A DNA stretch of 64,000 nt from contig PBIO01000014.1 in the NCBI GenBank assembly GCA_002720865.1, positions 1,239,793 to 1,303,792 of the forward strand, written 5' to 3'. Position numbers and translations under genes: made by a program. Origin of the DNA: Halobacteriovorax sp. Lineage in GTDB: Bacteria; Bdellovibrionota; Bacteriovoracia; Bacteriovoracales; Bacteriovoracaceae. The notes beneath the pieces were generated by a model. It saw only the letters and a list, made by a program, of their open reading frames with translations, searched no databases and was not told the DNA's origin. Below, piece after piece: positions 1 through 64,000 of this stretch. Position 1 is the first letter of the stretch; each line of letters starts with the position of its first letter.

Positions 1-1
1 A

Positions 2-181
2 GTTAGGGAGCTGCTGAGTGGTGAGGAAGCGGAGTTAATAGAAAAGGTTTTAGAACAAGACCCAAGGCCTAGTGCTCAAAAGGATGATAAAGACTCTTAT
101 GTCTTTAAAATATTTGATTACCAAGTAAAGTTTGAAAATGGGAAAGAGGAATTTAGAGTTTCAAATATAAAAAAGCTCTAG
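2..181 (+). CDS. TrmO-like tRNA methyltransferase, C-terminal fragment
   Basis: An open frame enters from the left edge and ends in TAG at 179-181, giving the last 59 residues of a protein whose start is outside the window. The fragment contains EQDPRP and then a short beta-rich tail (KIFDYQVKFE). This resembles the C-terminal domain of TrmO/YaeB (TsaA family), which N6-methylates threonylcarbamoyladenosine 37 of some tRNAs and carries a conserved QDPRP motif. The catalytic N-terminal barrel is not visible, so the call rests on this motif alone. It converges on metG, and the two stop codons overlap. Confidence 0.6.
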   Translation, partial: VRELLSGEEAELIEKVLEQDPRPSAQKDDKDSYVFKIFDYQVKFENGKEEFRVSNIKKL

Positions 182-2100
182 CCTTCTACTGACGGAAAAT
201 ACTCAGCTTGCTTTCCAATTTTATGTCCGGCCTCTATTGGTTTACCAAGCTCATCAACTGAAAGAACAGATTCAGGCAAGTTTAAGCTTTGTCTTAGCTT
301 TTCCATTGTCTCTGGGGCAAAAGGGGAGAGCATTATCATTAAATTTTTAAGGATAAAGAAGCTTGAGTAAAGAGCATCCGCGCGTTCAGTTTCATCATGG
401 CGGTCATCGTGAGGTTTAAATTGAGTGAATAGACCATTGATGATTCTGGCATAGTTTTCAACCATGAAGAGAAGTTTAGCGTAATCTCCACGATCCATCA
501 TTCGAATATAATTCTGAACGACTTTATAAGTTTCTTTTTTAGTTTTTCCTATAAGCTTACCATTAGGAACGACCCCATCAAATTTACCGTTACAAGCTGA
601 AATCGGTTTTTCGATGGCGGCATTTAGAGGTCCTGCAAGAAACTTATTTCTTTCTTTAAAAACCTCAAAATCAAAGTTTGAGTTCTTTTCTCCTAATGAG
701 AGTATCGCAAGAAAGTATCTGATTTGATCAGCGGAATACCCCATCTTTGTCAGGTCATCGGCATTATAGAAATTACCCTTTGTCTTACTCATCTTTTCAC
801 CATCCGCATGGAGGTGATAGTTAGCAAATACTTCAGTCATCTGAAGTTCGCCTTTAACGGGTTGTCTATAGGGATCTTCTTGAGTTCCAAGCCAGAGGGC
901 TCCCTGCATAAGAACATAAAAATAAATATTGTCCTGACCTAAGAACTGATAAACCTTGGATTCTGGATCCGTCCAATAATCTTTATAGGTTTCTGGGTCC
1001 TTACCCTGCTTCTTTAAAGCCGCTCTTGTAAATCCAAGAGGGGCAACTAAAGATTCCGGCCATACATAAAAAGTCTTCCCTTTCATCTCTGGATCAAGCT
1101 CAGGAGGAACTGGAATTCCATTGGTAACATCTCTTGTGATTGAACGGTGGGCCCAGCCATCCACAAGTTTTGTATCGATTCCATTTTCTCCTAATAAATC
1201 TTGACCAAGCTCTAAGTTACTTAGGCTTTCAAATTGAGCTACAATCGTTTTGCCTGGGGCATATCTACTTTTTAGTTTAGGAAGGACTTCTTTTAATTCT
1301 TTAAACTTTTCTTCATGTTCCTTTGAGAATTGAAGAGATGGAAGAACAGTATTAAATGTTTCTAGATAAACGACTTTACGCCACACTTTAGCTTTGCTTC
1401 CAATCCAGTCCTTAAGCTGATCTGAGACTTTCCACATATCTAACCACCAATGGGCAGTGGGTTTTAAAACTGGTGTTGCTTCACTAACTGTTGATTTCGG
1501 ATTTTGAAGCTCTTTAGGTTCGTATACTTTGCCGCAATCATCACATTCGTCGCTATAAGCTTTTTGATTGCCGCAATCCTGATTAGGGCAAGTTCCATAA
1601 ACAAAGCGGTCCGGTAAAAACATCTCAAGTTCAGTGTCATACCATTGCTCGGTTGTTTTTTTAGAGAGCATTCCGTTTTTATGTAGCTTCCTGAGGACAT
1701 CTTGGCAGATGGCCACATGGTCTTCATACATTTCTTCCCGTGAAGTCCCAGAGTAAATTGAAGGATTCACTTGATAATTATTTAAAGAATTAATTTGAGA
1801 GGCATGTATCTCATCCACAAACTCCTTTGTGGAAAGACCTTTTTGTTTGGCGACAACTTCAGAGTTGGAACCATGATCATCGGTACCAAAAACAAAGAGA
1901 ACGTTTTCTTCACCAATAAGGAGCTTGTTCCAGCGGCTACAAATATCGGCTGGAATTATACAGCCGGCCATATGGCCAATATGAATAGGACCGTTGGCGT
2001 AAGGCATCCCTGAAGTAACCACAACTTTTTTTGGTCTTTTAACTCTAGAGAGTACGGTCTTAATCTGTTCTTGAAGTTCTATTAATTCTTTATCGCTCAT
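178..2100 (-). CDS. metG: Methionyl-tRNA synthetase
   Basis: This 640-residue cytoplasmic class I enzyme charges tRNA-Met with methionine. The HIGH signature is at about residues 40-43 (PIHIGHM), a four-cysteine zinc knuckle is at C171, C176, C186 and C189, and KMSKT is at 436-440. Two things are unusual. About 65-70 extra residues (roughly 245-312) lie between the knuckle region and the WAHRSITRDV segment, and the C-terminal tRNA-binding/dimerisation domain found in the E. coli enzyme is absent, the protein ending soon after the anticodon-binding helices. No clear Shine-Dalgarno precedes the ATG. The gene follows menB by 26 bases on the same strand. Confidence 0.95.
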   Translation of the reverse strand: MSDKELIELQEQIKTVLSRVKRPKKVVVTSGMPYANGPIHIGHMAGCIIPADICSRWNKLLIGEENVLFVFGTDDHGSNSEVVAKQKGLSTKEFVDEIHASQINSLNNYQVNPSIYSGTSREEMYEDHVAICQDVLRKLHKNGMLSKKTTEQWYDTELEMFLPDRFVYGTCPNQDCGNQKAYSDECDDCGKVYEPKELQNPKSTVSEATPVLKPTAHWWLDMWKVSDQLKDWIGSKAKVWRKVVYLETFNTVLPSLQFSKEHEEKFKELKEVLPKLKSRYAPGKTIVAQFESLSNLELGQDLLGENGIDTKLVDGWAHRSITRDVTNGIPVPPELDPEMKGKTFYVWPESLVAPLGFTRAALKKQGKDPETYKDYWTDPESKVYQFLGQDNIYFYVLMQGALWLGTQEDPYRQPVKGELQMTEVFANYHLHADGEKMSKTKGNFYNADDLTKMGYSADQIRYFLAILSLGEKNSNFDFEVFKERNKFLAGPLNAAIEKPISACNGKFDGVVPNGKLIGKTKKETYKVVQNYIRMMDRGDYAKLLFMVENYARIINGLFTQFKPHDDRHDETERADALYSSFFILKNLMIMLSPFAPETMEKLRQSLNLPESVLSVDELGKPIEAGHKIGKQAEYFPSVEG

Positions 2101-2126
2101 GGCTTTATATTCTACTTTAAAATTTC

Positions 2127-3026
2127 TTAGTAATGGTAAGGAAAATCGGAATAATCCTGTTTTCTTTTCTCAAGAAAAGCATCTCTACCTTCTCTGGCCT
2201 CATCGCTCCCATAAGCAAGCCTGGTTGCTTCCCCGGCAAAGAGCTGCTGCCCAACCATTCCATCATCAGTTAGGTTAAAGCCGTATTTTAACATCCTTTG
2301 AGCAGTAGGAGACTTATCATTAATCATCTTGGCCCATTCAAGAGCAACGTCTTCAAGTTCTTTATGGGGAACAGACTTATTTACCATTCCCATTTGAAAA
2401 GCTTCGTCGGCACTATAATTAAGTCCGAGAAAAAAGATTTCTCTTGCTCTTTTTTGACCTACCATTTTGGCAAGATAAGCAGATCCATATCCTGAATCAA
2501 AAGAGGCCACATCCGCATCAGTTTGTTTAAAAATTGCATGCTCTTTTGAAGCAAGTGTTAAGTCGCAAACCACATGAAGCGAATGACCACCACCTACGGC
2601 CCAGCCTGGGACCACAGCAATGACCACTTTTGGCATAAAGCGAATTAATCTTTGGCATTCTAATATATGGAGTCTTCCCATAGCGGTAGGGTCATGACTT
2701 TTTTCTTGATCGTCGCCTTCATATTTATAACCATCTTTTCCGCGAATTCTTTGATCGCCGCCAGAGCAAAAGGCCCAGCCACCATCTTTTGGTGAAGGTC
2801 CGTTTCCAGTGAGAAGAACGCTGCCCACATCACTTGAGCATCTGGCATGATCAAGGGCACGAAAGAGCTCATCAACAGTTTTTGGTCTAAAGGCGTTGCG
2901 GCATTCTGGTCTATCAAAAGCGATACGAACAGTACCTTGGGACCGCGCTTTGTGATAAGTAATGTCAGTAAAATCAAACCCTTGTACTTCTTCCCAAAGG
3001 TCTTCGTTGAAGATCTCAGATACCAT
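2127..3026 (-). CDS. menB: 1,4-dihydroxy-2-naphthoyl-CoA synthase
   Basis: This 299-residue crotonase-fold enzyme closes the second ring of naphthoquinone during menaquinone synthesis, acting in the cytoplasm on o-succinylbenzoyl-CoA. MenB hallmarks are visible: FCSGGDQRIRG for the CoA/oxyanion region, GWAVGGGHSLH, and ASFDSGYGSAYLAKMVGQKRAREI, which closely parallels the E. coli protein. Length is normal. AGGAG lies six bases before the ATG, supporting this start. No other men genes are in the window, so the pathway is dispersed. Its presence suggests menaquinone-based respiration. Confidence 0.95.
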   Translation of the reverse strand: MVSEIFNEDLWEEVQGFDFTDITYHKARSQGTVRIAFDRPECRNAFRPKTVDELFRALDHARCSSDVGSVLLTGNGPSPKDGGWAFCSGGDQRIRGKDGYKYEGDDQEKSHDPTAMGRLHILECQRLIRFMPKVVIAVVPGWAVGGGHSLHVVCDLTLASKEHAIFKQTDADVASFDSGYGSAYLAKMVGQKRAREIFFLGLNYSADEAFQMGMVNKSVPHKELEDVALEWAKMINDKSPTAQRMLKYGFNLTDDGMVGQQLFAGEATRLAYGSDEAREGRDAFLEKRKQDYSDFPYHY

Positions 3027-3093
3027 AAAAAGCTCCTAAATTAGTGAGCCTTTTCTATCTCAAATGTCTTAATTGGGCAATTTTAAGGAGAAT

Positions 3094-3486
3094 TTAGCCG
3101 TTTCCGTTGTTCATCTCATTAAGAAGAGATTCAACATTTTCCTCGAAAATCTCATAGTCTTTCTTAGGCAGAAACTTTTTCATCTTGGCCTTGAAGGGAC
3201 TGTTTTTCACTTTAAGCAGTTTGCTAAAAGGTTCGACTGTATAATAGTTCTCATCAACCTTATGTAAGAGAGTATAGATTCGAGCAACCTCTTTTACGAT
3301 CTTATCGTCCATTTTTTTCTCAAGAGATTTATTAGCAATTCTAAAAGTTTTAAAAACTTGATTTGTCTCTTTTGAGGTAACCTTCTTAATTTCCTGAAGC
3401 TTTGTTAGCTCTGATTGAGCTTTAGCTTGGGAGAAGCTTGTAAAACTAAGAGTAACAAATAAGAGGATTGAAAATAATTTATTCAT
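3094..3486 (-). CDS. Small secreted basic helical protein
   Basis: I do not recognise this 130-residue protein. An N-terminal signal peptide (MNKLFSILLFVTLSF, cleavage probably near AKA-QS) is followed by a lysine-rich, mainly helical domain with no cysteines. The start was placed at the ATG at 3486 because GGAGGT sits five bases upstream; an in-frame ATG further upstream has no such signal. The gene overlaps the end of the secreted CHAP-like gene by 8 bases, so the two are translationally coupled. A role as partner or inhibitor of that enzyme is possible but only an inference. Confidence 0.75.
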   Translation of the reverse strand: MNKLFSILLFVTLSFTSFSQAKAQSELTKLQEIKKVTSKETNQVFKTFRIANKSLEKKMDDKIVKEVARIYTLLHKVDENYYTVEPFSKLLKVKNSPFKAKMKKFLPKKDYEIFEENVESLLNEMNNGNG

Positions 3487-4735
3487 TTGGTACCTCCACA
3501 AGTTGTTTATCTAGGTCATCTGGTAGTTTCATATAAATCCCAATAGGAATTCTTTTTCCACCAACAGTTGTCGGTCTGCTATTGATAAAGTCGCTGGTGT
3601 ACTCATTCTCTGCTGTTCTAACTTCAATATGCCCGGGGCGACCTTGATGAGCTCCCTTTTTCTTGTACACTATGATAGCACCGACAGGAGCAGTCTTTGG
3701 AGTCATGCCTTGAAAAGCTGGATTATTTAGAAGGTTAGTAAACCCCTGTCTCTCTAAAGATCTTCCTGCGTGAACGGCAAACTTTCCTGGAATATCGTGT
3801 TTAGCTTTTGTGTAGTTATCTTTACCAACCATTCCGTATTTAACATAGCGAAAGCAATAGGCCATGGATTTGGTAGCAGATTTGCGATATTTTTTTGAGC
3901 CTTTATGATAAAAAACAGTTCTCTTTTTTGTTTTGCCATCTTTTTTAAAACAGGAGCTCTCTAAACATTTAGAAGCGTTTGCCTTTAAGGTTTTAATCAT
4001 GGTTTGTGTTTTAGATGACTCGGTGTAAGCCTTTAGCGCATCTTCATAAACTTTTTCATTATGAGCAATAGCATCATCTCTTCTTTTTTCTAGGTCTTCC
4101 ATATAGGCTTCAAAGCCTGGAACAAGATTATTAGCAATTTGGTTTATTTCATCTTGATTTACTGGAGTTATGACATAAGGAAGGAATTGATAAAGCTTTG
4201 TTTTATCCGTACAAGTTGCTAATTGTTTTGTTGATTTTGTTAGCATGGATTCAAGTTCGTCGCAGTACTCAGCATCGGACTTCTTACAAAATCTGACGGT
4301 TTCAGCGGCAACTCCAATATACTTTGCATGATCTTCTGGGTTTTCAGATAGTCTTTGAATATGGTCTTGCTGAGCTTCAAAGTTCATCATTTCCAAACAA
4401 GCTTTTGTGGTAGCGTTTGGATCCTTATCATCTGTTGAAACACAATGACCTTTGCCGCTTTCTCCAGGTCCAAAAACAAGAGGATTACATCTAAAAAGAC
4501 CATTGGCGCCGCAAGAGTATTTACGCGTATAAGGATGACCGAAATCTGCAATACCATCATCTTCACGAACAATTGACTTCCAAGGAGGTAAGCAATTTCC
4601 TTCGGAATCAAAAAAGGACATCCAGCCACCGTAATTACACATTGGGACTGTATCGACCTCGTTGTCATCAGTATTGGCGCTTACACCAAATGAGATGAAC
4701 AGAGATAATATAAAAATCAAAGAATGGTTCTTCAT
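3479..4735 (-). CDS. Secreted cysteine-rich protein with CHAP/NlpC-like C-terminal domain
   Basis: 418 residues with a signal peptide cleaved near residue 20 (GVSA-NT). The N-terminal half holds many cysteines (residues 33-175), suggesting disulfides in the periplasm or outside the cell. A charged helical stretch covers about 205-255. From about residue 288 the sequence resembles a papain-like CHAP amidase: AYCFRYVKYG with C294, then APVGAIIVYKK, then GHIEVRT with H369, followed by an acidic/polar segment. CHAP domains cleave peptidoglycan peptides. The match is by pattern only, so substrate is unknown. The GAGAG upstream is a moderate ribosome site. Confidence 0.6.
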   Translation of the reverse strand: MKNHSLIFILSLFISFGVSANTDDNEVDTVPMCNYGGWMSFFDSEGNCLPPWKSIVREDDGIADFGHPYTRKYSCGANGLFRCNPLVFGPGESGKGHCVSTDDKDPNATTKACLEMMNFEAQQDHIQRLSENPEDHAKYIGVAAETVRFCKKSDAEYCDELESMLTKSTKQLATCTDKTKLYQFLPYVITPVNQDEINQIANNLVPGFEAYMEDLEKRRDDAIAHNEKVYEDALKAYTESSKTQTMIKTLKANASKCLESSCFKKDGKTKKRTVFYHKGSKKYRKSATKSMAYCFRYVKYGMVGKDNYTKAKHDIPGKFAVHAGRSLERQGFTNLLNNPAFQGMTPKTAPVGAIIVYKKKGAHQGRPGHIEVRTAENEYTSDFINSRPTTVGGKRIPIGIYMKLPDDLDKQLVEVPNE

Positions 4736-4810
4736 ATTTTGGTTCTCTCTCTACAGAGCCTTTTCGGAATCCTGAGAAAAAAACTTGAACATTGGGCTAA
4801 GTATTTAAAT

Positions 4811-5605
4811 TTATGAAGAAGCTGAGTCGTATTGGCGAAGGGCCTTGTCCCAGATTTTGATAAGAATTAGGCTAGAGATTATTAAGGCCACGACCATTCC
4901 TAGGAGGTAGGGCCATTTGGATTTATCAAAAATAAAATGCACAGGACCGGATCCAATAAGGAGCAAGGGGACAGCGATGGTGAAGATTTTTTGATAAGTG
5001 TATTTATAAATAAAGTCGGGCCAACGGGCCATCTGCTGCATTTGCATTCTTAAAAAATTGACTCCCATACCTTCGACTAGCCAGAACATAGAAGTAGATA
5101 AAATAAACTCTAGAACACATAAAAGCGCTAGTCCCATTAGTAGGAGTGGTGGAATCATAAGCCAGTCATACCAATAAAGGCCTATTTTATTTCCATAATA
5201 AACAAGAATCCCCCAGGCCACTGGAGCTGTTACCATGGAACTTGGTTTTAAGTACCTAAAGAAGGCCACGAATATAGAGTGAGTTGGCTTTAAGAGATCA
5301 AAATCTAACTCACCTGTTCTAATCTTAAATCCGAGCATCCAAAAATTAGAAGAGAAGACCCCCATATGAATAGTGTCGATATTGAGCATAAAGGCAATGA
5401 AAAAGAGGAGCTGATACTTGCTCCATGGCCCAATCATTAAGGTGTGATCGAATAAAAAATCCACGGAGAAGAGAACTGAGAAATAAAAGAAAATATCCAT
5501 TAGGATCAAAAGAACGAAACTCGTTCTAAAGCTTAAGGCTTCGCTTAAGCTAGTTGATACAAAGTATCTATATACTCCCAAGTAATGCTTGAAGCTTTTT
5601 ATCAT
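4811..5605 (-). CDS. ABC-2 family permease subunit
   Basis: 264 residues with about six hydrophobic segments, one of two unequal permease subunits of an ABC exporter (ABC-2/DUF990-like family). It sits in the inner membrane. The start is taken as the ATG at 5605 because it forms a TAATG one-base overlap with the stop of the preceding permease; a longer frame beginning at 5647 would run far into that gene. Conserved features include ELDFDLLKP and GPWSKYQ. This family pairs two such permeases with one ATPase; substrate is not evident from sequence. Confidence 0.85.
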   Translation of the reverse strand: MIKSFKHYLGVYRYFVSTSLSEALSFRTSFVLLILMDIFFYFSVLFSVDFLFDHTLMIGPWSKYQLLFFIAFMLNIDTIHMGVFSSNFWMLGFKIRTGELDFDLLKPTHSIFVAFFRYLKPSSMVTAPVAWGILVYYGNKIGLYWYDWLMIPPLLLMGLALLCVLEFILSTSMFWLVEGMGVNFLRMQMQQMARWPDFIYKYTYQKIFTIAVPLLLIGSGPVHFIFDKSKWPYLLGMVVALIISSLILIKIWDKALRQYDSASS

Positions 5606-6405
5606 TACATACCCGCCGCTGTGTAGAGGCGCATGCCTTTTTTCCAAATAAGATGATTAACAAAGGCGAAGACGGCCATCCAAAAAGCGAGAACTGCATA
5701 GCCCATCATAAAATTAGTCTCTACTCCCATAAAAATCTTTGCTGGGAAATAACTCATATAAGGGAAGGGCGTAAATTTTAGACCGCTTACTAACCACTCT
5801 GGATATAACTCTAGTGGAAAAATATAGCCGGATAAAAAACTAACCACAATTGAAAGAAGAACACGCATGATCCAAGTCTCCTCTAACCAAAAGGCTAAAA
5901 GACCTGTGAAGTACTGCATGGTGAACCAGAAAAATCCCATAAAGAAAGTAAAACTAAAACCATGTAAAAGAGTCATCGTACTAGGTAGGTCTAAAAAACC
6001 AAAGAATATTGCAAGCCCTAGAGTGACGGAACTTACAAAAATCTGAAGGATCTGAAAGCTAAGAAATCCTGCCGTATGAAATTCCCAGAACTCAAAAGGA
6101 TAAATCAGGTAAGAGGAAATTCTTCCAAGTCTTATATCCTCGCTTAAATTCATGGCGGCGTAGCCTTGGCCAAGTAGTGAGATCACAAGAGTCCAAACAT
6201 GGTATTGCATCATCTCATCAAAATTATATCCTCGAATGAGTTGACCAGTATCCTCTCCATAAATTGATGACCAAAGATTATATTTAATAAAAAAGAAAAC
6301 GAGAAATGGGCCAACGACTTGTAAGAAGAAGTTTAATCTATAGGCCGTGTATTTAGACCAGGAAATGCGAATAGTTTGCCACCACTTAAGAAGATAAGTT
6401 TTCAC
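5605..6405 (-). CDS. ABC-2 family permease subunit
   Basis: 266 residues, about six membrane segments, beginning with a cytoplasmic amphipathic stretch (WWQTIRISWSKYTAYRLNFF) typical of ABC-2 permeases of the DUF990/daunorubicin-exporter type. SYLIYPFEFWEF is the usual coupling-helix region after the second membrane segment. The start overlaps the upstream ATPase gene by 20 bases, and the end overlaps the next permease by one base, so all three are made together. Together they should form an exporter of one ATPase dimer and two different permeases. Confidence 0.85.
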   Translation of the reverse strand: MKTYLLKWWQTIRISWSKYTAYRLNFFLQVVGPFLVFFFIKYNLWSSIYGEDTGQLIRGYNFDEMMQYHVWTLVISLLGQGYAAMNLSEDIRLGRISSYLIYPFEFWEFHTAGFLSFQILQIFVSSVTLGLAIFFGFLDLPSTMTLLHGFSFTFFMGFFWFTMQYFTGLLAFWLEETWIMRVLLSIVVSFLSGYIFPLELYPEWLVSGLKFTPFPYMSYFPAKIFMGVETNFMMGYAVLAFWMAVFAFVNHLIWKKGMRLYTAAGM

Positions 6406-7405
6406 GTTGCTGTCTCAAAACTTCAGGATTAGTCATAAGTGTTTTCATGACTCTTTCGATGGGCATTTTCTCAGTATTAAACTCAATTACTGGATAAAGG
6501 TCTAAGATTTTTTTACTAACTTCTCTTAGCTCTTCTTCTGGAACTCTAATATCAACATGGTTTCGGCATTCATTCCATTTGGCATCGTACTTGTCGATAA
6601 AATCACAGCCTCCAATTTCTTCAGAAAAAGAAAAGCTTACGGTTTTTTCATTGCCAAGAATCTTTTCAAACTTTTCTAATGGACCGTCATAAGCTTTAGT
6701 TCCATCAAAAATAAGAACTAATCTTTTGCAGAGGGCCTGCACGTCTGCCATATAGTGGCTTGTGATAATAATTGTAGTGCCGTTTTTCTTATGGAAATCA
6801 AGAACGAACTCTCTAATATTTTCTTGAGCAACGAGATCTAATCCGATGGTGGGCTCGTCAAGAAAGATAACATCTGGATTGTGAAGAAGTGAGGCCATAA
6901 GCTCCATCTTCATTCTCTCTCCAAGGGAGAGTTTTCTCACATGAACATGAAGAAGATCAACCACACCCAGGAGCTCGGCCATATAGTCTAAGCGAGTTTT
7001 AAACTCCTGATCACTTAATTCGTAAAATTTTTGAAGAAGAAGAAATGAGTCCATGGCAGGTATATCCCACCAAAGCTGGGATTTTTGTCCCATTACAAGG
7101 GCAATCTTTTTCTTGAAATCTTTTTTGCGCTCCCAAGGGCGATGACCATTAATGGTAAGTTCACCGGCACTTGGAACGATAATGCCAGTAAACATTTTCA
7201 TCAATGTTGTTTTACCAGCACCATTAGGACCAAGAAGCCCTATGATTTCGCCTTTATTAATCTCTAAATTAAAATCGTGGACCGCTTTTTTAGTGGTGTA
7301 TTCACGATTAAAAAACGACTGGATCGATCCTTTGATTCCAGGTTTCTTTTTATAACTTTTAAATTGTTTGGTGAGGTTTGTTACCTCGATGACTTTGTTT
7401 GACAT
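6386..7405 (-). CDS. ABC exporter ATP-binding subunit
   Basis: 339-residue cytoplasmic ATPase that powers the two following permeases. Walker A GPNGAGKTT is at 59-67, signature LSLGE at 159-163, Walker B VIFLDEP ends at 185, and the switch histidine is in IIITSHYM. The N-terminal extension (residues 15-40) and a C-terminal domain of about 100 residues are typical of ATPases paired with DUF990-type permeases. The 39 bases upstream contain a GCCGG...CCGGC stem whose loop carries AAAGGA, so ribosome access might be modulated. Substrate unknown. Confidence 0.9.
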   Translation of the reverse strand: MSNKVIEVTNLTKQFKSYKKKPGIKGSIQSFFNREYTTKKAVHDFNLEINKGEIIGLLGPNGAGKTTLMKMFTGIIVPSAGELTINGHRPWERKKDFKKKIALVMGQKSQLWWDIPAMDSFLLLQKFYELSDQEFKTRLDYMAELLGVVDLLHVHVRKLSLGERMKMELMASLLHNPDVIFLDEPTIGLDLVAQENIREFVLDFHKKNGTTIIITSHYMADVQALCKRLVLIFDGTKAYDGPLEKFEKILGNEKTVSFSFSEEIGGCDFIDKYDAKWNECRNHVDIRVPEEELREVSKKILDLYPVIEFNTEKMPIERVMKTLMTNPEVLRQQRENLSS

Positions 7406-7444
7406 AGCCGGGCATTCCTTTGTCCGGCCATAATATGTGAATGA

Positions 7445-7624
7445 TTAGATTTGTTCAATCGTTCCGACGAAAGCAGGTGCTCTGTCTAGGTCAGCCAGGG
7501 CTGTGGCCAAGGCCGGTTTTCTGAAATTTTCGCTGCTTGAAGTTAATCCGTCGGATGCTTGACCAACATTAACAAGAAGAAGAGTGCTTAGGGTAATTAG
7601 TAGTACAGCAATAGTTTTTAGCAT
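7445..7624 (-). CDS. 59-residue secreted peptide
   Basis: A short gene beginning MLKTIAVLLITLSTLLL, a clear signal sequence with probable cleavage after GQA (residue 23), followed by a 36-residue mature peptide rich in Ser, Ala and Leu and ending in GTIEQI. GGAGGT is six bases before the ATG, an excellent ribosome site. A sigma-54-like element lies about 40-55 bases upstream. No family recognised. It lies 39 bases before the ABC ATPase gene on the same strand, so it could be exported by or functionally tied to that transporter, which is an inference only. Confidence 0.75.
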   Translation of the reverse strand: MLKTIAVLLITLSTLLLVNVGQASDGLTSSSENFRKPALATALADLDRAPAFVGTIEQI

Positions 7625-7661
7625 TTAGGAACCTCCATTTGTTCTCACTGATATGACATAT

Positions 7662-7678
7662 TGCGACATTTGTGCCAA
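7662..7678 (-). promoter_or_regulatory. Sigma-54-type promoter candidate
   Basis: Read on the minus strand the site is TTGGCACAAATGTCGCA. It has GG and GC separated by exactly ten bases, matching the -24/-12 layout recognised by RpoN (consensus TGGCAC N5 TTGC), with one mismatch in the -12 box. A start about 12 bases downstream would give a 5' leader of roughly 26 bases that includes the GGAGGT site of the 59-residue secreted peptide. Activation would need an enhancer-binding protein; none is in the window. Confidence 0.5.
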
Positions 7679-7722
7679 CTTCTAGATGGGGTAAGTTATT
7701 AATATTACAGAAGGGGGCTTGT

Positions 7723-7750
7723 CAGTGGGGCCAAAATTTCGGCACCACTG
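7723..7750. repeat. Hairpin-forming repeat
   Basis: CAGTGG-G-GCC and GGC-A-CCACTG can pair as a nine-base-pair stem with one mismatch and an eight-base loop. The sequence TGGGGCCA also occurs twice as a direct repeat (7726-7733 and 7749-7756). No run of T follows on either strand, so it is not a typical terminator. It lies in the divergent region between the secreted peptide and the zinc-ribbon gene. Confidence 0.4.
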
Positions 7751-7842
7751 GGGCCATGGGAAGAGCTTGGACTAAATAAAAGTAGCATTCTAGTCAAACT
7801 CAAAAGCCTAAACCTTTGTAAAGGCACTACCGAATAAGAAAT

Positions 7843-8055
7843 ATGGATTCTTTAAAAGACTATGAATTTGAATATTTTGAAAAGTATCACGGCGGTGAGA
7901 AAGAGGTGAGAAACAAGATGGAGAACTGTCCAGACTGTGGGGAGAAGCTCTATAAATTTCATCAATCAAATTTCAAAGAGCTCTTTATGAAAGAAACCTC
8001 TCGCTGTAATAGCTGCGACTACGGTCAAAAAAAGATTTTACATAAGCTGAATTAA
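7843..8055 (+). CDS. Small zinc-ribbon protein
   Basis: 70 residues with two CxxC pairs, CPDCG and CNSCDYG, separated by about 23 residues, which should bind one zinc ion as a zinc ribbon. The N-terminal 25 residues are charged and acidic-aromatic. No family recognised. Only a weak ribosome site is seen before the ATG. It is followed by leuS 66 bases later, with a TATAAT hexamer in between, so leuS probably has its own promoter. Confidence 0.65.
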   Translation: MDSLKDYEFEYFEKYHGGEKEVRNKMENCPDCGEKLYKFHQSNFKELFMKETSRCNSCDYGQKKILHKLN

Positions 8056-8121
8056 TCGACATTTAGAGCCCTTTCCCTTAAAAATTCGTATATAATTGAT
8101 TCCCAAATGGGGAGGAGCGTC

Positions 8122-10878
8122 GTGAAATACGATTACAATAAAATTGAGCCAAAGTGGCAAAAGTTCTGGGAAGAGAATCAGACCTTCAAGGCCACCGAAG
8201 ATAAAACTAAACCAAAATATTATGTTCTCGATATGTTTCCCTATCCCTCAGGAGCAGGCCTACATGTGGGTCACCCTTTAGGTTATATCGCCTCAGATAT
8301 TTATACTCGTTATAAAAGGGCCAAGGGTTTTAATGTTCTTCATCCCATGGGCTTTGATGCCTTTGGTTTACCGGCCGAACAGTATGCCATTCAAACCGGT
8401 CAGCATCCGGCCATTACAACTGAAAACAATATTAAGACTTTTAAAGATCAGTTTAATAAAATTGGTTTCTCCTTTGATTGGTCAAGACAAGTCGAAACTT
8501 GTGATCCGAAATATTATAAGTGGACTCAGTGGGCCTTTATCAAAATGTTTGAATCCTGGTACGACAAGGAACAAGATAAGGCCCGTCCAATAAGCGATCT
8601 TGTGGCCGCTTTTGAATCCCACGGAAACTCATCGATCAATGCTTCTTGCGCCGATACACCAAACTTTTCAGGTGAAGAGTGGAAAAAGTTTTCAGAAAAA
8701 GAAAAACAAACCATTCTTTTAAATTATAGGATCGCTTTTTTAGCAGACACTACTGTTAACTGGTGTCCCGCCCTTGGAACTGTACTTGCTAACGACGAAG
8801 TAAAAGATGGTGTTAGTGAAAGAGGTGGTCATCCAGTTGAACAAAAAGTGATGCGCCAGTGGTCACTGAGAATTAGTGCTTACGCGCAAAGGCTCCTCGA
8901 TGGCCTAGACCAAATTGATTGGTCTGAGTCTATAAAAGAGCAGCAAAGAAATTGGATTGGACGATCAGAGGGAGCCGAGGTTGCTTTTGATGTTAAAGAT
9001 AATGATTTAAAATTTGAGATTTTTACAACGAGACCAGATACCATGTTTGGGGTGACCTTTATGGTTCTTGCTCCAGAGAGTGATTTTGTCTCTAAGGTTA
9101 CGACGAAAGAGCAGCAGACCGAAGTTGATGCATATCTTGAAGTCGTTAAAAAGAAAACCGATAGAGATCGTCTCGCTGATGTAAAAAATATCACAGGTGT
9201 TTTTACTGGAGCATATTGTATTCATCCCTTCTCAGGTAAAGAAATACCCATCTGGGTTGGGGACTATGTCTTAGGAGGATATGGAACAGGAGCTATTATG
9301 GCCGTTCCTGCTCACGACTCCCGTGACTACGCATTTGCAAAACATTTTAATATTCCAATTACCGAAGTCGTAAGCGGTGGAGATATTTCTGAAGAATCTT
9401 ATGATGCTAAAGAAGGAAAGCTTGTTAATTCAGATTTTCTAAATGGTCTTGAAGTTAAAGAGGCTATTGCTAAGATGAATGATGAAGTTGAAAAACGTGG
9501 ACTTGGGAAAAAGAAAATCAACTATCGTTTAAGAGACGCTATCTTTGCCCGACAAAGATATTGGGGTGAGCCGCTTCCTGTCTATTTTAAGGACGATCTT
9601 CCTTATACTCTTAAAATGAGCGAGCTTCCTCTAGAGCTTCCCGAAGTTGATGCCTACTTACCAACAGAAGACGGGGACCCGCCGCTCGCTAGAGCCGAAG
9701 GCTGGGAATTTGAGCTTTCTACGATGCCTGGATTTGCTGGTTCTTCTGCTTACTATATCCGCTATATGGATCCTCATAATGAAAAGGCCCTCGCTTCAAG
9801 AGAAGCTATGGAGTACTGGAAGGATGTGGATCTTTATGTAGGTGGATCTGAGCATGCTACTGGTCATCTTATTTATTCTAGATTTTGGAATAAATTTTTA
9901 TATGACTTAGGATTCTCACCAGTCAAAGAGCCATTTAAAAAGCTTGTTAACCAAGGGATGATCCAAGGTCGATCAAACTTTGTTTATAGAAAAAAAGGCA
10001 CGAATACTTTTGTTTCAGCAGGTCTAAAAGATCAGCATGAGACAACTGAGCTTCATGTGGACGTAAATATCGTCGATAACGACTTCCTTGATATGGAGGC
10101 TTTTAAGAAATGGCTTCCTGAGTATAAAGACGCGGAATTTATTACTGAAGACATAGATGGTGAGCAAAAATACAGATGTAATTTTGCCACTGAAAAGATG
10201 AGTAAGTCGAAGTGGAATGTGGTGAATCCGGATTTGATTTGTACTCGCTACGGGGCAGATACTCTTCGTCTTTATGAAATGTTCTTAGGACCAATTGAGC
10301 AGGCCAAGCCTTGGAATACTAATGGTATTGAAGGGGTGCACCGTTTTCTTAAAAAATTCTGGGGAATGTTTTATGACCAGGATGATAAGTATCTGGTTAC
10401 GGACGAGGAAGCTAGTCCTGAAGAGTTAAAGGTTCTTCATAAAACAATTAAAAAAGCCTCTGAAGATATGGAGAACTTCTCCTTTAATACCACTGTCTCA
10501 GCTTTTATGATTGCCTTAAATGAACTTCCAAAAGGTTGCCATAAAAAGGCCATCCTTGAACCTCTAACAATTTTATTGGCCCCATTCGCTCCTCATCAAG
10601 CAGAAGAGCTTTGGTCGGCCCTTGGGCATAAGGAAAGTGTGACTTTTGCTAGCTGGCCTAAATTTGACAAAAAATTTTTAGTGGAAAGTACTTATAAGTA
10701 TCCAGTCTCTTTCAATGGAAAGATGCGCTACTTATTAGATCTTGATATTAACTTGAGTAAAGATGAGATTGAAAAAGCTGTGCTCGAGCATAGTGATAGT
10801 CAAAAGTATCTAGACGGGAAAACAATTAAGAAAGTTATTATTGTGCCCAAGAAAATCGTTAACATAGTTGTAGGATAA
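8122..10878 (+). CDS. leuS: Leucyl-tRNA synthetase, Bacteroidota-like
   Basis: 918-residue cytoplasmic class I synthetase for tRNA-Leu. The start is the GTG at 8122: GGGGAGG lies six bases before it, whereas the in-frame ATG at 8107 would sit on top of that ribosome site. HVGH is at about 48-51, the editing domain contains TTRPDTMFG and [14 protein letters not shown], and KMSKS is at 692-696. The segment from [14 protein letters not shown] to [15 protein letters not shown] and the ending [15 protein letters not shown] closely match what I recall of Bacteroides LeuRS, not the shorter proteobacterial type. TATAAT at 8091-8096 may be its -10 box. Confidence 0.95.
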
Positions 10879-10881
10879 AAT

Positions 10882-11379
10882 ATGATTAAAATACTTAGTG
10901 CCACTTCTGGAAATAATTTAAAACTAGCAAATAACCTCCTTGCCGTATGTAAAGAGCTTGGAGCGGATGCAGAAGTTATTAACTTAGAAGAACTTAATCT
11001 TCCACTTTATACACCTCCTGCTCAAAAGGAAGGAACGCCAGATAAAGTAGCTTGGCTAACGGAACAACTTTCAGGGGCTAAAGGAACGGTCTGGCTAGCG
11101 CCTGAATATAATGGTTCAATTCCACCAGTGGTAACCAATGCTATTGCTTGGGTTTCAACTACAGGGGGAGAAGACTGGAGAGCGGCCTTTAATAATAAGT
11201 ACGCCGTTGTGGGAACACATTCTGGTGGCGGCGGAGCAAAACTCGCTGGGGCCATGAGGCAACAGCTCGAGCATCTTGGAACAACAGTTCTTGCCCGCTC
11301 AATCATTACTAATTACCAAAAAGAGCTTAACCCCGAATCAGCTAACGCTATCCTTAGTCAGTTAATCAAACTCTCATGA
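10882..11379 (+). CDS. NAD(P)H-dependent FMN reductase family protein
   Basis: 165-residue flavodoxin-fold protein. The N-terminal SATSGNNLKLAN matches the FMN phosphate-binding loop, WLAPEYNGSIPPVVTNAIAW is the family signature, and GTHSGGGGAKLAG is the second flavin contact. Such enzymes reduce FMN, quinones or azo dyes with NAD(P)H. It begins three bases after leuS with AGGAT upstream. Its TGA at 11377-11379 forms the left ATGA flank of a 413-bp inserted element; without it the stop would overlap the start of the GNAT gene. Confidence 0.85.
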   Translation: MIKILSATSGNNLKLANNLLAVCKELGADAEVINLEELNLPLYTPPAQKEGTPDKVAWLTEQLSGAKGTVWLAPEYNGSIPPVVTNAIAWVSTTGGEDWRAAFNNKYAVVGTHSGGGGAKLAGAMRQQLEHLGTTVLARSIITNYQKELNPESANAILSQLIKLS

Positions 11380-11415
11380 GGTACGCGTTTCCTTTTCCGG
11401 ATTTTAATTAGTTAT
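11380..11415 (+). repeat. Left terminal inverted repeat
   Basis: Pairs with 11757-11792. The first 21 bases are identical to the reverse complement of the right end; mismatches are at 11401, 11407, 11408 and 11411. The repeat runs into the first two bases of the inner gene's ATG. Confidence 0.85.
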
Positions 11416-11764
11416 GAACAGCTTTCTCTGGTTTATTTATGGTTTGGCGATTTCATTTCTCGTTTTTGGATTGAAAAAAGGCTTAGCCCCCCTCCTTGTA
11501 TTTAGGGGAAACCTTGAGTCTTTATCATTTTTATTCGGATTATTAATTCTCGGTTTCGCTTTTGCAAAAACCTCAGGGCTTTTTTCTAGAAAAGAGAATA
11601 AAGTTTTGTCTGATGATTTTGATGAAGAGTTTCATAATGACTTCTCAAAAGTGGGAAGTGGAACTGATATCAAAGAAGTTAAGCCTGAGGATCATACCCA
11701 AGGAACTTTCGCTCAAGGGCTTCCTTCAGAACATCACAAAGATATTAAAAAACTAGATAAGTAG
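11414..11764 (+). CDS. Two-helix membrane protein carried by the inverted-repeat element
   Basis: 116 residues: two hydrophobic helices (about 3-20 and 36-53) with a short GLKKGL turn, then a hydrophilic, acidic C-terminal tail of about 60 residues that should face the cytoplasm or periplasm. No known family is recognised. The ATG at 11414 lies at the inner edge of the left repeat and the TAG at 11762-11764 lies inside the right repeat, so the gene fills the whole element. No ribosome site is obvious; the nearest purine run is within the left repeat. It could be a passenger or simply the body of a non-autonomous element that happens to be coding. Confidence 0.65.
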   Translation: MNSFLWFIYGLAISFLVFGLKKGLAPLLVFRGNLESLSFLFGLLILGFAFAKTSGLFSRKENKVLSDDFDEEFHNDFSKVGSGTDIKEVKPEDHTQGTFAQGLPSEHHKDIKKLDK

Positions 11765-11792
11765 CTAAAACCCGGAAAAGGAAACGCGTACC
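11757..11792 (-). repeat. Right terminal inverted repeat
   Basis: Reverse-complement match to 11380-11415. It contains the stop codon of the inner gene, abuts the ATG of the GNAT gene at 11793, and supplies that gene's only purine-rich upstream sequence (AAAAGG about ten bases before the start). Confidence 0.85.
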
Positions 11793-12269
11793 ATGATAAT
11801 CATTCGTAAAGCGAAACTTGAAGACAAGGTGGCGACGAATGATGCTCATAAGAGATCGATTAGGGAAGTTTGCTCAAAGGATTATAATGAGGAGCAGATT
11901 AGGATATGGTCCGATGTGACTTACTCTGATGAAATCTGGGAAAATTCTCTTAAAAACGATATTTATTATGTACTAGAAAAAGACTCTGTTATTGAGGGCT
12001 TTATTCATGGGCGAATTCATTCGGATAATACCGGTGAGATTATGGGACTTTATTTTACTCCTGCCATAATGGGACAAGGCTATGGTCGGAAGGCCTTTGA
12101 GCTGGTTATGAAAGAGATCTTAAAGAGTAAACCAACTAAGGTAATCATTTCAGGAACCAAGACAGCTCTTCCGTTTTATAAGGCCATGGGCTTTAAGGTG
12201 GTGGAGGTCAAGCAGAGTAATATTCGCGGCACAGTCATTGAGACTAACGAAATGGAGCTTTGCGTCTAA
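11793..12269 (+). CDS. GNAT family N-acetyltransferase
   Basis: 158-residue GCN5-related acetyltransferase. The acetyl-CoA binding motif is IMGLYFTPAIMGQGYGRKAF (residues about 89-108), followed by ISGTKTALPFYKAMGFK, the usual beta-bulge and tyrosine region. The N-terminal IRKAKLEDKVATNDAHKRSI is typical. The substrate cannot be told. The first four bases, ATGA, duplicate the end of the FMN reductase gene on the other side of the inserted element, so these two genes were probably once coupled. Confidence 0.85.
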   Translation: MIIIRKAKLEDKVATNDAHKRSIREVCSKDYNEEQIRIWSDVTYSDEIWENSLKNDIYYVLEKDSVIEGFIHGRIHSDNTGEIMGLYFTPAIMGQGYGRKAFELVMKEILKSKPTKVIISGTKTALPFYKAMGFKVVEVKQSNIRGTVIETNEMELCV

Positions 12270-12343
12270 ACATTTCTTCCTCCTTAATAGGAGGATAAAA
12301 AATTCAAGTAGAATAGAATCATAATACACTCTCAAGGAAAATC

Positions 12344-13807
12344 ATGAAGGCTCTATTCATTTCTCTTTTTATTTTTTCAACTCCTGTTTTTGCTTCGGCT
12401 GACTTATCTAAAGCTCCCTTTGAGTGGCTAGTGGCCCAGACTCTGATGGAAAAACTTGATCATGAAAACCATGTTCACGAAGATAAGCTGACTAAGGAGA
12501 TTTTTGAAACGATCAATTATGATGAAGAATCTGATTCCTTAATTCTAAGCTCGAGTAGAAAAACGAATGCTCTTAGAAAAAAGCTTGTAGAACATGTTAG
12601 TAAATTAGCGGAAAGAAGAGATTCTGATCCCCTTTATCAGCAGTGGAAAAAAGAGGGGAGATCAAAAATTAATGTTCGAACCAGAAAGTCTACGTCCACG
12701 GATAGTGGGTACTACTTCTTTAATCATATTCACACTGAGATCTCTCAAGATAATTCATCACTTAAGTTTTTAAAAATCAGTCCAGAAAAAACGATTAATT
12801 TAGTTAAAGGCTTTTTAGAAAAAAGAAATGCTAAAGGAGTCGCTTCTCTAACTGATCACGATACGGATAGAGGTTTTGAAGACGTTAAAGATATGGCCGA
12901 TGATAATCTTGGCATCGTAAGAGGAATAGAATGGGGAGGAAGCACCCATATGTGCCTAATCGATATTAAAAAGGATTGGGACTTATTATCAAAAGGTAGA
13001 GAATACAAATACGAAGAATCAATAATTAAAAGTCGATCAAGCGAAGGCTTTCGTATTGCAAACCATCCAAGCAAAAAGGACGGCTTCCCTTATACGAGAT
13101 GGCTAGATGTTGATGGTGTAGAAGTCTGGAATATGATTATGGAAGATGCTGCCTTTAGAAAGCTTCCCCTTAAGAAAGCAAATAATAGGAAAGCTCTTGA
13201 TCAGTGGGTTCAGTCCTTAGCGGCAGGTAAAAGACATACGGCCATGGCTGGGGGGGATTTCCACTTTATTATTCCTTGTTTAAAGGATAGATCACTTCAT
13301 TATCCGGCAAACTATATTCCTACTAATGATGGAACACCTCTAAAAGATATTTTAAAGGAAGGAAGAACGTCTATTACTACTATGCCTACGGCACCGAATT
13401 TAAGACTTCGAGCAAGTTTTGAGGATTCTAATGAATGGGCCGAAATGGGACAAGACTTAAAGGGGGAAGGGGAACTAAAGATCCTACTAACAGCAGACTT
13501 TAGTCATACTAAAACCCTTATGCGTTCTGCTTGTTATAATATCATTGCCGGCTTTACTAAGCTTTTAACCTTCTGGAAAAAAAGAAGATGGGAGCTTCGT
13601 TTTTATAATATGAACGGAGAGCTAATTGCTAAAGAATCAATTAAACCAAGAAAGTTTGGTGCTAAAAAATCTTTTATCTCGGGCTTCAAATGGCCAGTGG
13701 CTAAGGGAAAGGCTGAGCTTATCAGAGCAGAACTTTGGTCGATCAATAAGAAGACTGAATCAATTGACCTATTGGCCATGACTAATCCTATTTATATCAA
13801 TAGATAA
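12344..13807 (+). CDS. Secreted PHP-domain metal-dependent phosphoesterase-like protein
   Basis: 487 residues with a signal peptide (MKALFISLFIFSTPVFA-SA). The PHP signature motifs are present in order: HIHTEIS (HxH) near residue 129, TDHD near 167, GIEWGG near 194, NHPSK near 244 and GGDFH near 303. These usually bind a trinuclear metal centre for phosphoester hydrolysis. The C-terminal 130 residues form a probable beta domain. AAGGA lies before the ATG. Export of a PHP protein is less common than cytoplasmic forms. The 3' end is two bases from the convergent TIGR02147 gene. Substrate unknown. Confidence 0.8.
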   Translation: MKALFISLFIFSTPVFASADLSKAPFEWLVAQTLMEKLDHENHVHEDKLTKEIFETINYDEESDSLILSSSRKTNALRKKLVEHVSKLAERRDSDPLYQQWKKEGRSKINVRTRKSTSTDSGYYFFNHIHTEISQDNSSLKFLKISPEKTINLVKGFLEKRNAKGVASLTDHDTDRGFEDVKDMADDNLGIVRGIEWGGSTHMCLIDIKKDWDLLSKGREYKYEESIIKSRSSEGFRIANHPSKKDGFPYTRWLDVDGVEVWNMIMEDAAFRKLPLKKANNRKALDQWVQSLAAGKRHTAMAGGDFHFIIPCLKDRSLHYPANYIPTNDGTPLKDILKEGRTSITTMPTAPNLRLRASFEDSNEWAEMGQDLKGEGELKILLTADFSHTKTLMRSACYNIIAGFTKLLTFWKKRRWELRFYNMNGELIAKESIKPRKFGAKKSFISGFKWPVAKGKAELIRAELWSINKKTESIDLLAMTNPIYINR

Positions 13808-13809
13808 TT

Positions 13810-14601
13810 TTATTTAGTTAAGGGGAAGAACTGCATATTAAAAAGGTAGACCTCATCCCCTGGCTTTGATTCATTTAATTTTCCAAACTCTACTTGAAAG
13901 TCACGAATAAGCTTTTGTGCTTTCTCTACATCGGATTTAGAAATACTAATTGTTGAAGAAGTAAAGATTCTCTCTTTAGGGGAAACCGGAAGGGCTTTTT
14001 TCGTAAGCTCCATTATGCTGTCGTGATAGCTTTGAACTTCCTTAGGGTTGATGGCCCCTTCAGGAGCTATCACTTTGTTGGTAACTTTATATTCACTGGT
14101 TAATATTTCTTTTTGTACCAGCTTTTCTAAAAGTTCCTGAACTTGAGAGATTTCAACCTGGGGTCGCAGCCTACTTAGAATATAGTCCCATTCTGGTTTA
14201 AAATCTTTTAGATGAGTCATCTCTCTAATTGTATAAGCGAGCCACTGAAAAACTAAATCACCCTTGGTGCTTTGCTCACTTCCTGAATTTTCTGTTAGCA
14301 TGACCAGTAGCTTTGGGTCGTCTTTCGTTAGTTTATTCAGCCGAACAAGCTCTTTAAAATAATTTTCTGAATCACTTGAGAGTTCAAAGTAGTCCAAAAA
14401 TTTATCTACCATTTTAGGACCAGCATGGCGGTCCTTTTTTATCACCATAGTAAGCGCGGAGGTGGTTTTAAGTCCTAACTTCCTGGCCCAAAGCCCATAA
14501 GACCAATAGTCACTTGTACCCTTTTTATACTCGAACCAGGCTTTTAGAAAATCCCTATAGTCCTGAAAGTCGTAAATATTCGGTATGTTAAAGCTACTCA
14601 T
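13810..14601 (-). CDS. TIGR02147 family regulator-like protein
   Basis: 263 residues matching the TIGR02147/DUF4423 pattern: an opening IYDFQDYRDFLKAWFEYKK, then RKLGLKTTSALTMVIKKDRH resembling a helix-turn-helix, and a C-terminal FTSSTISISKSDVEKAQKLI segment. The family is known mainly from Fibrobacter and Bdellovibrio relatives and is thought to regulate transcription. Two inverted repeats lie just upstream (14611-14650) in the divergent region shared with a small secreted protein, so autoregulation and control of that neighbour are plausible inferences. No strong ribosome site. Confidence 0.8.
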   Translation of the reverse strand: MSSFNIPNIYDFQDYRDFLKAWFEYKKGTSDYWSYGLWARKLGLKTTSALTMVIKKDRHAGPKMVDKFLDYFELSSDSENYFKELVRLNKLTKDDPKLLVMLTENSGSEQSTKGDLVFQWLAYTIREMTHLKDFKPEWDYILSRLRPQVEISQVQELLEKLVQKEILTSEYKVTNKVIAPEGAINPKEVQSYHDSIMELTKKALPVSPKERIFTSSTISISKSDVEKAQKLIRDFQVEFGKLNESKPGDEVYLFNMQFFPLTK

Positions 14602-14610
14602 AAAAGCTTA

Positions 14611-14650
14611 TCGGATGTTCCGAAATTTTGTGAAGGCTTTGTTCACAAAA
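14611..14650. promoter_or_regulatory. Two inverted repeats, possible operator
   Basis: TCGGA-TGT-TCCGA (14611-14623) is immediately followed by TTTTGTGAA-GGCTTTG-TTCACAAAA (14626-14650), a perfect nine-base inverted repeat with a seven-base spacer. They lie 10-50 bases upstream of the TIGR02147 gene and about 100-140 bases upstream of the divergent secreted-protein gene. The symmetry fits binding sites for a dimeric regulator. Confidence 0.45.
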
Positions 14651-14750
14651 CTTGTGAGGGAAAACTTGATTAACTTGGTCGGAAACTGTTTTCATTTAAT
14701 AAAAGGCCGGATAAAACCAGTTCATAAAAACGAATCAAACTGGAGTTCAA

Positions 14751-15137
14751 ATGAAGAAGTTATTGTTAACTGCGCTAGTTCTTGCCTCGATGATGAAAGG
14801 GCATACAGAAAGTCAGGTAGTTTATTTTCCTGCAAACTTTAAGGTGCCTGCTGAAGTTCAGGTCTTTGTGAATAAGATAATTTTAAAAGCCTGTAAAAAT
14901 GCTGTAACAAGAGCTGATCTGATCAGACTTGTAAATTTTGAAGTTGAGTATGATGAGTACGATCAGGGTAAAGTTGATACTTACTACAAGATCGCTCTTG
15001 ATGTTGAATACAATACAAATGATGACGATAGTGACTCAATTGATCTTATCGTTGAAGATTACGATATTAATAATCCCCAATTCCCTAGATTTTACCTTGA
15101 AGGTCTAAAGTCGACGGGAGGAGTGTGTCGCGACTGA
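14751..15137 (+). CDS. Small secreted acidic protein
   Basis: 128 residues with a short signal peptide (MKKLLLTALVLASMMKGHTES). The mature part is acidic, with a run of Asp/Asn (NTNDDDSDSIDLIVEDYDINN) and two cysteines, and I recognise no family. GGAG lies seven bases before the ATG. The gene is divergent from the TIGR02147 regulator and ends before a strong terminator, so it is a single-gene transcript. Confidence 0.75.
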   Translation: MKKLLLTALVLASMMKGHTESQVVYFPANFKVPAEVQVFVNKIILKACKNAVTRADLIRLVNFEVEYDEYDQGKVDTYYKIALDVEYNTNDDDSDSIDLIVEDYDINNPQFPRFYLEGLKSTGGVCRD

Positions 15138-15178
15138 ATCCCCTTACCCTCAATCCGACCACCCATATACGTGTGAAG

Positions 15179-15219
15179 AGGCCGCTTATTTTGTGTGAAG
15201 TAAGCGGCCTTTCTTTTTT
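15179..15219 (+). terminator. Rho-independent terminator
   Basis: A perfect ten-base stem, AGGCCGCTTA at 15179-15188 with TAAGCGGCCT at 15201-15210, followed by TTCTTTTTT. It ends the secreted acidic-protein transcript. The convergent receiver gene ends at 15218, inside the T-run, so the same hairpin may also act on the other strand. Confidence 0.85.
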
Positions 15220-15595
15220 AATCTAAGGCTTCTTCAATTACTTTTAAAAAATCATCTTTACCAAAAGGCTTTTTTATAACAAAAAGTCTTGCGTCCCTTT
15301 CGGCCTGACTATCGTGGATGGCATTAATACATCCACTAGCAATAATGATAGGGATATATTTATGATCAATATTTTTTCGAACGATTTTAATAAACTCTTC
15401 GCCGTTAAGATGAGGCATATGTAAGTCAGTCACAATTAAGTCGAATTTATTTTGATCTAAGCTTTGCCAGGCCTCTTGAGCACTATTTGTTACAAAAACA
15501 TCGCAATTGGAGCTTTCTAGATATGACTTATAGGCCCTCGTGATTTCTTCTTCATCATCAATTAAAAGAATATGTGGCTTTGCGTCTGAGCTCAT
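15218..15595 (-). CDS. Single-domain response regulator (receiver only)
   Basis: 125-residue CheY-like receiver with no output domain. The acidic pair is in LLIDDEEE, the phosphorylated Asp is in DLIVTDLHMPH and the conserved Lys in IKKPFGKDDF. The start at 15595 (MSSDAKP) has GGGAA upstream; earlier in-frame ATGs at 15610 and 15628 lack a ribosome site. No histidine kinase is adjacent, so its partner is elsewhere. It would act by protein-protein contact in the cytoplasm. Confidence 0.85.
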   Translation of the reverse strand: MSSDAKPHILLIDDEEEITRAYKSYLESSNCDVFVTNSAQEAWQSLDQNKFDLIVTDLHMPHLNGEEFIKIVRKNIDHKYIPIIIASGCINAIHDSQAERDARLFVIKKPFGKDDFLKVIEEALD

Positions 15596-15709
15596 TTTTA
15601 AAGTTCCCATATAACTATGATAAACCAAAACTGAATTGCTTTGTAAGGGGTCGATTTTATTAGGGACATTTTAGTCTGGTAATCGGTCTACTCCATAAAT
15701 TTCAATAAC

Positions 15710-15738
15710 TTGCCAATGTTTTGAGGGCTTTTTATTAT
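15710..15738 (+). promoter_or_regulatory. Promoter of the ureide operon
   Basis: TTGCCA at 15710-15715 and TATTAT at 15733-15738 are 17 bases apart, close to the sigma-70 consensus. The allantoinase ATG at 15747 lies eight bases after the -10 box, at or next to the expected transcription start, and there is no Shine-Dalgarno. The operon mRNA is therefore probably leaderless or nearly so. Confidence 0.6.
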
Positions 15739-15746
15739 ACTTGCCT

Positions 15747-17063
15747 ATGGAAATCCTAACAAGCAGCCGAGTCGTAACCCCAGAGGGGATGGCCCGCAAG
15801 TATATCTCCATTTTAAATGGAAAAATAGTTTCAATCTCAGACGATAGGCCAGAGGGTACTTTAATAGATAAAGGAGACCTTGTGATCATGCCTGGTCTTG
15901 TTGATACCCATGTTCATGTTAATGAACCGGGACGAACAGATTGGGAAGGATTTGAAACGGCCACCAGGGCCTGCGCCGCTGGAGGGATCACCACTGTAGT
16001 AGACATGCCTTTAAATTGTCTGCCGGTTACAACAACTAAAAAAAATCTAGATGAAAAATTAGAGGCTATCAAAGGTAAGCTTTTCGTTGATACGGGGTTT
16101 TGGGGAGGGGTTGTTCCTGAATCTATTGGTGAGCTAGATGAACTTTTAAAAGCAGGTGTCCTTGGGGTTAAAAGTTTTCTTATTCATAGTGGAATCGATG
16201 AGTTCCCTGAGATGAAAAAAGGAGACTTAGAAAAGGCCATGCCCATTTTATCAAAGCATGGACTTCCTTATCTAATTCACGCTGAAATTGATGATGGAAC
16301 CGGGAATACTAATATTTCTGCTAAATATGAAAGCTTTGTTCAAAGTCGTCCTAACTCTTGGGAAGATAAGGCCATTAATATGATGATTGATCTTTGCCGG
16401 GCTCATCATACCAAAACTCATATTGTTCATTTAGCCTCAGCTTCAGCTCTTTCAAAAATTAAAGCAGCGAAGGAGGAGGGGCTTCCCTTCACCGTTGAAA
16501 CTTGTCCTCATTACTTAAGTTTTACAAGTGAAGAGATTCCCGATGGCAAGACCTTATATAAATGCTGTCCCCCCATTCGAGACACTAAGAATAGGGAAGA
16601 GCTTTGGCAGGCAGTAAAAGGGGGAGTCATAGACTTTATAGTTAGTGACCATAGTCCCTGCACAGCAAATTTAAAACTACAGCTTGAAGGAGACTTAGAG
16701 AAAGCTTGGGGGGGAATTGCTTCCTTACAGTTCTCTCTTCCAATTGTCTGGACCGAAGCTATTGAGCGAGGGCTTAGCGTAGAAAATCTATCAAAGCTAA
16801 TGAGTGAAAAAACTGCTGACTTTATAGGTCTAAGTGAGAAGAAGGGACGAATCGCCGTAGGAAGGGACGCGGATTTTGTTATTTGGGATCCGGACGAAGA
16901 GTTTGTGTTAACAAAAGATTTAATTCAATTTAAGAATAAAATTACGCCTTATGAGGGAAGAACTTTTAAAGGCGTTGTATATGAAACATGGCTTAGAGGA
17001 GAAAGTATTTTTGCCAACAATAAGATTATGGCAACTCCCCTTGGAGCCCCGATACTGAGATAA
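15747..17063 (+). CDS. allB: Allantoinase
   Basis: 438-residue cytoplasmic amidohydrolase that opens allantoin to allantoate. DTHVHVNEPGRTDW (metal His at about 56 and 58), the metal-bridging Lys in LGVKSFL (about 142), LIHAEID, HIVHLASAS and SDHSPC are all present, separating it from dihydropyrimidinases. The start is the ATG at 15747; an in-frame TTG six bases earlier has no supporting site. It leads a five-gene operon, with allantoicase two bases downstream. Confidence 0.92.
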   Translation: MEILTSSRVVTPEGMARKYISILNGKIVSISDDRPEGTLIDKGDLVIMPGLVDTHVHVNEPGRTDWEGFETATRACAAGGITTVVDMPLNCLPVTTTKKNLDEKLEAIKGKLFVDTGFWGGVVPESIGELDELLKAGVLGVKSFLIHSGIDEFPEMKKGDLEKAMPILSKHGLPYLIHAEIDDGTGNTNISAKYESFVQSRPNSWEDKAINMMIDLCRAHHTKTHIVHLASASALSKIKAAKEEGLPFTVETCPHYLSFTSEEIPDGKTLYKCCPPIRDTKNREELWQAVKGGVIDFIVSDHSPCTANLKLQLEGDLEKAWGGIASLQFSLPIVWTEAIERGLSVENLSKLMSEKTADFIGLSEKKGRIAVGRDADFVIWDPDEEFVLTKDLIQFKNKITPYEGRTFKGVVYETWLRGESIFANNKIMATPLGAPILR

Positions 17064-17065
17064 TT

Positions 17066-18082
17066 ATGGTTAAAAAAACAAAGCTAATGACATTTACCCA
17101 GGAACATGACGATAAGTTTTCTAGTAAGTGGGTTAATCTTGCTGAAGAGAGATTAGGGGCAAAAGTTTTATTTGCTACAGATGATTTTTTTGCCGAAAAA
17201 GAAAATCTTATCAAGCCAGGTCGAGGTATTTTTATCGAAGATAAATTTACTGATCACGGTAAGTGGATGGACGGTTGGGAGTCTCGAAGGAAGAGAGTCG
17301 AAGGGCATGATTATGCCATTATAAAACTTGGACTAAGAGGAGTTATTAAAGGCGTAGATATTGATACTAATCACTTTACGGGTAATCATCCTCCACATGC
17401 CTCAGTAGAAGCTTGTTCTTTAAAAGATTCTAACCCCGATAAAGACACGAAGTGGACGGAAATTCTTCCAAAACAGAATCTAGGGCCAGGGTCTCAACAT
17501 CTTTTTGAAATAGACAGTGATCAAGAGTGGACTCATGTCAGGTTACATATCTACCCTGACGGGGGAGTAGCGAGATTTAGAGTTTACGGGGAAGTTAAAG
17601 CGGATTGGTCAAAAATCGATAAATCTATGCTAATCGATTTAGTTAGCGTTGAAAATGAAGGGCGTCCAGTTTTATGTTCTGATATGTATTTTTCTCACAT
17701 GGACAATATCAATGCTCCAGGAAGAGGAGTAAATATGGGAGATGGCTGGGAAACCAAGAGAAAGAGAGAACCTGGGCATGACTGGATTATTTTGGCCTTA
17801 GGTAAAAAAGGAAGTATTAAAAAGGTACTCGTAGATACGGCCCATTTTAAAGGAAATTATCCCGCCAGCTGCTCGTTTGAAGTTGCCAGTTTAGAGCTAG
17901 GTCAAAAAGAAGGATTAGAAAAAGTTGAGTGGAAAGAACTTAGAGATAAGAAAGAACTTTTTCCTGACCAAGAGCATGTGATTGATGATTTAAATGACGT
18001 TGGTCCTGTCACCCATATTAAGCTTAATATTTTTCCGGATGGAGGCATTAGCCGTCTTCGCGTTTATGGGCATATCGAGTAA
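17066..18082 (+). CDS. alc: Allantoicase
   Basis: 338 residues made of two tandem repeats of the allantoicase jelly-roll domain. The paired motifs are FFAEKENLIKPGRG / MYFSHMDNINAPGRG, DGWESRRKR / DGWETKRKR and TNHFTGNHPPHASVE / TAHFKGNYPASCSFE. It splits allantoate to ureidoglycolate and urea in the cytoplasm. Two bases separate it from allB and its stop overlaps the next start by one base (TAATG). Confidence 0.95.
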   Translation: MVKKTKLMTFTQEHDDKFSSKWVNLAEERLGAKVLFATDDFFAEKENLIKPGRGIFIEDKFTDHGKWMDGWESRRKRVEGHDYAIIKLGLRGVIKGVDIDTNHFTGNHPPHASVEACSLKDSNPDKDTKWTEILPKQNLGPGSQHLFEIDSDQEWTHVRLHIYPDGGVARFRVYGEVKADWSKIDKSMLIDLVSVENEGRPVLCSDMYFSHMDNINAPGRGVNMGDGWETKRKREPGHDWIILALGKKGSIKKVLVDTAHFKGNYPASCSFEVASLELGQKEGLEKVEWKELRDKKELFPDQEHVIDDLNDVGPVTHIKLNIFPDGGISRLRVYGHIE

Positions 18083-18582
18083 TGAACTTAAACGAATTCA
18101 ATAGTATTCCTGAATCTGAATTGCTTGAAGTCTTGAACACTTGTTGTACAAGTGGGGCTTGGCAAAAGAAAGTTGTCGCTGCTAGACCTTATCCTTCGAT
18201 TGATGAACTATACTCCAGACAAGAAGAAATCTGGAAAGGTCTCTCAAAAGAAGATTACTTGGAGGCATTTGATGGACATCCGAAGATTGGAGATGTCTCA
18301 AGCCTAAAGAAAAAATATGCCCACACAAAAGCTTTGGCCTCCGGGGAGCAAAGCGGGGTTGATTCTGCTAGTGATAAAACTATTCAAGAGTTAGCCGAGT
18401 TAAATACTATTTATGAAAATCGTTTCGGATATATCTTTATTGTTTGTGCAACAGGAAAGTCCGCATTAGAGATGCTCGAAATCTTAAAGTCTCGTATAGA
18501 TAATGATCCTGAAGAAGAATTGAAAATTTCAGCAGGTGAGCAAGCGAAAATTACAAAAATTAGAATGGAGAAATTATTATGA
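18082..18582 (+). CDS. uraD: OHCU decarboxylase
   Basis: 166 residues of the helical 2-oxo-4-hydroxy-4-carboxy-5-ureidoimidazoline decarboxylase family. The catalytic His lies in DGHPKIGD (H66) and the substrate loop in ASGEQSGVDSAS. It yields S-allantoin, the substrate of allB. It overlaps uraH by four bases (ATGA). C-terminal SAGEQAKITKIRMEKLL is typical. Confidence 0.93.
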   Translation: MNLNEFNSIPESELLEVLNTCCTSGAWQKKVVAARPYPSIDELYSRQEEIWKGLSKEDYLEAFDGHPKIGDVSSLKKKYAHTKALASGEQSGVDSASDKTIQELAELNTIYENRFGYIFIVCATGKSALEMLEILKSRIDNDPEEELKISAGEQAKITKIRMEKLL

Positions 18583-18920
18583 GCCCGATTACAACCCATA
18601 TCTTGGATACCGCTTCTGGTAGGCCTGCTTCAAATGTCCCGGTTATTCTTGAAATAGAAAAAGATGGAGACTTCGAACAAATAGGACAAGGACTGACTGA
18701 TGAAGATGGAAGAGTAAAGGACTTGCTTGTAGATAACCACGACCTACTTGCGGGGATTTACCGTATTAGCTTTAATACAGAAAAATATTATCAAGATATT
18801 AATAAAGAAACCTTTTATCCTGAAGCAAATATTGTCTTTAAAGTCATTGCAACAGACGAACACTACCATGTGCCGTTGCTTCTAAGTGGTTTTGGGTATT
18901 CAACATATAGAGGAAGTTAG
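18579..18920 (+). CDS. uraH: 5-hydroxyisourate hydrolase (transthyretin-like)
   Basis: 113 residues of the transthyretin fold. It begins ITTHILDTASGRPA and ends in the diagnostic YRGS; YHVPLLLSGFGYSTYRGS holds the second active-site His. It hydrolyses 5-hydroxyisourate, the product of urate oxidase, to OHCU. No signal peptide, so it acts in the cytoplasm. No urate oxidase gene is in the window; it must be elsewhere or be replaced by an FAD-type enzyme. Confidence 0.93.
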   Translation: MSPITTHILDTASGRPASNVPVILEIEKDGDFEQIGQGLTDEDGRVKDLLVDNHDLLAGIYRISFNTEKYYQDINKETFYPEANIVFKVIATDEHYHVPLLLSGFGYSTYRGS

Positions 18921-18922
18921 AA

Positions 18923-20266
18923 ATGAAAACTAGTATTGATCAATCAAAATTAAATTATATAAATGAAAAGTTAAGCCTAGGTAATAATGCTCATGCTAAA
19001 ACCCATCCCGGTGAGAGCGAAGAAAGACAACCTGTTCACACAGTTTATGGGGGAGCCCATCTTTTTAAGGCCAATACTGCTGTTCGCATCTCTGAACTGG
19101 CCCTTAAGGGATTTAAAGAGTTTGCCCCTAATGCCGAGGTTTTTAGATCAGGGCTTGGAATGGAATGTTCATCAGAGCTAGCTAAAAAAGTTTATGACCG
19201 AGTTGAAAAAAAGCTTAAAGAAGAAGCATTAGAGGACTTTCGAATTGATTTTGAAGATGGTTTTGGAGCAAGACCTGATGATGAGGAAGATGAAACGGCT
19301 TTAGCTGCCGCAACTGAAGTGGCGAAAGGAATGCGAGAAGGAACGCTTCCTCCATACCTAGGTATTAGAGTTAAGACCTTTTCAGAAGAACATAAAAATA
19401 GAGGCATTAGAACTCTTGATCTTTTTATTACGACCTTAAGTGAGCTTTCAGATGGAAAACTTCCTGATAACTTCTGTGTTGTCTTACCTAAGATTACTTC
19501 AAGAGAACAAGTAACAGCCATGGTAGATTGTTTTGAAGCTCTTGAAGAGAATACTCAGCTTGCTCCAGGCTCACTTAAAATGGAATTGATGGTTGAAACG
19601 CCAGAAACGATTATCGGACCAAGAGGCGAGTGTCCAATGCTTGAATTTGTTGAAGCAGGAAAGGGAAGAGTTCGTGGTGCCCATTTTGGAACTTATGACT
19701 TTACGGCCTGTATGAATATTACAGCTAAATACCAGGCCATGGATCATGGCACTTGTGACTTTGCTAAAAACTTTATGAAGGTTTCCTTGGCTGGAACGGG
19801 AGTTTGGCTTTCTGATGGAGCGACAAATGTTATGCCAGTTGGTCCTCATAAAGGAGACCTAACTGAAGAGCAAAAAAGAGAAAATGAAGAAGTTGTTCAC
19901 GATGCCTGGAAACTTTCTTATGGTCATATAAGGCATTCATTGAAGAATGGTTTTTATCAAGGTTGGGACTTACATCCTGTACAGATCCCGGTTCGATACG
20001 GAGCTCTCTATTGCTTTTTCTTGGAAGGACTTGAGGAAACTCAGGCCAGGTTGAAGCAGTTTATGGAAGCGGCCGCAAAGGCTACCCTAACTGGGGCGAT
20101 CTTTGATGATGCAGCAACTGGGCAAGGTCTCTTAAATTATTTTTTAAGAGGTCTAAACTGCGGTGCAATTGAAATGGAAGATGTATTGGCCACTGGTTTA
20201 ACTCTTGAGGAGATCAGAACGCGAAGTTTTGCCAAGATCTTAAAGATGAGAACTGGCCAAAAATAG
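18923..20266 (+). CDS. CitE-like (HpcH/HpaI superfamily) lyase or synthase
   Basis: 447 residues with the signatures of a CitE-like TIM barrel: RIDFEDGFG (107-115), VVLPKI, MELMVETPET (220-229) with the metal-binding Glu, and GAHFGTYDFT (252-261). It is longer than ordinary CitE and lacks malate synthase A/G motifs. Similar uncharacterised proteins sit in ureide operons of actinobacteria, as I recall. As last gene of the allantoin operon, two bases after uraH, it could condense or cleave the glyoxylate formed from ureidoglycolate, for example as a CitE-type malate synthase. That role is inference. Confidence 0.7.
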   Translation: MKTSIDQSKLNYINEKLSLGNNAHAKTHPGESEERQPVHTVYGGAHLFKANTAVRISELALKGFKEFAPNAEVFRSGLGMECSSELAKKVYDRVEKKLKEEALEDFRIDFEDGFGARPDDEEDETALAAATEVAKGMREGTLPPYLGIRVKTFSEEHKNRGIRTLDLFITTLSELSDGKLPDNFCVVLPKITSREQVTAMVDCFEALEENTQLAPGSLKMELMVETPETIIGPRGECPMLEFVEAGKGRVRGAHFGTYDFTACMNITAKYQAMDHGTCDFAKNFMKVSLAGTGVWLSDGATNVMPVGPHKGDLTEEQKRENEEVVHDAWKLSYGHIRHSLKNGFYQGWDLHPVQIPVRYGALYCFFLEGLEETQARLKQFMEAAAKATLTGAIFDDAATGQGLLNYFLRGLNCGAIEMEDVLATGLTLEEIRTRSFAKILKMRTGQK

Positions 20267-20394
20267 AGGTAGTAAAACCAGTAATCAGTAACTTATTCTT
20301 AATTAATTAAGCTTTATTGAGACCATAAGTACTTAATTTTGTATACTTTCTTTATTCTCTCTAGGAATTGTGAAGATAGCTTTATAATTTTTGA

Positions 20395-20823
20395 ATGCTA
20401 GAAAGAAAAGTAAAACAGAAATACATTAAAGAATTAACCGCTACTTTTGAGGCTTTTGAATACAGCCTTCAAATACCAAAAAACCTTGGTTGCACTTGGG
20501 AGCTGGTGGCCACTAATCTAAGTGGTCAAAGAAACTATGCAGTGATCTTTGCCCCTCGAATCGACGGACAAAGAAATAATATTAGGATTACCCAGAAGAA
20601 AGTTGATGACTCCACCCGAGTTGTCGTCGTCACGGAAGAAGAGCTTAATCAAGTTGAAATTGAAAAGTCAGAGGAGGACGGGTACGCCTTAGTCAGCTTA
20701 GCTGAGATGAATAGATTTGGCGTGGAGATGATTGAAGCGAGACTAAGAGATAGCCAGTCGGGCAAAGAAATCTCTGAAGAGGAGCTAGATGTACTAACTT
20801 CAACTAAGGAGAAGATCTTTTAA
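20395..20823 (+). CDS. Conserved-looking protein of unknown function
   Basis: 142 residues, cytoplasmic, no signal peptide, no cysteine cluster. The N-terminal half is a probable alpha/beta domain (FEYSLQIPKNLGCTWELVA), the C-terminal half is Glu-rich and helical. I recognise no family. The ATG at 20395 has no ribosome site, but TATAAT sits at 20383-20388, six bases before it, suggesting a leaderless mRNA. Its last four bases overlap the end of convergent hemH. Confidence 0.6.
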   Translation: MLERKVKQKYIKELTATFEAFEYSLQIPKNLGCTWELVATNLSGQRNYAVIFAPRIDGQRNNIRITQKKVDDSTRVVVVTEEELNQVEIEKSEEDGYALVSLAEMNRFGVEMIEARLRDSQSGKEISEEELDVLTSTKEKIF

Positions 20824-21815
20824 GTTCGGCTTTCCTTAATAAATGTACCAAGTTTACTTACAAATAAGTCTTCGTCATTAAGACAAGGAATAAAATTAAG
20901 CTTAAATTCGTCACTTTGACCTTCGAAATCTTCTTTTAGCTCCATTCCGAGCTCTTCTAAAGTTTCTAAACAATCAACAATAAAAGAAGGACTAAATACT
21001 GTTAGGTTTTTAACTCCTTTTTGCTTTAAATCTTCTATTACTAGATCTGTATAAGGCTTTATCCATGGCCTTTTGCCTAAACGAGACTGAAAAGAGGTCA
21101 TATACTGACCTTCCTTTAATCCCATCTTCTTAACAATAAGCTCAGTTGTTTCGTAGCATTGGGCCCTATAGCAATCACTTGTTTTAACTAAATTGGAACA
21201 TGGTATTTTACAGGAGCTACATTCTTTTGGCAGATGATGTAACGGAATTCCGTGATAACTAAAGAGGTAGAAATCAGCTGGTATCTTAGGTTTTTGACTC
21301 TTAAGTTTTTCAACCCAGCTATCGATAAAAAAATCTTCACTATAAAATGGCTCTATAAAGCGTATCTTTTCTGAAATATTGTATTTACGGGAAAATAATT
21401 CAACTTGCTCCTTCGCAGTTAGATAACTTGATTTTGTATCGTGAGGGTAAAGGGGAAGAACTACAATCTCATCGTAGTGACTAATTTCTTTTAGAACATC
21501 GCTCGTTTTTGGATTCCCATATCTCATTGAGAAAAAGACATCGATGTCGTCTAAAGTTTGGTCTAGTTTAGAACTTAAGCTTTTTGTATAGTGAAGTAGA
21601 GGAGAACCCTCAGTAAGCCAAACCTTTTTATACTTTTTAGCTGAAGCGAATTTTCTTTTTGGTACTATGAGGGCGCGGACGAGAAACTGTCTTAAGGGAT
21701 AAGGAAGGTCAATAACATGTTTATCAGTAAGAAACTCCGTTAAGTATCGACCAACATCGTTCGCATCAGTTGAATCTGGAGTTCCTAAATTGATGATTAA
21801 AAGAGCCTGTTTCAT
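20820..21815 (-). CDS. hemH: Ferrochelatase with internal cysteine cluster
   Basis: 331 residues. Ferrochelatase inserts iron into protoporphyrin IX to make protoheme. The catalytic histidine is in FSYHGIP (H188), and TSFQSRLGKRPW and PSFIVDCLETLEE are the conserved C-lobe motifs. Between them lies an insertion with Cys at 199, 202, 206, 215 and 220, like the internal 2Fe-2S-binding segment described for Myxococcus-type ferrochelatases. No transmembrane helix. Last gene of the heme operon, overlapping hemG by four bases and the convergent 142-residue gene by four. Confidence 0.93.
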   Translation of the reverse strand: MKQALLIINLGTPDSTDANDVGRYLTEFLTDKHVIDLPYPLRQFLVRALIVPKRKFASAKKYKKVWLTEGSPLLHYTKSLSSKLDQTLDDIDVFFSMRYGNPKTSDVLKEISHYDEIVVLPLYPHDTKSSYLTAKEQVELFSRKYNISEKIRFIEPFYSEDFFIDSWVEKLKSQKPKIPADFYLFSYHGIPLHHLPKECSSCKIPCSNLVKTSDCYRAQCYETTELIVKKMGLKEGQYMTSFQSRLGKRPWIKPYTDLVIEDLKQKGVKNLTVFSPSFIVDCLETLEELGMELKEDFEGQSDEFKLNFIPCLNDEDLFVSKLGTFIKESRT

Positions 21816-22981
21816 AAAAGTTCCTCTTTAAGCCTTTTAGATAGCTTTTGGTTCTGATCTAAAATCCCTGATAGTCCCAAATTTCCAAGATAATTTCCAG
21901 TTAAGAAAATATTGTCTAATCTTTGATTATTGTTTTTTAAATATTTCTCTAATTTTGTTCCATAAATAGGAAAGGCTTCGTTCCAAGAAGAAACCTGATA
22001 AAAAGTCGGTTCTTCTGAAGAAGCAAACACTTTTCTTCTGTCCTCTTTAACTAATTCGAGCAGTTCGTCTTTTGATAAATGGCTTAGTTCGCTAAGTATC
22101 CAAGTCTCTGAATGCCCCTCCTTAGCTCTCCCTTTAAACATACAATCATTTAGTAAAACGCCGTGAGCATTTAGACCTTCTTCCACCGGGAAGAGGATTC
22201 CAAATCCCCGAATAGGGGGAGGAGTATCAAAAAATGCCGTTAGAGATGTCATATTTTTTTTTGGTATGTCGGGGATTCCATCAATTAAACTTTGCGCTGC
22301 TTTCATGGAAGTAGCGAGGACGACAGGTCCCTTTGGAAGCTTTTCTTTGGTTAGCTTTTCATTATATTTAAAACTAACTCCTCTCGCCTTTAAAGAAGAC
22401 TCAAGAGAGTGGATAAATTCACCCATACCGTTCTTAAAGTTTATCGGACCTTTAGATCTTTCTCTTTTCTCTTTAGAAAATATTTTTTTTAAAACTAGGC
22501 TTGCACTCAGCTCCTCTGAAGAGGCAGCGTAGATACCTTGCATGGCCGGAGAAACAAGAGCTTTTCGAACTTCTTTTCCAAAAGTTCTATCCGCCCACTC
22601 GGATAAAGTTTCAAGCCCTTTAGGTTGCCATTTTTTTTTAGCAAAACTTATTCTTAAAACCCCAATAAAGAGCTGAATACAGGCTTTAAGGCTTAAGGGG
22701 AGTCTGGACGGTTTTAGGTTTTTAGAAATATATCTTTTTTTGCTCTCTTTATTGGGCATTAAAGGAGGTAAATTAATATCCTTAAGAATTTTCTCTAGGG
22801 TAGGAGTTAAAAGTATGCTTGTTGCGGCTGTTTCAATTAAACCATGCTTGGTTCTTACCGTCTTAATTAGTCCACCTGCGTGTGAATTAGCTTCTAGAAC
22901 CTCAACTCCAAATCCCTCGTTTCTTAAATAATGAGCTAAGGTCAGTCCAGAAAATCCCGCTCCTACAATGGTAATCTTCAT
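21812..22981 (-). CDS. hemG: Protoporphyrinogen oxidase, FAD type
   Basis: 389-residue flavoprotein of the HemY type. It begins with the dinucleotide-binding motif VGAGFSGLTLAHYL and EANSHAGGLIKTVRTKHGL, and ends with the second FAD motif FLTGNYLGNLGLSG. It removes six electrons from protoporphyrinogen IX (or coproporphyrinogen III in the alternative pathway) using oxygen or another acceptor, at the membrane surface. Together with HemN-type chemistry the classic protoporphyrin route is likely. It is shorter than typical (about 460). Four-base overlaps with hemN and hemH. Confidence 0.88.
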   Translation of the reverse strand: MKITIVGAGFSGLTLAHYLRNEGFGVEVLEANSHAGGLIKTVRTKHGLIETAATSILLTPTLEKILKDINLPPLMPNKESKKRYISKNLKPSRLPLSLKACIQLFIGVLRISFAKKKWQPKGLETLSEWADRTFGKEVRKALVSPAMQGIYAASSEELSASLVLKKIFSKEKRERSKGPINFKNGMGEFIHSLESSLKARGVSFKYNEKLTKEKLPKGPVVLATSMKAAQSLIDGIPDIPKKNMTSLTAFFDTPPPIRGFGILFPVEEGLNAHGVLLNDCMFKGRAKEGHSETWILSELSHLSKDELLELVKEDRRKVFASSEEPTFYQVSSWNEAFPIYGTKLEKYLKNNNQRLDNIFLTGNYLGNLGLSGILDQNQKLSKRLKEELL

Positions 22982-24324
22982 AGGCTCTGGGAAAATATCA
23001 TTGTTTCGGGCTTTTTATCTAACATCCTTTTATCAAGTGTCATGCAGATATTTCGTATAAAGGGTCTGCCTAGTTCGGTAACTTCTAGGAGCCCCTCTTT
23101 TAAATGGCAAAGACCATCTTGAATTAAAGGTTCTAAATGACTCTCTAAACTAGCTTCAAGACTTTTAGGCACTTTAAGCTCAAAACTAGTCATTAGCTCT
23201 AAGATGAGGTCTCTATGAAATAAATCTTCTTCAGTATGAACATGTCCTCTAAAAGTAGGGATTCCCATTTGAGAGACTTTCTCTTTATAAAGGTTTAGAA
23301 CTTTTTCATTTTGATGAAAGCAGGTTTTAGATTCTGAGATTGAACTCACTCCGAGCCCAATCATCACGTCAGTTTGATAAGGTGTGTACCCCATAAAGTT
23401 TCGGTGCAAAGTTTTTTCCTTAACTCCTTCAAAAAGCTCATCATTTGGAAGGGCAAAATGGTCCATTCCTATCTCTACATACCCAGCACTTAAAAGCATT
23501 TCTCTTGATTTTTCATAGAGGGCTCTTTTTTCAGCACCAACGGGAATTTGCTCATCGGTGAATTTTCGCTGCTGCGGCTTTATCCATGGAACTCTTGCAA
23601 AGCTATAAAGGGCAATTCGATCTGGTCTTAATTCGATAGTTAATTCGGTAGTTTTAGTGATTTCCTCAATGCCTTGGCAGGGAAGTCCATAAATCAGGTC
23701 AAAATTAACCGAGTGGTAATTTAATTCTCTCGCCGCATAGGTTACATCTCTAGTTTGTTCAAATGATTGAACTCTATTTATTAGATCTTGAACCTTGAAA
23801 GTGAAGTCCTGAACACCTAGAGAAATTCTATTAAAACCAAGCTCTGATAATACTTCAAGCTGTTTACGAGTTGTTTTTCTTGGGTCAACTTCTAGAGAGC
23901 CTTCAAAGTTTTGTTTATCATAATTCACAGAGCTTAAAATCGGATTTAGCAATCTTTGTAAATTTTCCGGGCTTAAGAAGGTAGGAGTTCCTCCCCCTAA
24001 ATGAAGTTGTCTCAATGGCTTTTCCTTCAATTCAGGCACTTCATTAAGGTAGGCCGTCCACTCCTTTAGTACGAATTCAACATACTCTTCTTCTAAGTCA
24101 TGATTTTTAGTTATGGTGTTATTACATCCACAAAATGTGCAAAGGCTTTCACAAAAAGGGATATGGATATAAGCTGACCATGATGAATCACCTTCAAGAC
24201 TGGTTTTAATACTTGAAATCCACTCATTACGCTCGGGTGTCTTATCCCAATAGGGGACAGTGGGGTAGCTAGTGTACCTTGGCGCAGGAATATCATATTT
24301 TGCTAAAAGCTCTGAACTAAACAT
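22978..24324 (-). CDS. hemN: Oxygen-independent coproporphyrinogen III oxidase
   Basis: 448-residue radical SAM enzyme. The cluster motif CESLCTFC (C58, C62, C65) with an adjacent C67 is the true HemN arrangement CxxxCxxCxC, which separates it from HemW. The substrate region begins YTSYPTVPYWD, and the C-terminal domain holds the HemN-specific GYTPYQTDVMIGLGVSSIS. It converts coproporphyrinogen III to protoporphyrinogen IX without oxygen, in the cytoplasm. The 3' end overlaps hemG by four bases and the 5' end overlaps hemE by eight. Confidence 0.95.
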   Translation of the reverse strand: MFSSELLAKYDIPAPRYTSYPTVPYWDKTPERNEWISSIKTSLEGDSSWSAYIHIPFCESLCTFCGCNNTITKNHDLEEEYVEFVLKEWTAYLNEVPELKEKPLRQLHLGGGTPTFLSPENLQRLLNPILSSVNYDKQNFEGSLEVDPRKTTRKQLEVLSELGFNRISLGVQDFTFKVQDLINRVQSFEQTRDVTYAARELNYHSVNFDLIYGLPCQGIEEITKTTELTIELRPDRIALYSFARVPWIKPQQRKFTDEQIPVGAEKRALYEKSREMLLSAGYVEIGMDHFALPNDELFEGVKEKTLHRNFMGYTPYQTDVMIGLGVSSISESKTCFHQNEKVLNLYKEKVSQMGIPTFRGHVHTEEDLFHRDLILELMTSFELKVPKSLEASLESHLEPLIQDGLCHLKEGLLEVTELGRPFIRNICMTLDKRMLDKKPETMIFSQSL

Positions 24325-25339
24325 TAAATTTCTCCCTTACTGTTTCAACAAAAATTCTGACATTTGACTCAGGGGTTTTAGGTAGGATTCCATGTCCAAC
24401 ACCACAGACCCAGCCTTTTCTTTGAGCTGGAGTGAGTTCTAAAATAGGTGCGAGATAATTATTTAAGTACTCTTTGAAGACATTTGTCTCTGAGAATAAT
24501 AAAGTCTGATCAAAGTTTCCTTGTACGATTCCTTTTCTATTTTCATCTGTAAGAAGGTCTGCCATTGAATAACGATGATCGTAACCAAAACCAGCAACAG
24601 GAAGTTCATTCAATAGGTTAATTTGATCCCTAGTTGACTCTTTTGCATAGTAGGCAACTTTTCCTTCGTGCCCAATAGTTAATTTCTTAATCGCGGGTAC
24701 AACATAGCGATTAAAAAAGTCGGGGGAAAGTGAGCCAGCTGAGGTATCAAGGATCATCACAATTTCAGCTCCTGCATTCAGCTGGTCGGTTATGCACTGA
24801 CTAAGTAGTGGCAATAATCTTTCAGACAATTCCAAAAATAGATCTGCTTCTTTTTTAGAGTCGATCATATGCCCTTTATGAGAACATTCTTTTGCATAGG
24901 TATATAAAGTCCAAGGTCCACCAATAAAACCAATTAGGGATTTATCTGAAGGAAGAATTTCTCTGGTTGCTTTCACAGCTTCTTTTTGAAAATTAAGAAA
25001 ATCCACTGCTTCATCAAGAGGTTTTAACTCTTTTAAAAAACTCTTAGAAAGCACAGGGCTCATTATAGGACCTGGAGAATACTCTAGATTAAAACCAAGG
25101 GCCTCTAGAGGGAACAAGATATCATTAAAGTAGATCGAGACATCAAAATCGAAATCTTGTATCGGACCTAAGGCAGTCGCTGCCGCAAGCTCAGGGTTCT
25201 TACAAAGCTGTTCAAAAGTATATTTTTTCTTTAGCTCTTGGTAATGGGAATGGTAGCGACCAGCTTGCCTCATAAACCAGATAGGCGGGCAGTTTTGCTC
25301 AACTCCGTTAATAGCATTTTGAAATTTAATATTACTCAT
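24317..25339 (-). CDS. hemE: Uroporphyrinogen decarboxylase
   Basis: 340 residues. It removes four carboxyl groups from uroporphyrinogen III to give coproporphyrinogen III. The N-terminal signature PPIWFMRQAGRY and GFIGGPWTLYTY are present, with the usual barrel and normal length. The start at 25339 has AGGAG eight bases upstream and makes an ATGA overlap with the response-regulator stop; a longer in-frame start seven codons earlier is less likely. The unusual point is position: it directly follows a two-component system inside the heme operon. Confidence 0.95.
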   Translation of the reverse strand: MSNIKFQNAINGVEQNCPPIWFMRQAGRYHSHYQELKKKYTFEQLCKNPELAAATALGPIQDFDFDVSIYFNDILFPLEALGFNLEYSPGPIMSPVLSKSFLKELKPLDEAVDFLNFQKEAVKATREILPSDKSLIGFIGGPWTLYTYAKECSHKGHMIDSKKEADLFLELSERLLPLLSQCITDQLNAGAEIVMILDTSAGSLSPDFFNRYVVPAIKKLTIGHEGKVAYYAKESTRDQINLLNELPVAGFGYDHRYSMADLLTDENRKGIVQGNFDQTLLFSETNVFKEYLNNYLAPILELTPAQRKGWVCGVGHGILPKTPESNVRIFVETVREKFNV

Positions 25340-26013
25340 TTCTTGGGCTCCTGAATCCATTGGTAGCCAATACCACGGACAGACTTTAAATAATCCTGGG
25401 CTTTTTCACCGAGGAATTGTCTGATTCTTAAAATTGAATTATCTACGGTTCTATTAGTGGGAAAGGAATCACTTCCCCAGTATTTATCTAAAAGTTCTTC
25501 TCTTGATACAACATTTGGAAAACAAGTTATTAAGTAAGTTAATACAGAGAAGTCTCGAGCAGAAGGGTAGAAGAGTTGTCCATTTTGCTCTACGGTCATT
25601 GAATCTAAATTAATAATAAAGTCTTCAAAGCTATAACTTTTCGGTCCTTCGCTAAACTCTGAGCCTAAAGTTTTTTCGATTCTAATAAGTAGCTCTTTAA
25701 AATGAAAAGGCTTTGGAATATATTCGTTCGCTCCAAGCTCATAACCGCGAAGCCTGTTTTCAGCACTATTTAGAGCAGTTAAGAAGATGACAGGAAACCG
25801 ACCTTGAAGCTCTTCAGCTATATCAAAGCCAGAGCCATCCGGAAGTCCTACATCTAAAATGAGAAGATCAAAGTTCTTAACCTTAATTGAATCTCTTGCT
25901 TCAGCAAGGTTTTTAACCCAACTGACTTCATAAGCCTCTTTTTTTAATCTGGAGAGAATAGTTTCCCCTAAAGAAGTGTCGTCTTCGAGAAGCAATAGTC
26001 TAGCACTAGGCAT
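25336..26013 (-). CDS. OmpR-type response regulator in the heme operon
   Basis: 225 residues: receiver domain (about 1-118) with acidic pair in LLLEDD, phospho-Asp in LLILDVGLPDG and Lys in PKPFHFKEL, then a winged-helix DNA-binding domain (about 125-222) ending SVRGIGYQW. It should bind DNA as a dimer when phosphorylated by the kinase encoded just upstream, whose gene it overlaps by eight bases. Being cotranscribed with hemL and hemE, it may control the heme genes. Confidence 0.92.
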   Translation of the reverse strand: MPSARLLLLEDDTSLGETILSRLKKEAYEVSWVKNLAEARDSIKVKNFDLLILDVGLPDGSGFDIAEELQGRFPVIFLTALNSAENRLRGYELGANEYIPKPFHFKELLIRIEKTLGSEFSEGPKSYSFEDFIINLDSMTVEQNGQLFYPSARDFSVLTYLITCFPNVVSREELLDKYWGSDSFPTNRTVDNSILRIRQFLGEKAQDYLKSVRGIGYQWIQEPKK

Positions 26014-26830
26014 CTATCTGCTCCATGATAATTTTTAGAGTTCCATCTTTTGAAAGTGCGAATTCAGTTTTGAAATTAATAGACTGACCAAGGGTTTGAA
26101 CTAAATATAATCCTATACCGGATCTACTTTGGTGTTGATGGCGATAAAACATTTGACCTAATCGATCTAATTCACCACTGAACTTTTCACCTGTATTGGA
26201 TACAGTGATTTTATTTCCTTCAAGAGAAAATCTTATTGAAGGAGCCTTCGCATGAACAATAGCATTTTGAATAAGGTTTTTTGTAATAACTTCTAGCATT
26301 CTCTTATCAACTTTTAGCGTGGTACTACCTTCCACAAGAACGTCAATATTCGGCCATTGTTCTTTAATTGTATCTAAGTAGTCAGCCAGGTCGATTTCTT
26401 CTAAAAAAACTTGACGATTAGAGGGTTCTGAGAAAATAAGAGAATTTTCGAGCTGCAGCTCTAGTCTTACGGTATCACTGACGATTTTACTGGCATCTTC
26501 AGCCTCTGGTTTACCTTCAAGATCTTCACTTAACCCCTCAGCTCTTAGCCTAAGAGAGGCCATATACGTTTTTAACTCATGATTTGCTGAAGCAAAAAAT
26601 TGATTAAGTTTAAAATTTCGTTTTCTTTCCTGGAGAATATAGTAAATAAGTGCGACGCCTCCGCCTGCCACGAAGAATATCAGTGTTAATCCTTCAGTGA
26701 CAATCATGGTTTTTTTCTCAGTAGAGTATTTAAGACCGAGGGCCAGCCACCAGCTTGCTAATGAAACTGTAAAAACGAGCCAGATGACGGCTGAAATAAT
26801 TTTCCAATCAATAAGTTTATTTTCTTTCAT
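26006..26830 (-). CDS. Membrane sensor histidine kinase in the heme operon
   Basis: 274 residues. Two membrane helices (about 10-31 and 42-66) enclose only about ten outside residues, so there is almost no periplasmic sensor. The H-box is FASANHELKTYMASL, the N-box LIQNAIVHA, and the G2 box RSGIGLYLVQTLG; the usual D-box DxGxG reads SNTGEKF. Such a short loop suggests sensing within the membrane or of a cytoplasmic ligand. The start is placed at the ATG at 26830, overlapping hemL by 14 bases; a TTG at 26854 with AGGA upstream is an alternative. Confidence 0.85.
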   Translation of the reverse strand: MKENKLIDWKIISAVIWLVFTVSLASWWLALGLKYSTEKKTMIVTEGLTLIFFVAGGGVALIYYILQERKRNFKLNQFFASANHELKTYMASLRLRAEGLSEDLEGKPEAEDASKIVSDTVRLELQLENSLIFSEPSNRQVFLEEIDLADYLDTIKEQWPNIDVLVEGSTTLKVDKRMLEVITKNLIQNAIVHAKAPSIRFSLEGNKITVSNTGEKFSGELDRLGQMFYRHQHQSRSGIGLYLVQTLGQSINFKTEFALSKDGTLKIIMEQIDA

Positions 26831-28112
26831 TAAAATAGTCGCTGCAAACTTCAAGAATATCCTGAGCTGCCTTTTTACTTAATTTTTCGTCAATGACACT
26901 TGAAAAGAAGCCGACTTCAAAAGCTGCTGGCGCCATATAAAGTCCTTTTTTCAAATACTTTGGGTAGAGCTTACAAAAGTGTGTGCCGTGCTCCTTTGGT
27001 AAGTGGTCAATAGACCTAATAGGCTTACTTGTTTTACTCGTAATAAAAAAGAGTGATGCAAATTGAATACATTGCATGGGGATTTTTCTTTGAGAGAAGC
27101 CCTCATTTAGCTGCATTGTAAATTTCTCACAAGCCAAATTAGTTTTTTCAATTAAGTTATCTCTTTTTATCTTTTTCAATGTATTTAATCCAGCAACCAT
27201 ACAGATAGGGTTTCCACTTAAAGTTCCTGCCTGATAAACCGGTCCTGTTGGGGCCATCATATCCATAACTTTAGAACTTCCAGCGAATGCTCCCACCGGG
27301 AACCCTCCTCCGATAATTTTTCCGTATGTGACTAGATCTGGAACGACATCAGAAATCTCTGCCATACCTCCAAGAGCTACTCTAAAACCGGAAATGACTT
27401 CATCGAAGATTAAAAGAGAATTATTTTCCTTGGTAATCTCTCTTAAAAATTGAAGAAACTCTTTTCTTTGCGGTAGAAGTCCGTAATTTGCAGGGAGGGG
27501 TTCAATGATGACAGCTGCAATATCATTTCCTTCTCTTTTAAAAATACCTTTAACAGCTTCAATATCATCAAGCTTACATACAAGAGTTTCTTTAGCTACG
27601 GCATCAGAAATTCCCGCGCTAGAAGCAGTTGCTGTACCGGCGAGACCGGAGCCCGAGGCCACCAGCATTGAATCAACATGGCCATGATAACAACCGTCAA
27701 ATTTTAAAATTTTATTTTTCCCCGTATAACCTTTGGCCAAGCGAAGGGCCGTCATTACGGCTTCTGTACCTGAGTTTACAAAACGAATTTTCTCTATCCA
27801 TGGAATTTCGTTCGTGATCCATTCTGCTAGCTCAAGGGAATAGGCCTCAGGAGCGCCAAAGCTCCATGCTTTATCAATAATACTTTCAATTGATCTTTGA
27901 ACTTCGGGGTCGCGGTGGCCCAAAATAAGTGGGCCAAATGAAGAGCATAGGTCTAGGTATGATTTATTATTTTGATCTTTTAGAAAGGGTCCTTCTCCAC
28001 TTTTAAAAAAAATGGGAGCTTGGTCTAGTCCCTTGAAAGCTCTAACTGGAGAATGAACTCCACCGGGAGTAACGGCCTGACTACGGCTAAAAAGTTCTTC
28101 AAATTTTTCCAT
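26817..28112 (-). CDS. hemL: Glutamate-1-semialdehyde 2,1-aminomutase
   Basis: 431-residue PLP enzyme that converts glutamate-1-semialdehyde to 5-aminolevulinate, the second step of the C5 pathway. FVNSGTEAVMTALRLA, CYHGHVDSMLV and the PLP lysine K265 in TYGKIIGGGFPVGAF identify it. Length is normal. It starts three bases after hemC ends and overlaps the histidine kinase gene. Confidence 0.95.
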   Translation of the reverse strand: MEKFEELFSRSQAVTPGGVHSPVRAFKGLDQAPIFFKSGEGPFLKDQNNKSYLDLCSSFGPLILGHRDPEVQRSIESIIDKAWSFGAPEAYSLELAEWITNEIPWIEKIRFVNSGTEAVMTALRLAKGYTGKNKILKFDGCYHGHVDSMLVASGSGLAGTATASSAGISDAVAKETLVCKLDDIEAVKGIFKREGNDIAAVIIEPLPANYGLLPQRKEFLQFLREITKENNSLLIFDEVISGFRVALGGMAEISDVVPDLVTYGKIIGGGFPVGAFAGSSKVMDMMAPTGPVYQAGTLSGNPICMVAGLNTLKKIKRDNLIEKTNLACEKFTMQLNEGFSQRKIPMQCIQFASLFFITSKTSKPIRSIDHLPKEHGTHFCKLYPKYLKKGLYMAPAAFEVGFFSSVIDEKLSKKAAQDILEVCSDYFNERK

Positions 28113-28115
28113 TAT

Positions 28116-29570
28116 TTATCCTATTTTGCTCTGGTACCACTGATCGTAACTTAAGTAAATTTCAAGGTTTTCACTTGGTATATACTTTAAAATTGTGCTT
28201 CGCGTATTACCTGGTCCACAAGCATGAAAAGCTTTAGTTAACTCGGGATTATTACTAAGGGCCAGCTCAAACTGACTTCCACTCATCCAATAAAAATACT
28301 TTTTTCCACTTAAGTCCGGTTGCTCTTTTAATGGAACTAACTCATAAGTTGCGATCTTTTTCCCTGGAGCATGAGAGTGGGATAATTTAGTCCATTTAAT
28401 TGAGCGGTTCAAAAGTACTTCAATATTTCTACCGTACTCTTCCCCCAAAGACTCTGAGGAGCAGGTTACCCAAAGCCCTTTTGCCGCTAGCTTTTTCCAT
28501 GAGCTTAACCCAGAGGTCGCGATTAGCTTTTCCCCTTGGGTGAAGTTGTCTGGTAGGGCGTAGTCTTTAGCAATATATAAATCACTTTCCCTAATATCTA
28601 CTTCTATTTTTTTTCGTTTAAAAAATTTAGGGTCCTCAAAAATCTCGTCTCTTGAAATTTTAAGACTAGAATTATTTTTTTGCCCTATGAGCTCTAAGGA
28701 TTTAATAGCCTCTCTTGATGGTGTTTCACCGCTAACTGAAAAATAGTCTCCGCACTCATGAGGAATAGAGGTCATTCCTAATTTTTGATGGCAGCCTCCA
28801 CCAAAAGATTTTAAGAGTTCTCTTTCTCTTTTTACGTTCTTGAAGGTTTGTGGGCAGTGAATCTTTTCTAAAAGCGCGATTATCTCGTGATTATCTTTAT
28901 GAACCTCTATGGCGAGAGCCCCTTGGGCAGCAGCCGTTGGGAATTCAGCTAAAGGAAGAACCATAAATTGACATAAATCTAAGTACTCACGGAGTTCCTT
29001 TTTTACTTCAGCGAATTCTTCTTTTTTAGCGGTCAAAAGCCTATCTAAAGCGGCCTTTGCCATAATAAGGGCGTCACCTTCCTTTTGAATTAGCTTCTTT
29101 AGGCGAGTTGGAATATTTCCTCTAACCTCTGGGCATTCTACAGTGTCAATTTTGTGGGGAAAATAACTTTTTATAAAAGGTTCGATATGATGAATTCTTC
29201 TAGGGGAAGAGGTTAATACTTTTAAATCTCGTTTTTGAATAGAGTCCTTTCTTATAATAAGTAAGTCCCTTGGGTCTTCTCGTTTAAGAGTAAAGAGAAG
29301 ACTATCTTTAGGAAGATCTGTAGGGAGGTCTTTCCAAGAGTGAACGACTAAGTCAAACTCTCTATTTTTTATGCCCTCTTTAAAATCTTCCGTGAAGGCT
29401 CCCTTAGTGGGCATCTGATCAAGTGGGATATCGGGGTTTAAGTCTCCAAAGGAAGCACTAAAAAGATGCTCAATATTCACCTCGTGGAAAGCTTCCTTTA
29501 ATTCTTCGGCAACGATATATGCTTGAAGCCTCGCGAGGTCTGATTTTCTAGAGGCAATCTTTATAAGCAT
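28116..29570 (-). CDS. hemC: Hydroxymethylbilane synthase with C-terminal extension (possible HemCD fusion)
   Basis: 484 residues against about 310 for HemC alone. Residues 1-295 form porphobilinogen deaminase: SRKSDLARLQA, VHSWKDLPT, EVRGNIPTRL and the dipyrromethane cofactor cysteine in GGGCHQKLG (C260). The extra 180 or so residues include KLIATSGLSSWKKLAAKGLWVTC and later HACGPGNTRSTIL, which recall the repeated sub-domains of uroporphyrinogen III synthase (HemD), a family with very weak sequence conservation. No separate hemD is in the cluster. The ATG at 29570 is four bases after GGGAGG and overlaps hemA by ten bases. Confidence 0.85.
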   Translation of the reverse strand: MLIKIASRKSDLARLQAYIVAEELKEAFHEVNIEHLFSASFGDLNPDIPLDQMPTKGAFTEDFKEGIKNREFDLVVHSWKDLPTDLPKDSLLFTLKREDPRDLLIIRKDSIQKRDLKVLTSSPRRIHHIEPFIKSYFPHKIDTVECPEVRGNIPTRLKKLIQKEGDALIMAKAALDRLLTAKKEEFAEVKKELREYLDLCQFMVLPLAEFPTAAAQGALAIEVHKDNHEIIALLEKIHCPQTFKNVKRERELLKSFGGGCHQKLGMTSIPHECGDYFSVSGETPSREAIKSLELIGQKNNSSLKISRDEIFEDPKFFKRKKIEVDIRESDLYIAKDYALPDNFTQGEKLIATSGLSSWKKLAAKGLWVTCSSESLGEEYGRNIEVLLNRSIKWTKLSHSHAPGKKIATYELVPLKEQPDLSGKKYFYWMSGSQFELALSNNPELTKAFHACGPGNTRSTILKYIPSENLEIYLSYDQWYQSKIG

Positions 29571-30403
29571 AAGTCCTCCCAACCAAAGGGTCTTGCAATT
29601 GCTTGCTTATTCCATTTGTTTGATAGTTCTTTGATTTCTTCTTTCATTTTTATGGAAGTAAGGTGCAGCACTTTTTGAGTTTCTTCAATTTCAGAAAAGA
29701 TCTCCTTTAATGTTTTATACTGATAGCTCTCTTCTATCTGGAGCGCTCTTCCATCTCTCACAGAACGTAAATCTAAGATTGAAGAACTGCTATAATTTGA
29801 ATGAATAATACTTTCTAAGACTTCACTCGAAATGGGAGCCGCAATAATAATTAGAGCATTTTCTTTTTGATTTCTTTTTTCTAAACTTTCGATTTGGATA
29901 TTTCTATAGTTTGAAAATTTGTCTATTGCTTTAGCTACATTTCTCACTTTAATGATAATTTCACCGCAGGAGCTTTTTATAATAGGAAGAATTTCTTGGG
30001 CCAATGAACCTGCTCCAAAGATAATAATTCTGTCGTGAGGCGCTGATTTTTTTAGTGCATAAGAACCATAAGATTGAGATCCATAATTTTTCAAATACTT
30101 TGTACGTAAGTACTTGGCATCCTTGATGATCTTTTGGGATATCTTTGGAGTAATGGTCTTTGGATTTTCTTTTATGAAATTCTTAAACTGGCATAAAATT
30201 TCAGTTTCTCCAATCAATGGAGAGTGAAGACCGCAAACAATTTCTAGCAAAAACCGATAGGCATGAACTCCAGAATGAGTAGGCGAGGATAAATTTTTAC
30301 CAAAGAATATTGAACGTAAGCAGGTTTTCCATTCAATATAACCCGGTTCTAATTGAATGGTTTGCTCTGGCTTAGTATGGAGAATTTGGAGTTGATTTAT
30401 CAC
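29561..30403 (-). CDS. hemA: Short glutamyl-tRNA reductase
   Basis: 280 residues against about 420 for usual HemA. It keeps the catalytic cysteine in EWKTCLRS (C28), the signature HAYRFLLEIVCGLHSPLIGETEIL, and the NADPH-binding FGAGSLAQEI. It has a shortened N-terminus and most of the C-terminal dimerisation domain is missing. It reduces glutamyl-tRNA to glutamate-1-semialdehyde, the committed heme step. The start is GTG at 30403, preceded by TAAGAT with a six-base gap, which suggests a leaderless mRNA. It is the first gene of the minus-strand heme operon. Confidence 0.88.
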   Translation of the reverse strand: MINQLQILHTKPEQTIQLEPGYIEWKTCLRSIFFGKNLSSPTHSGVHAYRFLLEIVCGLHSPLIGETEILCQFKNFIKENPKTITPKISQKIIKDAKYLRTKYLKNYGSQSYGSYALKKSAPHDRIIIFGAGSLAQEILPIIKSSCGEIIIKVRNVAKAIDKFSNYRNIQIESLEKRNQKENALIIIAAPISSEVLESIIHSNYSSSSILDLRSVRDGRALQIEESYQYKTLKEIFSEIEETQKVLHLTSIKMKEEIKELSNKWNKQAIARPFGWEDLCL

Positions 30404-30409
30404 TCCCGC

Positions 30410-30415
30410 ATCTTA
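30410..30415 (-). promoter_or_regulatory. Probable -10 box of the hemA operon
   Basis: Read on the minus strand, TAAGAT lies six bases before the GTG of hemA, so transcription would begin at or beside the start codon. No good -35 box is seen at 17 bases. The identical hexamer sits at the same distance before the divergent hemB. Confidence 0.45.
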
Positions 30416-30497
30416 ATAAATAAGAAGCCAATAATTGTCACACTTATGTCGTAAAGATTATTGTGCAAGGCGTTTTTAAATAAAAAGTTTAGAAGTT

Positions 30498-30503
30498 TAA
30501 GAT
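30498..30503 (+). promoter_or_regulatory. Probable -10 box of hemB
   Basis: TAAGAT followed by GCCAGC and then the hemB ATG at 30510. There is no Shine-Dalgarno. The 107-base divergent region between hemA and hemB therefore holds two mirror-image short-leader promoters with the same hexamer, which could allow joint control. Confidence 0.45.
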
Positions 30504-30509
30504 GCCAGC

Positions 30510-31478
30510 ATGATTGTACAACGCCCAAGACGAAATAGAAGAAATGCCGCTATCCGCTCAATGGTTCAAGAAACTCATCTGAGGCCTGAGAACTTGGTTC
30601 TACCACTCTTTGTTACCGAAGGTGTGGGGATAAAAGAGCCCATCCAAAGCATGCCTAATTGTTTTAGGTTCTCACTAGAAAATTTAATTAAAAAAGCTGA
30701 AGAGGCCTATGAATTAGGAGTTAAAGGGATAGCACTTTTTCCAAAAGTATTGGATGAAAAAAAAGATTCAATTGGTAGTTTTTCCTATGAAGAAGGAAAT
30801 TTTTATTTAGATGCCATAACTAATTTAAAGTCTCAGTTACCTGAACTTTTAATTTTTTCTGATGTTGCTCTTGATCCTTATTCTAGTGATGGCCACGACG
30901 GTATTGTCTCTAATGGAGAAATCTTAAATGATGAAACTCTTGAGGTGTTGGGAAAGATGGCCTTAGCTCAGGCACGAGCTGGAGCTGACTTTATTTCTCC
31001 TTCAGATATGATGGATGGAAGAGTCGGTTATATAAGAAAGGTTTTAGATGAGGCCGGATTTAAAGAAGTAGGAATTATGTCTTATTCCGCTAAGTATGCT
31101 TCCTCATTTTACGGACCTTTTCGGGATGCTCTCGACTCTGCGCCTAAGGCAGGTGATAAAAAAACCTATCAGATGAACCCGGCAAATAAAAAAGAAGCCC
31201 TAAGAGAAATAAAATTAGATTTAGAAGAAGGGGCTGATATGATCATGGTTAAACCGGCCCTAAGCTATTTAGATATTATCGCGGATGTCCATAACAATTC
31301 AGATGTTCCGGTGGCCGCTTACTTTGTGAGTGGAGAGTACGCCATGATTAAAGCTGCTGGTGAAAAAGGCTGGCTCGATGCTGAAAAGGCTATGATGGAA
31401 GCAACTTTAAGTATTAAACGAGCAGGCGCTTCAGTGATCTTTACCTACGCGGCTCTAGACTTAATCAAACAACTATAA
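30510..31478 (+). CDS. hemB: Porphobilinogen synthase, probably magnesium type
   Basis: 322 residues. It condenses two 5-aminolevulinate molecules to porphobilinogen. The Schiff-base lysines lie in YSAKYASSFYGPFR and MVKPALSYLD. The metal site reads DVALDPYSSDGHDG with Asp in place of the cysteines of zinc enzymes, pointing to the magnesium-dependent type. Length is normal. Divergent from hemA, and its last six bases overlap the convergent AEC carrier gene. Confidence 0.95.
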   Translation: MIVQRPRRNRRNAAIRSMVQETHLRPENLVLPLFVTEGVGIKEPIQSMPNCFRFSLENLIKKAEEAYELGVKGIALFPKVLDEKKDSIGSFSYEEGNFYLDAITNLKSQLPELLIFSDVALDPYSSDGHDGIVSNGEILNDETLEVLGKMALAQARAGADFISPSDMMDGRVGYIRKVLDEAGFKEVGIMSYSAKYASSFYGPFRDALDSAPKAGDKKTYQMNPANKKEALREIKLDLEEGADMIMVKPALSYLDIIADVHNNSDVPVAAYFVSGEYAMIKAAGEKGWLDAEKAMMEATLSIKRAGASVIFTYAALDLIKQL

Positions 31479-32381
31479 GCCTAAGGTAAACTTTAAAAGA
31501 GGTAGGCTAATAAAGCTGAAAAGAATACCAAGACCAACTAATGCTGCCGCTAGCTTTGGTGCAAGGTTCATGCTCATGGCCACAGCTCCGGCCGTTATCA
31601 TTGGAGGCATTCCAGATTCTAATATTGAAGTGGATACTGGTAAGCCGCTTTTTCCTATAAGCTTAAAAAGAGCAAAAAGAACAACTGGAGCAACTAACAT
31701 TTTAAAACCTAGGGCCATAGAGATTGTTGGTAGATGTTTTTTTTCAAAACTTCCTTTAAATTGGAATCCAACAGAAATCATTGCTAATGGAACAAGCATG
31801 CTACCTAAAATTTCAAATACCCTTTGAACACTCTCAGGGGGAGCTGCCGTAAATCTTAGAGTGATAGCTAAAACTAAAGAAATAAAGGGAGGAAAGAGTG
31901 CGATTTTTCTCAAAACCTTTTTAAGATTAAAGCTTTCTTCCGTTTGAGAATAGAGAGCTACGATAGCCGTACCATATGTTGAAAGGGCGATAAAGGATCC
32001 GACTTGATCATAAATAATGGCATAGGAAACGGCTTCTTCTCCAAGTAATGCTTCAATCATAGGGAAGCCTAAGAAGCTGGTATTGCCAAGGGGAATGAGT
32101 AAATATAAGCATCCAGTTGTTGGTCTATCTAACTTAAAAGCTCTACTAAATAGCCAAACAAAAATAATACTAAGGACAAGCATCACCCAAGGGGTAATGG
32201 CCGGAACTAAAATTGAACTGTCTAGGGGAATGGAAGGGAATTTTTCAAGAATTAGTGCGGGCAGGGCTACATAGATAACCATTAAGTTTAAGACCTCTGA
32301 GGTGCTTTTTGGAAACTTTTCTAATCTTGATAAAAAGAATCCTAAACTTAAATAGACTAAAACAGCTAAGATATTATTCAT
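31473..32381 (-). CDS. AEC family transporter
   Basis: 302-residue inner-membrane protein with about ten hydrophobic segments. It fits the auxin efflux carrier (AEC) family: VYVALPALILEKF in the first repeat, GNTSFLGFPMIEALLG at the family's conserved Asn/Gly motif, and SGMPPMITAGAVAM in the second repeat. These proteins move small organic acids or amino acids. The start has no ribosome site, but TAGACT precedes the ATG by six bases. Substrate unknown. Confidence 0.85.
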   Translation of the reverse strand: MNNILAVLVYLSLGFFLSRLEKFPKSTSEVLNLMVIYVALPALILEKFPSIPLDSSILVPAITPWVMLVLSIIFVWLFSRAFKLDRPTTGCLYLLIPLGNTSFLGFPMIEALLGEEAVSYAIIYDQVGSFIALSTYGTAIVALYSQTEESFNLKKVLRKIALFPPFISLVLAITLRFTAAPPESVQRVFEILGSMLVPLAMISVGFQFKGSFEKKHLPTISMALGFKMLVAPVVLFALFKLIGKSGLPVSTSILESGMPPMITAGAVAMSMNLAPKLAAALVGLGILFSFISLPLLKFTLGL

Positions 32382-32436
32382 TTAAACAGTCTAACCAATA
32401 AGTGACTGTATGACGAATATTAGCTAAACTTATTAA

Positions 32437-33375
32437 ATGAAACTTATCCTACTTATTGTTTTTCTTTTAAATTTTTCCTCTTGTAAGAAAGAGGAGGAAA
32501 AAGTGCCTTCATCCCCTAAGTTAATCGAAAAAATAAAACCTCTAAAGATAAATACAAAAAAGGAATTGGAGATTTTTAATAAGGCGGTCCGAAATGGTGA
32601 TATTGAAAAAATAAAAAAAGTAATGTACGCCCAACTCCCCGAAAACGAGGCAAATACTCTTTTAGATGAATTGGTTAAAGAATATGGGACCGCTAATATT
32701 ATACTATGGTCTTCAGCCCCCGTAGGAGATCTCGAATCAGTAAAAAAAGCTATTGAGCTAGGAGCTGATGTTGATATTGAAGTAAGAGGAAGTAGTACCC
32801 CTCTATTATCTTCAACTCAGGCCCAGAATCTGGAGATAGTTAAGATTTTGCTTAAAAATAAGGCTGATCCTAATAAAAGGGGAAAAGGCGGAGAAACTCC
32901 GCTGAGCCTGGCCGTTAGTGCTTCTAATAAAGAACTTATTACTTTGTTGCTAGACTCCGGAGCAAGCTTTACAAGAGGCGGGGATCCAACTTACAAAGAG
33001 TTTTCAATTTTAACAGTTGCTCTTTCCCAAGGGAAATTGGATATCGTTGAATTTCTAATTGAAAAAGGTGCTGATCCTAATGGTGGTAATGGATTACCGT
33101 TAGCTTTTTCCATTATGTTAAAAAATGCCGATGCAATTAAGCTGCTTATCTCGAAAGGTGCAGATGTAAACTATAGTGGAAAAAAAGGGTTTCGGCCCTT
33201 GATGACCGCAGTGATAGAGGGCGATAAAAAAATTATTCAAACCCTTCTCGAACTTGGTGCTAATCCCACATTAAAAGATGAACAGGGAATGGATGCTTTT
33301 GCTTGGGCCAAAAAATATAAGTCTAATGGCGGAAAAATATTAAAAAAACTAATAGATCAAAGGGCAAAAAAATAA
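32437..33375 (+). CDS. Ankyrin-repeat lipoprotein
   Basis: 312 residues. A lipoprotein signal (LLNFSSC, Cys about 16) is followed by a charged linker and at least five ankyrin repeats from about residue 50, with units such as GDIEKIKKVM, GGETPLSLAVSASNKELITLLLDSGAS and GFRPLMTAVIEGDKKIIQTLLELGANP. It should be membrane-anchored in the periplasm and bind proteins. TAAACT lies six bases before the ATG with no ribosome site. The MFS gene begins within about 25 bases of its end. Confidence 0.85.
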   Translation: MKLILLIVFLLNFSSCKKEEEKVPSSPKLIEKIKPLKINTKKELEIFNKAVRNGDIEKIKKVMYAQLPENEANTLLDELVKEYGTANIILWSSAPVGDLESVKKAIELGADVDIEVRGSSTPLLSSTQAQNLEIVKILLKNKADPNKRGKGGETPLSLAVSASNKELITLLLDSGASFTRGGDPTYKEFSILTVALSQGKLDIVEFLIEKGADPNGGNGLPLAFSIMLKNADAIKLLISKGADVNYSGKKGFRPLMTAVIEGDKKIIQTLLELGANPTLKDEQGMDAFAWAKKYKSNGGKILKKLIDQRAKK

Positions 33376-33398
33376 ATAATAAAATTAAATGGCCTTGG

Positions 33399-34541
33399 TT
33401 GATTCTTGCCTATCTCTCATTATTTGCAATGGGCTATCTCGATAATTCAAGAGGACCGGCCTACCCCCTTATTTTAAAAGACTTAAACCTAACTCCAGCA
33501 ATGGGCTCTTGGTTTTTCTCATTATCTTCACTGGCGGGACTTATTGTTTATTTAACGGCAAAGCATTGGTTGCCTGTCTTGGGTGTTGTTAGAGGAACAA
33601 AGCTTTCCTTATTAATTATGGCCTTAGGTACTTTTGCCATGGGAGTTCTTCCAGAGTTGCCTTATCAGTATTTCTTTTTACTCTTTTTTTCGATGATCTT
33701 CGGGATTGGTCAGGGATTATCAACCTATTGCATGAACCTACTTGTTGCAGAGGCTTCTTCTCCAGAAGTTAGGTCTAGGGCCTTTAGCGCACTTCACTCT
33801 TGTTATGGAGTTGCTAGCTTTGTGGCTCCATTGGTTTTTAGCTTCTTTTTAAACTGGCAAAACAACTGGAGTTCATTTTACCTAGTCATGTCTGCATTAC
33901 CACTTGTCGTTTGGGTCATGGTTTTCAAAGTTGGTAGGGGAGTTAAGCATGAACAAAAGGAAGCTATTCAATCAGGGCTGAGTTTCTTGCAAAGAATACC
34001 TTACGGAGGAGTCTTTAGCTTTTACGTTGCAAGTGAGATTGTTATCTCAAGTAGACTGGTCTATTTTTTAACAGAAGGAAGGCAGTTCTCAAGTGATGAT
34101 GCCTCTAAATGTTTAAGTCTCTTTTTTCTTTCGTTAATGGCCGGGAGAATGCTCTTTGCTTTTTTACCGATGCGAGGGAAAAGTTATTACGCCATGATTC
34201 TATCTCTCATCCTGACAATAATAACATTTTTTCTTGGATACTATTTCAATCCTTGGTTTTTAGGACTGCTTGGAGGAACGATGTCATTTTACTTTCCCAT
34301 GGGAATGGATTGGCTAACTTCTAATTTCGAAAAGGGAAGAGAACAAATGATTGGGTCAACCATGACTCAAGTTGGCTTTCTTCTTATTGTGATGCATATC
34401 TTTTTTGGGAAACTAGCTTCGATGGTTGGAGTAGAAAAGGCACTACTTATGTGCCCCATTTTAACGTCTATTAGCTTAGTTTTTCTTTTGGTACTAGGAA
34501 GAAAAAGCTCTAGTGATGACCGGCCTCTTCGCCCTCTTTAA
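33399..34541 (+). CDS. Major facilitator superfamily transporter
   Basis: 380 residues with about twelve membrane helices. It belongs to the MFS by overall pattern (SRGPAYPLILKDLNLTPAMGSWFFSLSSLAGL, and SPEVRSRAFSALHSCYGVASFVAPL). The substrate is not clear. The start is uncertain: TTG at 33399 is the first usual start codon, but the frame stays open upstream and reads KIKWPWLILAYLS, so ATT at 33384 or another rare start could be used. It probably shares a transcript with the ankyrin lipoprotein. Confidence 0.8.
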   Translation: MILAYLSLFAMGYLDNSRGPAYPLILKDLNLTPAMGSWFFSLSSLAGLIVYLTAKHWLPVLGVVRGTKLSLLIMALGTFAMGVLPELPYQYFFLLFFSMIFGIGQGLSTYCMNLLVAEASSPEVRSRAFSALHSCYGVASFVAPLVFSFFLNWQNNWSSFYLVMSALPLVVWVMVFKVGRGVKHEQKEAIQSGLSFLQRIPYGGVFSFYVASEIVISSRLVYFLTEGRQFSSDDASKCLSLFFLSLMAGRMLFAFLPMRGKSYYAMILSLILTIITFFLGYYFNPWFLGLLGGTMSFYFPMGMDWLTSNFEKGREQMIGSTMTQVGFLLIVMHIFFGKLASMVGVEKALLMCPILTSISLVFLLVLGRKSSSDDRPLRPL

Positions 34542-34641
34542 CAACGTCGTTATCAAAAACATTATTAGCAACAATTAAAGAAATAGGTAGAGCTGCCCAG
34601 CTTCCAATTAAAATCAATCCTACCCAAAGTTGTTCGCTCAT
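34510..34641 (-). CDS. 43-residue single-helix membrane protein
   Basis: MSEQLWVGLILIGSWAALPI opens a protein with one membrane helix (about 6-25) and an acidic tail ending EEAGHH. AAGG lies about ten bases and GAG about four bases before the ATG, a weak ribosome site. Its last 32 bases are antisense to the end of the MFS gene. No family recognised; it resembles small respiratory-complex or transporter accessory subunits only in general build. Confidence 0.5.
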   Translation of the reverse strand: MSEQLWVGLILIGSWAALPISLIVANNVFDNDVVKEGEEAGHH

Positions 34642-34692
34642 TTTACTCGCCTTGTTATTTTAAAACTCTCTTGATTATAGAATTTCTGGAGC

Positions 34693-35364
34693 CTATTTTC
34701 CAGTAGCTTTTGACCCATTAGAGTCTCCGCCAGTTCCCTCATCCCAATGAGGAACCGATTTTTGACGGTCTCTTGTTCCATGGTCTACAGCACTAGAACC
34801 TTTATGCTCCGTGTCTGCGGGAAAAACCTTTGCTGTTAAATACTTGCACTTTAACTCATGAGGAACCGGTTTAAAGTCCTTATTGGCCTTGCAAGTTCTT
34901 TCATAAATATCATTAGCTTTCTTGCAGTCATTTTGATGGTCGTTTGTAAGTTGTCTATGACCTTCACAATCGAAATTCTTATCGCCTTTACCTTTTCCCC
35001 AAACTCGTCTACCAGGGCAACTTGGAAAAGTACTTATCTCCCATCCTGTATTATAGAGATAGCACTTCCCAGCGTTCCAAATATAGATACATCGATTTTT
35101 AAACTTTCTCTCAGGTAAATCCTTTGGTTTAGCGCTTATAAGTGCTTCAGTATCTTTCATGCAATGATCAAAGGATTCACAGGCCGATGGGCTTCCAATA
35201 TCCATAGGACAGGTCTTTCTTTTTGAGACACAGGCACCTAAATTTTTACATTCGTGAGAAGACTGAAAGCAGGCGCCTTCCGCTTCTTCATAAAGCTTGT
35301 CGCAATCAGCATTTGCGCTTGCCATGGTTAAGATAAAACTTAGACTTAGAAATAGTATTTTCAC
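34693..35364 (-). CDS. Secreted cysteine-rich protein of unknown function
   Basis: 223 residues with a signal peptide (VKILFLSLSFILTMASANA-DC). The start is the GTG at 35364, with AAGGAG six bases upstream; an in-frame ATG at 35421 would place 19 charged residues before the signal peptide. The mature protein has about 18 cysteines in the first 160 residues, then a polar, His/Gly/Ser-rich tail (DHGTRDRQKSVPHWDEGTGG). I recognise no family. It is likely disulfide-bonded outside the cytoplasm. Confidence 0.7.
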   Translation of the reverse strand: MKILFLSLSFILTMASANADCDKLYEEAEGACFQSSHECKNLGACVSKRKTCPMDIGSPSACESFDHCMKDTEALISAKPKDLPERKFKNRCIYIWNAGKCYLYNTGWEISTFPSCPGRRVWGKGKGDKNFDCEGHRQLTNDHQNDCKKANDIYERTCKANKDFKPVPHELKCKYLTAKVFPADTEHKGSSAVDHGTRDRQKSVPHWDEGTGGDSNGSKATGK

Positions 35365-35527
35365 TTGGAGCTCCTTCCATTTTCTCTCCTCTATTTTACT
35401 ACGCATCATTATAGGGGGCATCGCGGAAAATTATGTGCATAGCGCAGTAAAATAGTCAGGTAATGTAAGGTGACAAGGCCCTTATGCTCTGGTCAAATAC
35501 TGCACACACAATTTTTGGAGGCAGATT

Positions 35528-36472
35528 ATGGAGACACTAAATCTCGAAGAGATTAAGGTAAATAGTGAGTATTTACGGGTAGATACAGACACAGAAAAAT
35601 TAAAAGCAAGTCTTGAATCGGTGGGCCTACTAAACCCTGTCGTGGTGAATAAAAATAATGAGCTTCTAGCTGGTGGACGACGCTATACAGCGGCTAAAGA
35701 GCTAGGATGGAGCGAGCTTCCAGTTACTAGAGTTGATAAAGGTGAGCTTCTTGAGGAGCTAATCTCCATTGATGAAAACTTAGTAAGACTTGATCTTAAT
35801 CGACTTGAATATGAAAACGCATTGGCCCGTGCCAAGGAAATTTATGAAAAGCTAGACCCTGATGTAATCACTGATGATTTAAAAATGTCAGATGATGAGC
35901 TTGAAGAGTTAGAAGCATCACTTGGAGGGCAAAAGAAGCCATCTTTTGTTTCTATGACAGCAGAAAAAACAGGCCTCTCAAAAACTTCAATTAGATCTGC
36001 AATTAAAAGAGACGCGAAAAGTTCTAATACTGTAAAAGAAATGAGAAAGCATGGTGAGCTTTCAGCGAGTCAAACAAACGAGCTTGTTAGACTAGAACCA
36101 GAGGAGCAAGACCGATTAATTCCTCATATTCAGCATAGACCAGTTAGAGAAATCAAAGAGATTATTAAAACTGTCAAAGATGCTGGACTCGAAGAAGGGG
36201 TTGATCTTGCGAACACGATGGAAACTCTTCCTAGTGAGTTTTCTCAGCTTAGAGCATTTACTAAAAAATTAAATAAAACAGTAGGTAAAATCTTAACCGA
36301 AGGTATTACTTATGAAGGGGATGAGGCTGAAAAGATTCATCGCCAGGTTCAACTCCTTAAGGATAATTTAGAGGACTTTCTCCAAGGAGGGAGAGTCGAA
36401 CCTTCTTCAGAAGATTTTACGCCACAGTATGATAATGGTGGCTTTTCTGAAGAAGAACAGCCGGTTATGTAA
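35528..36472 (+). CDS. Lone ParB/Spo0J-like nuclease-fold DNA-binding protein
   Basis: 314 residues. The N-terminal ParB/Srx domain (about 1-95) has LLNPVVVNKNNELLAGGRRYTAAKELGW, which matches the CTP-binding GERR/GGRR motif region, then ENLVRLDLNRLEYENALA. A helix-turn-helix follows (TAEKTGLSKTSIRSAIKRD, about 143-160) and the C-terminus is acidic. No parA and no parS-like repeats are adjacent, so this is probably a regulator or paralogue and not the chromosome-partition ParB. GGAGG lies seven bases before the ATG. Confidence 0.85.
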   Translation: METLNLEEIKVNSEYLRVDTDTEKLKASLESVGLLNPVVVNKNNELLAGGRRYTAAKELGWSELPVTRVDKGELLEELISIDENLVRLDLNRLEYENALARAKEIYEKLDPDVITDDLKMSDDELEELEASLGGQKKPSFVSMTAEKTGLSKTSIRSAIKRDAKSSNTVKEMRKHGELSASQTNELVRLEPEEQDRLIPHIQHRPVREIKEIIKTVKDAGLEEGVDLANTMETLPSEFSQLRAFTKKLNKTVGKILTEGITYEGDEAEKIHRQVQLLKDNLEDFLQGGRVEPSSEDFTPQYDNGGFSEEEQPVM

Positions 36473-37124
36473 GGCTTAGAGTTTTACTTATACACTCTCT
36501 AATCCCCTTGTTAATTTCAGCAAGGGGAGCATCATCAAACATGTAGGCAGGAGTTGAGACCACTTTATTGGATTCATCTACTCGTGCCTCGTTAACAGGA
36601 CATTCAATATGTACGGCGCCAGTTTTTTCAATTTCTGTGGCCGTCTCTTTATCATTTCCAATTGTAAGGCTAACTTTCTTTTCGCCTAGACATAGGGCCA
36701 CAAGAGCAGGTGCAATACATATTGCCCCAATAGGCTTTTTTAGATCATAAAAAGATTGAATTAGGTTTTTTACTTCTGCAAGCGCTTTGGCCTCGCTTCC
36801 TTTAAAAGCAAAATCACAAAGGTTTTTGGCAACTCCAAAGCCTCCAGGAATGACTAGGGCGTCATAGTCAGCTGCACTGGCATCTTTAAGGGGTGACACT
36901 TTTCCCCTTGCTATACGGCCAGCTTCCGCCAAAATATTTCGCGGTCCATTTTCTTCATTACCATTATGATGATTAATTGTATGATGTTGAGTTTGATCGG
37001 GAGCAAAGATTTCTACTTCAGCACCTTGTTCATCTAAGGCCAATAAAGTTAAAACGGACTCTCTGATTTCAGCCCCATCTAAATAGCCACATCCGCTTAA
37101 AACAACAGCAACTTTTTTGCTCAT
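36465..37124 (-). CDS. elbB: ElbB-like glyoxalase of the DJ-1/PfpI superfamily
   Basis: 219 residues. VVLSGCGYLDGAEIRE, DALVIPGGFGVAKNLCDFAFKG and IGAICIAPALVA (nucleophilic Cys at the strand-helix elbow) match ElbB of E. coli, linked to isoprenoid metabolism and shown to have weak glyoxalase activity. The start at 37124 (MSKKVAVV) has GGAGGAATC directly upstream; an in-frame ATG at 37160 does not. Its end overlaps convergent parB-like gene by eight bases. Confidence 0.88.
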   Translation of the reverse strand: MSKKVAVVLSGCGYLDGAEIRESVLTLLALDEQGAEVEIFAPDQTQHHTINHHNGNEENGPRNILAEAGRIARGKVSPLKDASAADYDALVIPGGFGVAKNLCDFAFKGSEAKALAEVKNLIQSFYDLKKPIGAICIAPALVALCLGEKKVSLTIGNDKETATEIEKTGAVHIECPVNEARVDESNKVVSTPAYMFDDAPLAEINKGIRECISKTLSLT

Positions 37125-37205
37125 GATTCCTCCAACAATTCTCTCACCAAAGAATAGCAAAGAATAAACTCTGACACGTAGAGACTATATATATATTGTT
37201 TTCAG

Positions 37206-38825
37206 TTAAGTGGTTTTTTCTAAATAATGTTGATAATTACCGGGATATATTGTGATTTTCTTTTTATCTACTTCATAAACTTTTTCAGCTAGCCCATGTA
37301 AAAAATGCCTATCGTGACTCACAAAAAGGATAGTTCCTTCAAATCTTTTTAAGGCATCAAGAAGGACTTCTCTTGATTTCATATCGAGGTGGTTGGTAGG
37401 TTCATCTAATACTAAAAGATTATTTTTCTGGGAGAGTATAACAGCAAGCACGAGCCTTGCTTTTTCTCCTCCGGAAAGATGGCGAACTTTTTTGTCCACA
37501 TCATCTCCTCTAAATAAAAAAGCAGCGAGAAGATTACGGATGAGACCATCGCTGGCATGAGGTAACCCCTTTTTCACTTCATCAAATACAGAATTGCTTG
37601 CATCCAATACATCTAGAGTGTGTTGACCGAAATAGCCTAATTTAATACTGGGACCGATTGTAACGCTCCCTTGAGTCGGTTCCGTAAGACCGCAAATAAC
37701 TTTGAGGAGAGTTGATTTACCTGCTCCATTTACACCTACTACGGCTATTTTCTCCAGCCTTTTCACCATTCCATTTAAGTCTTCGAAAACTTCTTTTATT
37801 TCACCTGTAGTACTTTTCCAATGTTTCGCCAAGTTCTCCATGACGATGACGTCATCTCCTCCTCGAGTTGGAATAGGAAATTCAAAAGATATTGATTCTT
37901 CTTCGGCTGGAATTTCTATACGGTCAATTTTATCAATTTTTTTTATACGCGATTGAACTTGGGCCGCATGAGAAGCCCTTGCTTTAAACTTCGCTATAAA
38001 CTCCTCTTCTTTTGCTAGCATAACCGCTTGGCTCGCAGCTTCCGCTTTTAACTGCTCAAGCCTGATGTCTCTTTCCTTTTCATAAAAATCAAAGTTTCCT
38101 GAATAGGTTGTTATCTTTTTATGGGCAATCTCAACGATTTTTTTACAAACATTGTTCATAAAATCCCTATCGTGAGTGGTCATGAAAATTGCGCCTTTAA
38201 AATTATGAAGCCATTCTTCAAGCCAAAGGATTGTTTCAATATCTAAATAGTTAGTGGGCTCATCCATTAATATGATATCAGGGTTTGTAACGAGAACTTT
38301 TGCAAGAGCAATTCTCATTTTCCATCCACCACTAAAATCCTTTACATCTTTATGATGATCCTGCGGTAAAATTCCAAGTCCTGAAAGAATTTCTTCTGCT
38401 CTTGAGTCTAGGTCATAGCCACCTAATTTTTCAAATTCTGTTTGAGCCTCTCCCATTTTCATCATGAGATCATTCATCTCTTCATCAGATAATGATTCAT
38501 AGTCAGCCATTTTTTCTTCATAGGACTTTAATTCTTTTTGGAGTTTCGCAATATTTTCATCACCCTCTATTACTTCTTGAAGGGCGGTTTTTCCTGCCAT
38601 TTCACCTACATTTTGGGAAAAATAGGCAAGCCTCATATCTTTAGGGAAACTGATTTGGCCGGTGTCAGGTTTATCTTCTTTTATGATTAACCTAAAAAGA
38701 GTGGTTTTACCTGCACCATTTGGCCCAACTAGGCCTACTTTCTCTCCCGGATTAATTTGAAAATTAGCCCCAGTGTAGAGAGGTTCTCCATTTTGAAGTT
38801 TCGAGATATTGGAAAAACTTAACAT
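37206..38825 (-). CDS. ABC-F family translation-associated ATPase
   Basis: 539 residues with two ABC ATPase domains and no membrane segments. First domain: GPNGAGKTTLFR and signature FSGGWKMRIA; second: GVNGAGKSTLLK and LSGGEKARLV; both have DEPTNYLD/DEPTNHLD Walker B boxes. The charged linker between them (about 240-300) is the ribosome-contacting P-site motif. ABC-F proteins act on stalled or initiating ribosomes. The start overlaps the tex stop by one base (TAATG). The exact subfamily (YbiT-like is likely) is not certain. Confidence 0.93.
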   Translation of the reverse strand: MLSFSNISKLQNGEPLYTGANFQINPGEKVGLVGPNGAGKTTLFRLIIKEDKPDTGQISFPKDMRLAYFSQNVGEMAGKTALQEVIEGDENIAKLQKELKSYEEKMADYESLSDEEMNDLMMKMGEAQTEFEKLGGYDLDSRAEEILSGLGILPQDHHKDVKDFSGGWKMRIALAKVLVTNPDIILMDEPTNYLDIETILWLEEWLHNFKGAIFMTTHDRDFMNNVCKKIVEIAHKKITTYSGNFDFYEKERDIRLEQLKAEAASQAVMLAKEEEFIAKFKARASHAAQVQSRIKKIDKIDRIEIPAEEESISFEFPIPTRGGDDVIVMENLAKHWKSTTGEIKEVFEDLNGMVKRLEKIAVVGVNGAGKSTLLKVICGLTEPTQGSVTIGPSIKLGYFGQHTLDVLDASNSVFDEVKKGLPHASDGLIRNLLAAFLFRGDDVDKKVRHLSGGEKARLVLAVILSQKNNLLVLDEPTNHLDMKSREVLLDALKRFEGTILFVSHDRHFLHGLAEKVYEVDKKKITIYPGNYQHYLEKTT

Positions 38826-41125
38826 TATTTAACCTTGAAGTTCGCAAGGCCTGCAAATGCATTATTCTTAAGTTGTTTTTCCGCTGGTGCTTTTTTACTT
38901 TTCTTGTTGTTTTGGCCGTTAGAGCTTGGGATGAACTCGCCTTTTTCTTCCTTCTTTAAAGACAGGGCAATTCTCTTTCTATCAAGGTCTATATCTAGAA
39001 CTCTTGCTTTAACTTCCTGTCCAACTTTTAAAACCTCAAGGGCATTTTCCACAAACTTATCGGCCATCTGACTTACATGAATAAGACCATTTTCTTTAAT
39101 CCCTATATCAACAAAGGCACCAAATTGAGTGATATTCGTAACTTTTCCTGGATACCATTGTCCTGCCTTTAGATCTTTGATCTCTGAAATATCATTTCTA
39201 AACTCAAAGCTAACAAATTCAGTTCTAGGGTCTTGAGAGGGGGCTCCTAAGGCCTTCACAATATCTTTGTGAGTAAATTCTCCTAAGGTCGCTTTAAGGG
39301 CGGAGTCTTTATCTATTTTAGTAATAGTATTTTTATCTTCAACTAAATCCTTTAGAGTAATACTGTTCTCTGCGCACCATTTTTCAAGCGCTTCATATCT
39401 TTCAGGATGAATAAAAGTTCCGTCAAGAGGGTTTTTCGAATTATAGATTCTTAAAAATCCTGCTGCTTGTTCAAAAACTTTTGCACTAAAACGACTAACT
39501 TTTAGTAGCTCTTCTCTACTTTTAAAGCCCCCTAATTTCTCTCGTTGTTTAACAATATTTCCTGCTAGACTAGGTCCTATTCCTGAAATATAGCTGAGAA
39601 GGGGAGCACTGGCGGTATTTAAGTCTACTCCGACGAAGTTAACACATGATTCTACGACGCCAGTTAATGATTTTTTTAGTTTTGCCTGATTAACATCGTG
39701 TTGATACTGGCCAACGCCGATTGATTTTGGGTCGATCTTTACAAGTTCAGCTAGAGGGTCTTGAAAGCGTCTGGCAATACTTATAGCACCTCTAACCGTA
39801 AGGTCCATATCTGGAAATTCTTTTCTGGCAATTTCACTTGCTGAGTAAATACTAGCTCCGTCTTCATTTACAAGCATAGCCTTAGTTTTTCCTGTAGCGA
39901 TGGCCTTAACATGTTTTTGTAAGAGCTGAAGTGTTTCTCTTCCAAAGGTTCCGTTTCCAATTGCGATATGTTCAACCTTGAATTTCTCTATAATGGCCGA
40001 AATTATTTTCGCGGAACCCATGACATCATTTTTAGGTTGATGTGGGTAGATCACCGTATCGATAATAAACTTTCCATTTGAATCGATTACGGCAACTTTA
40101 CAGCCGGTTCTAACACCTGGGTCAATTCCTATAACTCCCTTTGGTCCAAGATAAGGTTGGAGGAGTAAGCTTCTTAGATTAATCCCAAAAACATCAATTG
40201 CAGACTCATCGGCAAGTTTTTTTAGTTCACTTTTGATTTCTAAATCAAGGGAGCTATGAATAGAATTTGAGTAGGCGTTATTTATGCAACCTTCCAGAAC
40301 TTCAGAGCATCCAAGATTGTCTAGATCAAAAGTCATCTTCCGAATTGTACCTATTGCCGATTCAACCTCATAACAAACTTCTAGTTTTAAGACTTTTTGA
40401 TCTAGCCCTCTTCTCATAGCCAAGACTCGGTGGCCCGTCTTAGCTGATACAAGCTCCGATACTTTTTGTTCAAACTCAAAATAATCTTTGTACTTTAGAT
40501 AGTCTTTAATTTCTTCAGCTTTCTTTCTAACGGTTGATTTAAGAGTTGCAGATTTCCAGTAGTCCTTTCTAAGAACATCTTTAATTTCTCCGTTATTTGC
40601 AATATCTTCCATAATTATATGGCATGCGCCTTCTAGCGCTGCTTGAACGGTCTCAACCTTCTTGTCTGCATTGATATAATCTTTTCCTACTTCTAAGAGG
40701 AGTGTTTTTATATCTTTAGAGGTAGTTTTTATTAAATTGGCAAGAGGCTCTAAGCCTGCTTCTCTTGCCAGCATACCTTTTGATTTTCTTTTACTTTTAT
40801 AAGGGGCATAGAGATCTTCTAGTTTATTTAAAGTCTCAGCCGCAAGGATTTGTTTCTCAAGTTCGGGAGTCATCATCTCTTGTTTTTTGATTGACTCTAA
40901 TATAAATGTTCGACGCTTTTCTCGTTCGCAATAAGCTTCATAGGTCTCGTTAATGGCAGCAACTTGAACTTCATCAAGTCCGCCAATAGCTTCTTTTCGG
41001 TATCTTGAAATAAATGGGATGGTACAGTCTTGCTCTACAATTAACTCGAGAACTTTTTGAACTTGTGCATTCTTGATAGATAATTCGTTAGATACAAAAT
41101 TTACAGCATTAGCTTCTAGTGACAT
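38825..41125 (-). CDS. tex: Tex-family RNA-binding transcription accessory protein
   Basis: 766 residues, normal for Tex. Domains in order: N-terminal helical region (VQVAAINETYEAYCEREKRRTFILESI), YqgF/RNase H-like domain (VIGIDPGVRTGCKVAVID), helix-hairpin-helix repeats (LLSYISGIGPSLAGNIVKQR), and a C-terminal S1 RNA-binding domain (QWYPGKVTNITQFGAFVDIG, about 655-725), then a Lys-rich tail. It binds nucleic acid and affects transcription. Twelve bases after the phosphatase gene. Confidence 0.96.
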   Translation of the reverse strand: MSLEANAVNFVSNELSIKNAQVQKVLELIVEQDCTIPFISRYRKEAIGGLDEVQVAAINETYEAYCEREKRRTFILESIKKQEMMTPELEKQILAAETLNKLEDLYAPYKSKRKSKGMLAREAGLEPLANLIKTTSKDIKTLLLEVGKDYINADKKVETVQAALEGACHIIMEDIANNGEIKDVLRKDYWKSATLKSTVRKKAEEIKDYLKYKDYFEFEQKVSELVSAKTGHRVLAMRRGLDQKVLKLEVCYEVESAIGTIRKMTFDLDNLGCSEVLEGCINNAYSNSIHSSLDLEIKSELKKLADESAIDVFGINLRSLLLQPYLGPKGVIGIDPGVRTGCKVAVIDSNGKFIIDTVIYPHQPKNDVMGSAKIISAIIEKFKVEHIAIGNGTFGRETLQLLQKHVKAIATGKTKAMLVNEDGASIYSASEIARKEFPDMDLTVRGAISIARRFQDPLAELVKIDPKSIGVGQYQHDVNQAKLKKSLTGVVESCVNFVGVDLNTASAPLLSYISGIGPSLAGNIVKQREKLGGFKSREELLKVSRFSAKVFEQAAGFLRIYNSKNPLDGTFIHPERYEALEKWCAENSITLKDLVEDKNTITKIDKDSALKATLGEFTHKDIVKALGAPSQDPRTEFVSFEFRNDISEIKDLKAGQWYPGKVTNITQFGAFVDIGIKENGLIHVSQMADKFVENALEVLKVGQEVKARVLDIDLDRKRIALSLKKEEKGEFIPSSNGQNNKKSKKAPAEKQLKNNAFAGLANFKVK

Positions 41126-41136
41126 TAAATAATCCT

Positions 41137-42429
41137 TTATTCGTCTAAAAATGAGAGGTCGGCTCCATAAGCTGGATCCTTATCCTCTGATTGATTGCCT
41201 GATTCTACCATTTCCTTGAGGCGTACAACTTCTTCGTCTGTCGTTCTTAATCTTTTACTCATGGTTTGCAAAAGACCCCAGAATAATTTCATCGCGACTC
41301 TGGATTCTTTCTTTAATACACTAAAAAGTGGTTTCCGATGAATTACCATCATTTTAGTTTCGCTTATTGACCTAATACTCGCAGACCTTGGGGTCTTGTC
41401 AATCAAGCTTAGTTCACCAAAGAAGTGTCCTGGTTTTAATTCAGCCACTTTCAATTCACCTTTGATCACTTCAACTTTTCCAGTCAAAATGATGTACATT
41501 TCTTCACCTAGAAAATTTTCTTCGAGTATGAGCTCTCCAGGACCCCATTTATGAACTTCAATAACTTCTAATAATTTAGTGATCTCTTGATAATCAAAAT
41601 TTTTAAAAAGTGGGATCTTTTTAAGCATTTCGGCCTTTTTAGCCACATTATCTGCTTTGGCTTCTATGGTGGGGTCCCCCATTTGCATAAGGAGGGCCGT
41701 AATATTATCTTTTCCGCCTCTTGCGTTTGCTAGAGCAATACAATTGGGAGCAAGTTCTTCAAGGGGAATTGTTTGGGCCATTTTAGTGTAGTCCGAATCT
41801 TTCATGTATTCTGAAAGCCCATCACTGCACAGAAGAAATAAATCACCATCCATGACTTCTGAATAAAGTGTATCGACTTGTACTGTAGGCTGAAGGCCTA
41901 CACCTCTAGTGATAAGATTCGCCTGAGGATGCTTTTGTGCTTCTTCACGGGACATTAGTCCTTGTTTTACATACTCATTAACAAGGCTATGATCTTCGGT
42001 AATCTGATGAGTTTGACCCTGACGATAGAGATAGCACCTGCTATCTCCTACATGGGCCACAAAAACTCCTTCTTCGACTACCAGAGCTAGAACAACAGTT
42101 GTCCCCATTCCTTTTTTAGAAGGATCGTTTTCTTGCGCTTCAAATACATCTTTACAAGCTCTTTGAACCGCAGCTTCTAACAATCTCTTTACTCTCTCTC
42201 TGTTCGCTTTATTGGGCTCGGCCATAAAGTCGATGACATGAGAAAAATTTTTCTGAACAACTTTTGAGATTACGGTTGCTGTCATTTCACTGGCCACTTC
42301 TCCGGCCGCATGTCCGCCCATGCCATCGCAAACTATATAAAGCCCCAAGTCGGGCTTCATAGTTAGGAAATCTTCATTATGATCTCGTTTTCGACCTACG
42401 TCCGTGAGTCCTACTGCTTTGTGATCCAT
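41137..42429 (-). CDS. PP2C-type Ser/Thr phosphatase fused to a cyclic-nucleotide-binding domain
   Basis: 430 residues. Residues 1-245 are a PP2C phosphatase: RDHNEDF (15-21), VCDGMGGHAAGE (33-44), HVGDSRCYL, LCSDGLSEYM and GKDNITALL carry the metal-binding aspartates. Residues about 275-395 are a cyclic-nucleotide-binding domain (FGELSLIDKTPRSASIRSI is the phosphate-binding cassette). The fusion suggests dephosphorylation controlled by cAMP, cGMP or cyclic dinucleotides. It lies between an unknown protein and tex. No serine/threonine kinase partner is adjacent. Confidence 0.92.
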   Translation of the reverse strand: MDHKAVGLTDVGRKRDHNEDFLTMKPDLGLYIVCDGMGGHAAGEVASEMTATVISKVVQKNFSHVIDFMAEPNKANRERVKRLLEAAVQRACKDVFEAQENDPSKKGMGTTVVLALVVEEGVFVAHVGDSRCYLYRQGQTHQITEDHSLVNEYVKQGLMSREEAQKHPQANLITRGVGLQPTVQVDTLYSEVMDGDLFLLCSDGLSEYMKDSDYTKMAQTIPLEELAPNCIALANARGGKDNITALLMQMGDPTIEAKADNVAKKAEMLKKIPLFKNFDYQEITKLLEVIEVHKWGPGELILEENFLGEEMYIILTGKVEVIKGELKVAELKPGHFFGELSLIDKTPRSASIRSISETKMMVIHRKPLFSVLKKESRVAMKLFWGLLQTMSKRLRTTDEEVVRLKEMVESGNQSEDKDPAYGADLSFLDE

Positions 42430-42436
42430 TTATCCC

Positions 42437-43339
42437 TTAATAATGTTGCTGAGATTCCAGAGTGTTATTTCTTTGCCACTCAATCATCGGTAAAAAGATA
42501 GTATCAATTTTTTCGCCATTATAAGGAACCTTGATTAAGTCTCCCGTGCGAATTTCTAAATTTGAATTCACGAAAAGCACGTCGGCATAAGGGTCAAAAG
42601 TTTTGTAGGTTCTAATAAAAGCATTCTCTTCCATTTCATTTTCTAAATTTAAAAGCACGCAAAAGAAAGTACCGCTTCCTCTTTTCATGGGGATTCTAGG
42701 GGCCATAAAAGCGAGTTCCTTAATTTTTTCTTGAAGGAGAGGTTCTCGTTCTTCTCGTTCTAAAGGAAGACCTTTATTAGTGATCATATAAAAGACAAAT
42801 TCAATTCCAAATCTTTCTTCGTCATCTGGGTTTACTGCTAGAAGAGCTTTTGCCTCTTCAGGGTCCGTAACCATAAGTTTACTTGTGAATTGATCAAAGA
42901 TAGGAGCAAATACAAATTCTTCCGCAAGGTGAAACTCATCTCCGGAAGGAGAAAGCGTTTTAATGGGGTTAATTTTTATCGCAGCTGCTTGGGGGAGATC
43001 CTTCAAATCATGAACTAATTCACCAAGCATAATTGTTTTTGTCGCCAGTAACTCCGAGCCTTCAAAGTTAGAAGCACTAACATTTTCCCAAGTATTTTGA
43101 ATGCTCATTCTTCTGGTTAAGTTTCTATTTGAAAAAACTGCGAAGAAAGAAAAACCAGTTGATTCCTCTTGAAACAATAAAGGCGAGTTCTTGCTATCAA
43201 CGGCAACTTCAACAAGATCGTAATAGCTTAAGTTTCGATAAGAGTTTTTATATCCTTTTAAATGGCTACGGATCAGCTCCCCTTGAAGGACTTTCCAGCG
43301 CGGCCATGACTTATATTCCATCAGAAAATTTAGGTCCAT
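42437..43339 (-). CDS. Protein of unknown function, first gene of the phosphatase-tex operon
   Basis: 300 residues, cytoplasmic, no membrane segment. I recognise no family. Features include a Trp-rich start (YKSWPRWKVLQGELI) and a C-terminal segment with regular beta-strand character (TFFCVLLNLENEMEENAFIRTYKTFDP). GAGGAG lies about six bases before the ATG. Seven bases separate it from the PP2C fusion, so it may be a substrate or partner of that phosphatase. Confidence 0.7.
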   Translation of the reverse strand: MDLNFLMEYKSWPRWKVLQGELIRSHLKGYKNSYRNLSYYDLVEVAVDSKNSPLLFQEESTGFSFFAVFSNRNLTRRMSIQNTWENVSASNFEGSELLATKTIMLGELVHDLKDLPQAAAIKINPIKTLSPSGDEFHLAEEFVFAPIFDQFTSKLMVTDPEEAKALLAVNPDDEERFGIEFVFYMITNKGLPLEREEREPLLQEKIKELAFMAPRIPMKRGSGTFFCVLLNLENEMEENAFIRTYKTFDPYADVLFVNSNLEIRTGDLIKVPYNGEKIDTIFLPMIEWQRNNTLESQQHY

Positions 43340-43553
43340 AGGGACTCCTCTATACCTCTAGTGATTAGGGAGAAAAACATACCATAGTGGACCCTCTCAG
43401 TGAACACATGGCTTTGGAAACGTTGCGAAAATAGACACATACTTTTGGATACTTATGGAGAATCTTTAGATGTTTTACGCACTGTTAACTCAGTTCTGAC
43501 AATCAAGTGGGGAAAATAGCATTAACTAGAGTCAACTGACGAAGGGGGTGTCT

Positions 43554-44132
43554 TTGAAATCGTTTTTATCGTTATTTGTCCTTATTTCTCTTCTACACAA
43601 GCACAACCATGCTTTTGCGGAGACATTCCTTTCGTCAGATCTAAAATTTCACACTCAGGAGCTTCTGATTTCATCAGGTGGGACCGCCAGAGAACTCTAC
43701 GAAGCTATGCATGTGGAAGAAAAAGAAGCAAGTTTGGTGGCGGGACTTTGGTTTAAAAATGATAAATATCTTTTTTGCTGGGTGGAGCCTAACGGCGAGT
43801 ACTTCTGCAGCGTTTATCTGGACTTTACTGGTAAAGGAAGACTTTCGAGTTTTGAAAAAGATAGGGATTATGGAAAAGGAGATCCCGTGGAGTTTATCAC
43901 TCAAAAACCTGCTCTTGGTGAGGGAAAACTTTATCCCATGAAGTGGGGAATGGATATGGTAGTCGAGGGAGAATTAGCCAATTTCCTCAAGAGGAAACTA
44001 TACCGCGCTCCCTATGATAAAAAGAGAAAGATGATCCGAGGAGAGCAGATTGCCTGTAGTAAGACTCAATGCTTAGTTAGGGTTGAGTTTAGTAAAATTG
44101 ACCCAGGAGACGGCACCATCTTACTGGACTAA
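43554..44132 (+). CDS. Secreted protein of unknown function
   Basis: 192 residues with a signal peptide (MKSFLSLFVLISLLHKHNHAFA-ET). The mature part has paired cysteines (LFCWVEPNGEYFC and ACSKTQCLVRVEF) and looks like a small beta domain. The start is taken as the TTG at 43554, six bases after AAGGGG; a GTG at 43548 would directly abut that ribosome site. No family recognised. A terminator-like hairpin follows. Confidence 0.7.
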   Translation: MKSFLSLFVLISLLHKHNHAFAETFLSSDLKFHTQELLISSGGTARELYEAMHVEEKEASLVAGLWFKNDKYLFCWVEPNGEYFCSVYLDFTGKGRLSSFEKDRDYGKGDPVEFITQKPALGEGKLYPMKWGMDMVVEGELANFLKRKLYRAPYDKKRKMIRGEQIACSKTQCLVRVEFSKIDPGDGTILLD

Positions 44133-44170
44133 AAGGGGAAGTTTTAACTAAACAAGACCCCTTGTTTTTT
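44133..44170 (+). terminator. Probable terminator
   Basis: AAGGGG at 44133-44138 can pair with CCCCTT at 44158-44163, followed by GTTTTTT. It begins right after the stop codon of the secreted-protein gene. The 19-base loop is long, so efficiency is uncertain. Confidence 0.45.
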
Positions 44171-44195
44171 ATAAGCGCTGAGTTACAATGGTGTT

Positions 44196-44903
44196 ATGAA
44201 AATTGCTTACCTTTTACCACTATTTATTCTTAGTTCTTGTATAGGAGCGAGAACTCCCGCGGAGGTTGATGGACAAAAATTTGCCAGTACTTCCGAGTTT
44301 CTTTTGCAAAGAGTTGCCTTTAAGTTTACTGGAACTTTCCAGGGGATTAAGGAAAAAGGAAAAACCAAAGAGTATAGAGTCACTGAATGTAACTTTAGTT
44401 ATGAGAAAGGGCAGGATATTGAGCATAAGACAGAAAAAGAATATATGTTTGAAAGGTTTAGCGTTGGATATGAAGGAATAGATAAAGAGGGAGTCACTTC
44501 TTTTGATTCCGTTTCTTATATAAATAGTAATTATCTAAAAAGTTTTGTTCCCTTTGATTTCACGAAGAGTTTTGGACCAGTTCCATTGAACTCTGTGATT
44601 AAGTTTGGAAATCAAGAAAAAGATGCTTCAATCAAATTTGTTAGGGGAGCAGGAAAGTCCGCAGTCATGCAATTCAAGCATACTGATGCCTTTGGAACTG
44701 AAGTCTCAAAGTTTTATGACTTTGGGGAAAGGCGTAACTACACGGTCAGGATCTTTTTTGACGAGTATGCTAAGAAAATTGTGTTAGGAAAGGTTTCTGT
44801 TCTTATCGAAAGCCAGAAGATGAATAAATTCGGCGGACATAATAAGCCCGTAGTGGTTGCCGATATTAAGTGTAGTCAGTTTAAGGCTCTACCCGGAAAT
44901 TAA
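44196..44903 (+). CDS. Lipoprotein of unknown function
   Basis: 235 residues. Lipoprotein signal with lipobox ILSSC (Cys 15), then a beta-rich soluble domain with no recognised family. The ATG has no ribosome site; TACAAT at 44184-44189 lies six bases before it, and TTGTTT lies 16 bases further upstream, so the mRNA is probably leaderless. It may sit in the outer membrane facing the periplasm. Confidence 0.75.
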   Translation: MKIAYLLPLFILSSCIGARTPAEVDGQKFASTSEFLLQRVAFKFTGTFQGIKEKGKTKEYRVTECNFSYEKGQDIEHKTEKEYMFERFSVGYEGIDKEGVTSFDSVSYINSNYLKSFVPFDFTKSFGPVPLNSVIKFGNQEKDASIKFVRGAGKSAVMQFKHTDAFGTEVSKFYDFGERRNYTVRIFFDEYAKKIVLGKVSVLIESQKMNKFGGHNKPVVVADIKCSQFKALPGN

Positions 44904-44980
44904 GTAAAAATCTGTGATGCGTCATGGCCCTCAGGTATATTCTATATTAGAGTATGGCCTTGTCTTTATGAGAGGGAATC

Positions 44981-46249
44981 ATGCTTGATTTAAAATTTAT
45001 TCGCGAAAATCCAGAGGCTATCAAAGAAGCTGTTAAAGTCAAAGGCGAAGGTCTAGATGTAGACCTCCTTCTGAGTCTCGATCAGGAAGTTATTAAGTTA
45101 AAGACAGAAGCGCAAGAGCTTCAGACTGAAAGAAACTCTCACTCAAAAAAAATACCAAAAGCATCAGCGGAAGAAAGACCAAAATTAATCGAAGAGGGAA
45201 AGGCCATTGGTGCTAAGCTCGATGAGATTAAGCCTAGGCTTGCGGCTAAAGAAGAAGAGCTAAAGAACCTAATGTACTTAGTACCTAGTATTCCTTCCCC
45301 CGATGCACCTATCGGTGCTAGCGATGAAGATAATGTAGAGGTTAAGCTTCATGGGGAAAAAACAAATTTTGATTTTAAGCCATTAGATCATGTTGAAATT
45401 TTAGAAAAAAATAATTGGGCGGAATTTGAAAAGATCGCAAAAGTGTCCGGGTCCAGAAGTTATTCACTAAGAAATGAAATGGTTCTTTTAGAAATGGCCT
45501 TACACCGTCTTGCTCTAGATAAATTAAAATCAAAAGGTTTTACTCTTGTGAGCACTCCGGCTTTCGCTAGAGAAGAAGCACTCTATGGAACAGGTCACTT
45601 TCCTCAGGGACGTGACCAGGTTTATCACCTTCAGGAAGATGACCTCTTTTTATCCGGCACGGCGGAAGTTCAGCTAAACTCTCTACATGCTGGGGATATG
45701 TTAAGTGAAAATGCCCTGCCGATCCTCTATGCAGGAATGAGCCCTTGCTTTAGAAGAGAAGCTGGTTCTTATGGTCGTGATGTACGTGGTCTAATTAGAG
45801 TTCATCAATTTATGAAAGTTGAGCAATTTATAATTTGTAAGAATGATCCAGAAGAGTCTGCAAAATGGCATAAAACTCTTTTAGAAACCAGTGAAGAGAT
45901 TGTTCAAGACTTAGAACTTCCTTATAGAATCGTGGAATGTTGTACAGGAGATATGGGAACTGGGAAAGTTCGCATGTTCGATATCGAATGCTGGGTTCCT
46001 AGTGAAAATAAATATAGAGAAACTCATAGCTGTTCGGCCTTACATGAGTGGCAGTCCCGTAGAACTAATACGAGATATAGAGATAATGAAGGTAAGGCAC
46101 AATATGTTCATACCTTAAATAATACGGCCATCGCTACTCCACGAATTATGGTTTCATTTTTAGAATGCCATCAGCGTGAAGACGGTTCGCTATATGTTCC
46201 TGAAAAACTAAGACCTTATATGAGTGGAGCTGATTCACTCAAAGGCTAA
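44981..46249 (+). CDS. serS: Seryl-tRNA synthetase
   Basis: 422 residues. The N-terminal coiled coil (about 25-100, with EAQELQTERNSHSKKI) binds the long arm of tRNA-Ser, and the class II core follows: motif 2 in SPCFRREAGSYGRDVRGLIRVHQF. Motif 3 reads TLNNTAIATPRIMVSFLE instead of the usual NGSG(L/A)AVGR, a variant I associate with some other bacterial lineages. GAGAGGGA precedes the ATG. Three bases separate it from the Hsp70-like gene. Confidence 0.95.
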   Translation: MLDLKFIRENPEAIKEAVKVKGEGLDVDLLLSLDQEVIKLKTEAQELQTERNSHSKKIPKASAEERPKLIEEGKAIGAKLDEIKPRLAAKEEELKNLMYLVPSIPSPDAPIGASDEDNVEVKLHGEKTNFDFKPLDHVEILEKNNWAEFEKIAKVSGSRSYSLRNEMVLLEMALHRLALDKLKSKGFTLVSTPAFAREEALYGTGHFPQGRDQVYHLQEDDLFLSGTAEVQLNSLHAGDMLSENALPILYAGMSPCFRREAGSYGRDVRGLIRVHQFMKVEQFIICKNDPEESAKWHKTLLETSEEIVQDLELPYRIVECCTGDMGTGKVRMFDIECWVPSENKYRETHSCSALHEWQSRRTNTRYRDNEGKAQYVHTLNNTAIATPRIMVSFLECHQREDGSLYVPEKLRPYMSGADSLKG

Positions 46250-46252
46250 TCC

Positions 46253-47497
46253 ATGTGGTATGCCATTGACTTTGGAACCTCTAACTCACTTCTGTCTTTT
46301 GTTGAAGATGGAAAAGAGCCAAGAATTGTGAATTTAGAAGGGGACAGTCCCATTCTACGTTCGCTTATTTTTACACCTCAAGAGAACCTATTCTACTTTG
46401 GAAATCAGGCCATCGAGAAATATCAAGAGCTAGGTGGAGACGGTCGCTTCTTTCGTTCTTTAAAAAAATTCTTACCAGAGCCTAGTTTTAAGGGAACTGA
46501 AGTTTTTGGAAAGCGAATGAAAATTGAAGATCTCATCGCTACCTTTTTAAGAGAATTAAAAAAACGCGCGGACAATAAGACTGGAAATGATGTTAAGAAT
46601 GTCGTTCTAGGAAGACCTGCACTTTATTCATTAGACCCAGAAAAAGATAAGCTCGCAGAAAACCGAATGCGATTAGCAGCTAAAATTGCGGGATTTGAGA
46701 AAGTTGAATTTTGCCCTGAACCGATTGCCGCAGGCCTTGATGAAGAGGGGGTAGGTTCTGAGTTAATCCTTATTTGTGACTTCGGAGGTGGTACTTCTGA
46801 TTTTACTTTACTTAGATCGGGCAAAAGTTTTACCAAGGAAAATGTCCAAGGGCTCTCAGGAGTCTTCGTAGCTGGGGATGCTATTGATGGACGAATCATG
46901 AGAAATTTTGTCTCAGAACACTTTGGAAAAAATGTAAAATATAAGGCTCCCATGGGAAATAATCTTCTTAGTTTCCCTACTAAACTTCTAAAGAAGCTTT
47001 GTAACCCTGCTCATATTGTTTTTTTAAAAGAAAGAGAAAATTGGGAATTCTTAAAAGAGCTAGAACAATGGTCCGTTGGTGGTGAGGACCAAAAATACTT
47101 TGGGCAACTCTTTTGTTTGGTAGAGGAGCAGCTCGGATATCCGGTCTATTCAGAAATTGAGAAATCAAAAATAGAGTTAGGAGATAAAGAGGCTTCAAAT
47201 TATCGATTCGATCATCCCGGAGTTCAGATTGATATGGTGATAAAAAAGGATGAATTTGAAGCCGCTGTAAGACCTGAACTTGGTGAAATCTTTGAAAGCC
47301 TAGATAAAGTTTTTGAAAACTCAGGGGTTAAATATTCGGCGGTAGATCTGGTTCGAATAACTGGAGGAACTGGACAGATGCCGCTCGTTCAAGACCGACT
47401 AAAAGAGCTTTTTGGAGCAGATAAAATTCAGATGAATAAGGTATTCCAGTCAGTAGTAAGTGGACTTGGGAAATACGCTCAAAACCTCCCCAACTAG
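46253..47497 (+). CDS. YegD-like Hsp70-family ATPase
   Basis: 414 residues, the size of an actin-fold Hsp70 nucleotide-binding domain without the substrate-binding domain. Phosphate-binding loops AIDFGTSNSLLSF and ICDFGGGTSDFTLLR and the adenosine motif RITGGTGQMPLVQ are visible, with EPIAAGL between. This matches YegD, a chaperone-like protein of unclear function. It follows serS by three bases and is cotranscribed. Cytoplasmic. Confidence 0.88.
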   Translation: MWYAIDFGTSNSLLSFVEDGKEPRIVNLEGDSPILRSLIFTPQENLFYFGNQAIEKYQELGGDGRFFRSLKKFLPEPSFKGTEVFGKRMKIEDLIATFLRELKKRADNKTGNDVKNVVLGRPALYSLDPEKDKLAENRMRLAAKIAGFEKVEFCPEPIAAGLDEEGVGSELILICDFGGGTSDFTLLRSGKSFTKENVQGLSGVFVAGDAIDGRIMRNFVSEHFGKNVKYKAPMGNNLLSFPTKLLKKLCNPAHIVFLKERENWEFLKELEQWSVGGEDQKYFGQLFCLVEEQLGYPVYSEIEKSKIELGDKEASNYRFDHPGVQIDMVIKKDEFEAAVRPELGEIFESLDKVFENSGVKYSAVDLVRITGGTGQMPLVQDRLKELFGADKIQMNKVFQSVVSGLGKYAQNLPN

Positions 47498-47575
47498 TTA
47501 AAATTACAGGCCTTTTTTGTGGGTTTAAACTCAAGGTTCACTCCTAAATAGCCGAAAAGCTAAGTAGGGAGTGCT

Positions 47576-49555
47576 GTGAATACAAAAAAGTTCTATATTC
47601 GTCTTACCATTTGGGGCCTAAGCCTTTTAGGGCTCTCCTTTGCTAGCTTTCATATCAATACTAATTTTGAGGATAGAGAAGGGCAGCTAATCGAATCTCT
47701 CGATATGATTCGCTCCATTCAAAATAAAATTATCGCCTATGAGCTAAATGTGAAAGACGGAGTTGAGTCTGAAATCGAGATTAAGACTTTAAAGAGCTTT
47801 CAAGAAAAAATACCTTCTTTAAAAAAGAAACTTATGAAAGAGAGTTTTGGGCAAAAGTATTTCAATGAGTCTCGTGATTTAAATATCTCTTATCAACAGT
47901 ACTTGTTTCAAATTGAAGAATCAGAAGAAAATTCAACTATCGTTGTTAGAAAAGTTAAGAGAGAACTCGAAGAAATAGAGAAAGACCTTTATTTAGAAGT
48001 TAAAAAGATTTCAATGGAGAAAATTCTATGGGGTGCTGGAGGGGACTTCTTTTTGGTGCTGTTATCCCTTCTCGGAGGAATAGCGATAGTTGTTCTTTTA
48101 AAAGAGGACTTTGCAAAATTGTTTCACTCTAATCAAAACCTATTGGCAAAACTTGAAGCCAGCCGCAACGGAGAGGCATCAGGGGACTGGTCTCTCGATT
48201 TAGAGAATTTAAATATCTATTTAGAAAAAGAAACAATTGATGTTTTAAACCTTAATCTTTTTGAAACTGATCTTTCCTTCAAAAATTTCTTAGATTACTT
48301 TACAGATGAATCGGCTAAAGAGCTAAGAGAGCAAACTCAGCTATGCTCTAAAGAGGGGGATCGCTTCTCAGTAGAGGTACAAAAAAGAGAGATGAATGAC
48401 GAAAAGTCCTGGGTCAATATCTCAGGTTCTGTGATCCTGGGACCAGAAGGGAAAAAAGTTGTCGGTACTATTTCTGATATCGATGAATATAGACAGGCAG
48501 AAAATAGATTCCAAAAGCTTTTTAATCATATTTCTCAACCAGCTTTTATCTCTGGAGAAAATGGTCTATGGGACTGTAATAATGCTGCTCTTAGATTTTT
48601 TAAGCTAAGAAATAAAGAGGATTTTCTCGACAAAAAACTTGCAGAGCTATTTCCTCTTAATCAAGCTGATGGGAAGGGGTCCTTAAAGCATCTAAAATTT
48701 CATATGAGAAAGAGTCAACAGGAAGAGCATCATCGATTTGGATGGACCTTTAGGCATAAAAAAGGAGAAACGATGGCTGAGGTTCAGCTATTTCCAATTA
48801 TTATTAATGGGAACTCTCTTTATTTACATGTTCTTAAAAAAGACTCAGGTCATATTTCAGTTGTTAAAGATAGACAATTTAGAGTCATTATCTGTGACAC
48901 AAATATTCATAGTCGCGGAATACTTCAAGGTTATTTTGAGGAAGAAGATTGGATGGTTAAAACGACTGATAATATGGCAGATGCCCTTGCTCTTAAAGAA
49001 GAGTATTTTTTTGATATGATAGTCGTAGACTTTTCAACGAATAACTTAAACTTAGAACTCTTTAGATTAAATCAAAATAAGACACATATAGTGGGAATTA
49101 GTTCAGGAAAAGACGATTCTTTACATAAAGATCATGTTGATAGTTTAATTTCTAAACCAATAATGAAAGAAGTTGTCCTAGGTCTTATCCATAGAACTTC
49201 AGAAAGAACTGAAAAGCTTGTTGTTGATGATGTGCTAGATCTTTACTCAGGAAAATTTGATGTTTTAACAAGTTATTGTAATGAGCTTGAGATATATCTT
49301 GAAGAATTCAACGTACAGTTTTTAAAAAATCTCGATTTTGATGAGTGGGATATTATGAGGGAAAATCTTCTTACCCTCCAAACCGTTTCAAAAAAGTTTT
49401 CTTGTAGAGGACTAAATCAACTTTTTGAAAGAACTTTTAAAACCCTGAATGAAAGAGACAATTCTCAAGTTAGAGATAGCCATAAAGTTTTAGTGGCTTC
49501 GTTTAGAGAGCTCATTCGAAATATTCGAACCAAGCTTGGGGACCGTGCAGCCTGA
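47576..49555 (+). CDS. Kinase-less membrane sensor with PAS, receiver-like and C-terminal helical domains
   Basis: 659 residues starting at GTG with AGGGAG upstream. Order: membrane helix (about 8-25), periplasmic helical sensor (26-150), second helix (about 152-175), two PAS-like regions (about 195-310 and 315-420), a receiver-like domain (about 435-545: RVIICDTN, MIVVDFS, SKPI) and a C-terminal helical bundle like a histidine phosphotransfer domain but without an obvious active-site His. There is no HisKA/HATPase module, so it cannot be an ordinary kinase. The end overlaps the convergent M23 gene by 66 bases. Confidence 0.75.
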   Translation: MNTKKFYIRLTIWGLSLLGLSFASFHINTNFEDREGQLIESLDMIRSIQNKIIAYELNVKDGVESEIEIKTLKSFQEKIPSLKKKLMKESFGQKYFNESRDLNISYQQYLFQIEESEENSTIVVRKVKRELEEIEKDLYLEVKKISMEKILWGAGGDFFLVLLSLLGGIAIVVLLKEDFAKLFHSNQNLLAKLEASRNGEASGDWSLDLENLNIYLEKETIDVLNLNLFETDLSFKNFLDYFTDESAKELREQTQLCSKEGDRFSVEVQKREMNDEKSWVNISGSVILGPEGKKVVGTISDIDEYRQAENRFQKLFNHISQPAFISGENGLWDCNNAALRFFKLRNKEDFLDKKLAELFPLNQADGKGSLKHLKFHMRKSQQEEHHRFGWTFRHKKGETMAEVQLFPIIINGNSLYLHVLKKDSGHISVVKDRQFRVIICDTNIHSRGILQGYFEEEDWMVKTTDNMADALALKEEYFFDMIVVDFSTNNLNLELFRLNQNKTHIVGISSGKDDSLHKDHVDSLISKPIMKEVVLGLIHRTSERTEKLVVDDVLDLYSGKFDVLTSYCNELEIYLEEFNVQFLKNLDFDEWDIMRENLLTLQTVSKKFSCRGLNQLFERTFKTLNERDNSQVRDSHKVLVASFRELIRNIRTKLGDRAA

Positions 49556-50038
49556 TTTAGTCTTAAATCTAAATGGAATGCTCTTTCTACTTCCCTTTTC
49601 TTGCTCCCTAAAGATTTCAAAATGCAGATGAGCTCCATCACACCAACCAGTGCAACCACTTCGACCAATCGGCAGTCCATGAGCGATCTTCTGTCCTTTT
49701 TTAACTCGAAGAGATTTATAGGCTAAGTGAGCATAAAGGGCTTTTGTTCCGTCCTTATGCTCAATAATAACTTTGTTAGCATGCTTTAAAAATTTCTTAT
49801 CTGGGCCGCCGAGTTTTGAATCTTCTTTAGTCTCCCTGACAATACCTGCCCTAGATGAAAGGATTAAGGTTCCCTCTGGCATATCAAAGTCTACGCCATA
49901 CTCCAGCGGGTGAGAGTGGGAATACTTTCCATTAAACCCTTGAATGATTCGATAACTTTGCCCCTTAGAAAATGGGGGAAGATAATTACATTCTGAATAT
50001 ACAGTTGAGATTAAGAAAGCGAAGATTTTTAAGACCAT
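49490..50038 (-). CDS. Secreted M23 family peptidase
   Basis: 182 residues with a signal peptide (MVLKIFAFLISTVYS). LytM-type zinc motifs: HPLEYGVD (H43, D50) and GAHLHFE (H137, H139), with ALYAHLAYKSLRVKKGQ typical of the family. Such enzymes cut peptide cross-links of peptidoglycan in the periplasm or in prey walls. It overlaps the upstream membrane-protein gene by ten bases and the convergent sensor gene by 66. Confidence 0.9.
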   Translation of the reverse strand: MVLKIFAFLISTVYSECNYLPPFSKGQSYRIIQGFNGKYSHSHPLEYGVDFDMPEGTLILSSRAGIVRETKEDSKLGGPDKKFLKHANKVIIEHKDGTKALYAHLAYKSLRVKKGQKIAHGLPIGRSGCTGWCDGAHLHFEIFREQEKGSRKSIPFRFKTKSGCTVPKLGSNISNELSKRSH

Positions 50039-50463
50039 TTCTTATACTCAATATTCAATAGTTCCTCTGGAGATAAAACCTGCAAAAAGCCTTGTCCTTC
50101 TTTAAAGGCTTTGCCAATTTTAATAGTAGATAGTCTGCTTAAGTATTTTCCCTTTTTATCGTGAAGGGCCATGGCCAAATAAGCACAGATAAGAATTTGC
50201 TGATCCCATTTCATTCTCTTTGGCTCAAAAAATTTTTCTGCCATATAAACCTTTAATAGTTTTCTAACAGCTTCTTTTTCTCCCTCGGATAAGTCCACAA
50301 AACCCTTAACCTCTGTGTTTAAGACTCTCTCCCATGCTTCGGGCATCTCTTCCTTTGCAATGCGCCAACGATGGAGACGGGGAAAGATATAGACCAATAG
50401 GAGGTATAAAATGAAAGCTCCAACGGAAAAAATACCTAAAAAAGTTAAGATGGAATTAAACAT
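50029..50463 (-). CDS. Membrane protein of unknown function
   Basis: 144 residues. One N-terminal membrane helix (about 3-27) and then a soluble basic helical domain with ILICAYLAMALHDKKGKYLSR. The start is taken as the ATG at 50463, because TATAAT lies six bases upstream with GGGGGC between, which is a leaderless layout; an in-frame ATG at 50535 would overlap the divergent promoter. It is coupled to the M23 peptidase by a ten-base overlap, so a joint role at the cell wall is plausible. Confidence 0.65.
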   Translation of the reverse strand: MFNSILTFLGIFSVGAFILYLLLVYIFPRLHRWRIAKEEMPEAWERVLNTEVKGFVDLSEGEKEAVRKLLKVYMAEKFFEPKRMKWDQQILICAYLAMALHDKKGKYLSRLSTIKIGKAFKEGQGFLQVLSPEELLNIEYKKWS

Positions 50464-50469
50464 GCCCCC

Positions 50470-50475
50470 ATTATA
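50470..50475 (-). promoter_or_regulatory. -10 box of the membrane protein-M23 operon
   Basis: A perfect TATAAT on the minus strand, six bases before the ATG at 50463. No convincing -35 box at 17 bases. The position implies transcription starting at or next to the start codon. Confidence 0.5.
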
Positions 50476-50528
50476 GTGAAAATAAATAGGAATCGCGAAG
50501 GAAGCGATGCACAGTATCTTCTTACATT

Positions 50529-50557
50529 TTGACACTGCTTATAAACCCAAATATTAT
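50529..50557 (+). promoter_or_regulatory. Sigma-70 promoter
   Basis: TTGACA (50529-50534), a 17-base spacer and TATTAT (50552-50557). It is the best housekeeping promoter seen in the window. It drives the 85-residue gene, the Lys-rich membrane protein and probably rapA, with a leader of about 30 bases. Confidence 0.75.
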
Positions 50558-50594
50558 AGGGAACACACACAATACACGCAGAGAGTTAAAATTT

Positions 50595-50852
50595 ATGGAT
50601 GAGTCTAAAGTTCCTCGAACAGAGCGGGCTAGAGTGGCAGTTGAAAGAGCAAGGAAAATTGTTTCGAATAATAGCGAAATGGTTGAAGAGCTCTTGGTTG
50701 ATTTACCGGACTACCGGGATCGACATGAGCCACAAAGTATTGCTTTAGAAGATTTTAAATTCGACCTGGATGGGGGCGAAGAAGTCATTCACCAGAAGAT
50801 TCGAACCACAAATAAGTTTGTAACTTTTTTTAGAGATATGCTCAGCCAATAA
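50595..50852 (+). CDS. Small protein of unknown function
   Basis: 85 residues, highly charged, starting MDESKVPRTERARVAVERAR; cytoplasmic, no motif recognised. The ATG at 50595 lies about 30 bases after the predicted transcription start, which excludes a longer frame beginning at 50529. GAGAG lies about nine bases before it. First gene of the operon leading to rapA. Confidence 0.65.
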   Translation: MDESKVPRTERARVAVERARKIVSNNSEMVEELLVDLPDYRDRHEPQSIALEDFKFDLDGGEEVIHQKIRTTNKFVTFFRDMLSQ

Positions 50853-50863
50853 TTGGAGTAGAT

Positions 50864-51052
50864 ATGCCAAAAGATAAAAATATTAAAAAACGACAAAAGA
50901 GACAAGAGAAGAAAAAAAACTCAAAAGGTCATAACTCTCTAAAGAAAGAATTTTCAGAAGAAGAGAAACAGGCCGGTAAGTTTCATATATATGTACTAAT
51001 CGGTCTAACGGTAATCGTTTCAGGCTTTATAATTTATTCCTATACAAAGTAA
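50864..51052 (+). CDS. Small basic single-helix membrane protein
   Basis: 62 residues: a strongly basic N-terminal 30 residues (MPKDKNIKKRQKRQEKKK) and one C-terminal membrane helix (about 42-59). This looks like a tail-anchored protein with a cytoplasmic, possibly nucleic-acid-binding, arm. GGAG precedes the ATG. Eleven bases after the 85-residue gene and seven bases before rapA. No family recognised. Confidence 0.65.
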   Translation: MPKDKNIKKRQKRQEKKKNSKGHNSLKKEFSEEEKQAGKFHIYVLIGLTVIVSGFIIYSYTK

Positions 51053-51059
51053 GACCCAA

Positions 51060-53801
51060 ATGAATTATTTTCCCGGACAACGTTGGATGAGCCAGACCGA
51101 GCCTGAGCTCGGATTGGGTGTTATTAAATCCAACGAGGGAAAAGTAATCGTCGTTATATTCCCGGCTAGCCAAACAGAAAGAACTTATGGCTTTAAGACA
51201 GCACCCTTAAAGAGAGTGAAATTTGATGAGGGAGATGAAATAGTCTCTCATGATGGTAGCAAACATATCGTCCAAGAAGTCTTGGAGAATGAGAACTTGT
51301 TTATTTACCATACGAAGTCAGGTTTAATTCTTGAAACTGAACTTAGTGATCACGTGTTCTTTAAACACCCTGAAGATCGTTTATTAAATGGAAGCGGAGA
51401 CAGTCTAAAGCTTTTTAATCTAAGACAGAGAACATTAGAGGTTAATAGAAATTGGTTAATGTCTGATGCCAAAGGGTTTCAAGGAGGAAGGCTATCATTG
51501 ATTCCTCACCAGTATTATGTAGCCTCTAAAATTTTAAAGAGACCCTATCCTAGAGTTCTACTTGCCGATGAAGTGGGTCTAGGGAAAACAATTGAGGCGG
51601 GCCTAATTCTCCATAACCTTGTTGTTTCAGATCGAATGAATCGGGCGCTAATTATTTTGCCAGATAGTCTGGTCTACCAGTGGTTTGTTGAAATGCATCG
51701 GAAATTTAATTTAAGTTTTACTGTTGTAAATCAAGAAACGAATGTGGAATCCGGGGTGAATCCCTTTTTAGAAAAAGAGCTTGTGATAACAAGCTGGGGT
51801 CTATTAAGAGGCTCCGAGATGGCGAGGGAATTACTAGATCAGGCCAACTTTGATTTACTCATTGTAGATGAGGCTCATCAGATAAAATGGACGCCAGAAG
51901 TTGAGAGTATGGAATATAGCTATTTAAAAAAATTGAGTAGCAGAATTCCTGGGTTGCTATTGTTAACGGCGACCCCAGAAACACTTGGGGTTGAGTCCCA
52001 TTATGCAAGACTTCATCTTATAGACCCAAATAGGTTTACCAGTCTTGAGGAATATTTAGAAGAGTCAAAACATTTTCAATTACTAGGGGGACTGGCCAAA
52101 AAGATCAATGATGATATTGAGCTTACCTCTGAGGAAAAGTCTGATCTTAAAAAGATTGCCCCTGAAGTAGAAGAAAGTTGGAGCAAGGAAAGAATGCTTC
52201 GTGAGCTAGTAGACACGCATGGGACAGGAAGGATTTTCTTTAGAAATACTAGAAAAAAAATGATTAATGAGTTCAACTTCTTTCCCAAAAGAATTCTTCA
52301 TTCTTATAGGCTAGATTGCTCCAAAGAAATTGAGGGCATTGATGATGATCATGAAATTGGTCCTTCATTTAAAGAAAAGGCTAAATGGTTAGTGGAGCTT
52401 CTTACGAATGACCGTTCTTTAGAGGATGAAAAAATTCTTCTTATCTGCCGAAGTAAAAATAAGATTCAAGCACTTGAAAAGATATTAAAAGAAGAAGTCG
52501 CGAGTATTAAAACTTCATTATTTCACTCTGGGCTTTCAATGATGGCCAGGGATAGACAAGCCGCATACTTTGCAGACCCTAATGGAGCTAAAATTTTACT
52601 TTGTACAGAAATTGGTTCCGAGGGGCGAAACTTTGAGTTTTGTAGCCATTTAGTTCTTTTAGATCATCCGAAAAAACCTGAGTTCTTAGAGCAGAGGATA
52701 GGTAGGCTAGATCGAATTGGTCAAAAAAGAGATGTAAATATTCACGTCCCTTATATTCAAAACTCCTGGGAAGAAATTCTTTTTGATTGGTATCATGAAG
52801 GAGTTGGGGCATACGAGGCGGCTCCTATTGGAGCTCATCAAATCTTTGAAGAGTTTAAAGCAGACCTTTTTCTTTCCTTTCGGGGGGAAAAAGAACCTAA
52901 GGAAGTGATTAGAGCTACCCAAGAAAGATATAAAAGTGTGAAGAAGAGTATTGAAGAAGGCCGAGATGTCCTTGTTGAATTTAATTCATTCGAACAGTCC
53001 GAAGCTCGTAGCATTGTTAAAACAATTGAAAAGGCAGACCAAGAAGAAGAGCTTGCCAGTTTTATGTTTGGAGTTTTTGATAACTTTGGAGTAGATATTG
53101 ACGATGTAGATGCTCACTCCTACTTTATAAAGCCCAACTCAAATATGTTTATCCCCCATTTTCCAGGCCTGACAAATCAAGGGTTAACGATCACTTTCTC
53201 TAGGACGAAAGCTTTAGAGCGAGAGGAATTTACTTTTCTCACATGGGATCACCCTATGGTTAGGGGAATCGTCGATTTGATTTTAAGCGAGGACTTTGGA
53301 AATGTGACTTTGGCAGTTCGAGAAAAGGGTGGAGGCTCCGGTAAAACATTTCTTGAATGCTTTTATACTGTAGAGTTTAGTGGACCTAAAGAATATGAAG
53401 TGGGTAGATACTTTCCTCATCAGAGTGTAAGAGTATTAATAGATAGGGAAGATAAAGACTTTACAGAAAAATGGGATAAAGAAACTATCGATTCTAAGAT
53501 AGTTGAAGCATCTAAAGATATCTGGGAGGGAGTGGGAAGAATCCCTAAAAAGTTTATTAAAGAAAGAATCAGAACAGCCAAAAATATTGCTGAGACAAAA
53601 TCTAAAACGCTATGTATTGGATTAAGAGAAAGAATGGAAAAAGAGCTCAATTCAGAAATCGAAAGAATGAATGAGTTGATAAAAAAGAATCCTCAAATTG
53701 GGAATACTGAATTGATTTTTTTAGAAAATAAAAAGCGAGAACTTTTAAATATCTTGGAAAAGGCAAATATAAACTTAGATTCTTTTAGATTAATTCTTTA
53801 A
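51060..53801 (+). CDS. rapA: RNA polymerase-associated protein RapA (SNF2-type ATPase)
   Basis: 913 residues. The N-terminal Tudor-like RNA-polymerase-binding domains (FPGQRWMSQTEPELGLG) are followed by a Swi2/Snf2 motor: Walker A DEVGLGKT (170-177), DEAH (270-273), LLTATPE, and later LLCTEIGSEGRNFEFCSHLVLLD with IGRLDRIGQ, motifs V and VI. It recycles RNA polymerase in an ATP-dependent way. Length is close to E. coli RapA (968). The last twelve bases overlap the convergent lipoprotein gene. Confidence 0.93.
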   Translation: MNYFPGQRWMSQTEPELGLGVIKSNEGKVIVVIFPASQTERTYGFKTAPLKRVKFDEGDEIVSHDGSKHIVQEVLENENLFIYHTKSGLILETELSDHVFFKHPEDRLLNGSGDSLKLFNLRQRTLEVNRNWLMSDAKGFQGGRLSLIPHQYYVASKILKRPYPRVLLADEVGLGKTIEAGLILHNLVVSDRMNRALIILPDSLVYQWFVEMHRKFNLSFTVVNQETNVESGVNPFLEKELVITSWGLLRGSEMARELLDQANFDLLIVDEAHQIKWTPEVESMEYSYLKKLSSRIPGLLLLTATPETLGVESHYARLHLIDPNRFTSLEEYLEESKHFQLLGGLAKKINDDIELTSEEKSDLKKIAPEVEESWSKERMLRELVDTHGTGRIFFRNTRKKMINEFNFFPKRILHSYRLDCSKEIEGIDDDHEIGPSFKEKAKWLVELLTNDRSLEDEKILLICRSKNKIQALEKILKEEVASIKTSLFHSGLSMMARDRQAAYFADPNGAKILLCTEIGSEGRNFEFCSHLVLLDHPKKPEFLEQRIGRLDRIGQKRDVNIHVPYIQNSWEEILFDWYHEGVGAYEAAPIGAHQIFEEFKADLFLSFRGEKEPKEVIRATQERYKSVKKSIEEGRDVLVEFNSFEQSEARSIVKTIEKADQEEELASFMFGVFDNFGVDIDDVDAHSYFIKPNSNMFIPHFPGLTNQGLTITFSRTKALEREEFTFLTWDHPMVRGIVDLILSEDFGNVTLAVREKGGGSGKTFLECFYTVEFSGPKEYEVGRYFPHQSVRVLIDREDKDFTEKWDKETIDSKIVEASKDIWEGVGRIPKKFIKERIRTAKNIAETKSKTLCIGLRERMEKELNSEIERMNELIKKNPQIGNTELIFLENKKRELLNILEKANINLDSFRLIL

Positions 53802-54101
53802 AAACCTCTCCAGATCACCCTTATTAAAACAGCCCATTATTTTAGAACCATGCTTTTTTTCCAGGGCAACTTGATTAGTTCCAAGCATTAAATCTTGTAA
53901 TGCTTTTTTGCATTTTTCTTGAGTGTAGTTCAATTTGTATTTTCCGCAGTAATCTTTAAACTCCTTGGAAGGTTTTGGAAGACCACGAAAAAACTTCATT
54001 GATAGATCCTCACAGATCTCAGCGCTATATTCCTTCTTTTCTATACAGGAAGAATAGGAGAGTAAAATAATCAATTGGCATGCTAAGACTATGTTTTTCA
54101 T
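53790..54101 (-). CDS. Small lipoprotein of unknown function
   Basis: 103 residues. A lipoprotein signal (MKNIVLACQLIILLSYSSC, Cys 19) is followed by about 84 residues with further cysteines (EICEDL, YCGKYKL, KCKKAL, MGCFNK). No family recognised. TATAAT lies seven bases before the ATG on the minus strand, so it may be leaderless, though AAAGG also lies there. Converges on rapA. Confidence 0.65.
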   Translation of the reverse strand: MKNIVLACQLIILLSYSSCIEKKEYSAEICEDLSMKFFRGLPKPSKEFKDYCGKYKLNYTQEKCKKALQDLMLGTNQVALEKKHGSKIMGCFNKGDLERFLKN

Positions 54102-54239
54102 ACCTTTTATTATAGCACCAGATTGGACTACTCAGCCATCTTTACCTTTTCTTACAGGGCCTTGTTGTAATGGGCAAAGGCCAATCTAAAGTCATACACT
54201 TGATTATAAATTAATTTAGCTCTACGGAGGGAGTTTTAT

Positions 54240-55568
54240 ATGAAAGTATTTCTAGTTATTCTATTTTTTATGGCTTCGGCGCAAGCATCGGTATTAAAGG
54301 CTCCACCATCATTTGAGTTAAAAAATAAAACGGTAGTTTTTGTAGACGTAAAAACAATTGCTTCGAAAATTAAGTATGACCTAGACTCTTCATCTGTATC
54401 AGTTGAATCTGTTATAAAGTTTGAGCAATTTTCTGAGGGGAACCCGGCATTTGATTTAACTCCTGATGCATCTTTAGTTTCTCTTCAGGGTGAAAAACTA
54501 AAACTTGAAAACACTTCTTTGCCAAATAACACTTCGACAGTTCGAGTGCTTAACAAAAACTTGAAGCCAGGTGTGTATGAGTTAAGAGTTATTAATCAAA
54601 TTACCAAGAATGTTCGCTTTATAAGCGAAGGAGTTAAGAGCGCTTTTTGGATGAGTGATCTTTCAGACAGAAGATACCTAGAGCAATATCTTCCTGTTAA
54701 TTTAGAATATGATCAATACAAGATGGACTTTGAGGTTGAAGTATTAGGTACCTCTAAAGAACATCAGATAAGAACTAACGGTGAAGTTACAGAGGTGGCA
54801 AAGAATAAGTTCTCTGTTTCTTATCCCGAATACTTTACTGCAAGCTCCATTTTTTTCCATTTAATGCCAGTGGGTTCATTTAATGAAGAGTCTTTTACTT
54901 ATAAATCTATTGATGGAAGAGAAATTCCAGTAACTATTTATAGTGCAGGTTCACTATCTAGATATTTAAGCCAAACGAAAAAAATTCTCCCTGAACTAGA
55001 GGCTGACTACGGACCATTTCCGCACAATTCAGTTACAATTTATGGAGCAGGTAGTGGTGGGATGGAGTACTGTGGAGCGACCATAACCAGCCTCTCGGCC
55101 CTAGGTCATGAATTAATCCATAGCTATTTTGCTAGAGGAATTATGCCAGCAAGAGGAAATGCAGGTTGGGTAGATGAAGCCATCGCCAGCTGGCGCGATT
55201 CTGGATATAGACAATATTCAACGAGAAGTTTGTCGACTTCTAGAATGGCTGGGCATTCTGTCTACAGAAGAACCACGGATAGAAATGCTTATAGCAAAGG
55301 GGCTCGATTCATGGGCTTTCTAGATAGTAAGTTCTCTGACGCTGGTGGACTTAGGCCGTTTTTGAAAAAGTTCAAGGAAGATAGACTCTTTAAGCCATTC
55401 TTAACGAAAGAATTTCAAACAGATCTAGAAAAGCATTTCGGAGAGGACCTTACTCAGGAATTTAGTAAATATATTTATGGCTCTGGAAAAATACTATCTA
55501 GAGAAGAGCATGGACATAATCCTTTTCACCCAAAACTAACTGAAAAAGAACTTTTTGACCTATTATAA
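54240..55568 (+). CDS. Secreted M61-like zinc aminopeptidase
   Basis: 442 residues with a signal peptide (MKVFLVILFFMASAQASV). The gluzincin site is HELIH (H290, E291, H294) with the third ligand E313 in NAGWVDEAIASW, the M1/M61 arrangement. GAGSGGMEYCGATI upstream is the equivalent of the substrate-binding GxMEN-type motif in altered form. The N-terminal 250 residues are beta-rich as in M61. It likely trims peptides outside the cytoplasm. GGAGGGAG lies before the ATG. Confidence 0.8.
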   Translation: MKVFLVILFFMASAQASVLKAPPSFELKNKTVVFVDVKTIASKIKYDLDSSSVSVESVIKFEQFSEGNPAFDLTPDASLVSLQGEKLKLENTSLPNNTSTVRVLNKNLKPGVYELRVINQITKNVRFISEGVKSAFWMSDLSDRRYLEQYLPVNLEYDQYKMDFEVEVLGTSKEHQIRTNGEVTEVAKNKFSVSYPEYFTASSIFFHLMPVGSFNEESFTYKSIDGREIPVTIYSAGSLSRYLSQTKKILPELEADYGPFPHNSVTIYGAGSGGMEYCGATITSLSALGHELIHSYFARGIMPARGNAGWVDEAIASWRDSGYRQYSTRSLSTSRMAGHSVYRRTTDRNAYSKGARFMGFLDSKFSDAGGLRPFLKKFKEDRLFKPFLTKEFQTDLEKHFGEDLTQEFSKYIYGSGKILSREEHGHNPFHPKLTEKELFDLL

Positions 55569-55576
55569 TTAAATTG

Positions 55577-55604
55577 GGTTCCGCGGTCGCAAGATTGCGG
55601 AACC
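55577..55604 (+). terminator. Hairpin downstream of the peptidase gene
   Basis: GGTTCCGC (55577-55584) pairs with GCGGAACC (55597-55604) around a 12-base loop. Only scattered T residues follow, so it is a weak intrinsic terminator or an mRNA-end stabiliser. Confidence 0.45.
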
Positions 55605-55642
55605 TCATTGTATCTATTCTTCATATACAGTAAAATTCCTAT

Positions 55643-56203
55643 ATGTTTAAAAGACTTATTATCCCAATTTTATTTAGTCTTATGCTCTTTGAAGCGCATG
55701 CTAAAAATCCAATCGTTTTAATGAAAACAAATTTAGGGACTCTAGAGATTGAGCTTTTTGAAAGTAAAGCTCCAGTAACAGTGAAGAATTTTTTAAGTTA
55801 TGTTAAAGATGGAACCTATAATGGAACTATTTTTCATAGGGTGATTAAAGACTTTATCATTCAAGGCGGAAACTACGATGAACAACTTGTGCCGAGAAAA
55901 AATAAAGGTCCGATTATAAATGAAGCAAAAAATGGTCTTAAAAATTTAAAAGGTACCTTGGCCATGGCAAGAAGAGTGGGCAAAGATACAGCAACTAATC
56001 AGTTTTTTATTAATGTTAAAGATAACTCTGTCCTTGATTTTGTTGATAAGTCTGACCAAGGATTTGGCTATGCAGTATTTGGAAAAATTACTAAAGGACT
56101 AAGCATTGTTGAAAAAATGAACAAAAGAGCTACTCAAAGAAAGGGAGTATTCCCAAGGCTTCCAGTCAAGAATATCGTCATCGACACTGTCACTATCAAA
56201 TAA
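55643..56203 (+). CDS. Secreted cyclophilin-type peptidyl-prolyl isomerase
   Basis: 186 residues with a signal peptide (MFKRLIIPILFSLMLFEAHA-KN). Cyclophilin core: FHRVIKDFIIQGG (catalytic Arg), LAMARRVGKDTATNQFFINV and FAVFGKI-like YAVFGKITKG. It should assist protein folding in the periplasm. The ATG has no ribosome site, but TAAAAT lies six bases before it. Confidence 0.93.
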   Translation: MFKRLIIPILFSLMLFEAHAKNPIVLMKTNLGTLEIELFESKAPVTVKNFLSYVKDGTYNGTIFHRVIKDFIIQGGNYDEQLVPRKNKGPIINEAKNGLKNLKGTLAMARRVGKDTATNQFFINVKDNSVLDFVDKSDQGFGYAVFGKITKGLSIVEKMNKRATQRKGVFPRLPVKNIVIDTVTIK

Positions 56204-56234
56204 TCTCCCAAAATATTACGCACAGCCCCCCAAA

Positions 56235-56249
56235 AGGTGCCTGGCACCT
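56235..56249. repeat. Perfect palindrome AGGTGCC-T-GGCACCT
   Basis: A seven-base inverted repeat with a one-base centre, preceded by CAAA, between the cyclophilin and L,D-transpeptidase genes. I recall similar palindromes scattered in other delta-type genomes, but only one copy is seen here. Confidence 0.45.
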
Positions 56250-56274
56250 GCTAAAATATAGGTAGGAGATAAAG

Positions 56275-57561
56275 ATGAAGAATCTAGTTTTTATCATTAC
56301 AGCATTTTTACTAAATTTTGGATTAAGCAAGGCTTTCGCTAATAATAGTGCGACCATTTTACTAGAAGATAAAATGGACTTATTTGAAAAAATTGTAAAT
56401 CTTCAAGTAAAGCTAGGGGTGGTTCAAAGTTCAGGGTTTTGGAATGAGGATAGAGCGATGAATAGTATGGCCCTTGTTGATACTCTATGGAAAAAAGGTT
56501 GGGATTCACAAAAAGTAGAGGATCGAAGGCTTGCAACTGAATCACTAAAAAAATTAGATTTTGATAACTTTGAAATTGCAGATCAGGTAAGGCTCTTCTT
56601 ACTAGATCAAAAGCTGGGTGGAAACTTAGTTAATAATTCAAAATTTATGAATGATATTTTCGAAACTTCAAAAGCGGGCAAGCTTCATAGAAGAGAGATT
56701 TATACGATTTTAAATTACAAAGAAGAATTACTTGAATCAGGCTTTGGGGAAATTCTTGATCAGGTTAGCCTTTATAATGCCGAAGACTTGGCTCTATATA
56801 ATGAAGCTAAGGATAGTCTATTTGAAGTTCCAAACCGCTCTTTAGTTCAAGACTTAGTCTTTTTTGATAAAGACCCAGGGGATTATGGAAGAGGAGAGTA
56901 TAGATTTGGTCCAAAACTATTTATGTTTTGTCGTAAAAATAGAAATTACCCATGTATGATGTTTATGAAGGACTCTAGGAATCAAATCGTTCGTAAGGAA
57001 GATGGTTCAATCTGGACTCATAAAGCTCTTGGTTTAGCTAGAAAAAATAAACCCTATAATGTTAAAAATGGATTTACTCCAGCAGGTGTCTACACAATTG
57101 ATTCCGTTATGCCAGAGGCAAATCGGCAGAGAGTTTTTGGTAAATATAGAAGGCTTATAATTAATTTTATTCCAAGAACTAAAGATGAAGAGAGAACAAA
57201 AGAGCTTCTTCCTGAATCTTCTTATAGTAGTAATTGGTGGAAGCAAGCAGTAGTCGCAAGAGATATTGGGCGTAATCTACTTAGGATACATGGAACTGGT
57301 TTAAGAAATAATAATCCTGATTCAACTTATTATCCCTTTGTTAAAACATCAGGTTGCATAGCGATGAGGGAGAATCGATACGACGGAAAAAAGTATAAAG
57401 ATCAAAGAATACTATTGGATCAGCTTATGACCTATTCCGGTTTCACTCCTCGTAGAAGAAATGAGACAAAGATTCGAGCTCTTCTTTATGTTATTGAAGT
57501 CGATAATAAGAATAAAGCAGTAGAAAAAACAGATATCGAAGACATATTAGAACTTAAATGA
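56275..57561 (+). CDS. Secreted L,D-transpeptidase (YkuD domain)
   Basis: 428 residues with a signal peptide (MKNLVFIITAFLLNFGLSKAFA). The YkuD catalytic domain lies in the C-terminal half: GFTPAGVYTIDSV, RIHGTG (H339) and SGCIAMRE with the nucleophile C361. It forms or exchanges 3-3 cross-links in peptidoglycan. The N-terminal 190 residues are helical and not recognised. GGTAGGAG precedes the ATG. It overlaps the dioxygenase gene by four bases (ATGA). Confidence 0.88.
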   Translation: MKNLVFIITAFLLNFGLSKAFANNSATILLEDKMDLFEKIVNLQVKLGVVQSSGFWNEDRAMNSMALVDTLWKKGWDSQKVEDRRLATESLKKLDFDNFEIADQVRLFLLDQKLGGNLVNNSKFMNDIFETSKAGKLHRREIYTILNYKEELLESGFGEILDQVSLYNAEDLALYNEAKDSLFEVPNRSLVQDLVFFDKDPGDYGRGEYRFGPKLFMFCRKNRNYPCMMFMKDSRNQIVRKEDGSIWTHKALGLARKNKPYNVKNGFTPAGVYTIDSVMPEANRQRVFGKYRRLIINFIPRTKDEERTKELLPESSYSSNWWKQAVVARDIGRNLLRIHGTGLRNNNPDSTYYPFVKTSGCIAMRENRYDGKKYKDQRILLDQLMTYSGFTPRRRNETKIRALLYVIEVDNKNKAVEKTDIEDILELK

Positions 57562-58565
57562 AGTTAGAGCTTCACCCTGATTTAGATAGCCTTTGGCAGG
57601 TATCCTGTGATGCAAATATAAAAACGCCCGAGGACGTTGGCGTCTTTCTTGAATCAAATAAAGAAATTATTAATGATGGAGTAAAAAAAGGAATGTCCTT
57701 TTACTTTAAAGGTTTTCCTATATCGAATTCTTGGGAATACGAAAATGCTATAACAAAATTGAATCCAAACTTTTTAGCATATACTGGAGCAAAGGTACGT
57801 AGAGAGTCGGAACTAAGTACCGTCTTATATCAGCCTACTAGTACTCCGGGATTTAGAAAAAACTTTTTACATAATGAAATGGCCTACCAACCTGAAATTC
57901 CACCTATCATTACTGTTTTTTGCGAACAGCCTGGAAATGGGGGAGAGACACTTTTAGGTGATCAGCGACTAGTATGGAATTCGATTCGAGCGGACTATCG
58001 TGAAAAGTTAATTTCAAAAAAGTTAAAGTTTGTTCGAACTTTAGTCTGTAAGTCTAGGCTTCATGACTTTATGTCTAAGAATTTTGACTTTATGGCAACC
58101 TTTCCTAGTTGGCAAAATAACTTTAATACAACAGATAAGGAAGAAGTACGAAATCAGCTTAAAAGTGCGGGGTTTGAAGTAAGCTGGACTGAAAAAAATG
58201 ATTTGGTCTTTTCCTGTGTTATAGACCCCTTTAAAGCACATCCTGATACGGGTGAAAAAATGTGGGTTAATAACTCTCACCTTTTTCAACTACATCCTAA
58301 AGTTTATGGTCGATTCTTATACACCATGTTTAAAACGTACCTAAGCACTTCCTCGAGACCAATGACAACTTGCTTATATGGAGACGGTGGAAAAATTGAA
58401 CCCGAAGTCATTTCAAATATACTAGATGCTACAAATAAAAATGAAGTATCTATCCCGTTAAGAAAAGGTGATTTTATTTACGCAAATAACTGGACTTGTG
58501 GGCATGGAAGAAAAACCTTCTCTGGTCAGAGAAGGCTTTATTTTGGACTTCTTACTTATCGATAG
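57558..58565 (+). CDS. TauD/TfdA-like iron(II)/2-oxoglutarate dioxygenase
   Basis: 335 residues with a TauD-type facial triad: FLHNEM (H105, E107) and WTCGHGRKTF (H316), with the 2-oxoglutarate Arg in SGQRR. PGNGGETLLGD is the family motif. Similar enzymes (SyrP-like) hydroxylate amino acids bound to carrier proteins, but no biosynthetic genes are here. Coupling to an L,D-transpeptidase suggests a link to wall or amino-acid modification, which is inference. No signal peptide. The end overlaps the convergent gene by 14 bases. Confidence 0.85.
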   Translation: MKLELHPDLDSLWQVSCDANIKTPEDVGVFLESNKEIINDGVKKGMSFYFKGFPISNSWEYENAITKLNPNFLAYTGAKVRRESELSTVLYQPTSTPGFRKNFLHNEMAYQPEIPPIITVFCEQPGNGGETLLGDQRLVWNSIRADYREKLISKKLKFVRTLVCKSRLHDFMSKNFDFMATFPSWQNNFNTTDKEEVRNQLKSAGFEVSWTEKNDLVFSCVIDPFKAHPDTGEKMWVNNSHLFQLHPKVYGRFLYTMFKTYLSTSSRPMTTCLYGDGGKIEPEVISNILDATNKNEVSIPLRKGDFIYANNWTCGHGRKTFSGQRRLYFGLLTYR

Positions 58566-59562
58566 CTGATTTAACAGCATCAACATAAGGATTAAAGTTA
58601 TCTCCATCACTTAACTCGTGATAGTTCTTATTAACTTCAATATCATTATCTTCAAGGTACTTTTTGGTTTCGATTAAACAAAGATGCACTTTTTCCATAC
58701 TATCACAGCCTTTTTTGATTAGGCCGTCGTAATCGACTTTAAAGATATGTGACTCAAACTCTATTTTTGATTTTCTTGCCAATTCCTTACAATAAATAAG
58801 TTTATCATCTTCATCATCTAAACTTTCTTCTATCTCCTCAATGGCATCCCCAAGCTCTAAGACTGCGGTAACGGAGGAGTTTCTTTTAGACACTTTACCC
58901 GAATCCTTTAGACTCGCGAGATCACTAGAGCATTCGCCGTCTAACTTAGACATTTTTTCATCAAATGCTTTTATGGCCTGTTTATTATCATAGTTTATGG
59001 CGTGACCTACCTTTGAAAAGATCGTATCGATTCCATATACGATGACCCCTCCAGCTACTGCCGCAAGACCGATCACGGGCCATAGGGCATGGGCTTTATC
59101 AATAAAGAGATCAATAGGACTAAAAGAGCTTTTCTCTTTTAGTAGAAGAACAGAGTTTATTTTTCGTAAGAGGTTCGAATAGGTGGTTTTTTTATCAATC
59201 TTAATTTTAACTCCGTTTACATAAACAAGTCCCAATAAGATATCTTTTACTTCTACTGTCACTACCTGCTTTTGAATTTCAAATTTAAAGCCGTTCTCTA
59301 TTGCACTAACTTCTGGCAAGTTTTGCATCTTTGCATGGCCTAGAACTTTATCTGTATTATCAATTTCACCTAAAAAGAATTTTCCAGAATGTATCTTTTT
59401 ATTTCGAAGGCCTTTATTAATTTCTTTGATTATTTCTTCTTGTTCAGATTGATAAATAAACTGAACAACTTCATTTACAGTGACTCCTCTTTGCTTTTGT
59501 TTTCCCGCTTGGGAATAAAGAGGGCTAGATAAGAATAAGGCTATGATTAATATTAATTTCAT
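58552..59562 (-). CDS. Exported protein of unknown function
   Basis: 336 residues with a signal peptide (MKLILIIALFLSSPLYSQA). A basic N-terminal region (to about 150) is followed by a membrane or Gly-rich hydrophobic helix (WPVIGLAAVAGGVIVYGI, about 166-183), then an acidic helical region with paired cysteines (C216, C261, C289, C296). No family recognised. Start chosen by signal peptide; only a weak GTGAG ribosome site. Confidence 0.7.
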   Translation of the reverse strand: MKLILIIALFLSSPLYSQAGKQKQRGVTVNEVVQFIYQSEQEEIIKEINKGLRNKKIHSGKFFLGEIDNTDKVLGHAKMQNLPEVSAIENGFKFEIQKQVVTVEVKDILLGLVYVNGVKIKIDKKTTYSNLLRKINSVLLLKEKSSFSPIDLFIDKAHALWPVIGLAAVAGGVIVYGIDTIFSKVGHAINYDNKQAIKAFDEKMSKLDGECSSDLASLKDSGKVSKRNSSVTAVLELGDAIEEIEESLDDEDDKLIYCKELARKSKIEFESHIFKVDYDGLIKKGCDSMEKVHLCLIETKKYLEDNDIEVNKNYHELSDGDNFNPYVDAVKSAIDK

Positions 59563-59652
59563 AATGTACTCACTATTAGGTTCTCATTAACCTATTCGGA
59601 TATTCTATAAAGAATATTTACATTATCTGATATTATAACTCAGGTTAGTGTT

Positions 59653-60684
59653 CTAATAATATTGGGGGTTTAAGCTTTCTTGAATAAGTCCATACTGCTC
59701 TCTCAGGTCTGCAAATTGTACATCCCAATAAGACTCATTTCCAAATTGAGGAAAAGCAGCCTTGAAGCTTGGGTCTTCCCACCTCTTGGTAATCCAAGCA
59801 GAGAAGTGGATAAAGCGTAAAGTTCTAAGGGGTTCAATTAATTTTAAAGAAGCATAATCGAACTCTTGAATTTCCTGATAAGCGCTAAGCAATAGGTTTC
59901 TTTTTTGAACCGCTTCTTGATCCCTGCCAGGTACTAAAAGCCAAATATCTTGTATAGGAAATCCCTGAACCATATCATCAAAGTCCACGAAAAAAGGTAG
60001 GGCCTGCTCCGGATCGGACATATCCCAAAGGACATTACCCCAGTGACAATCACCATGAATTCTCTGGAGAGACTTTCCTTCAAAAAGAGGATCGATAAGT
60101 TGAACGATTTGTTTAACCAAGGAAGGGTATGTTTCTCTTAAGTGGGAAGGCAGAACGCCTGCTTCCTCAATCATCTCCAGATTTCCTAGTCCATATGTAC
60201 TAGGAATAAGCTTTACTCTATTAGAAGCTTCTCTTTTTTTTCCGACTTGATGAAGTCTAGCAAGGGTTCTTCCAAGAATTTCAATTTCTTCATCATTCAA
60301 CTCGTCTTTATGTCTTCCCCCTTTTTTTGGGAAAATACAATAGAGTAGTCCTGTTTCTTTATGTAGAAAAACTGAATCATCACCAATAAACAAAGGAGCA
60401 ATTGCGGGTACCTCGGATTCAATTAGATCTCGTAAAAAATTATGCTCTTCTTGAATTTGTTCTATTGACCATCTACCAGGTCTATAAAATTTTGAAACAA
60501 CGAAGTTATCAGATGGGCTTTTTGATTTTGGATTTTCAATTTCAATTTCATGAACCCGATTCTCCATCGAGTTTAAGGGAAGGGCTCGACCTGTTGGTTT
60601 TAAGCCATAGAGCTCTACGGCGTCCATTATGGCTTCAGGTGTTAATTTGTAAAAATATTCGGTTTCTTTGTTTCCCCAGTGCAT
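59653..60684 (-). CDS. srkA: Stress response kinase SrkA (YihE/RdoA)
   Basis: 343 residues of the APH-like kinase fold. KFYRPGRWSIEQIQEEHNFL, HGDCHWGNVLW (catalytic loop) and FVDFDDMVQG (metal-binding Asp) match SrkA, a cytoplasmic serine/threonine kinase that protects E. coli under envelope stress. Length is close to the 328 residues of E. coli. A 13-bp hairpin ends ten bases before the ATG, with no ribosome site. Confidence 0.92.
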   Translation of the reverse strand: MHWGNKETEYFYKLTPEAIMDAVELYGLKPTGRALPLNSMENRVHEIEIENPKSKSPSDNFVVSKFYRPGRWSIEQIQEEHNFLRDLIESEVPAIAPLFIGDDSVFLHKETGLLYCIFPKKGGRHKDELNDEEIEILGRTLARLHQVGKKREASNRVKLIPSTYGLGNLEMIEEAGVLPSHLRETYPSLVKQIVQLIDPLFEGKSLQRIHGDCHWGNVLWDMSDPEQALPFFVDFDDMVQGFPIQDIWLLVPGRDQEAVQKRNLLLSAYQEIQEFDYASLKLIEPLRTLRFIHFSAWITKRWEDPSFKAAFPQFGNESYWDVQFADLREQYGLIQESLNPQYY

Positions 60685-60694
60685 AGTTTATAAT

Positions 60695-60726
60695 GCCAGT
60701 AGTTCTTCGATAAAAGAACTACTGGC
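60695..60726. repeat. Strong 13-bp hairpin upstream of srkA
   Basis: GCCAGTAGTTCTT (60695-60707) pairs perfectly with AAGAACTACTGGC (60714-60726) around the loop CGATAA. It sits between the stop of the upstream lipoprotein (60735) and the srkA ATG (60684). No T-run follows on the minus strand. It may be a processing site, attenuator or weak terminator. Confidence 0.7.
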
Positions 60727-60734
60727 CTTAAAAA

Positions 60735-62219
60735 TTATGGTACTGGAATAAAGTTTGAGAAGGCTCTAGTTGAGGCTGTATGCTTTAGGGTTCTCACGAT
60801 TTCGTAGATATTCTTATCATCAGCTTCAGGTAGAAAGCCTGCAAAGGTCGTATCAGGCCAAGCCTTAGGCTTTCCAAAGAAATAGTCCCATGCAAAGATT
60901 TTCTTTCCAGAAACCTTATGCTCTACTTCTTTGCCCTTATTGTCCGTGATATATCCGCCCTTTTTCTTTCCATCAATAAAGCCATCTTCATTTGGTAAAA
61001 AGGCCTTTAAGTCGTCTTGTACTGTAAAAAGAGCTCTAAGATTAATTTTAACTAGCTGACCAGTCACGTCACTTGTGATGGTTATTGCTTTGCCGGCCTT
61101 AGCTGCCTCATAGATTCTACGCTTCTCAGCAAGACGACGTTTTGTTTTATCCTCTCTTAGTGCTAGCCATTTAGGGTTAACGATATATTTATTCCCTAGG
61201 CTATGGTCAGATAAAATTATAGTTTGAAGATAGGCTAACTCTTCATAAGTAATTGCGTTTGTGAAATGAGCTAGGGAAGCATCAAGGTGGGCCTGGGCCG
61301 TAGCTTTTTTCATTCTTGGCTTACCAATTTTTCTAAAAGTTCTTTTTCTTAAAATTTCGATTGAATCCTTAGGGGTAATTGCATTAGGAAGCATTCCAAG
61401 CTTGGCACGAACTCCGTTATTGATAGCCGATTTTTTCACCACTTTTGTAATATAATCTAATGTATCGTCAAAATCATAAACAATAGAATAGTTAGCTACA
61501 CCAAGGGCCCCTTCGAAAAATGAAATCCCATAGTAGAGGTGGGGCTTAATAACCGTCTTGTATCTTTTATTTTCGCTTAAAAACTTTACGCCTTTTGCTT
61601 CATCAACACCTGTTATTAGGTGCTGATCAAATTCAAAGCTCCAGTCGTTATCAACTTTTCCAACAATCTCGTAGCCTTTCTTCAGGGTCTTGTGAAGAGC
61701 AGGAATAAGCTGAGCGCTAACAAAATTTTGAACTGAGCCAATAGATTCAAAAAGTGTTTTATCAAAGCTAGGAGTGACCGCATATTCTAGTGCTGCGTTT
61801 AAATGGGGACCAACCATGTAGTCCTGGTAATGAATATCTCGAAGTGCTTTTAGGGCTGCCAAATGAACAATTCCTGTTTTTTCAACAACACCTCTCATTC
61901 TCCAAACGATCCCTTCAAATAGGGGAACCATTTCTAGAACAGCAGCATAAAGTTGAAGAACATGTTTTTCTCTATGCTCTGGTTTTTTTGCAAGTTCCAC
62001 AATTTCTGCAACTCGGTTATTAATTTGATCTTTGCTGTTAATAGAAGTGATCTTTTGATTTACTGCTTCGATTAACTCGGCCTCACTAGAATCCAGGGAA
62101 GCTAAACTTCTCGATTCTTTTTTACTCCATGAGGTAGTTGTTTTTCTTTGATCTGGCTTCTTAGTACAAGAAGAAATGAATAGACCGAACACAGTTAGAA
62201 AGATAAAAATCTTTTTCAT
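60735..62219 (-). CDS. Large lipoprotein of unknown function
   Basis: 494 residues. A lipoprotein signal (IFLTVFGLFISSC, Cys 18) is followed by a mostly helical domain of about 470 residues with no cysteines after the anchor. No family recognised. Segments such as LYAAVLEMVPLFEGIVWRMRGVVEK and KRRLAEKRRIYEAAKAGKAITITSDVTGQ suggest helical repeats. GGAG lies about nine bases before the ATG. Divergent from the RND permease gene. Confidence 0.7.
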   Translation of the reverse strand: MKKIFIFLTVFGLFISSCTKKPDQRKTTTSWSKKESRSLASLDSSEAELIEAVNQKITSINSKDQINNRVAEIVELAKKPEHREKHVLQLYAAVLEMVPLFEGIVWRMRGVVEKTGIVHLAALKALRDIHYQDYMVGPHLNAALEYAVTPSFDKTLFESIGSVQNFVSAQLIPALHKTLKKGYEIVGKVDNDWSFEFDQHLITGVDEAKGVKFLSENKRYKTVIKPHLYYGISFFEGALGVANYSIVYDFDDTLDYITKVVKKSAINNGVRAKLGMLPNAITPKDSIEILRKRTFRKIGKPRMKKATAQAHLDASLAHFTNAITYEELAYLQTIILSDHSLGNKYIVNPKWLALREDKTKRRLAEKRRIYEAAKAGKAITITSDVTGQLVKINLRALFTVQDDLKAFLPNEDGFIDGKKKGGYITDNKGKEVEHKVSGKKIFAWDYFFGKPKAWPDTTFAGFLPEADDKNIYEIVRTLKHTASTRAFSNFIPVP

Positions 62220-62388
62220 TTAATTAGGCTCCGTTGAATTTTAAGTCTCACTCCTGAAGAATCTTCAAGACACCATCATTATATGGGATTCTCGTTGTTT
62301 TTGGTACAAGGCTTTTTTGCCCCGACAGAGAGTACTTGATGAACTCATTCGGTTTTTAGTTCGAAAAGAAAAGGATAAGATAAAGGAA

Positions 62389-64000
62389 ATGAATAACTTA
62401 GGTAAAAACATACTTAGATACACGGTTATCGCTATAGGAATAGCTATCGTTCTATTTTCTTTTTATCTAGCCGGCCAAACAGTTCCCTTTAAAATCACTT
62501 CTCTTTTGAGAGAGGGCCATCCAGTTCGAATTGAATACGAAGAGTACGAAAGAAACTACGATGATGAGAAGTTTGTTTGGCTTATCTTAGAGAAATCAGA
62601 TCCATTTACTGAAAATGAAATGAGTAAGTATGGCCGGATGGTTAGAACTTTTTATAGCGGTATGGGGGGAATTGAGTCGGTTGAAGGAATTGAAAATGCT
62701 GAATATATAAGCTTTGAAAACAACTACTTCCGATTAAAACCTTTTATGAAAGATAAGAGGCTCTCTTCGGAGGGGCGTGCCGCTCTCAAAGATGAATTTT
62801 GGAAAAAGAGTCTTATCAATAAAGATGGAACCTCCTTACTTTTTGGGATCACTCTAACCCCAGACGTAAAAGAAAAAAAGGAAAAAGAGGTTTTAAAAAG
62901 AATCGTCGAAAGCAAGGGGGAGTGGGAGGAGAACTTTCCAAACTTAAAAGCACATTTTATAGGAACAAAGGTCGGAAAGTATTATTTTTTAAAAGAGATG
63001 ATTGAGAATCAAAAGAAGGTGACACCGCTTCTTTTTTTATTTCTAGGTTTTTTAATTTGGTTTCTTTTTAGATCTTTTAAAATTGTCTTTTGGTTTTTCT
63101 TTATCATGTTTAGTAGCTACTCATCAGTTCTTCTTATGATTATTTTCTTAGAGAAGGGATTAAATCCCTATAGTGGCTTTGCTCTCTTTTTTGTTCTTAT
63201 TGTTGCAACTTCTGATCTCGTACATTTTTTTAGTGTTTTCTTAAAAAGTAATAATAAAACCTTAAAAGAGAGAATTGATTTCACTATCTCAAAAGTATAC
63301 TGGCCTTGTTTATTAACAACAGTAACCACTTCTATTGGCTTTTTATCACTGCTGTTTAATGAAATGGCTCCAGTTTTTTACTTTGGAATTTACTGTGCTT
63401 TTGGGTCAATCATCTGCTTTGTTTTAACCTTTTACCTACTCCCCTTTATCATTCTTCTTTTTAATATCGACTTCGTTCTTGAAAAGGAGATTCCAAAGTT
63501 TAACCTAGTCAAAACCATCAAATATGTTCAAAAATCGCCTATAGTGGTCCTTGCAACTACAGGCCTTCTCGTAGTTGTTTTAGTTTTTTTTACAACTCAG
63601 TTAAAGATTGACGATGACTTTTATAACAAATTTCAAGACGAGCATGAGTTAAGCCAGTCTATAAAGGCCTTTACTAAAAACTTCAATTTTATAGGTTCAG
63701 TTGATGTTATGGTTTCAAGAAAAGAGGGAGACATTCTTGACGATTCTGCGAGTGGGTTGCTATCTAAACTTGAAAATGAGCTAAAAAATATTTCGGGCGT
63801 AAATCATATTAGATCCTTTCAACAAATAATGGATTATATAAAAAGAAAAGTCGTAGATGGTTCTCAAGGAGAGCTAGGCGACAGTGAGATCCAGGAGAAA
63901 ACTCAGAGTATTTTTCATCTACTTAATGACTATAAAGTGTTCAATTTAACTTATGTTGAAAATTTAAATGAAGTAAAGTTCACATTGTTCATGGAAACCA
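62389..64000 (+). CDS. RND superfamily (MMPL-type) permease, N-terminal part
   Basis: The frame runs off the right edge, giving 537 residues of a longer protein. Layout: membrane helix 1 (about 8-30), a large periplasmic domain, helices 2-6 from about residue 205 to 365, and helix 7 near 385 leading to a second periplasmic domain. ATSDLVHFF in the fourth helix carries the Asp expected for proton relay in MMPL-type RND proteins. AAGGA lies just before the ATG at 62389. Earlier in-frame codons stay open to 62245 but lack an ATG. Cargo unknown; lipids are common for this branch. Confidence 0.85.
   Translation, partial: MNNLGKNILRYTVIAIGIAIVLFSFYLAGQTVPFKITSLLREGHPVRIEYEEYERNYDDEKFVWLILEKSDPFTENEMSKYGRMVRTFYSGMGGIESVEGIENAEYISFENNYFRLKPFMKDKRLSSEGRAALKDEFWKKSLINKDGTSLLFGITLTPDVKEKKEKEVLKRIVESKGEWEENFPNLKAHFIGTKVGKYYFLKEMIENQKKVTPLLFLFLGFLIWFLFRSFKIVFWFFFIMFSSYSSVLLMIIFLEKGLNPYSGFALFFVLIVATSDLVHFFSVFLKSNNKTLKERIDFTISKVYWPCLLTTVTTSIGFLSLLFNEMAPVFYFGIYCAFGSIICFVLTFYLLPFIILLFNIDFVLEKEIPKFNLVKTIKYVQKSPIVVLATTGLLVVVLVFFTTQLKIDDDFYNKFQDEHELSQSIKAFTKNFNFIGSVDVMVSRKEGDILDDSASGLLSKLENELKNISGVNHIRSFQQIMDYIKRKVVDGSQGELGDSEIQEKTQSIFHLLNDYKVFNLTYVENLNEVKFTLFMET

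Follow-up and report, generated by a model that had tools for sequence, protein, structure and literature searches.

Organization of the locus

The window, a 64,000-nucleotide stretch of contig C14 of the 4.9-Mb Halobacteriovorax sp. genome (G000), carries an FMN reductase gene, a gene of 116 codons and a GNAT acetyltransferase gene on the same strand (Table 1). The 116-codon gene is the only gene between two 36-bp inverted repeats, and the ORF list confirms that its start and stop overlap them. Read directly from the sequence, the repeats are identical at 32 of 36 positions and perfect over the outer 21 bp, and the tetranucleotide ATGA is present on both flanks. In profile searches the left repeat matched profile R1 with an E-value of 3.9e-8, and the right repeat gave 2.3e-8. 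The 116-codon protein apparently possesses two N-terminal hydrophobic helices (judged by eye) and has no family match in Pfam or NCBIfam. The AAAGGA within the right repeat plausibly serves GNAT as a repeat-supplied ribosome-binding site.

Table 1. Features of the window locus (plain numbers) and of repeat-related loci elsewhere in G000 (contig, C, or locus, L, labels).
Feature	Position	Strand	Remarks
NADPH-dependent FMN reductase gene (PF03358)	10882..11379	+	TGA stop adjoins left repeat
ATGA 5′ of left repeat	11376..11379		FMN-reductase gene end
Left repeat, type B	11380..11415	+	outer end GGTACGCG at 11380; FMN-reductase stop codon immediately 5′
116-codon operon gene	11414..11764	+	resident; start overlaps left repeat, stop within right repeat
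Right repeat, type B	11757..11792	-	outer end at 11792; GNAT start codon immediately next
AAAGGA in right repeat	11777..11782	+	10 nt upstream of GNAT ATG; candidate ribosome-binding site
GNAT acetyltransferase gene	11793..12269	+	ATG adjoins right repeat
ATGA 3′ of right repeat	11793..11796		GNAT gene start
Type B inverted pair	C11:112751-113796 (= L008 4752-5797)		around esterase gene
Type B inverted pair	C14:735633-735928		around non-coding DNA
Single type B repeat	C31:52180-52215 (= L009 5181-5216)		upstream of transketolase gene
Repeat pair	C19:40170-40930		encloses 210-aa Y1 transposase
RAYT-like transposase gene	C31:389432		ends of window-repeat layout
RAYT-like genes	C9:5730-6200; C14:1113534-1113971		ends of AAAGGTTCCATG type in one, not recognisable in the other
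~226-bp repeat, copies	C31:349442-349664; C14:641168-641390; C14:1199721-1199944; C32:2754-2974		
~226-bp repeat, remnants	L071 2640-2815; L020 4690-4900; contig ends C11:43 and C8:1		

The bracketed gene in related genomes

The 116-codon gene has homologues in both congeners, G001 (assembly 81% complete) and G002. The gene order in G001 is leuS, FMN reductase, a 119-codon homologue and GNAT; a repeat of related type, orthologous to the left window repeat, follows the FMN-reductase stop codon, and no repeat separates the 119-codon homologue from GNAT, the two sharing 8 bp. G002 has leuS, then FMN reductase and then a 117-codon homologue, the last two overlapping by 4 bp with no repeat present there. 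Orientation of the gene is identical in all three genomes. Between G000 and G001 the 116-codon gene has a 4-fold-site divergence of 0.52, compared to 0.56 for leuS, 0.57 for the FMN reductase and 0.60 for GNAT, and there is no second copy of the gene in G000 among the matches listed. As it occupies the same position in the congeners and has diverged like its neighbours, the gene is not a passenger of the repeats but a bystander resident in the operon. Weak homologues of its protein in two other genomes adjoin unrelated genes and carry no information on mobility of the gene.

The two repeats thus have separate histories to account for. The left one predates the split of G000 and G001, or was lost from the line of G002. 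The right one is absent in G001 and is therefore most simply explained as a later addition at a gene/gene overlap, which would change the C-terminus of the 116-codon protein and the N-terminus of GNAT. It is possible instead that the right repeat was lost in G001; even so, the gene would not be cargo.

A dispersed family of repeats

The 21-bp core of the two inverted ends in the window occurs at least seven times in G000 at ≤3 mismatches versus zero times for a reversed control, placing its copies far beyond chance. The ends are thus multi-copy inverted repeats of the kind found on mobile elements, in which respect the first-pass annotation was right. The family has a consensus of ~35 bp, approximately GGTAC-RYG-N-TTNCTTTT-S-N3-N-ATTCAG-N-TANTTA, with an invariant GGTAC head in the alignment. 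A profile built from 18 copies (matches counted at E<1e-3) identified at least 18 matches in G000, at least 6 in G001 and at least 15 in G016, a genome of a different genus in which nearly all copies are single and one adjoins that genome's own transposase gene. About half of the family consists of single copies. The repeats fall into sub-families, paired or single, which are lineage-specific. Pairs are spaced by 296-1046 bp and enclose unrelated genes or non-coding DNA, as with the type B pairs on C11 and C14. A second repeat type, GGTACACGCTTCCTTTTGGAG, forms pairs on C19 and C20 of G000, and its first 18 bp are present at five sites in G001; a third, GGTACGTGGTTACTTTTCGCG, was found by profile search.

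The esterase enclosed by the C11 pair resembles PHB depolymerases, and neither G001 nor G002 has its gene at the corresponding site; this is the only pair that could hold a real gene passenger. Its right repeat contains the end of the neighbouring aminotransferase gene. The single type B repeat on C31 is also absent in both congeners, yet the intergenic length there is about equal; the site therefore looks like a replacement rather than a clean empty site, and it was rejected as an example of clean insertion.

An exact 20-bp pattern found no match in ~85,000 species genomes, a set from which the window genome is possibly excluded. In 129 genomes of the family, the core at ≤3 mismatches stayed near the level of the reversed control outside G000, except in G111, where the match led to a related repeat pair. 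The repeat family appears to be undescribed; no literature on such repeats in Bdellovibrionota was found, which is not proof of absence. As DNA, the repeats fold no more stably than shuffles. Structured RNA was considered and rejected, with one sub-threshold Rfam match lying elsewhere, none at the repeats, and no fold.

G000 also harbours a MITE-like repeat of ~226 bp, whose inverted ends are long and imperfect (AAACTGACCTACT...CCATGGTGATGAA...) and which seems to be flanked by target duplications of 8-10 bp. Copies and remnants together number at least six, all identified in this genome alone, and two of the RAYT-type repeat pairs contain remnants.

Abutment to gene borders

The outer end of the repeat lies -1 to +2 bp from a stop codon in 13 of 46 repeats and 0 to 2 bp from a start codon in four more, making 17 of 46 in total versus an expectation of ~1% each, the latter being derived from random intergenic points in one window with simple ORF calls. 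Six repeats contribute, with their first G, the last letter of a TAG stop codon. Where the outer end meets an ATG, as at GNAT, the coding strand reads AAAGGA 10 nt upstream. This abutment to stop and start codons accounts for the neat ATGA junctions of the window and for the impression of precise insertion that they give.

Linked Y1 transposases

The repeat pair on C19 encloses a gene for a 210-aa Y1 transposase (PF01797, 5.8e-10). Its match to the NCBIfam model of the REP-associated tyrosine transposase (NF047646) has an E-value of 2.2e-18, which is below the model's cut-off, and the nearest solved structure by sequence, the sole one found, is that of TnpA_REP (4er8). G000 has at least four RAYT-like transposase genes, and two repeat sub-families flank RAYT/TnpA_REP-like Y1 (HUH) transposase genes. 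The ends of the C31 transposase gene read GGTACG[G/T]GGTTA[T/C]TTTTCGCG-N-ATTCA, with a 35-bp layout equal to that of the window repeats. The first-pass annotation had proposed looking for an autonomous element with the same ends: ends of the same kind do enclose a transposase on C19, but none of the transposase genes found in G000 has ends that are precisely of type B. Integron- or dif-like sites and a DDE transposon with target-site duplication were dropped as candidates because a Y1 transposase lies inside a pair and the duplication is not reproducible.

In 15 transposase homologues the H-Y-H residues and the tyrosines, corresponding to the HUH motif and predicted catalytic tyrosine, are invariant. 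Of 80 transposase loci surveyed in named records, almost all of them from Bacteriovoracia or Bdellovibrionales, about 70 were testable. Inverted repeats bracket 47 of these ~70 transposase genes in Bdellovibrionota versus 0 of 70 shuffled controls. The ends are mostly headed by GGTAC/GGTGCC, loci of this kind including L195, L205, L227, L235, L243, L247, and L267. Perfectly palindromic ends occur in the survey (G031/L195: CCAAAAGGTACGCGGTACCTTTTGG), as do ends doubled in tandem.

Origin of the inverted ends in the window

The two inverted ends are very probably members of this dispersed repeat family, tied to RAYT/TnpA_REP-like Y1 (HUH) transposases, with the gene that they bracket being a bystander. 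An HUH transposase would act in trans on the short ends, moving them in single-stranded form, and transposition would proceed without target duplication, by analogy with the way in which RAYTs supposedly move REPs. Copies may arise or survive precisely where genes begin or end, since the first G of a repeat is able to complete a TAG and AAAGGA is available on its reverse strand.

This border position could also be taken to mean that selection keeps the repeats there as sites of regulation or mRNA processing, with the transposase link being secondary. Such selection would suit the candidate ribosome-binding site before the ATG, and also the persistence of repeats at orthologous sites despite near-saturated synonymous sites. 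However, transposase genes of many genomes have such repeats on their flanks, the sub-families are lineage-specific, the congeners lack both the right window copy and the unpaired copy on C31, and folding of the ends is not seen, all of which make this explanation very unlikely.

More doubtful still is the history favoured by the first-pass annotation, in which a 413-bp segment moved with its gene into the FMN-reductase/GNAT junction as a unit, in the manner of a coding MITE or of a mobile insertion cassette. The inverted ends and the ATGA on both flanks prompted this interpretation, and the C11 esterase gene, bracketed by the same ends and missing there in G001 and G002, is in keeping with it. 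Against it, the gene is found in the same operon of both congeners, with no repeats in G002 and one in G001; synteny, neighbour-like 4-fold divergence and the lack of a second copy among the matches listed show that gene and ends are not one moving unit, and a fused FMN-reductase/GNAT junction representing the empty site was seen in no relative examined. A direct repeat at the outer ends is seen in the window pair only, and since the other inverted pairs have none, the two window ATGAs are most likely just the end of one gene and the start of another, and not a target duplication. The features first observed at the locus were therefore correct, while the unit and the history deduced from them were wrong.

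Least probable is an invertible segment, flipped by a site-specific recombinase at its inverted repeats: the perfect 21-bp core around one gene and the further pairs in G000 would suit it, but about half of the family and nearly all copies in G016 are single, pairs enclose unrelated or non-coding DNA, the gene has one orientation across three species, and the enzyme linked to the repeats is no invertase but a Y1 transposase.

Apparent replacement of repeat type in place

In the inner part of the left window site, G000 and G001 are identical at 14 of 15 positions, a value exceeding that of all 52 non-orthologous comparisons (12 at most). In its outer part, the two agree at only 16 of 21 positions, whereas G000 matches four of its other copies at 21 of 21. 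The two ends at 735 kb of C14, orthologous by position in G001, display this outer change as well, their inner agreement being weaker (11/15 and 12/15). These alignments suggest that the left site retains an ancestral inner part while its outer ~21 bp were overwritten by lineage-specific sequence, as was probably the case at two more sites. Synonymous sites between G000 and G001 are near saturation, and the uniformity of the outer parts within G000 is therefore probably recent.

The switch could be due to gene conversion, to transposition into existing repeats, or to selection favouring a changed specificity of the enzyme; that REPs undergo gene conversion was proposed long ago, to judge by the title of a 1988 review. 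A more speculative reading, which we consider rather unlikely, is that the transposase, besides copying repeats elsewhere, rewrites the outer ~21 bp of repeats older than the split and leaves their inner tails intact, so that families switch in concert, and that the repeats also serve as portable border pieces with a stop codon on one strand and, on the opposite one, a ribosome site. The type switch at orthologous sites offers a clean case for the question of whether repeat uniformity stems from transposition, gene conversion, or enzyme co-evolution.

Comparison with known systems

The locus calls for caution in general, as a resident gene with a repeat inserted independently on either side can pass for a one-gene transposon, even to the point of an apparent target duplication. 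Like MITEs and mobile insertion cassettes, the window pair has inverted ends around a transposase-free segment, but it differs from these in that the enclosed gene is resident, the ends are of different arrival time and there is no consistent target duplication.

Classical REPs carry a GT[A/G]G head and fold (PMC2817692), and also sit by ORF ends, often supplying a TAG stop (PMC2817692, PMC3116915, PMC8266576). The repeats described here resemble REPs and REPINs in being short and dispersed, in occurring singly and as inverted doublets, in having a linked RAYT-like transposase, and in their location at ORF ends with TAG stops supplied. However, repeats of the window type have no GT[A/G]G head and no stable hairpin; GGTAC is their head throughout, with TAGG arising at some junctions only, although a palindrome is present in some relatives such as G031. 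They also differ in their length of ~35 bp with a conserved inner tail, their low copy number here and a pair spacing that exceeds that typical of REP doublets.

TIRtrons or TIRYTs are tyrosine transposases with terminal inverted repeats that form moderately abundant families (PMC3733652), most TIRYTs being placed in TnpA_Y1 subclass 2.1 (PMC6006769). Judged by sequence, the system of G000 likewise combines a Y1 transposase gene, with HUH motif and tyrosine, bracketed by inverted repeats without the GTAG palindrome, and ends that form dispersed families, single or paired. Because the ends neither fold nor carry a GTAG head, the repeats fit this TIRtron/TIRYT variant of the REP–RAYT system and not classical REPs. 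The system of G000 differs from the TIRtrons described in its head (GGTAC/GGTGCC in place of the GGGGWSAS motif of PMC3733652), in its host phylum, Bdellovibrionota, which is not named in the text of PMC3733652 under the names searched, and in the presence of several end types per genome with pairs that bracket resident genes.

What is new is thus a lineage-specific variant of a known partnership between transposase and repeat, with a hint of concerted rewriting. The range of REP–RAYT systems, which are most familiar from gamma-proteobacteria, is hereby extended to the predatory Bdellovibrionota, where they have another head (GGTAC/GGTGCC) and several sub-families of transposases and ends in each genome.
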